24,606 nucleotides of DNA from positions 1-24,606 of IMG/VR virus record IMGVR_UViG_3300042566_000167; one strand, 5' to 3'. Position 1 is the stretch's first letter. Each line of letters begins with the position of its first letter. The translations under genes were made by a program, and so were the position numbers. The DNA comes from a virus. This document shows, one piece after another, positions 1 through 24,606 of the stretch. The notes under the pieces were generated by a model. It searched no databases, was not told the DNA's origin, and saw only the letters and a list, made by a program, of their open reading frames with translations.

Positions 1-3000
1 TTCCAAGTACAGAAGTTTGAGATGTTGCCGTAGCATTCATTCCAGAAAGGCTAGTTGGAGTAATTCCTGTACGATCTCTTCTTACATAAAACTCTCCAGA
101 TAAAGCATACTCAACTACTAGACTTGTTCCATTGTAATCTGAGTCAGCAGCTCCTGTAATATTAATAGTTTCGCCCTTATAAAAAGAGTTGTCTGAAACG
201 TACTTAATTGTAAGTCCGTCTGGCTCTAACTGAGCTGATGTTATCTTTGATGTTTTTAAGAACAAGTTTCTTTTTATGTTTGAAGAACCAGCTTGAGTTT
301 CTTGAACAATGTCAAGAATTTCATTTGAATAGAATCCAGACTGTAAATAAGATGTAGACTCTTTTGTTCCAGAGAATAGTCCACCAGCTCCAGCAATCCA
401 TCCATAAGCATTTCCACCAATTTGAGCAGAGTTAGCAAACACATCAGATCCACGGATGGTTGATCCGATAATTGTTCCAGCCTCAAGAGTTCCACTTATA
501 GTTAAGTCGGTTCCATCAAAGAAAAGTTTTTCTGTTCCAAGGCTAAATCTTCCAGAGGCATCCATCCAGATTCCACCAGTTTTATAGGTGCTTGTTCCAG
601 AAGAAATTGCTGTAGTTGCTGCTGTGTTAGTTCCAGTAAGCTTTAATACATTTGTTGCATGGTTTCCAATGTTTACAGTATTTAAAAAAGTTCCAGAAGT
701 TGCGTTTACTGCACCAGTAAAACTTCCAGAGGTTGCTGTAATTGCACCAGTAATTGTAGCGTTAGTTGCAGTCAAAGCTCCTGCTGAAGTGACGCTAAAT
801 GGAGCAGATTCTGGACTTGCGTTACCTGCATAGAAAGGATATCCAGTAGTATTTAATCCAACAGATGTAGATCCAGTTCCTGCGGTTAGTGAGGTGGCTC
901 CAATTGTAAATCCACCAATATTACCAAGTGAAGCATTTATTGTTCCAGTAACAGTTAGGTTTCCAGAACCATCCATTGTTACAGATCCATTTGCACCTGC
1001 AAGCCTAAACTTACCAGACCTATCAATGTAGAATCCGTTTCCAGCACTGTCTGTGGTTGCAGTTCCAGCTATGGTTGTAAAAATTGCAGGAACTATTCCA
1101 GTTCCAACTTGTCCACGAATAGTAATATTGCTTGCACTTGATCCAGTTGTTCCAACAATAATATTTGCATTTTGACCATCTGAAACAATTGCAGTATCAA
1201 TAAGTTTAAAGTTTGCAATTGTTGGTGTTTCTGATGATGATGTTGGAAGGGTAAAGACTGGAACCCCATTGTCATATCCCACTAATCCAAGACTTGATAC
1301 TGTTAAACCATCTGTTGTAGTACCTGCAACTAAAGATCCCCCAGTTAATATGTTTACGGTTCCAGTAAATGATCCAGAAGTTGCTGTAATTGCACCAGAA
1401 ACTGTAGCACTGGTTGCTGTTAGTGCACCAGCATTAGTAACGCTAAACTTAGCATTTGTTCCAGTTTCAGAATCTGCTCCTGCAAAAAATGTATAGTTAG
1501 AAGTTCCAGATGTTATACCTGCAGTAATTCCAGTTGCTGGAATTGCTGGAGTATATAGGTTGGCTGTTCCAATTTTAAAGCCACCAATTGCTCCAGTGGT
1601 TGCAGTTATTGTTCCAGAAATATTTGCATTTGTTGCAGTTAAAACTCCTGTAGGAGTAACTCTAAATGGGGCATCTGCAAAAGTGGCATCTCCTAAATAA
1701 ATTCCATTAGAGTCTGCCTTAAATATTTCATCTCCAGTACCAATGCTAATTGTTCCACCAGTTAAAGCACCAGTAAAACTTCCGCTAGCAGCAGAAAGGG
1801 ATCCACTAAATGTTCCAGATCCATTAATTGTTAAGTTTGTTCCATCCCACAACAAACCCTGACCAAGACTAAATCTTCCTGAAGCATCTGCCCAAAACTT
1901 TGTTGTTGTCGTGTTATAGCCAAGTGTTCCAGATCCAATACCTATTGCAGTTGTTGCAGCAGTAGATGTTCCAATAAGCTGAATGTTATTTGACGCTGTT
2001 GCGTTATTTCCAACATATACGGTATTTATAAACGTTCCAGACGTTGCATTAATTGCACCCTCTACAAATAAACCGTCAGCAATTGTGTATCTAAGTTTTT
2101 GACCAAGGCTAAATCTTCCATTACCGTCAACAAAGAATCTTGCAGTTTCTGTGTTATACCCACCAGTTCCAACTCTAATAAAAGTATTAGCTGCAGTTGA
2201 TCCACCAACAAGTTGAATGTTACTAAAAGAGTTTGTGCCAACAACTAATCTGTCAGATATTCTAAGGGATGTATCTGCTTCTTCTGTATTAGTGGTAAAA
2301 GAAATAGTTCCAACGGCATTACCAACGCTAAATCTTCCGTCCGTATACCAATAGTTATATCTATCAATATACAGACCATCATTTACTAGTGTTCCTGCCG
2401 TAAGATTATTAATGTCTGAAACATTATCATTAATTTTTAATAACGTTGAGCTTGGACCGTTAACCGTTAAACCGCTTACAGTTAGGTCAGAATTAATTAT
2501 TACATCAGTTCCAATTGTTACAGTTGATCCATCATATATGATTCCCTGCCCTCCGCCAACATTAAGAGTTTGAGCAGTAATTCTTCCATCTATACTAAGC
2601 TGATCTGTTGTTGGATTCCAAGACAAAAAGGAAGTAGAATCTCCAACTTTAAATTCACCATCGCTATTCCAGTAATTATTTGCATCAATAGAGAAACTTG
2701 TTGCTGTTACATCACCGTCAATAGTTACATCTGTTCCAAGTCTTACAGTTGTTCCATCGTAGGTAATTCCTTCCCCTCCGCCAACATCTAGGGTGTCAGC
2801 AGTGATTTCTCCACGAATAGCAACATTATTAAATATAGAGTTTCCTGATCCAGACAGAATCCAACCAGAAGATCCAAGGTATTTGTTTTCCCAGTCTTCT
2901 CTAATTATTTCTACATAGTTTGCTGGGTATCCATCAGAACCTAGGTATGTTGGAATAATATAATCTGACTCTAAGCCGTAAGAGTTTAAATATTTAATAA

Positions 3001-3562
3001 TTAAATTAGAATTAAATTTGGCTTGAGCAAAAGAACTTCCACCACTAGTATAAGACCCAGTTATTGATTTTGAAACAGTAAAGGTATTATTTGTTACTGC
3101 AGTAATTTTAGTCTTTGTTGTATTAAATTGGGCTGGAAATATATCAGACACTGTTATAAAAGTGTTTGTTGTAAAATTATGATTTATTGATGTTGTATAA
3201 GTTACGGTAGAAGCTCCTGCGGTTGCCCCAGTAATTGAATAAACAACTCTTGTTGCAGGGTCAGCCGTTATATCAAAAAACTCTGATGGGTCTTCTGGCT
3301 CTACAATAATTACTGGTCTTGCAACGTATTCTCCAAGCTGATCTAATACAATTACAAAATCTCCTGGAACAATGTTTGGTCTATACTCAGTTGGATTCCA
3401 TACCTGAACATCATAAATTTTTGATGGTATTGCACCATTAAATGACCAAGAAGCAATTGACTTGTTTATTATTCTAAAAGAGTCTTCTCTTGAATTAAAG
3501 TATCCAACAAGATTATGGATATTTGGACTTACAGGATTGTTTGAATAGGATTCGTTAGCCAC
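1..3562 (-). CDS. Long repeat-built tail fibre protein, C-terminus outside window
   Basis: This reading frame is open from 3562 to the left edge (about 1187 residues, no stop). The start is GTG at 3562-3560: an in-frame TAA lies only two codons upstream, so nothing longer is possible, and GGCGG sits about 6 bases before it. It overlaps the end of the upstream gene by 8 bases. Residues 1-245 are a non-repetitive N-terminal part, probably the attachment to the tail tip. After that come beta-rich Gly/Thr/Ser/Ala repeats: two G-G-G-x-G-I-x-Y-D-G units about 78 residues apart, D-x-x-G-R-F-S-L-G units (near residues 403, 475, 554, 842 and 997), and I-G-G-F-x-I-G units (near 660 and 882). Such repeats are typical of siphovirus tail fibres and central-tip proteins. 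Arginine is almost always AGA. A receptor-binding role is inferred. The C-terminal tip or chaperone domain cannot be seen. Confidence 0.85.
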   Translation of the reverse strand, partial: MANESYSNNPVSPNIHNLVGYFNSREDSFRIINKSIASWSFNGAIPSKIYDVQVWNPTEYRPNIVPGDFVIVLDQLGEYVARPVIIVEPEDPSEFFDITADPATRVVYSITGATAGASTVTYTTSINHNFTTNTFITVSDIFPAQFNTTKTKITAVTNNTFTVSKSITGSYTSGGSSFAQAKFNSNLIIKYLNSYGLESDYIIPTYLGSDGYPANYVEIIREDWENKYLGSSGWILSGSGNSIFNNVAIRGEITADTLDVGGGEGITYDGTTVRLGTDVTIDGDVTATSFSIDANNYWNSDGEFKVGDSTSFLSWNPTTDQLSIDGRITAQTLNVGGGQGIIYDGSTVTIGTDVIINSDLTVSGLTVNGPSSTLLKINDNVSDINNLTAGTLVNDGLYIDRYNYWYTDGRFSVGNAVGTISFTTNTEEADTSLRISDRLVVGTNSFSNIQLVGGSTAANTFIRVGTGGYNTETARFFVDGNGRFSLGQKLRYTIADGLFVEGAINATSGTFINTVYVGNNATASNNIQLIGTSTAATTAIGIGSGTLGYNTTTTKFWADASGRFSLGQGLLWDGTNLTINGSGTFSGSLSAASGSFTGALTGGTISIGTGDEIFKADSNGIYLGDATFADAPFRVTPTGVLTATNANISGTITATTGAIGGFKIGTANLYTPAIPATGITAGITSGTSNYTFFAGADSETGTNAKFSVTNAGALTATSATVSGAITATSGSFTGTVNILTGGSLVAGTTTDGLTVSSLGLVGYDNGVPVFTLPTSSSETPTIANFKLIDTAIVSDGQNANIIVGTTGSSASNITIRGQVGTGIVPAIFTTIAGTATTDSAGNGFYIDRSGKFRLAGANGSVTMDGSGNLTVTGTINASLGNIGGFTIGATSLTAGTGSTSVGLNTTGYPFYAGNASPESAPFSVTSAGALTATNATITGAITATSGSFTGAVNATSGTFLNTVNIGNHATNVLKLTGTNTAATTAISSGTSTYKTGGIWMDASGRFSLGTEKLFFDGTDLTISGTLEAGTIIGSTIRGSDVFANSAQIGGNAYGWIAGAGGLFSGTKESTSYLQSGFYSNEILDIVQETQAGSSNIKRNLFLKTSKITSAQLEPDGLTIKYVSDNSFYKGETINITGAADSDYNGTSLVVEYALSGEFYVRRDRTGITPTSLSGMNATATSQTSVLG
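541..2800 (-). repeat. Degenerate D-x-x-G-R-F-S-L-G coding repeats in the fibre gene
   Basis: The phrase encoding Gly-Arg-Phe-Ser-Leu-Gly (plus strand like CTAAATCTTCC) recurs near 543-553, 1869-1879, 2109-2119 and 2330-2340, with weaker copies near 1010 and 2650. Around the better copies, longer units match: Phe/Trp-x-x-Asp-x-x-Gly before it, and an A-T-S-G-T-F-x-N-T-V segment after some copies. Unit length is irregular, about 70-80 residues where adjacent. These are protein-level repeats with drifted DNA, not perfect direct repeats. Confidence 0.75.
673..1666 (-). repeat. Three copies of an F-x-V-T-x-x-G-x-L-T-A-T unit
   Basis: Translation on the minus strand gives three related blocks starting at 1666, 1447 and 799. 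Each begins Phe-x-Val-Thr-x-x-Gly-x-Leu-Thr-Ala-Thr and continues into a (S/T)-G-x-I-T-A-T segment. The two outer-left copies (from 1447 and 799) are closest and share an identical 18-base plus-strand stretch at 733-750 and 1381-1398. Such copies could expand or contract by recombination. Confidence 0.75.
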
Positions 3563-4568
3563 TCTTTACCGCCGATTGAGAATAGTATACTCTGCTTAAG
3601 CTTGGACCAATTAATTCATAGGAATCGTCTTTTTGCATCCAGTAACCAACCCAGGAAGATCCCTGTTTTTCATATCTAGCCACAGTAAATCTGTAGTCCC
3701 TCGCAACTGACTCATTTTGTTCACCAATGTTAGCGTTTCTTTCTGTTAATAAAATTGTTGATGGTTTTGTTGAATACGATGGAGGATCTACATTCATTGG
3801 GCTATTATTTAAATAGTAGTACGATCCATTTTTTATATAAAAGAATACTATTGCATCAAACATCGTTTCGTCACTAATTAAGAGTGTTAAAATTTCTTGT
3901 GGTGCACTGACATCAACGTGGTATTTTGTTCCAGATTGTGTAGTACTTGTTGTTTTTTCGGTACTTGCAGCAGTTTGACTTGTAGCAGGTATTGCTGGCA
4001 ATGTAAAATTAAGAACTCCATTATTACTAGTTGTTGTGCTAGTTACTAGCGGAGCCCCTTTTGCATTTTTCCAAGATGTAGTAAATCCTGATGGTACTGG
4101 GTTTGGAATAACTGCGGTTGCACCAACTGTAGTTCCAGACGGATTTCCAGAAACTGTGTATATTAATCTGTCATAGTAGTCTCCACCTGCTGGCTGTGAC
4201 ATTCCGTTTACGGTAAACTGTTGACCATTTGTTAATCCAGATACATTATTTACATAAAATTGATATGGAGGAGAAATGTTGCTTCCTCTTTTCCACCCAG
4301 TTATAGTTTTAGAAAAGCTTCCACCAGCTTGAATTGATCCAGCAGCAATTGTTTCACCTGGAATAGTTACAGTAGTTTCAGTAGTCGTTGACCAAGGCTC
4401 TGATACTATTCTATACAATGGTTGATAGGTAGATAAAAATCTTGGGGTAGGTGGAACAACGAATTCAATGGATGGTCCAACAAGAGATGGATTGTTTCTT
4501 GACTCAACTACCATCCTGTATCTTTGACCAGAAACTAAATTGGGGATACTTACTTCTACTTTAGCCAT
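3555..4568 (-). CDS. Putative tail tip/fibre protein with Ig/FnIII-like N-terminus
   Basis: This 337-residue protein is not recognised as a named family. Its first 40 residues (I-P-N-L-x-x-G-Q-R-Y-R-M-V-V-E-S and then a Pro-Pro boundary) read like a fibronectin type III strand pattern. The middle is Ser/Thr/Gly-rich, and the last 130 residues are mixed beta with many aromatic residues. The ATG at 4568 overlaps the stop of the upstream gene by one base (TAATG), so the two are probably translationally coupled. The next gene downstream starts inside its last codons. Position between the hub and the long fibre, together with composition, suggests an exposed virion tip or fibre-attachment protein. 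That role is inference; no catalytic motif is visible. Confidence 0.6.
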   Translation of the reverse strand: MAKVEVSIPNLVSGQRYRMVVESRNNPSLVGPSIEFVVPPTPRFLSTYQPLYRIVSEPWSTTTETTVTIPGETIAAGSIQAGGSFSKTITGWKRGSNISPPYQFYVNNVSGLTNGQQFTVNGMSQPAGGDYYDRLIYTVSGNPSGTTVGATAVIPNPVPSGFTTSWKNAKGAPLVTSTTTSNNGVLNFTLPAIPATSQTAASTEKTTSTTQSGTKYHVDVSAPQEILTLLISDETMFDAIVFFYIKNGSYYYLNNSPMNVDPPSYSTKPSTILLTERNANIGEQNESVARDYRFTVARYEKQGSSWVGYWMQKDDSYELIGPSLSRVYYSQSAVKSG

Positions 4569-5572
4569 TATGTTACCGTCTTATTAAATCCCATGCTTAA
4601 ATAGTATTCAATGTCCATTACAGAATTTGAAGCCTTTACAATTGGTGTGCTTAATACCGCTCTTGATACCATTCCATAAACAGTGTCAATGGCATCTACG
4701 TTATTAAATCTTATGGCATCAACAACAACGTCTGCATCTGAAGTTATAGTAATCTTATTAATGTTTGACCATCTTGGGTTTCCAACTTTTGCATTTTGCA
4801 TTTGCTCAACTGTTCTGCTTGCTATTCCATAAGTTTGTGTTCCAGTTATTGCAAAAGTTCCAACAAAATAATCATCTACTGTTGTTTCAAATTTCATTGT
4901 TACTGTTGGGGTATTTCCAGTAAGCTTTGAATAGGCAATGGAAAGGGTGTCTACAGAGTTATAAATATTTAAGTTATACGAAGAAATCCTTGAGGAGTCT
5001 GCCATGTTTAGGATATCTCCTGATTTAATAAATAATGCTGAGTCTCCAACTCTAAATGAATAAGGTGTAAGTGCTGATGTTATGTAGCAAGATGTTGATG
5101 GAGCCGTGGTTGGTACTGGGCTAGGTAGTACTAGTGTAGTTTCTTCCTCCTTCCAAAGATCTAATGGTGATCCAGAGAACAATGCAGTATCTCTTAGTGA
5201 AACTGCATTAGTAACTCCACTTGAAGGAAAGAGTCCAAGTTCATGAATTTTGTATGACTCTCCACCAGTTGCGGTAGTTCCAAAACTTGCCTTAAAAATC
5301 ATTGCGTCAAAGTTTCCTGCGTTATCTAAATATGAAAGTCTTACTGGAGCAGCAGCTACATCAAAGCCAAGAATATTATTTGGGATTAAACCGTTTGAGT
5401 CTGGTGTGCCGTTAGCAGTATTATCAATACCTATGTGTATTTCTCCACCAACAGTTGGCACTAATCCCATAAGTGACTTTAAAATAATAGATCTTCCAGC
5501 CCTAGTGATAGAATTTTTCTGCTCACCAACATATTCTCCGTCTAAATAAATTTTATATATCCCAGTAAACAT
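4568..5572 (-). CDS. Putative tail fibre/tip protein, probably leaderless
   Basis: This is a 334-residue protein. The first 140 residues resemble the N-terminal module of phage fibre proteins, with a Gly-Glu-Ile-His-Ile-Gly-Ile-Asp strand and an I-H-E-L-G-L-F phrase similar to the E-(I/L)-G-L-F motif of gpH/collar-type fibres. The C-terminal half is beta-rich and has no recognised domain. Start choice: ATG at 5572 is the only start codon near the 5' end in this frame; the upstream codons lack ATG, GTG or TTG. There is no Shine-Dalgarno sequence in the 17-base gap, but a TGGTATAAT box ends six bases before the ATG. Its stop forms TAATG with the next gene. A virion fibre role is inferred from position and the motif. 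Confidence 0.6.
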   Translation of the reverse strand: MFTGIYKIYLDGEYVGEQKNSITRAGRSIILKSLMGLVPTVGGEIHIGIDNTANGTPDSNGLIPNNILGFDVAAAPVRLSYLDNAGNFDAMIFKASFGTTATGGESYKIHELGLFPSSGVTNAVSLRDTALFSGSPLDLWKEEETTLVLPSPVPTTAPSTSCYITSALTPYSFRVGDSALFIKSGDILNMADSSRISSYNLNIYNSVDTLSIAYSKLTGNTPTVTMKFETTVDDYFVGTFAITGTQTYGIASRTVEQMQNAKVGNPRWSNINKITITSDADVVVDAIRFNNVDAIDTVYGMVSRAVLSTPIVKASNSVMDIEYYLSMGFNKTVT

Positions 5573-5578
5573 AGTAGA

Positions 5579-5587
5579 ATTATACCA
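5579..5587 (-). promoter_or_regulatory. Extended -10 promoter, likely leaderless start
   Basis: The minus strand reads TGGTATAAT, a perfect extended -10 element. Exactly six bases separate its last T from the ATG at 5572, so the expected transcription start falls on or next to the A of the start codon. No convincing -35 hexamer is seen at 16-18 bases. The downstream gene has no Shine-Dalgarno sequence, as expected for leaderless translation. The call rests on motif and spacing only. Confidence 0.5.
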
Positions 5588-5589
5588 TT

Positions 5590-6405
5590 TTAAGATACTT
5601 CATAGCATTTTACAACAAAATCTTGATTAGAAATTGAAGTAAACTCTAGTCTCATGTCGTATCCTACGCTTCCATTTCTAAGGAGTTTTACTTCTCTTGG
5701 CAAAAAGGTTCCACCCCTCATTGAACCAAAATATTTAGCCTTTTCAGCACTATTAGATAAATCACTAATTAAATTATTTATTTCATTTAAGTCTGTTGAA
5801 AACCTTTCTTGTAGGTCTGCTTGCTCTAAAGTAAATGGAGACTCTGGTCTTGAAAAACTTGAAGAAAGAGTTTCTGTTTTAGCTTCTCTATCAAAATCTA
5901 GGTAGGATTCTGGAACTCTATCTATGCCAGAAAAATTATATCTAATTAAAAGAGATTTTGCATTGTTTACTAAACTTAAGACAAGACGTTTTATTTCTTC
6001 TAAGTATATTTCTTTATAGTTTACTCCATCTACTAATCCAGTTGATGCAACAACTGTTTCTACTGGTGTAGCTACAACCTGTTGTATTGCAGTGCCAGGA
6101 TCATCAACAACTTCTTCAGCGGTGGGGGTAACAATTTTAGTTATTTTAACGGGTGGATCATAGAAGTTTGAACCAACACCTTTGTATCCTGGAGTTTTTT
6201 GTGCTTCTAAATAATCTTTTGCAAGTTTATTTGCAGCAGTAGCTGCTGCTCTTGTTGCTGGTGTTTGGGCACCTTGAGTAACTTTAGGTTTAGGTGGTGG
6301 AGGAACTCTATCTTCTCTAACATTTGCTGACTCTGTTTTTTTTACTGGAGCACTAACAACTTGACCTTTTGTATTTACAATTTTACCAGGTTTTAATGGT
6401 GGCAT
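5590..6405 (-). CDS. Proline-rich tail-associated protein of unknown function
   Basis: This 271-residue protein is not recognised. Residues 1-130 are Pro/Lys/Ala/Thr/Val-rich and low in complexity (including a P-P-P-P-K-P run), so they are probably disordered. Residues 135-235 look helical and amphipathic. The last 40 residues form a beta-type segment ending in C-Y-E-V-S. The ATG at 6405 follows the hub stop after one base, with GGGAG about 10 bases upstream inside the hub gene. It lies between the hub and the fibre genes, so it may be a linker or chaperone-like tip component; that is inference from position. It precedes a 17-base gap holding a probable promoter. Confidence 0.6.
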   Translation of the reverse strand: MPPLKPGKIVNTKGQVVSAPVKKTESANVREDRVPPPPKPKVTQGAQTPATRAAATAANKLAKDYLEAQKTPGYKGVGSNFYDPPVKITKIVTPTAEEVVDDPGTAIQQVVATPVETVVASTGLVDGVNYKEIYLEEIKRLVLSLVNNAKSLLIRYNFSGIDRVPESYLDFDREAKTETLSSSFSRPESPFTLEQADLQERFSTDLNEINNLISDLSNSAEKAKYFGSMRGGTFLPREVKLLRNGSVGYDMRLEFTSISNQDFVVKCYEVS

Positions 6406-6406
6406 A

Positions 6407-9400
6407 TTATAACATCTCCCTTAGCAATACATCCATCTGTATTCCATTGCTTCCTACATTATAGTCTATTCCTGATAATACATATGTCTTGTCCCCAATA
6501 TCATTAGATGAAAATCCTCTTGACTTGTAGATAACTTTTATTTTATCTCCAATCTGTAGCAATGGGTTTGGAAAAATTCTTGCTCTAATTTCCCTTTTTT
6601 CAAATGAGGAATATTTTGCAATCCATTCTGATAAGCTTTGAGCTTGAGTATAGCTATTTAAATATTCAGCAGATATATTTAAAGATTGCTCACCATATAA
6701 TCTTTTATTTATTTCTAATTCATTTTGGGAGTTAGGGTCATTAGACATAGAGTCTTTAATGTCTACAGTTCCGCCACCTGTTTTTTTCAATACCATTCCA
6801 GAAATAAACAATGGGAAATTTGTTCCATTTCCAAGCCAAACAGAGCTTCTTGAAGAATTATATACCCAGAAAGAAGCACCCCAAGAAGAACTCTTAAACT
6901 CTTTAATAAAGTAATCTGGATTAACCCTACTAAGTTCTATTAACCTTGTTGAAAATGCTGGCTCATTAAATCTAGCTTGAATATATTTTGCTTCTCTTAC
7001 GGTATTTCCAAAGTCATCATAATAAATTGGAAAAGATGATCCTATAATATTTTTAATAAATGGAGAAAAAATTCCCCTATTTTTTGAAACTAGAGTTACA
7101 CCATCTTTTCCGTAAATTTTTTCATTATCACCAATTAACTCTGAAAGAGATTGATTACTTCCAGTTGGAGCTGAAATTGCATACATGTAATCATAAATAG
7201 CATTAGAGTCATCTCTTACAAATACTCCAATATTGTTTGTTGGAGACAGTGGAGAATCATCATGTGCGGTCATAGCCTGTTTTCCATTAATAAAAATAAT
7301 AAAGTCTTTTTTGCTGTCTAAAATTTGAACTTCTAAAGAAAAAACATTTGTCAGTGCTTCTTCAGACTTTCCAATATCTGCAATAGAAATTGTTCTTTCA
7401 AATGTTGTTGGTGCTGCATTTTTATATCCAGCAGATCCTAAAAGCTTTGGCTTTATTGTTCCGCCATCATTATAAACTTTATAAAATTTTACGTTTTCTA
7501 GATAAGACTTTCCTGGAGTATAATCTCCGCTAGGAGCCTGAACTTCTAAAAAGTATCCAGTTGTAGCTGTTGTACCAGACAAATAAAAACAAATTCCAGC
7601 AATGTCAGACATCGCAGACATTTCTTCTGGGCTTCCTTTTGGACTAAAAAGATTCATTCTTGTTCCAATTCTGGTTGGATTAATTCCAGTGTTTTTTGTA
7701 AACCCACTAATAACTTGTTGACCAGCGTCTGCAATGTTAATTTGGATTGATTCAGCTGGTGCTCCAGTTCCTGTTTTAGTTGATGGTGGTCCTGCTAAGT
7801 TTGCATATCCACCATAAGCAACAGCTTTAGTTGAAATATCAAAGGTGTCTGGTACTGCAGTGTCTACCATAATTTTCATGGACTGACCATAGTCTGAAAT
7901 TTGTCCAGTTGGAGATGCATATACTTTGCTTGCAAATTTTGACCAACCGTTACTTTCTACAAGACCACAATAATGTAGTGAAACTTCTGTGTCCTTAAAT
8001 CCTCTTCCATCATTTTTACAAAAATAAACATATCCAGTTGGAGTAGATGAAAAAGAATTTGGATAAGAATCAACTGCCATATCCATTTCAACTATTAATG
8101 AATACGGAACAAAGCTTGATCCAGATGGGGCTGCTGCTATTTCTGAGTCTACTTCAGCCTGAGAAAAGTAAATTTTTACTTCATTTACATATCCTGGTTT
8201 AGTTATGTTATAAAGTATTCCATAAAACTTAATTAGTTCAGTATCAATGTAGACGTATCCAGAGAACCTATTTCTATATGAAACAGCCATGTCATTTTCT
8301 GCAATAACAATTTGACAAGAAGACTTTTCAACTAGAGTCATTCCCAAAAATGCTTTTCTAATAGCATCATTTTTATTTTTTGCTGTAAAAGTTAAACCAT
8401 CCAATATAATTTTTGGTCTTGAAGCTTTAACGTCTTTAATTAAAATTCCACAAGACAATAGTGATTCAGCAGCATTTTGTTGATCATTTCCTGGGTTCCA
8501 AACTTGTTGTGGAATATACGAAATATTTCTATTTAATGTAACTTCGGAATATCCAGCATCAATAACTTTTGATGTATCTTGTGAAATTGACGCTCCAGGA
8601 TTACCTTGTAAAGTTCTATCTAAAAGTTCATAAGATCCTTTTGGTATTCCAAGAGAAGAATAAGCAACTTCACCTGCGTTAATTGGAGCCAATACTGAAT
8701 CTTCAAATGACTCAATGTTTGAAACATATACCCCATTAATTGATAAATACTCTGGATCTCCAGAGTCTAATTCGGTAGAGTCTCCAACCAATGCATAGTT
8801 CCAAGTTTCAGTTTTTTGTAAAACAGCCTCTTTTGTCAATGCATTTAAAATTCCAAACTGATCAAAATACATAGATAGCTGTGCACTTTTAGCTAATTCA
8901 TTAATTGCTTCTGCAACTGACATTTCTTTTTTACACCAAAAAAAGTCAACTCTGATGTCTTCATTTTCATATTCTTTAGTTTCTGCTGTTTTATTAAAAG
9001 AAAATCTAGTAAATCCAGAATTGTCTAATAAAATTTTAATAATTGCAGAAACTCTAATTCCGTCTAAAGCTCCAAGAAGAATGTCTGGTGCTGGCTTATC
9101 TCTAAGAAATTTCATGTAGTCGCTTAAATTTGCAGTAACAGACCAGTCTTCTGCTTCTTCCCAAATGTTTACATACAAGACATTTATTGGAATATATTTT
9201 GTTACAGATCCACTTGTGACTTCATGTAAAAATGTAAATTTAACATTTGGCTTAAGCATTCCATAAAAAATTGACAGTATGTTTTTATCACTAATTAGGT
9301 TATCTTCACTAAATAGTCTTATCTGTCCATCTCCACCTACCATAGATCCTACTGGAAGACCTAGAAAAGAGTCTCCAATATTTGAGCTACTAGAAAAATC

Positions 9401-10384
9401 TTCAGTGTATGAGGATAAGTCAACAACCATTCTTGGAGATAGCTCAATTACGTCAAGAGTTCCGTCTTCTTTTGGATCGTTTGTATTTACGTCTGCTAAT
9501 TCCTGTACGGAAAACCTTATTCCCTTAATTGACTGATATCCTGTAGTTGAGGATTTTAAGAAACTTGTTATGGTTCCCTCTTCTTCTACACCAGCAGCTA
9601 CAACCCACTGCCAACTTCCAGAAACAAGTTTTCTTGAAAGTCTTAAAATTCCATCATTCATTGTCGTACTATTTGTTGTTCTGTATATTGATGTCCAAGT
9701 ATTACTTCCAGAAAGCAAAACTTCAACTGTAAAGTCTCTAGCATAACCATTTACTGTTTGTGTTTTTACGACAATTTTATTGCATCTTACAGCTTCCTCA
9801 TAATGTACAAAAACATTGTTACCTTTCATTTTTCCAAGGGAATTTGAAACACCAATAAAGTTACTATCAATTCCGTAGGTAGCATTTGATTTACACCTTC
9901 TTGGAGACACCCAGTATCTTCCAGACTGTGATTCATTTGCCGCATAAATTCTATTACTTGTCTGAAGAATATTGTAGGCTCTTGCTTCGCTAGCATCAGC
10001 TACCAGGTTTCTATCTCTAGCTGCAGGAAATGTTACTGGAAAAATAATTCCAGGATCTGGTCTTTCTGGCTCAGTAATTAGTCTAATTGAATTTATCTTT
10101 TTTCTTTCTAATTCTTCAACTTCGTAATCATTTGGGGTTGAACTTACAGTATAGTAATGTCCTCCATTATCCCAACATCCAGTCAGCTCACTAGCATTAA
10201 ATGTAAGTGCTTGTGTTTGAGTTGCCTCTACTCCATCTCCAACAATTTCTAGGGGGTACGATCCAATATAATCTACAACTGTGTATGCATTATGATTCCA
10301 CTCAGCAATAATTTTATGCTTTGATGAAATAGTCTTTGATTTTTTAAATAGATTGTCTATGTCTGAGTTTCCTGTAGTTAACAT
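6407..10384 (-). CDS. Baseplate hub / tail-associated protein with inserted lectin-like domains
   Basis: This is 1325 residues from ATG 10384. A start 33 bases earlier (10417) is possible, but 10384 has GGAGG five bases upstream and forms TAATG with the upstream stop, so it is preferred. Residues ~125-240 resemble a discoidin (F5/8C)-like beta domain. Residues ~345-520 and the last ~90 residues carry the pattern of phage hub proteins (gp27/Tal type), including G-D-K-I-K-V-I-Y near the C-terminus. Residues ~875-1075 look like a LamG/concanavalin-like sandwich (strands such as F-I-I-F-I-N-G-K). As the second gene after the tape measure, a hub at the tail tip fits. The insertions suggest host glycan contact, which is inferred. 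No peptidase motif was seen. Codon use is AGA-rich. Confidence 0.7.
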   Translation of the reverse strand: MLTTGNSDIDNLFKKSKTISSKHKIIAEWNHNAYTVVDYIGSYPLEIVGDGVEATQTQALTFNASELTGCWDNGGHYYTVSSTPNDYEVEELERKKINSIRLITEPERPDPGIIFPVTFPAARDRNLVADASEARAYNILQTSNRIYAANESQSGRYWVSPRRCKSNATYGIDSNFIGVSNSLGKMKGNNVFVHYEEAVRCNKIVVKTQTVNGYARDFTVEVLLSGSNTWTSIYRTTNSTTMNDGILRLSRKLVSGSWQWVVAAGVEEEGTITSFLKSSTTGYQSIKGIRFSVQELADVNTNDPKEDGTLDVIELSPRMVVDLSSYTEDFSSSSNIGDSFLGLPVGSMVGGDGQIRLFSEDNLISDKNILSIFYGMLKPNVKFTFLHEVTSGSVTKYIPINVLYVNIWEEAEDWSVTANLSDYMKFLRDKPAPDILLGALDGIRVSAIIKILLDNSGFTRFSFNKTAETKEYENEDIRVDFFWCKKEMSVAEAINELAKSAQLSMYFDQFGILNALTKEAVLQKTETWNYALVGDSTELDSGDPEYLSINGVYVSNIESFEDSVLAPINAGEVAYSSLGIPKGSYELLDRTLQGNPGASISQDTSKVIDAGYSEVTLNRNISYIPQQVWNPGNDQQNAAESLLSCGILIKDVKASRPKIILDGLTFTAKNKNDAIRKAFLGMTLVEKSSCQIVIAENDMAVSYRNRFSGYVYIDTELIKFYGILYNITKPGYVNEVKIYFSQAEVDSEIAAAPSGSSFVPYSLIVEMDMAVDSYPNSFSSTPTGYVYFCKNDGRGFKDTEVSLHYCGLVESNGWSKFASKVYASPTGQISDYGQSMKIMVDTAVPDTFDISTKAVAYGGYANLAGPPSTKTGTGAPAESIQINIADAGQQVISGFTKNTGINPTRIGTRMNLFSPKGSPEEMSAMSDIAGICFYLSGTTATTGYFLEVQAPSGDYTPGKSYLENVKFYKVYNDGGTIKPKLLGSAGYKNAAPTTFERTISIADIGKSEEALTNVFSLEVQILDSKKDFIIFINGKQAMTAHDDSPLSPTNNIGVFVRDDSNAIYDYMYAISAPTGSNQSLSELIGDNEKIYGKDGVTLVSKNRGIFSPFIKNIIGSSFPIYYDDFGNTVREAKYIQARFNEPAFSTRLIELSRVNPDYFIKEFKSSSWGASFWVYNSSRSSVWLGNGTNFPLFISGMVLKKTGGGTVDIKDSMSNDPNSQNELEINKRLYGEQSLNISAEYLNSYTQAQSLSEWIAKYSSFEKREIRARIFPNPLLQIGDKIKVIYKSRGFSSNDIGDKTYVLSGIDYNVGSNGIQMDVLLREML

Positions 10385-10926
10385 TAAACCTCCACCAGAC
10401 TGATAGACACATCCCATAGATCATTGTGTTGTCCTCTTTTTACAATAGTAAAATCAAAATCATCAAAGAAAACATTATACTTTTCAACATTTGTAATTGA
10501 ATTTCCAGAAACAGAGGCATCATATACTAGTAGCATCCAAAAATCTGAAAAATTTGCATCATACCAAGCTTTAATGTCTTGTCCTGCACCAAATCCATCT
10601 GAGGTAATTTTATTTGAAAGACCATCTGGAGATGCAGGTGTTGGTCTAGTTTTTCTAGAAGGAATGGCTTCCCAAGAAGTAGAAAAAGACATTTTGTCTG
10701 CAACATGAACAGAACGCATTGTTCCATCAATCATTCTTCTTCTAGACTCAATTCTTTGTGGAACAATTGATAAAGATGATCTATTATCATCAGTTAGGTA
10801 TAAGGGGGTTGATGGTGCAAAATCCCATTGTCCAGAGTTTTCTCCAGTTCCAGCAATTGGTTCTGTTAAAGAAAAAATAATTAAAGATGGTTTCCTATAA
10901 GTTTTTTGTAAGTCTGCTAGTGCCAT
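10384..10926 (-). CDS. Putative distal tail protein (Dit-like position)
   Basis: This 180-residue protein is directly downstream of the tape measure. The ATG overlaps the tape measure stop (TAATG), with AGGAG about six bases upstream. The protein is beta-rich with a central Arg/Met-containing segment (R-R-R-M-I-D-G-T-M-R-S) and a C-terminal D-L-W-D-V-S-I-S-L strand. It has no membrane segment and no catalytic motif. In siphoviruses the gene after the tape measure usually encodes the distal tail (Dit) protein that closes the tube and binds the hub. This one is shorter than classical Dit proteins (about 250 residues), so it may be only the N-terminal belt-type domain. The name rests mainly on gene order. 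Confidence 0.55.
   Translation of the reverse strand: MALADLQKTYRKPSLIIFSLTEPIAGTGENSGQWDFAPSTPLYLTDDNRSSLSIVPQRIESRRRMIDGTMRSVHVADKMSFSTSWEAIPSRKTRPTPASPDGLSNKITSDGFGAGQDIKAWYDANFSDFWMLLVYDASVSGNSITNVEKYNVFFDDFDFTIVKRGQHNDLWDVSISLVEV
10389..10393 (-). promoter_or_regulatory. Shine-Dalgarno site deciding the hub start
   Basis: GGAGG lies four bases before the ATG at 10384, inside the last codons of the upstream gene. It selects this ATG over the in-frame ATG 33 bases earlier, which has no comparable site and would force a long overlap. Confidence 0.7.
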
Positions 10927-13900
10927 TAACTACTCCTTCCAAAAGCTCTTTTATTGTCTTCCTTACCAATAGCCGTAACAATTTTTTGTGCAATCCTATT
11001 TGGATCCATCGAAGGACCAGATGCATCAACCGTGATGTTATATACGTTACTGTTAGATACCATTGTACCACTATCTACTGGAGAAATGCCAGACATTGAT
11101 GGCATACCAAATTTTAATTCTGCAATTCCATCTTTTAAGGTTTGTGTTAGTGGCTTTGTTAAAACCATTTCTCCCTTATGAAGTTGGGCAAGACCATCAG
11201 ACATTGTTTCTCCACCAATTCTCATTCCTGGGGGATTAGATCCATTTTTAAGTGCTGACCACTCAAAGTGTAGGTGAGGACCAGTAGAGTTTCCAGTATT
11301 TCCAGAATCACCAATAAAGTCTCCAGCACTAACGGACCCTCCCTTACCATGTGAATTTAAGTGGGCATACAAAGACTCTGTTCCGTCAGCATGTTTAATT
11401 GTTACATATTTTCCAAAGGAACTGTTGCCCTTGCTCAGATTAGATGCCTGTCCTCCAGCCATAGCATAAACTGGAGTTCCAGTTGGTGTTGCGTAGTCAA
11501 TGGCTGCTCCATATCTTGAACTGTGCTTATTTCCACTTGGGTAAGTTCCTCTTGCAGTTATGCCATAGGATCCACGAAGTATTCTTGCCACCTTTCCAAG
11601 TTTTTCTGGAATAGATGTTGGACTTCCAGAGCCACCACCGTCTGAATTTTCTGGTTCTTCATTCATTGCACTTGCTGCTGCAGAAACTAAAGCGTTAGCT
11701 GAATTAATTGCTGCAACTGCTGTTTTAACTCCACCAGCAAATGCTGCTGCTGATGCTGGTGCTTCGGCACCACCAACACGATATCCAATACCACCAGGAA
11801 TACCCATTCCTCCTGTATTATTAATTTTATCTAATGTGTCTTTTCCAATTCTCTTAACTGAGTCTGCCTTTACAACATATTCTCCATTTGACAATTGAGC
11901 TGGAATGGAGTCAGATGTTCCAGTTCCTGGACCAGTTACATATCCACCCTTTGCATATCCACCAGTTCCACTATTCTCTGATCCAGCCCCACCCTTACTC
12001 TTAGGCAAAGCTTTTTTAATTAAAGTCTTTAGGTCTGTTGCATTTACTCCATATTCTTTTGCAGATTTTTGCAACTCTGCATCAAATACCGATTGGAAGT
12101 TATCTCCAAATGATGTTGCAAGTTTGCTCATTGTATCTTGTGCACTCTTTGGCATATTTGCAGCAACCGAAGATATTGCATCTGCATATGCACCAAGATC
12201 TTTACCAAGTTTTTCTCCAACTGGCATATCCATAAGCTCTTGCAATTTACCCTTTGCATCATCAAATGCTCTAATTTCTGCAGACTTATTTGTTTGAATT
12301 TTTATAGCTTCTTTTTGAAGTGAAGCCATTCTCTTTTCATGGCGTTCTCCTTCTTTGTCCATAAGCTCTTGATTTTTATCTAGTTGCTCTTGTAAGTTTC
12401 CAACCGCCAAATCTGCCTGTTCTTTAATCTTATCAATTGTTTTTTCAATCTCGTCAATTCTTGCCTGAGACATTTCTTCAACTTTGCTAATTTCATTTTG
12501 TTGTGCATTTTCTTGAGCAGCAGCAGCCATTTCATTTTGTGCTTGTAGGAATCCAAATACGTCTCCACTTGCAAGTGCACCAAGACCACCAAGAGCAGTT
12601 TGTCTTTGATCGTTCTCAAAAGAGGACTGATCCTTTTGTGACTGAAGTGCATCTAGGTACTTATCAGAACTTTCTTCAATTGCATCAATTTCTTTTTCTT
12701 TTGCATTAATCTGTTCGTCTGCTGCTTTTTGAATTTGCTTAATTTCTTTTTGGATAGCCTTGTTTCGCTTTTCCATGTTCTTCTGAAAATTCTTTGTACG
12801 CTCATTTTCTGATTCTTGAGCGTTTTCATTGTTTGCAGCAAGTTGATCGTAGTATGCTGTTCTTACCTGAATTTCTTTGTCAATTTCATCAATTGCATCT
12901 TGAATCTGAGTATTAACTGTAATGTTAATTTGTTTCTGAGTATCAATTGCAGCCATTTCAGTTCTTAGTCTTTGTGCTTCATCTGCTGCCAACTTTCCAT
13001 CTGCAATAACTGTTGTTAAATCAATACCTGCAGCAGCAGCTTGTACTAGCAAGAACTGATCTTTGGTTCCTTGAACCTTATCAGTTGTATCGTCAAGTGC
13101 TGCATTCATTGTTTGAACGAACTTGCTATCCTCTTCAAATCCAAGATCCTTAGCCATTGCCTGTGCACTCTCACCTAATGCTGATGCAATATCTGCTTGA
13201 TTAGTTCCTGTTTCTGCACCCTTTTTAAATGTTGCTTCGATTGTCTTACTCATGGTTTCAAATCCTACGCCAAGATCTGGAGACATAAGAGCAGATTTAA
13301 ATGCTTGTGTAATTTGACCTTCCAAGTTTGCAAAGTCTTGATTAGAGGTTAATTTGTTTGGACCCATTACTGGGGTTACTGCCCCTCCGCCTCTTGCTGG
13401 CATTGCAATATTTCTGGTAAACAAGGCATTAATATTTCCAACTGCTGCTTGACCAACAGCTTCGGTTGCCTTAATTGCAGTTGCTTGTGCATCTACTTCT
13501 CCGTTTGCACCAGTAACTACTGTTTGATTTAATGTTCCAGAAACACTTTGAAGTGCTCCCATTTTTCCACTTGCCTGGGCTAAAACAGATAAAACTTCTT
13601 TTGCTTGTTCAGGATTAAATCCTTGCTGCAACATCTTCCCATATTGACCAAGGAATATTGATGATGGGTCATTAGACTTTCTAATTTCTTCTACAAGTTT
13701 TTTATTTTCTTCTTGTTCTAAGATTGATTGTTTTAGGGCTGGATCAACAGTTGCTGCAGTTGGTGCTGCTGCAAGACCCATCTCTTTTGCAATTTTAACA
13801 TTTTCTGCCATTGCAGCATTAACGTTTAGTAATTCAATTCCATAATATTCTGCAGCCTTAGTTTGTTCTGCATATAAAGATTCTCCAGCTTTTTTAGCAT

Positions 13901-16900
13901 TATCAATTGATTTTTGATAAGCAACAAACGCTGCAGTGCCAAGGGCAATTGCTGCAAGAACTGCCATTCCAGCTGGTCCAGTTGCAATACCAATTGCGGA
14001 AAGAGTGCCTCTAGCAAGCATTCCACCTTTGCCAGCTTTTCCAGCCTTATCTGCTAAGCCTCCCATGACTCTTCCAGCACCGACTTTTTTCTTAGCATCT
14101 TCAAGGGCATTTGGGTTATTAATTGGGTACTGTCTTCCACCTCTAATAAAGTCCATGGTTGATGTTCCACTTCCAAATGCTCCAGACTTTATTCCTCTGG
14201 CTTTGGCACCAACACTCATTCCTGCTCCACCAATACCACGAACTTGGGCAATTGTAGTAATTGCTGATAAGGCAATCATTGCTGTGGTTAAAGAGTTTGT
14301 AAATCCAGAAAGAGCTTCATTTGTTCCAGTAAGAGCTGGGAGCATAAATGCTCCAGTCATTGCTAGACCGCCAACAGCACCTGCTTTTTGTCCTCTAAGT
14401 GCTTTCTTTTGAGCCTTAATATCTTGCCCATCTCTAATTCCATCTTCAGCCATCTTTGCATCTACCCAGGCTTCTTCTGCTACAACTTGACCACTAGCCA
14501 TTTTAACTGGCTTGTTGTTTCTAGTTGTTACTACCTTTCCAGACTCTTCATGATCTTTTATTTGCTCTTTAGTTAAGGCTCCACCAGTTGCTCTTCTTGG
14601 GGTACTAGGAACTCGTCCTCTTCCACCAACTGGGACCGATCCAAGATATCTCTTCATTTCTGGAGAATCATCCTTGTCTGGGTATACAGTTCCTGCCTTG
14701 CCAATTCCTGCTGTTATTTTGTACGCTGGATCACCTGCGTTTAATGCATTTGTTGCTCTAATATATTCTAAAGTTTTTGGAGTTATTGATCCATTGGATT
14801 CTAAAATTGATAATGCTGATAAAAACTTTTTTCTTGCTTCTCCAGATACTGGGTGGTTTCCAGAAAGAATTGATTTAATTTGAGCTGGTGTTGCTTTAGC
14901 TTGTTTCAGTGCATCTCTAAACGCTGCGGTGTTTCCTTTCTCTGCGTCTACACCACCTCTAGTAAGATATTCAAATGCTAGGTTTTCTACCTTTGGCATC
15001 CATGCAAGTTTTGGAGGAAGCCATCTCTTATATGTTTTACCATCAATTGTAACTAAGTCTTTTTGTAAGTGACCAGCTTCAACCTTAGAAAATCTGTCAA
15101 TATCAGAATCACTAAAGTAGCCTGATTCTTTTAACTTAGCTCTAATAGCTGCTTCCATTGGATTTATTATTGCAAGGCTATCTTCTTTATTTCTTATTTT
15201 TCCAATTACTGCAGGTCTTCCAGTTCCAGGGTTAGCTCTTCCTGGCTTGCTTGTAAGCCTTCCAAGATCATTTACCATGTTTCTTGAATTTTCAGATTTA
15301 GAAGACTTAAATTTTTCACCAATCTCTAGCAAGAAATCTTTAGTGATAAGACTAGTTTTAGTTTGTCCAGTTCCTGTATTTAATCTTTTAGTTAAAGAGT
15401 CTACAATAATTTTTGCATCTTTTTTATTGTCAACACGAGATAATGTTTTAGTTAGCCAGTCATCAAGTGGGAGCTGACTTCCTGTTTTTACATTTGTTTT
15501 TATAAGGTCTTCTAAAGCACTATATCCAGGAACTGATCCACCTTCAATAAGTTTTATAAAGCCACCATTTGCATAAGCCCATGGCAAACCGCCAGTTCCT
15601 TGAGCATGACCTCTTTGTCTAGCTTTTTCTACAAGCTCTGCTTGTTTCTTTGCAAGTGCAGCAGCAGTTGGAGACTTAGCAGCAGTAAGACTTAATCCAG
15701 AATGATGTGCGTGTAATGCTCTCCAGTCAATGCCTCTTGCATCCTCTAAGTCAGTAACGATTCCCTGATACATTTTCTTTTCAGCAGGTGTCATATTTGG
15801 AAGCTTGTTAATTGCACCCTTTGTTTTTCCAAGAGCATCATCAATTTTTGCCAAAAACATAGATTCATATTTTTCTGGTGTCATGCTTCTTGCAATATCA
15901 CCAGTTGATTCTGCAAACCATTTTTTAGCCCCACCCTTTTGTGCTAAGAAATTAATTAGTGCTTGTTCTTCAACTGGAGTTTTAGGTCCACCAACTGTTC
16001 TTGGCTGGGAAGCCCTATTTGCTACAAAACCTGATCCTACATCTGTTACTGTTCTTCCAAAAAGATTATCTGGCTGTAAGTCATTATCTCTTCTAATAAT
16101 AGAAGCCAATGCCTGTGAAGCAAAATCTTCTGGGTCAATTTTTCCAGTTGATTTGGCAAATGCTTCATCGTATGGAGATCTAACAGCAAACATTTGCTCG
16201 CCAGTTCTAGGATGTGCAATTTTAATCATTTCTTGATTTGGAGTGTTTAGTCCAAATATGTCTCTTGTTAACTGTGTTCCTCTTGCCTCAACAAGTGCGG
16301 AGTCAGAATCTGTATGACCCTTAACAACATATTTTTTACCATTAATTTCATAGACACCATTTACTCCTGGAATTGCAGAACTAAATCCGCCAATGCTAGA
16401 TGATCTTGTTCCAAGTTCCGTTAATGGCATAGAAGCAAATCTTCCTGTTTTTGCTTCTTGATCTGCCTTTCTTAAAAGACCTCTAACATTTCCAATTCTT
16501 TCTGAAAACTTTTCTGGCATACCAAGGAATAAAGGCTTTCCTCCACCACGATTTAATCTAATTGGACCACCATTTTGGAATCTTGGAGCCTGATTAAAAT
16601 TAATTTCTTCTAGCATAGGACCAAACTTTTTAGCTGCTTTTTTATTTACTACAAATTCTCCAGGCTCAAGTAGTGCTGGAACCTTATCTCCGTCTCCATT
16701 TCCAGGAACGTAAGGTTGCCCTCCTTGCTGAAGTTTTGCTTTCTTTCCTCCACCTTTTGGAGATCTTCCTCCAGCAGTAGTACCAGGCATAAACAATCTA
16801 TTGCTTAACCTAACTTCTTCTCTTAGGTTTGCAAGATATCCTTCCATAGTTAAATTTAACTTGTCAAGAGATGCTTTTTGATTATTGTAAGCTCTTGCAA

Positions 16901-18725
16901 GAACATCTGATGCTTTAGATGCTGCAAGCTGAGTGTCATCTAGCATTTCAAATTTTTCTGTTCTTAAACCTGCAAGTGAGGCACCAAGCTTAGTAATAGA
17001 CATTGCAGATTTAGTTATGTATCCTGCAAAGTTTGCAAATACACCAACAAGCATAATCAAAGGTCCTGCAATTAAGGTAAATCCTGTTGCAACCTTTAAG
17101 AAGCTTTTAACTGGTCCTGGAAGACCACTTGCATATTCAACAAGCATACCAATAAGAGTAGCTGTTTTTTCAAGGAAAGGAATTACTGAATTTGTTAAAA
17201 CTTCACCAACTGGAAGTAAAGATGCCTTAATTGCTTCCATAGATCTTTGAAAACGCATAGCTGATGATTCTGTAAGAGTTCTAATTTCAGAGTTTGCAAT
17301 TTTTGCAAGGTCTTGAGAAGAAGCCCCCATAAGTTTTAAAACCTCTACTGTTTGTGATCCTGAAGCATTTAGGTTATCAAACAAGGCAGAAATTCTTGCA
17401 AACTGATATTTACCAAAAAGCTGTTCAATAAGTTGTGCTTTTGCAAACTGATCAAGACCTGCAAGTGCTTCCTGGAAAGCCATAATTGTTGGCATGAGCT
17501 TTCCCTTGTTTGCTTTTACAATTCCATCTAGATCAATTCCATATTGCTTTGCAGTAATTGATGCTTGTTTTGTTGGGTTGATAAGGGAGGCGAGACCAGA
17601 CTTGATAGCATTTGCACCTTCGGCTGCATTCACGCCTCCCTCTTTCATTGCTACAAGTAAAACTGCTAAGTCTTTGACATCTCCGCCAAGAGAGTTAACA
17701 ACTGGACCAACACGAGGGATTGCTTCAGTTAAATCTTGGAGTGATGCAGATGTCTGGTTTTCAACGGCGTTAAGGAAGTTAATTGACTCTGCCAATTCGT
17801 TTGTACTCATATTAAAAGCACCTTGAAGAGCGAGGGTTGCCTTCATTGCTTCTTGTCTATCAACCTCACCAAGTACGGCTAGGCGTGTTGTTTGTGCAAC
17901 TGAGTCTAAAAGTTTTTGTCCTTCTAGTCCAGTTGCTGCCAAGTCTGCTGCCAGACCTGCTGTTTCTTTTGCTGCTATACCATATTTACCAGCAAAGTCT
18001 TTTGATAATTGCTCAACTTGAGACCTCATTGTATTTGTTGCTTGTTGATTTGCACCAACAAGATCTGAACCATAAACTTTGGCAAATCTTGTAAGTTCTT
18101 TATCTACTTCTCTAAACGTTTTAGATACTGTTGCACCAAAAATTGTCAATGGTACAGTAAGACCAACAGTAAGCTGACGACCTGCCCACTGTGTATTTTT
18201 ACCCCAGTTAATAAGCTGAGTTGCACCATCATTTACAAGTTTATTAAAGATAGAAAATTGTTTTTGGCTAATAGCCATTTTTGTATTAATGTCAGATGTG
18301 TCAATTGTAAGGGGGGTGATAAGCATTCCTTGCTGACGACCCTTTTGGTTTTGCCCCATACCAACAAGTTGAGACTGTGCTCTTCTTACTTCATCTTCAG
18401 CAAGCCTTCTAGCCATGCTATTTTTTTTGTAAGCCTGTGCTGCCTCTTTGTAGTATTGACGAAGAGTTAATTGATTTTTTTGAAGGGCTTTTCCAAATCT
18501 TTCTACGTCACTGGTAAGGTCTACAATTTGAGCATTAAACCCTCCAACGTTTCCAAGACTGGACATGAAAGAACCTGCACGAGCATTTCTTACCTTATTG
18601 GCTTCACTGTCAAGAGACTTAAACGCAGCATTAAGTACAGTAATGTCTTTTACAAGTGATCGAATTTGAGTTTGGAGAGGACCAAAATTTGCATCAAAAC
18701 CAAACGTAGACCTAACATCAGTCAT
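10926..18725 (-). CDS. Giant tape measure protein with M23 peptidase and kinase-like insert
   Basis: This 2599-residue protein sets tail length and fills the tube. The start ATG overlaps the chaperone stop (TAATG). Layout: residues 1-160 helical; ~190-470 tape-measure core (TP901-type, rich in A-A-x-L-A-A-T-G patterns); ~546-568 hydrophobic segment; ~666-702 Gly-Gly linker ending G-E-F-V-V-N; ~745-1030 kinase-like insert; ~1062-1375 unrecognised helical insert; ~1452-1496 and ~1572-1602 hydrophobic, possibly membrane-inserting segments; ~1912-2162 long charged coiled coil; ~2255-2303 second Gly-Gly linker with G-E-Y-V-V; ~2385-2500 M23 peptidase; then a third linker (H-K-G-E-M-V) and a short tail. 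Tape measures run roughly 0.15 nm per residue, so even after removing inserts a long tail is expected. Sites for tail-tip cleavage are not evident. Confidence 0.95.
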   Translation of the reverse strand: MTDVRSTFGFDANFGPLQTQIRSLVKDITVLNAAFKSLDSEANKVRNARAGSFMSSLGNVGGFNAQIVDLTSDVERFGKALQKNQLTLRQYYKEAAQAYKKNSMARRLAEDEVRRAQSQLVGMGQNQKGRQQGMLITPLTIDTSDINTKMAISQKQFSIFNKLVNDGATQLINWGKNTQWAGRQLTVGLTVPLTIFGATVSKTFREVDKELTRFAKVYGSDLVGANQQATNTMRSQVEQLSKDFAGKYGIAAKETAGLAADLAATGLEGQKLLDSVAQTTRLAVLGEVDRQEAMKATLALQGAFNMSTNELAESINFLNAVENQTSASLQDLTEAIPRVGPVVNSLGGDVKDLAVLLVAMKEGGVNAAEGANAIKSGLASLINPTKQASITAKQYGIDLDGIVKANKGKLMPTIMAFQEALAGLDQFAKAQLIEQLFGKYQFARISALFDNLNASGSQTVEVLKLMGASSQDLAKIANSEIRTLTESSAMRFQRSMEAIKASLLPVGEVLTNSVIPFLEKTATLIGMLVEYASGLPGPVKSFLKVATGFTLIAGPLIMLVGVFANFAGYITKSAMSITKLGASLAGLRTEKFEMLDDTQLAASKASDVLARAYNNQKASLDKLNLTMEGYLANLREEVRLSNRLFMPGTTAGGRSPKGGGKKAKLQQGGQPYVPGNGDGDKVPALLEPGEFVVNKKAAKKFGPMLEEINFNQAPRFQNGGPIRLNRGGGKPLFLGMPEKFSERIGNVRGLLRKADQEAKTGRFASMPLTELGTRSSSIGGFSSAIPGVNGVYEINGKKYVVKGHTDSDSALVEARGTQLTRDIFGLNTPNQEMIKIAHPRTGEQMFAVRSPYDEAFAKSTGKIDPEDFASQALASIIRRDNDLQPDNLFGRTVTDVGSGFVANRASQPRTVGGPKTPVEEQALINFLAQKGGAKKWFAESTGDIARSMTPEKYESMFLAKIDDALGKTKGAINKLPNMTPAEKKMYQGIVTDLEDARGIDWRALHAHHSGLSLTAAKSPTAAALAKKQAELVEKARQRGHAQGTGGLPWAYANGGFIKLIEGGSVPGYSALEDLIKTNVKTGSQLPLDDWLTKTLSRVDNKKDAKIIVDSLTKRLNTGTGQTKTSLITKDFLLEIGEKFKSSKSENSRNMVNDLGRLTSKPGRANPGTGRPAVIGKIRNKEDSLAIINPMEAAIRAKLKESGYFSDSDIDRFSKVEAGHLQKDLVTIDGKTYKRWLPPKLAWMPKVENLAFEYLTRGGVDAEKGNTAAFRDALKQAKATPAQIKSILSGNHPVSGEARKKFLSALSILESNGSITPKTLEYIRATNALNAGDPAYKITAGIGKAGTVYPDKDDSPEMKRYLGSVPVGGRGRVPSTPRRATGGALTKEQIKDHEESGKVVTTRNNKPVKMASGQVVAEEAWVDAKMAEDGIRDGQDIKAQKKALRGQKAGAVGGLAMTGAFMLPALTGTNEALSGFTNSLTTAMIALSAITTIAQVRGIGGAGMSVGAKARGIKSGAFGSGTSTMDFIRGGRQYPINNPNALEDAKKKVGAGRVMGGLADKAGKAGKGGMLARGTLSAIGIATGPAGMAVLAAIALGTAAFVAYQKSIDNAKKAGESLYAEQTKAAEYYGIELLNVNAAMAENVKIAKEMGLAAAPTAATVDPALKQSILEQEENKKLVEEIRKSNDPSSIFLGQYGKMLQQGFNPEQAKEVLSVLAQASGKMGALQSVSGTLNQTVVTGANGEVDAQATAIKATEAVGQAAVGNINALFTRNIAMPARGGGAVTPVMGPNKLTSNQDFANLEGQITQAFKSALMSPDLGVGFETMSKTIEATFKKGAETGTNQADIASALGESAQAMAKDLGFEEDSKFVQTMNAALDDTTDKVQGTKDQFLLVQAAAAGIDLTTVIADGKLAADEAQRLRTEMAAIDTQKQINITVNTQIQDAIDEIDKEIQVRTAYYDQLAANNENAQESENERTKNFQKNMEKRNKAIQKEIKQIQKAADEQINAKEKEIDAIEESSDKYLDALQSQKDQSSFENDQRQTALGGLGALASGDVFGFLQAQNEMAAAAQENAQQNEISKVEEMSQARIDEIEKTIDKIKEQADLAVGNLQEQLDKNQELMDKEGERHEKRMASLQKEAIKIQTNKSAEIRAFDDAKGKLQELMDMPVGEKLGKDLGAYADAISSVAANMPKSAQDTMSKLATSFGDNFQSVFDAELQKSAKEYGVNATDLKTLIKKALPKSKGGAGSENSGTGGYAKGGYVTGPGTGTSDSIPAQLSNGEYVVKADSVKRIGKDTLDKINNTGGMGIPGGIGYRVGGAEAPASAAAFAGGVKTAVAAINSANALVSAAASAMNEEPENSDGGGSGSPTSIPEKLGKVARILRGSYGITARGTYPSGNKHSSRYGAAIDYATPTGTPVYAMAGGQASNLSKGNSSFGKYVTIKHADGTESLYAHLNSHGKGGSVSAGDFIGDSGNTGNSTGPHLHFEWSALKNGSNPPGMRIGGETMSDGLAQLHKGEMVLTKPLTQTLKDGIAELKFGMPSMSGISPVDSGTMVSNSNVYNITVDASGPSMDPNRIAQKIVTAIGKEDNKRAFGRSS
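11226..11573 (-). other. M23 (lysostaphin-type) peptidase domain in the tape measure
   Basis: Residues ~2385-2500 of the tape measure. Visible ligands and catalytic residues are H2401 and D2410 (in K-H-S-S-R-Y-G-A-A-I-D-Y), H2455 (Y-A-H-L) and H2486 (H-L-H-F-E, residues 2484-2488). The first His and Asp are nine positions apart instead of the compact H-x-x-x-D, a spacing also seen in some M23 members with an insertion. The domain should cut peptidoglycan cross-bridges as the tape measure is released during DNA entry. All key residues are present, so activity is expected. Confidence 0.9.
14600..15540 (-). other. Unrecognised helical insert in the tape measure
   Basis: Residues ~1062-1375 lie between the linkers G-G-F-I-K-L-I-E-G-G-S and A-T-G-G-A-L-T-K. 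The segment is helical and charged, with a K-R-W-L-P-P-K-L-A-W-M-P phrase and a run of basic helices. It is not typical tape-measure heptad sequence. No catalytic motif is recognised, and it may be one or two small domains. Confidence 0.4.
15636..16493 (-). other. Kinase-fold-like domain inserted in the tape measure
   Basis: Residues ~745-1030 of the tape measure. It has a beta strand with Y-V-V-K (K802), then A-L-V-E-A-R (E813), a helix ending F-G-L-N-T-P, later N-D-L-Q-P-D-N-L (D882, N887) and D-V-G-S-G-F (D895). This matches the Lys/Glu/catalytic Asp-Asn/metal Asp order of atypical kinases (PI-kinase or HipA-like). The N887 to D895 gap of seven residues is shorter than usual, so the fold is a hypothesis. 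Gly-Gly linkers border it on both sides. Confidence 0.5.
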
Positions 18726-19099
18726 TACTCATTACCTACAAATGAATATGACATTCCAAGGTCCGAAGTAAACCCGTACTCTACAGCTCTTGCTGCTTCA
18801 TCACTACCTGTCAATTTTTTCATTGCCCTCGCTTGAATTTCTTGGTAAGACACTGGAGCATCACTTCCAGAGCTTCCAGAAGAACCTTCATCAAGTTTTA
18901 CTCCCTGCAATGCAGCAAAAAACTTTTGATTTCGTTCATCTTTCTTATAGATAGCCTCAAGTGTTGCCACAAGTTCAGGCATAGAAATAGAACTTTCTAG
19001 TTCTTCATAATCCTTCCAGTGTCCTAGAAGGAAGACTTCTGATTCTAGAGCAGCTAGGTCTAGTTCTGACCAACTAGTTCCTGAGCTGCTGCTAGCAGG
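18725..19099 (-). CDS. Tail assembly chaperone, -1 frame extension (gpT part of gpGT)
   Basis: This frame is read after a -1 slip at the CCCAAAC heptamer and encodes 124 residues that extend the upstream chaperone. The joined product would use 19395-19099 and then 19099-18725, giving 223 residues. The segment runs W-S-E-L-D-L-A-A-L, then L-L-G-H-W-K-D-Y-E-E-L, S-I-S-M-P-E-L and K-F-F-A-A-L-Q-G, a pattern known from the T part of phage tail chaperones. A Gly/Ser linker and a charged C-terminal stretch follow. An internal ATG at 18982 could start an 85-residue form, but no good Shine-Dalgarno precedes it and the conserved H-W-K-D part would be lost. It acts with the short form on the tape measure before tube assembly. 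Its stop overlaps the tape measure start (TAATG). Confidence 0.85.
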   Translation of the reverse strand, partial: PASSSSGTSWSELDLAALESEVFLLGHWKDYEELESSISMPELVATLEAIYKKDERNQKFFAALQGVKLDEGSSGSSGSDAPVSYQEIQARAMKKLTGSDEAARAVEYGFTSDLGMSYSFVGNE

Positions 19100-19395
19100 T
19101 TTGGGTCGTTCAACCTAATGTCTGCTGCTACCTCTAGAATTTTATACATTGTCTGAAGATCCAAAGCATCTTCTAGCTTTTCTGGATCATTTGCCAATGC
19201 TGGATGGTATTGCTTAAATGCAATCTTTGTGCACTCTAGCAAAACACTAAGAAATTCATCTTCTGTTTCTGCTGAAGTTGCGGTTGCCCATACCTTCATT
19301 ACTTCTCTTAAGTTTTTAATATTTAATGGTTTGATTGTTACTTCAGTACCGTCTAGTAGTTCTAGGTCAATACTTTCATAAATTTTTGTTGCCAC
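19060..19395 (-). CDS. Tail assembly chaperone, short form (gpG-like)
   Basis: This is 111 residues. The start codon is GTG at 19395, preceded by AGGAGG with five bases between, so it is well supported. The protein opens with a beta strand pair (L-D-G-T-E-V-T-I-K-P-L-N) and continues as acidic helices ending in A-A-A-Q-E-L-V-G-Q-N before TAG, which fits gpG-type chaperones placed between the tube and tape measure genes. Ribosomes that slip at 19099-19105 bypass the TAG and make the long form. It sits downstream of a hairpin and a TATAAT box, so it may head the transcript that carries the tape measure. Confidence 0.85.
   Translation of the reverse strand: MATKIYESIDLELLDGTEVTIKPLNIKNLREVMKVWATATSAETEDEFLSVLLECTKIAFKQYHPALANDPEKLEDALDLQTMYKILEVAADIRLNDPNLLAAAQELVGQN
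19099..19105 (-). promoter_or_regulatory. Programmed -1 ribosomal frameshift site C CCA AAC
   Basis: In the zero frame the codons are GAC CCA AAC, so the heptamer C-CCA-AAC has the canonical X-XXY-YYZ form with re-pairing to CCC and AAA. The -1 frame has a TAG 7 codons upstream and stays open down to 18725, while the zero frame ends at TAG 19060-19062, so a slip is confined to a window of about 60 bases that contains this heptamer. A small 5-bp hairpin begins immediately after it, too close to be a classical stimulator. Confidence 0.85.
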
Positions 19396-19421
19396 AATTT
19401 CCTCCTGTGTTATTCCTTTTA

Positions 19422-19427
19422 ATTATA
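19422..19427 (-). promoter_or_regulatory. Candidate -10 box before the chaperone/tape measure unit
   Basis: TATAAT on the minus strand lies just downstream of the tube-gene hairpin and 26 bases before the GTG start. A start about seven bases on would give a leader of roughly 20 bases that includes AGGAGG. No clear -35 is visible. Confidence 0.4.
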
Positions 19428-19451
19428 TAGTATTTCTCATACAAATGGAAT

Positions 19452-19475
19452 AAGGTGGGTCCTAAGACCCACCTT
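19452..19475 (-). terminator. Hairpin terminator after the major tail protein gene
   Basis: A perfect 10-bp stem (AAGGTGGGTC and its complement) closes a four-base loop 29 bases past the tube-gene stop. On the minus strand the following bases are ATTCCATTTG, so there is no proper U-tract. It may work as a U-less hairpin terminator of the type described in actinobacteria, or as a 3' end stabiliser for the abundant tube mRNA. Confidence 0.65.
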
Positions 19476-19503
19476 AAACCTATTAAATTATAACCTAGGC
19501 AGT

Positions 19504-20214
19504 TTATGCACCGTATACACGGTCAATAACCTTTCCATAAGTCTGGTTTCCATCAGGAGCATTGTTTGCTTCAGCTGACGAAGGAAGAAGACGGAAGGAT
19601 ACAGGAAATACTGTAGCCTCATTTCTTCTAACACCCAAAGTAACTGTTTCCATAGAAAGAGCACGATAAGCGACATATAGACGCTCAACTTTCTTTCCAG
19701 CAAGTCCAGCAATTTCTGCACCTGCCTTTACCTTTTCATCTGGTCCAGGACCAACTACAAGAACTGATCTTTCTACTGGAGAGTATCCAAGAGCACCACC
19801 GTTAAGGAAGACTGTTTCTTGAGCACCGTTTGTTGCAGTAGATCCACCTGTTCTATCTGAATCCTTACCACCGATAGCAACTAAGAAGTTTTCAAGAGTA
19901 GCTTCTGTGAATGTTGTATTCAACATAACACGCTGACCTTGCTTGAAGATCTTTGCTACGTCTAGGAGTTGATCAACCTGTACTTCACCGTAATCTGGTT
20001 CAAAGGACATTTCTGCACCTTCTGAAGTATAGCCAACGTGTCTCCAGTTTGTATCGTTAACCTTTGATGGGTTTGTGAATGTTGCTGCTGGCGAGGTATC
20101 ACCTAAGGTGACTCCTGCTGCTGCGATATCTGTTTCATCGTATTCTTCGCCAGCGTTTTTTCCAATGTAAAGGACACCAGCACCTACGATAATATTTTTT
20201 GCACTATAAGACAT
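19504..20214 (-). CDS. Major tail protein (tail tube)
   Basis: This 236-residue protein stacks into the tail tube. It opens with a V-G-A-G-V-L-Y-I-G segment and contains the phrases W-R-H-V-G-Y-T-S-E-G and F-E-P-D-Y-G-E-V-Q-V-D, typical of siphovirus tube proteins, then a V-T-L-G-V-R-R-N-E-A strand near the C-terminus. Gene order (after the tail terminator, before the chaperones) is diagnostic. The ATG at 20214 has a full AGGAGGTG site 11 bases upstream. CGT and AGA are both used for arginine, so codon use is less AGA-biased than in the fibre genes, fitting high expression. A hairpin follows the gene, and a 79-base gap precedes it, room for its own promoter. Confidence 0.88.
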   Translation of the reverse strand: MSYSAKNIIVGAGVLYIGKNAGEEYDETDIAAAGVTLGDTSPAATFTNPSKVNDTNWRHVGYTSEGAEMSFEPDYGEVQVDQLLDVAKIFKQGQRVMLNTTFTEATLENFLVAIGGKDSDRTGGSTATNGAQETVFLNGGALGYSPVERSVLVVGPGPDEKVKAGAEIAGLAGKKVERLYVAYRALSMETVTLGVRRNEATVFPVSFRLLPSSAEANNAPDGNQTYGKVIDRVYGA

Positions 20215-20275
20215 TTATTTATTTACACCTCCTGCCAATTTTAAATTTTTAGCTTTTCAGCGTTTCCTCAAGATA

Positions 20276-20284
20276 ATAATACCA
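20276..20284 (-). promoter_or_regulatory. Possible extended -10 promoter of the tube gene
   Basis: TGGTATTAT (one mismatch to TGNTATAAT) lies in the 79-base gap, about 60 bases before the tube ATG. No -35 match is seen. A flanking 6-bp inverted repeat (20258-20263 with 20284-20289) is weak. This is a tentative call. Confidence 0.3.
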
Positions 20285-20293
20285 CGCTGATGT

Positions 20294-20842
20294 TTATGAT
20301 TTGGTATATTCATATGTAAGGATAAGGCTAGTAATGTACCTATCGTCTGTAGCCCTATCTCCCAAGAAATCCATATCTGGACTTTCTTGATCTGCACGAA
20401 TGTACTTAAATCTTATGTTTTGACTTGCTTGTAGTGAATTGTTAATATCTTGTGCTGACTCATCAAATTTTTTAAAAGTGTCATAAATATAGGTTTTAAC
20501 AAATTGTACGTTGTCATCATTATTAGCGGTATTTTCAGATCCATAAATATAATATACTGTTTGTGCTTTTTCTAAAGCCCACATTGTTCCTTTAATTGGT
20601 GGATAAACTGTGTCATATATAATTCTTACTGATGGCTTAACTATTTCTGGACCCATTTGGTCTATATGGTTTCCTGAAATTGCTTGATCAAAGTAGAGTC
20701 TTGAACCAGCTGGTTTCATTGTATTAGAAAGTGAGTTGTGAAAATCTTTAATGTTCCAAACACTATGAATTTCTTGGGTTCCAGCAATTGCCTTATTATA
20801 AAGATATTTGTTGATAATATGAATTGGAAGCTCTAATGCCAT
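20294..20842 (-). CDS. Putative tail terminator protein
   Basis: This 182-residue protein caps the tube at the end that joins the head. The order neck-protein, this gene, tube gene is the usual one for tail terminators. The sequence has helices in the first half (F-V-K-T-Y-I-Y-D-T-F-K-K-F-D) and a C-terminal strand pair containing D-D-R-Y-I-T-S-L-I-L-T-Y-E-Y, as in terminator folds. The ATG at 20842 overlaps the upstream stop by one base. At 182 residues it is a little longer than many members (about 130-150). The family is assigned mostly by position. Confidence 0.6.
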   Translation of the reverse strand: MALELPIHIINKYLYNKAIAGTQEIHSVWNIKDFHNSLSNTMKPAGSRLYFDQAISGNHIDQMGPEIVKPSVRIIYDTVYPPIKGTMWALEKAQTVYYIYGSENTANNDDNVQFVKTYIYDTFKKFDESAQDINNSLQASQNIRFKYIRADQESPDMDFLGDRATDDRYITSLILTYEYTKS

Positions 20843-21567
20843 TATCTTGACCTCTTAGAAATTTTTCCTGCAGATACTGCTGCTTGCATAGCCATACTTG
20901 AAATTGTACCACTAGAAATCTTACGAAGTACGAGTTTTGTTTCTGATAATATTGCTCTTTCTATTCTTTCATAAAATCCAAGATCAATCAGAACATCATT
21001 TGCTCTGGATGTCATAAACTGATTAAAAGTTTCAGTAAAAGAGTTTTCTACTGCTACACCACCAGGATTTGCAACATAACTTTGTTTTGAAAATATAAGC
21101 TCTCCATCAATTTCAAACACTAAAGATTTAGCTCTTTTTGGAGTAATTGTTACTGGAGTTCCAGACTCCATAATAAGTGCTTTAGATTTAAATACTTGAC
21201 CGCTATCACCAGGAACTTTTGATGGCAAAAAACTATACTGCAAAATTGCTTTGTTACTGTCAGAACTTATGTTTGATTTGAACAGCCTTGCCCTTGGGTC
21301 CCCAGATTGACCAGGCTCGTAAATATGATGATATCTATTTGGATTTACTCTTGCCAAGTGATCTACATAGGACTCAAAATACTTAGATATGTGTCTTAGC
21401 CCATATTCTTGTATTCTTACCTTTTCTTCATTAGATAGTCTATTAATTAACTCCGCCTGAAAGTGTGCAGTTGCTGCAATTTTTTGAGAAAGATCTCCAG
21501 TTCTAACAGATTTAAATTTTGTTTTTTTTGTTAATGAAGCAATTTTTGTGGAATCAATTCTAGCCAT
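20842..21567 (-). CDS. HK97 gp10-like neck / tail completion protein
   Basis: This is 241 residues. The segment M-E-S-G-T-P-V-T-I-T-P-K-R-A-K-S-L followed by F-E-I-D-G and F-S-K-Q-S-Y-V matches the core of gp10-like head-tail joining proteins. A long N-terminal helical stretch and an Ala/Ser/Lys-rich C-terminal tail lie outside that core and make it longer than usual. An N-P-N-R-Y-H-H-I-Y-E phrase near residue 75 is notable. The ATG abuts the previous stop (TAA-ATG) and has GGAG five bases upstream. Confidence 0.65.
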   Translation of the reverse strand: MARIDSTKIASLTKKTKFKSVRTGDLSQKIAATAHFQAELINRLSNEEKVRIQEYGLRHISKYFESYVDHLARVNPNRYHHIYEPGQSGDPRARLFKSNISSDSNKAILQYSFLPSKVPGDSGQVFKSKALIMESGTPVTITPKRAKSLVFEIDGELIFSKQSYVANPGGVAVENSFTETFNQFMTSRANDVLIDLGFYERIERAILSETKLVLRKISSGTISSMAMQAAVSAGKISKRSR

Positions 21568-22002
21568 TTAAACTCCATTTAACTTTTGAACTTCTGGTCT
21601 AATTAAAATTGTTTCATATTCAACAATGTGTCCACGATGATCTGATATTGGAGTGCTTCCACGAGGCTCAAAGATTGTTGATCCAGATACTCCAGATGTA
21701 GGACCCTCTTTCCAAATAACTAAACCATCTGAATTTTTAATATTTGCAACCTTAACTGTTGAGTCTAAAGTAATTCCAGCTCTTAGTTTTACCATGCTGT
21801 TAGTTACCTTTAAAAAATCTTCAATGTTTACAGTTGTAGAGTTATCTCCCAGTCCAGCTCTTACGATACCCCTTGCTAAACATGGAACAGTTTGATTAAA
21901 AGACCATGTTTTTACAATAGATCCAGTAGTTGAGTTTTGTGAAATAGATGCTACATAAATGTCTGCGGTCATCGTATATGCTGATTTAGCGACACATGTC
22001 AT
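21568..22002 (-). CDS. Putative head-closure (stopper) protein
   Basis: This is a 144-residue beta-rich protein placed between the connector and the gp10-like gene, where SPP1 gp16/HK97 gp7-type stoppers lie. The first 50 residues form strands (T-A-D-I-Y-V-A-S, T-G-S-I-V-K-T-W-S-F) as in such proteins, and a D-H-R-G-H-I-V-E-Y-E-T-I-L-I phrase lies near the end. ATG abuts the upstream TAA, with GGTGA nearby. No catalytic motif is seen. The identity depends on gene order and size. Confidence 0.55.
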   Translation of the reverse strand: MTCVAKSAYTMTADIYVASISQNSTTGSIVKTWSFNQTVPCLARGIVRAGLGDNSTTVNIEDFLKVTNSMVKLRAGITLDSTVKVANIKNSDGLVIWKEGPTSGVSGSTIFEPRGSTPISDHRGHIVEYETILIRPEVQKLNGV

Positions 22003-22920
22003 TTAAATCACCAGCAAGTTAAAGTTCTTGTAAGGTGCAATTAATGAGTCAACTGCTAGGTTTCCAGTTCCAGAATAAATATTTGGATTGTACTCTAAAT
22101 CAAATGCGTCATTCTTTACAGACTTTAGTCCTGTATTTCTATAACTCCAGTCCCCACAACGCATATCTTCTACAAGCATAATAGTTGCTTCTTTGATTGC
22201 AAGGGGTACAAATCTCCATCCGTATTCTCCACGAACGGTATAAAGGCTGTTCTTTTCAAATCCACGCTCATTGGCAAGGACTGTTGGCTCTGCCCACTCA
22301 AATAGGTTGGCACCTTCTTCAATTACTTTAAGTCTTGTTTTACTTTCTGCAATTGCAACTGGTCTATAGAATAAGTTAATTGCAGGATCTTCTGTGGAAT
22401 CAAAGATAACTTGGTCATCTTTAATTACTTTATCAAACGATTCAGCTCTTTTTCTTAAGTCTAGAACATCGCTTCCCTGACCATATGCCTGAATTGATTC
22501 ATAAGTAAATCCAAACTGATCACTAAGTTTAGAATCAATAATAAGTCTGGCTCTTCTCTCTAAGGCTTTTAAAGAATCTGCCTGACCAGTTATACCCAAA
22601 GCTAGTTGAAGATCCGTTACAGTTGCGTATGGTCTTACTAGTGAGGCATATAAAACATCCTCAGTAAAAGATGCTTGGTCAATTACCTGTAAGTTAATTT
22701 GAATTTTTCTGTTATATTTTACAACATCGTATGGAAGTGTAATATGGAATGGCTGGTATGCAACTGGAGTTGTTACAGCAGTCTTTTTTTCTGCTTGATC
22801 TGCAATTAAATATTCCCCAAGAGATGTATCATAAACATCGTAAACTAGGCTATCTGTTCCAGCAGGAGCCCTATATTCAATTACTAAAGGGTCTCCGTCA
22901 CTAGTTAAATACTCTTTCAT
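22003..22920 (-). CDS. Head-tail connector (gp6/adaptor-like) with N-terminal extension
   Basis: This is 305 residues. Residues ~105-300 fit a head-tail adaptor: A-T-V-T-D-L-Q-L-A-L-G-I followed by a helix (A-R-L-I-I-D-S-K-L) and later V-R-G-E-Y-G-W and P-L-A-I-K-E-A-T-I-M-L-V-E-D-M. Adaptors of this kind are often 100-200 residues. Here a beta-rich N-terminal block of about 100 residues (Y-D-V-Y-D-T-S-L-G-E-Y) is added and may be an Ig-like or collar domain. The ATG overlaps the stop of the HeH-like gene (TAATG). The protein should bind below the portal and pass the DNA path to the stopper. Confidence 0.65.
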   Translation of the reverse strand: MKEYLTSDGDPLVIEYRAPAGTDSLVYDVYDTSLGEYLIADQAEKKTAVTTPVAYQPFHITLPYDVVKYNRKIQINLQVIDQASFTEDVLYASLVRPYATVTDLQLALGITGQADSLKALERRARLIIDSKLSDQFGFTYESIQAYGQGSDVLDLRKRAESFDKVIKDDQVIFDSTEDPAINLFYRPVAIAESKTRLKVIEEGANLFEWAEPTVLANERGFEKNSLYTVRGEYGWRFVPLAIKEATIMLVEDMRCGDWSYRNTGLKSVKNDAFDLEYNPNIYSGTGNLAVDSLIAPYKNFNLLVI

Positions 22921-23342
22921 TAATCAATACCATAAAAAGACTTTATCTCTTCAGTTGTAGCCTTTCTAACTTCTCCTCTTGCCAAATTTAATATTTCTTC
23001 TGCTTTTTCTGCAGACAAAACTTTGAAAGGCTCTTCAATAGTAAAAGTGGTAAGATTTGCAACATTTAAAGCACTTCTTGGATGTACCATTTTTAACACA
23101 ACGTCTGCTTCAGTCTGTGTCTGTACTTTTTCTTTTACTTCTACTTTAACTTCTGTTTCTTCTTTAGTTACCGCTTCAACATATGTAAAGTCTTTATCTA
23201 CTTTTTCTAGATAAGATTCCCAGGTATATCCTGATGCCTCAATAGCACCAAGGTAGTCAACCTTTTTTCTTAAATCTTTTACTTCAATGTCTAGTACTTT
23301 ACAAATTGCTTTAAGCTCAAGAACTGTTTTACTTTCGAACAT
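22920..23342 (-). CDS. Small HeH/SAP-like protein, function unknown
   Basis: This is 140 residues. The first 45 residues (T-V-L-E-L-K-A-I-C-K-V-L-D-I, then K-K-V-D-Y-L-G-A-I) look like a helix-extended-helix or Rho-N-type module, which phages often carry next to capsid genes. A Glu/Lys/Val-rich linker follows, then a conserved-looking C-terminal half (M-V-H-P-R-S-A-L-N-V and E-E-I-L-N-L-A-R-G-E-V). The start ATG has GGAGG eight bases upstream. It lies just after the capsid terminator and a TATAAT box, so it probably opens the connector operon. Whether it binds nucleic acid, the capsid or the portal is not known. Confidence 0.6.
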   Translation of the reverse strand: MFESKTVLELKAICKVLDIEVKDLRKKVDYLGAIEASGYTWESYLEKVDKDFTYVEAVTKEETEVKVEVKEKVQTQTEADVVLKMVHPRSALNVANLTTFTIEEPFKVLSAEKAEEILNLARGEVRKATTEEIKSFYGID

Positions 23343-23360
23343 GCGTCTGCCTCCATATTA

Positions 23361-23366
23361 ATTATA
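23361..23366 (-). promoter_or_regulatory. Candidate -10 box before the connector operon
   Basis: TATAAT on the minus strand lies 18 bases before the ATG at 23342 and directly after the T-run of the capsid terminator. A start about seven bases downstream would begin the transcript at the GGAGG ribosome site. There is no recognisable -35, and the T-run occupies much of the spacer. Confidence 0.4.
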
Positions 23367-23370
23367 CTAC

Positions 23371-23408
23371 AAAAAAATAGAAGAGGGGCTACATTTCTGT
23401 AACCCCTC
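23371..23408 (-). terminator. Intrinsic terminator after the major capsid gene
   Basis: Minus strand: an 11-bp stem (GAGGGGTTACA pairs through one G-T wobble) with a GAAA tetraloop, followed by TTCTATTTTTTT. The stem begins 22 bases after the capsid stop. This is a classical rho-independent terminator on the minus strand; on the plus strand no T-run follows. Confidence 0.9.
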
Positions 23409-23429
23409 ATCTTGGTATTCAGTTTGCGA

Positions 23430-24473
23430 TTAAGCCTGTTGACCAACTGCAATAGCTGACTTCTCTTCAAGTGCGACACCCATGCGAACGAATACTGTGT
23501 ATTCCATTGTGTCCTTCTTTGGCTTGAACTCACGATGTACAGTAACATCTCTCTGGAAGCCCCAAATACGGTTGCTTGGTACGGTCAGATCAACAAAGTT
23601 GTCTGGGTACAAAGGAACTTCTAGTACTGGGAGTCCGAAGATTAGATACTGTGCACCTGCTGGTCCACCAATCTGTGGCAGAACGCCATCAATTACTCTC
23701 TGTGCAACAGCCTCTGGAACACCACCTGCTCCGATTTGACGGAGTTCAGCGATTAGTTCCTGAAGATGCTTGCTGTTCATGTAGAACTTCAGATCCTGAC
23801 GGCGAGCCTTGAACTTGCGAGGTAGAGCATTGTAGATAGTCTCCAATGCTTCTAGGCTTAGCTTGGTTGTACCAGCTGCACCATTGTCCCAAATGCCTGT
23901 CAAAGTTGCAGCAGCTGCTGCAGCTTCGTGAGCACCTGCGAAGTTAGTATCAAGTGTCTGACGGATAAATCCTGCAAGGGTATTATTGTAAGTACCATTG
24001 CCAGATGTTCCTGGACGACCATTGATTGCAATATCCTCAAGATCGTTACCGAACTGAGTTGCCATCAAACGTACAACGTGATCTTCTAACTGCTGACCTT
24101 CAATATTATCCTCTAGGGATTCTGTTGAAAGTTCGTAGTCTAGACGGAACTTGGTTGTTGTTAATTCAATCTTTGTGAATGCTGGGGCAGCGTTTGCACC
24201 TGTGTCCTCAGCTTGTGTTGCCTTAGCAACAAGACGTGAACCAACACGAACCTTATCGAGTTCCATTGTATTACCACGCATAACTACTCTACGACCATCA
24301 TTGGCAAGAACCATCTCATCAAAGATATAATCGATAAATTGTGCTGACTGTGCTGGGTTTAGTACACCACCATTGTCACCTGAGTTTCCCTGTGCCGTCA
24401 TAGCACCTGGAGATTCAAGTGGGGAGAGAACTGTACCGCTAGCAGCAGCCTTTTCTAAAATATTATCACTCAT
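23430..24473 (-). CDS. Major capsid protein, HK97 fold
   Basis: This is 347 residues. After a short N-terminal arm come A-Q-S-A-Q-F-I-D-Y-I-F-D-E and V-M-R-G-N-T-M-E, then the E-loop region (E-L-T-T-T-K-F-R-L-D-Y-E-L-S-T-E-S-L-E-D-N) leading into the spine helix (H-V-V-R-L-M-A-T-Q-F-G-N-D-L-E). The A-domain part includes F-Y-M-N-S-K-H-L-Q-E-L. No large N-terminal scaffold domain is present. The ATG has GGTGG about 13 bases upstream. Arginine is mostly CGT/CGC (about 16 against 3 AGA in my count), consistent with very high expression. An intrinsic terminator follows. The preceding gene ends 23 bases before it. Confidence 0.92.
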   Translation of the reverse strand: MSDNILEKAAASGTVLSPLESPGAMTAQGNSGDNGGVLNPAQSAQFIDYIFDEMVLANDGRRVVMRGNTMELDKVRVGSRLVAKATQAEDTGANAAPAFTKIELTTTKFRLDYELSTESLEDNIEGQQLEDHVVRLMATQFGNDLEDIAINGRPGTSGNGTYNNTLAGFIRQTLDTNFAGAHEAAAAAATLTGIWDNGAAGTTKLSLEALETIYNALPRKFKARRQDLKFYMNSKHLQELIAELRQIGAGGVPEAVAQRVIDGVLPQIGGPAGAQYLIFGLPVLEVPLYPDNFVDLTVPSNRIWGFQRDVTVHREFKPKKDTMEYTVFVRMGVALEEKSAIAVGQQA

Positions 24474-24496
24474 TTTTATTTTTTCACCACCTTTTC

Positions 24497-24606
24497 TTAG
24501 TTAATATATTCTGCGGAACCGAGGAAACGCCCGCCCCACATTGATTTCTTCAATGTGGAATTATTCTCTGGAGCATTTTCTAATTCTCCAGACTTCTTTA
24601 CTGCTG
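24497..24606 (-). CDS. C-terminal end of a gene just before the capsid gene
   Basis: Only the last 35 residues are present. They are charged (Lys/Glu/Asn) and end in S-M-W-G-G-R-F-L-G-S-A-E-Y-I-N and TAA at 24497-24499; the first full codon begins at 24604. In this position phages usually carry a scaffold, a head maturation protease or a capsid accessory gene. The fragment is too short to decide. The frame is open to the right edge of the window. Confidence 0.6.
   Translation of the reverse strand, partial: AVKKSGELENAPENNSTLKKSMWGGRFLGSAEYIN
24536..24558 (-). other. Perfect inverted repeat upstream of the capsid gene
   Basis: CCACATTGA, five loop bases, then TCAATGTGG form a 9-bp perfect stem inside the end of the preceding gene, about 60 bases before the capsid ATG. 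No T-run follows on the minus strand, so it is not a standard terminator. It could be an mRNA processing or stability element, or chance in coding sequence. Confidence 0.5.

Follow-up and report, generated by a model that had tools for sequence, protein, structure and literature searches.

Tape measure proteins (TMPs) are known as rulers of phage tails and as carriers of wall-cutting domains, and a segment with the active-site residues of a kinase in the interior of one raises the question of what such a segment is and what it could do for the phage. The window considered here (the whole stretch of viral DNA that was analysed, 24,606 nucleotides) encodes such a protein. An earlier note made from the sequence alone had likened the segment to atypical kinases of the PI-kinase and HipA kind, and had proposed that it might be delivered to the host when the TMP passes through the tail. 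We report here on its position, conservation, predicted fold and distribution, and weigh what it may do.

The kinase-like segment belongs to a tape measure protein

The minus-strand frame that holds the segment has the marks of a TMP. Its residues 239-438 match PhageMin_Tail in Pfam (1.3e-27), many PHROGs tape-measure families match it, with phrog_10030 at the top (3e-140), and it is the largest frame between the tail chaperone region and the minor tail genes. Matches in the ten adjoining frames scanned include a major head protein, a head-tail adaptor, an Ig-domain protein and minor tail proteins, and the window's head and tail genes follow the order annotated in Streptomyces phage Faust. Residues 745-1030, to which the kinase-like motifs had been assigned, correspond exactly to window positions 15636-16493, and K802, E813, D882, N887 and D895, as well as the motifs D-L-Q-P-D-N at 882-887 and D-V-G-S-G-F starting at 895, all lie where they had been placed in frame 10926-18725 (Table 1). 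The kinase-fold domain is flanked by the hydrophobic stretches at 541-570 and 1575-1596, with weaker ones by hydropathy at about 1447-1502. Antisense to it, an open frame of 143 aa runs on the plus strand at 15805-16236, and is probably mechanical.

Table 1. Features of the tape measure protein and its kinase-bearing module (window coordinates)
Feature	Position	Strand	Basis
Tape measure protein (TMP), 2599 aa	10926..18725	-	PhageMin_Tail, Peptidase_M23, phrog_10030
TMP core, residues 1-616, common to kinase-free TMPs	16878..18725	-	Core comparisons
Hydrophobic stretch, residues 541-570	17016..17105	-	Hydropathy
Linker ahead of module, residues 666-705, contains GDKVPALLEPGEFVV at 679	16611..16730	-	Sequence copies
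Module, residues 730-1144, absent from close relative L168	15294..16538	-	Comparison with L168
Kinase-fold domain (predicted), residues ~764-1009	15699..16436	-	AlphaFold2 model; span of most kinase alignments
Glycine-rich segment ahead of ATP-lysine strand, residues 779-793	16347..16391	-	G780, S782, G790 58/58
K802, predicted ATP lysine	16320..16322	-	58/58; aligned to HipA K181
E813, predicted helix-C glutamate	16287..16289	-	56/58
Catalytic loop (predicted) D882-L-Q-P-D-N887	16065..16082	-	D882, N887 58/58; on HipA D309, N314
D895, predicted metal-binding aspartate	16041..16043	-	58/58
Second insert segment, fast-evolving, residues 1145-1420	14466..15293	-	L168 comparison, relatives among fetched frames
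Hydrophobic stretch, residues 1575-1596	13938..14003	-	Hydropathy
Peptidase_M23 domain, residues 2408-2494	11244..11504	-	Pfam, 5.1e-23

Four predicted active-site residues are invariant across the family

To the window we added 78 loci, namely 77 of the 80 listed in our third scan of viral contigs (L024, L025 and L029 were left out) and L021 from an earlier scan, and the 79 translated regions were reduced to 58 aligned rows by dropping identical domains. Across these distinct homologous domains the ATP lysine, helix-C glutamate, catalytic Asp-x4-Asn and metal aspartate stand in kinase order, with the four positions K802, D882, N887 and D895 invariant throughout; R878, D880, L883, G897, A905, S906 and R909 are likewise present in all 58. 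The earlier note had made its kinase reading depend on the conservation of K802, D882 and D895 in homologues, and nothing in the alignment speaks against it. An alignment of 50 sequences, in which identity to the window falls as low as 35%, has 23 invariant positions out of 341, and on that basis the probability that four pre-named positions would all be invariant at random is 1.6e-5. Because these residues were named beforehand from one sequence and were then found invariant in 58 domains, their conservation is more than chance. A second alignment, headed by the distant member L097 and including two rows that are only 27% identical to it, gives the same picture, with the equivalents of K802, D882, N887 and D895 invariant in 41 of 41 rows and that of E813 nearly so.

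The shortness of the interval between N887 and D895 had been raised as a caution. It is indeed short, but its length is a fixed property of the family: the gap is 8 residues in every one of the 58 rows, free of indels, and both AlphaFold2 models described below build the stretch as two short strands and a turn. The median dN/dS of the domain is low (0.146, with a maximum of 0.551, over 82 non-independent pairs with usable dS of 85 computed), and the domain is therefore under purifying selection. With its catalytic residues all present, the kinase domain is apparently intact, and the glycine-rich segment at 779-793 is a putative nucleotide loop.

The predicted fold is that of a kinase

AlphaFold2 models were obtained for the window domain (pLDDT 83.3, pTM 0.82; 17 sequences) and for that of L097 (pLDDT 91.7, pTM 0.89; 41 sequences), and both are predicted to adopt the two-lobed kinase fold. 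For the window model, kinases occupy all 50 of the best Foldseek rows from the PDB, with CtkA, HipT and HipA in the lead (we take the entries labelled MDT to be HipA). For L097, 45 of the 50 best rows carry kinase names; of those left over, two are PAN2-PAN3, two are P-TEFb complexes, in which a kinase is a component, and one is an axonemal chain. The E values are modest, at best 1.2e-4 for the window and 9.2e-4 for L097, with five matches and one match, respectively, at or below 0.001, and the TM-scores of both models against the PDB are low, at about 0.15-0.40.

A refined aligner, which only re-ranks the Foldseek chains and for which best Z values of 7-8 are common when there is no clear match, returned kinase-fold proteins in all listed rows of both comparisons, with best Z values (11.2 and 10.8) that exceed this range. 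The window model aligned with CtkA at Z 11.2 (4.6 Å, 205 residues), CotH kinase at 10.8 (4.1 Å, 218), MavQ at 10.2, PI4K-II at 9.5 (4.7 Å, 208) and HipA at 8.9 (4.2 Å, 190), and the L097 model with CtkA at 10.8 (4.4 Å, 204), PI4K-II at 10.1 (but with an rmsd of 10.4 Å), Golgi casein kinase at 9.2 (4.2 Å, 204) and HipT at 8.9 (4.5 Å, 193). The match to PI4K-II is similar to those of several other kinase families. CtkA, CotH kinase, PI4K-II and Golgi casein kinase, all atypical kinases with solved structures, are the best refined fold matches, and they differ from the TMP domain as proteins and in their contexts, at 8-16% identity. A confident non-kinase fold was looked for, and both models gave kinase matches instead. 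Taking the two predicted structures together with the residue conservation and the weak HipA profile match described below, the kinase-like reading is borne out, and residues ~764-1009 almost certainly have a kinase fold.

Among viral proteins in BFVD, the best fold matches of the window model are A0A6J5S481 and A0A6J5MJB0 (E 1.5e-5 and 3.3e-5), uncultured-phage proteins that are annotated as HK97 portal or PI3/4-kinase, not as TMPs, and are likened to the domain by fold alone. If these models are a guide, other virion proteins may hold kinase folds. Together with A0A6J5NE85 and A0A6J5SGR0, they are large uncultured-phage proteins that match the kinase model.

Sequence comparison with HipA and other kinases

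The sequence of the domain is remote from characterised kinases. No Pfam, PHROGs or NCBIfam model names it a kinase above cut-off, but a weak HipA match lies in catalytic register. This match came from hhalign against eleven HipA-family proteins, one from E. coli K-12 and ten from plasmids, and consists of two collinear pieces. The first places the surroundings of K802 on the K181 segment of HipA, with a shared G-L-N-x-P after helix C (score 25.9, E 0.019, probability 2.5%), and the second aligns D882 with D309 and N887 with N314 (score 18.0, E 0.22, probability 0.3%). None of 300 column-shuffled HipA alignments reached 25.9 (top 24.5) and 34 of 300 reached 18, so that the first piece narrowly exceeds what shuffling produces, while the interest of the second lies in its register alone. 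The catalytic roles of K181 and N314 in HipA are assumed here, and D309Q is named in the title of a HipA PDB entry among the Foldseek matches. E. coli HipA alone matched the domain over only 19 columns (E 0.11), and a forced global alignment failed.

Curated models gave little more. HipA_2 (PF20613) was found below threshold in 2 of 17 members (best 0.026) and in none of 16 phage records, the window's among them, at E<=1; HipA_C (PF07804) was not among the Pfam matches of the window TMP or of the members; and PI3/PI4 kinase (PF00454) was absent from 21 records at E<=1 and from the Pfam results for the window TMP and the members. Scanning viral contigs with HipA brought up nothing beyond near-identical copies of the E. 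coli protein, and two phage records matched in a HipA search. The TMP domain resembles HipA and HipT in predicted fold and, by the weak alignment above, may share the placing of their catalytic residues; it differs from them in having no significant sequence membership of the family and in the 8-residue loop that joins Asn to the metal Asp. It differs also in setting, since HipA is a stand-alone toxin with a HipB-type antitoxin gene, whereas the present domain lies inside a structural protein, the 2599-aa TMP. The domain defines a kinase-fold family that is unrecognised by the domain libraries searched.

Two other matches were considered and rejected. A match of Acyl-CoA_dh_M to part of the N-lobe (8e-5; 23.2 bits, cut-off 33.3) is below threshold, occurs in few members (4 of 17 and 2 of 41) and conflicts with the fold. 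Among solved structures, searching by sequence brought up no kinase. The best profile match there was a spike-derived helical construct (whole-sequence E 2.5e-5), made up of three weak repeat hits along the profile's helical tail, which we judged to reflect helix composition.

Gain, loss and exchange of the kinase-bearing module

Comparison with the close relative L168 delimits the module. The TMP of L168 is 90% identical over window residues 1-729, and the alignment picks up again at 1145, at 58% identity. Between these points the window has 415 residues, the kinase among them, whereas L168 has about 71 that are peculiar to it. L168 retains a divergent version of the segment that follows (1145-1420), for which the frames examined supplied few relatives, most of them copies. 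The TMPs of phages Faust and Yaboi (2101 and 2093 aa) also have no kinase, and match the window core to residues 616 and 602, the C-terminus from about 2401-2408 and, weakly, the coiled region.

Among the best 80 TMP cores in viral contigs, kinase sequence was present in 38 frames, and the frames with an intact 3' end divide into 24 of 46 with the kinase and 22 of 46 without. A permissive profile search of the latter for hidden copies found none that was convincing (the lowest full-sequence E, 0.029, came from the C-terminal part of the profile, which is helical). Since nearly half of these related TMPs do without it, the module is not needed for tail length or for DNA entry as such. Two kinase-free frames, L214 (1263 aa) and L239 (984 aa), are unusually short with their stops intact, and could be broken or split genes or assembly errors. 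At the corresponding place (about 620-1560), seven kinase-free TMPs (L181, L183, L185, L186, L187, L221 and L243) have other long sequence, possibly other modules; in ten kinase-free TMPs this region produced weak Pfam matches, none of them above cut-off.

The linker G-D-x-V/I-P-A-L-L-E-P-G-E-F-V lies just ahead of the module in the window, and in L169 and L184 it flanks the kinase-bearing segment on either side. Among the 77 distinct TMPs that have core and kinase, the pairwise identities of the two are correlated (Spearman 0.65), but some cases depart clearly from the trend: the kinases of L051 and L075 are 77% identical on cores that are 34% identical, L032 and L033 have 81% and 52%, respectively, and the core of L210 is 91-94% identical to those of twelve listed others with kinases at only 58-64%. 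Given this discordance, the kinase module looks to have been exchanged between TMPs.

Distribution and probable hosts

Successively broader scans of viral contigs found 8, 20, 196 and 409 stretches coding for relatives of the domain, and the matches listed by the two broadest scans (80 and 37 more) come from at least 117 distinct contigs. Two pattern scans of bacterial genomes, which could miss divergent copies, gave 29 and 58 candidate stretches, none of them confirmed. The window domain had no match in named phages or plasmids and two distant members had none in named phages, and no second copy of the domain was seen in 25 phage records chosen as domain-bearing, each of which gave one match.

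The TMP core matches 289 named phage records, of which 127 are from Streptomyces and 105 from Gordonia, all at less than 60% identity. WhiB, which is used as a mark of actinobacterial phages in the available text of PMC6802176, is encoded by 10 of 21 long domain-bearing records and is absent from the window's two closest relatives (G001 and G003), although these records may be fragments. The core matches and the presence of WhiB point to actinobacterial hosts, short of proof; the G+C content of the window is 37%.

Discussion

Our comparisons suggest that this phage lineage gains, loses and swaps an apparently intact kinase domain in its tape measure, and may inject an enzyme that tags host molecules along with its DNA. 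The domain would be an atypical kinase of the HipA, PI-kinase or CotH kind with its catalytic residues intact, carried as an exchangeable module in the TMP of a siphophage related to phages of Actinobacteria. It is quite probably an active nucleotide-dependent transferase. It would travel in the tail as part of the TMP and be ejected as the genome enters, along with the M23 end that cuts the wall, after which it would draw on cellular ATP to phosphorylate a host or envelope target as infection begins. With the M23 end in the wall, an even number of membrane spans would leave the kinase facing the cytoplasm, where ATP is found, and an odd number would not. We lean slightly toward action after ejection rather than during assembly only, and give the full reading, in which an active atypical kinase is ejected with the TMP and modifies a host target at entry, about an even chance.

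An ejected, active kinase is favoured here because of accounts of TMP ejection and membrane insertion and because of precedents among TMP-related effectors and a kinase-type toxin. In the available text of two papers, TMPs are described as ejected and membrane-inserted, and Tme and Sle1 as TMP-related effectors of contractile injection systems (PMC13277306, PMC11126660). As far as those texts go, these effectors resemble the present protein in having a TMP-like carrier, hydrophobic segments and exchangeable functional domains, and differ in coming from non-infectious bacterial nanomachines, with an endonuclease on Tme and diverse functional domains on Sle1 (PMC11126660, PMC13277306). The Sle1 work also mentions, in the text at hand, that some actinobacterial phage TMPs bear C-terminal motifs that possibly modulate host physiology (PMC11126660, PMC13277306); the word kinase is absent from PMC13277306 and occurs once in PMC11126660. 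According to the accessible portion of PMC3482391, the phage-tail-like PVC system comes with a toxin domain of the kinase type.

Several considerations count against this reading as a whole. The hhalign probabilities are low, the best shuffle (24.5) comes close to the observed score of 25.9, and the TM-scores are low as well. A folded domain of such a size would be awkward in a narrow tail tube, which argues against ejection. In addition, a gene transfer agent TMP is thought to reach the periplasm, according to the part of PMC7296036 available to us, and such a fate would speak against kinase action, as ATP would be scarce there.

Alternatively, the kinase may be active in the producing cell, where it would phosphorylate tail proteins, chaperones or the TMP itself during assembly, or else a late host target, as a means of excluding other phages for instance, and its place in the virion would be incidental. 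The TMP is a late structural protein, which is in keeping with this idea. So is a HipA-like kinase of gut phages, which in the available text sits between late genes and for which a late action was proposed, perhaps one that confers immunity to other phages (PMC8008677). That the module is swapped and lost while the TMP cores stay nearly unchanged suits an accessory role better than a step in assembly, but a late accessory function would suit that pattern equally well. On balance we regard action in the producing cell as rather unlikely, though it is the main rival and deserves serious consideration.

Kinase folds can also support other chemistry, SelO and SidJ being examples for AMP transfer and amino-acid ligation. 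A domain that is remote from characterised kinases, matches no library model and has invariant residues of its own with no assigned kinase role (such as A905, S906 and R909) might catalyse a reaction of this sort, delivered or not. Its K, D, N and D in standard kinase order and register argue otherwise, and we consider other chemistry rather improbable. That the fold is inactive and is retained as a spacer or binding domain would agree with its dispensability in 22 of 46 related TMP frames, but the four catalytic residues invariant in 58 of 58 domains and the low dN/dS make this very unlikely. That the motifs match by chance on a non-kinase fold is barely credible, despite the lack of a curated kinase match and the sub-threshold Acyl-CoA_dh_M over part of the N-lobe, because kinases head every PDB fold list of the two models and the Acyl-CoA_dh_M match is below cut-off and confined to few members.

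Returning to a kinase that is carried in the tail, the kinase fold and enzyme-bearing TMPs are both known, and it is their combination and the exchangeability of the domain that appear to be new. No report of a kinase in a tape measure was found among the titles or abstract openings of the open-access papers retrieved. Like TMPs with muralytic domains, the present protein has an enzymatic domain within a tape measure, and it has an M23 peptidase besides; theirs cut the wall, whereas the TMP kinase would transfer phosphate. Other phage kinases, namely the T7 kinase, the 933W kinase, CotH-lectin proteins and the HipA-like kinase of Gratiaviridae, are described in the available text of PMC8008677. 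They are similarly phage-encoded, and one is HipA-like and encoded among virion genes, but they are separate proteins or fused to lectin, and the term tape measure does not occur in that paper (PMC8008677).

A more speculative possibility, which we put forward tentatively, is that, in the siphophage TMPs of this lineage, a polymorphic slot for effectors separates the core from the later hydrophobic segments, and that the domain represents a new family of atypical kinases that is preloaded in the tail, released at entry and able to modify host proteins before the phage genes are expressed. If a kinase is indeed delivered in this way, the tail lumen of a widespread group of environmental phages would serve to deliver a signalling enzyme. 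The arrangement would have its parallel in the TMP-related effectors of contractile injection systems, and it would offer a mechanism for taking over the host at entry that is open to direct test.
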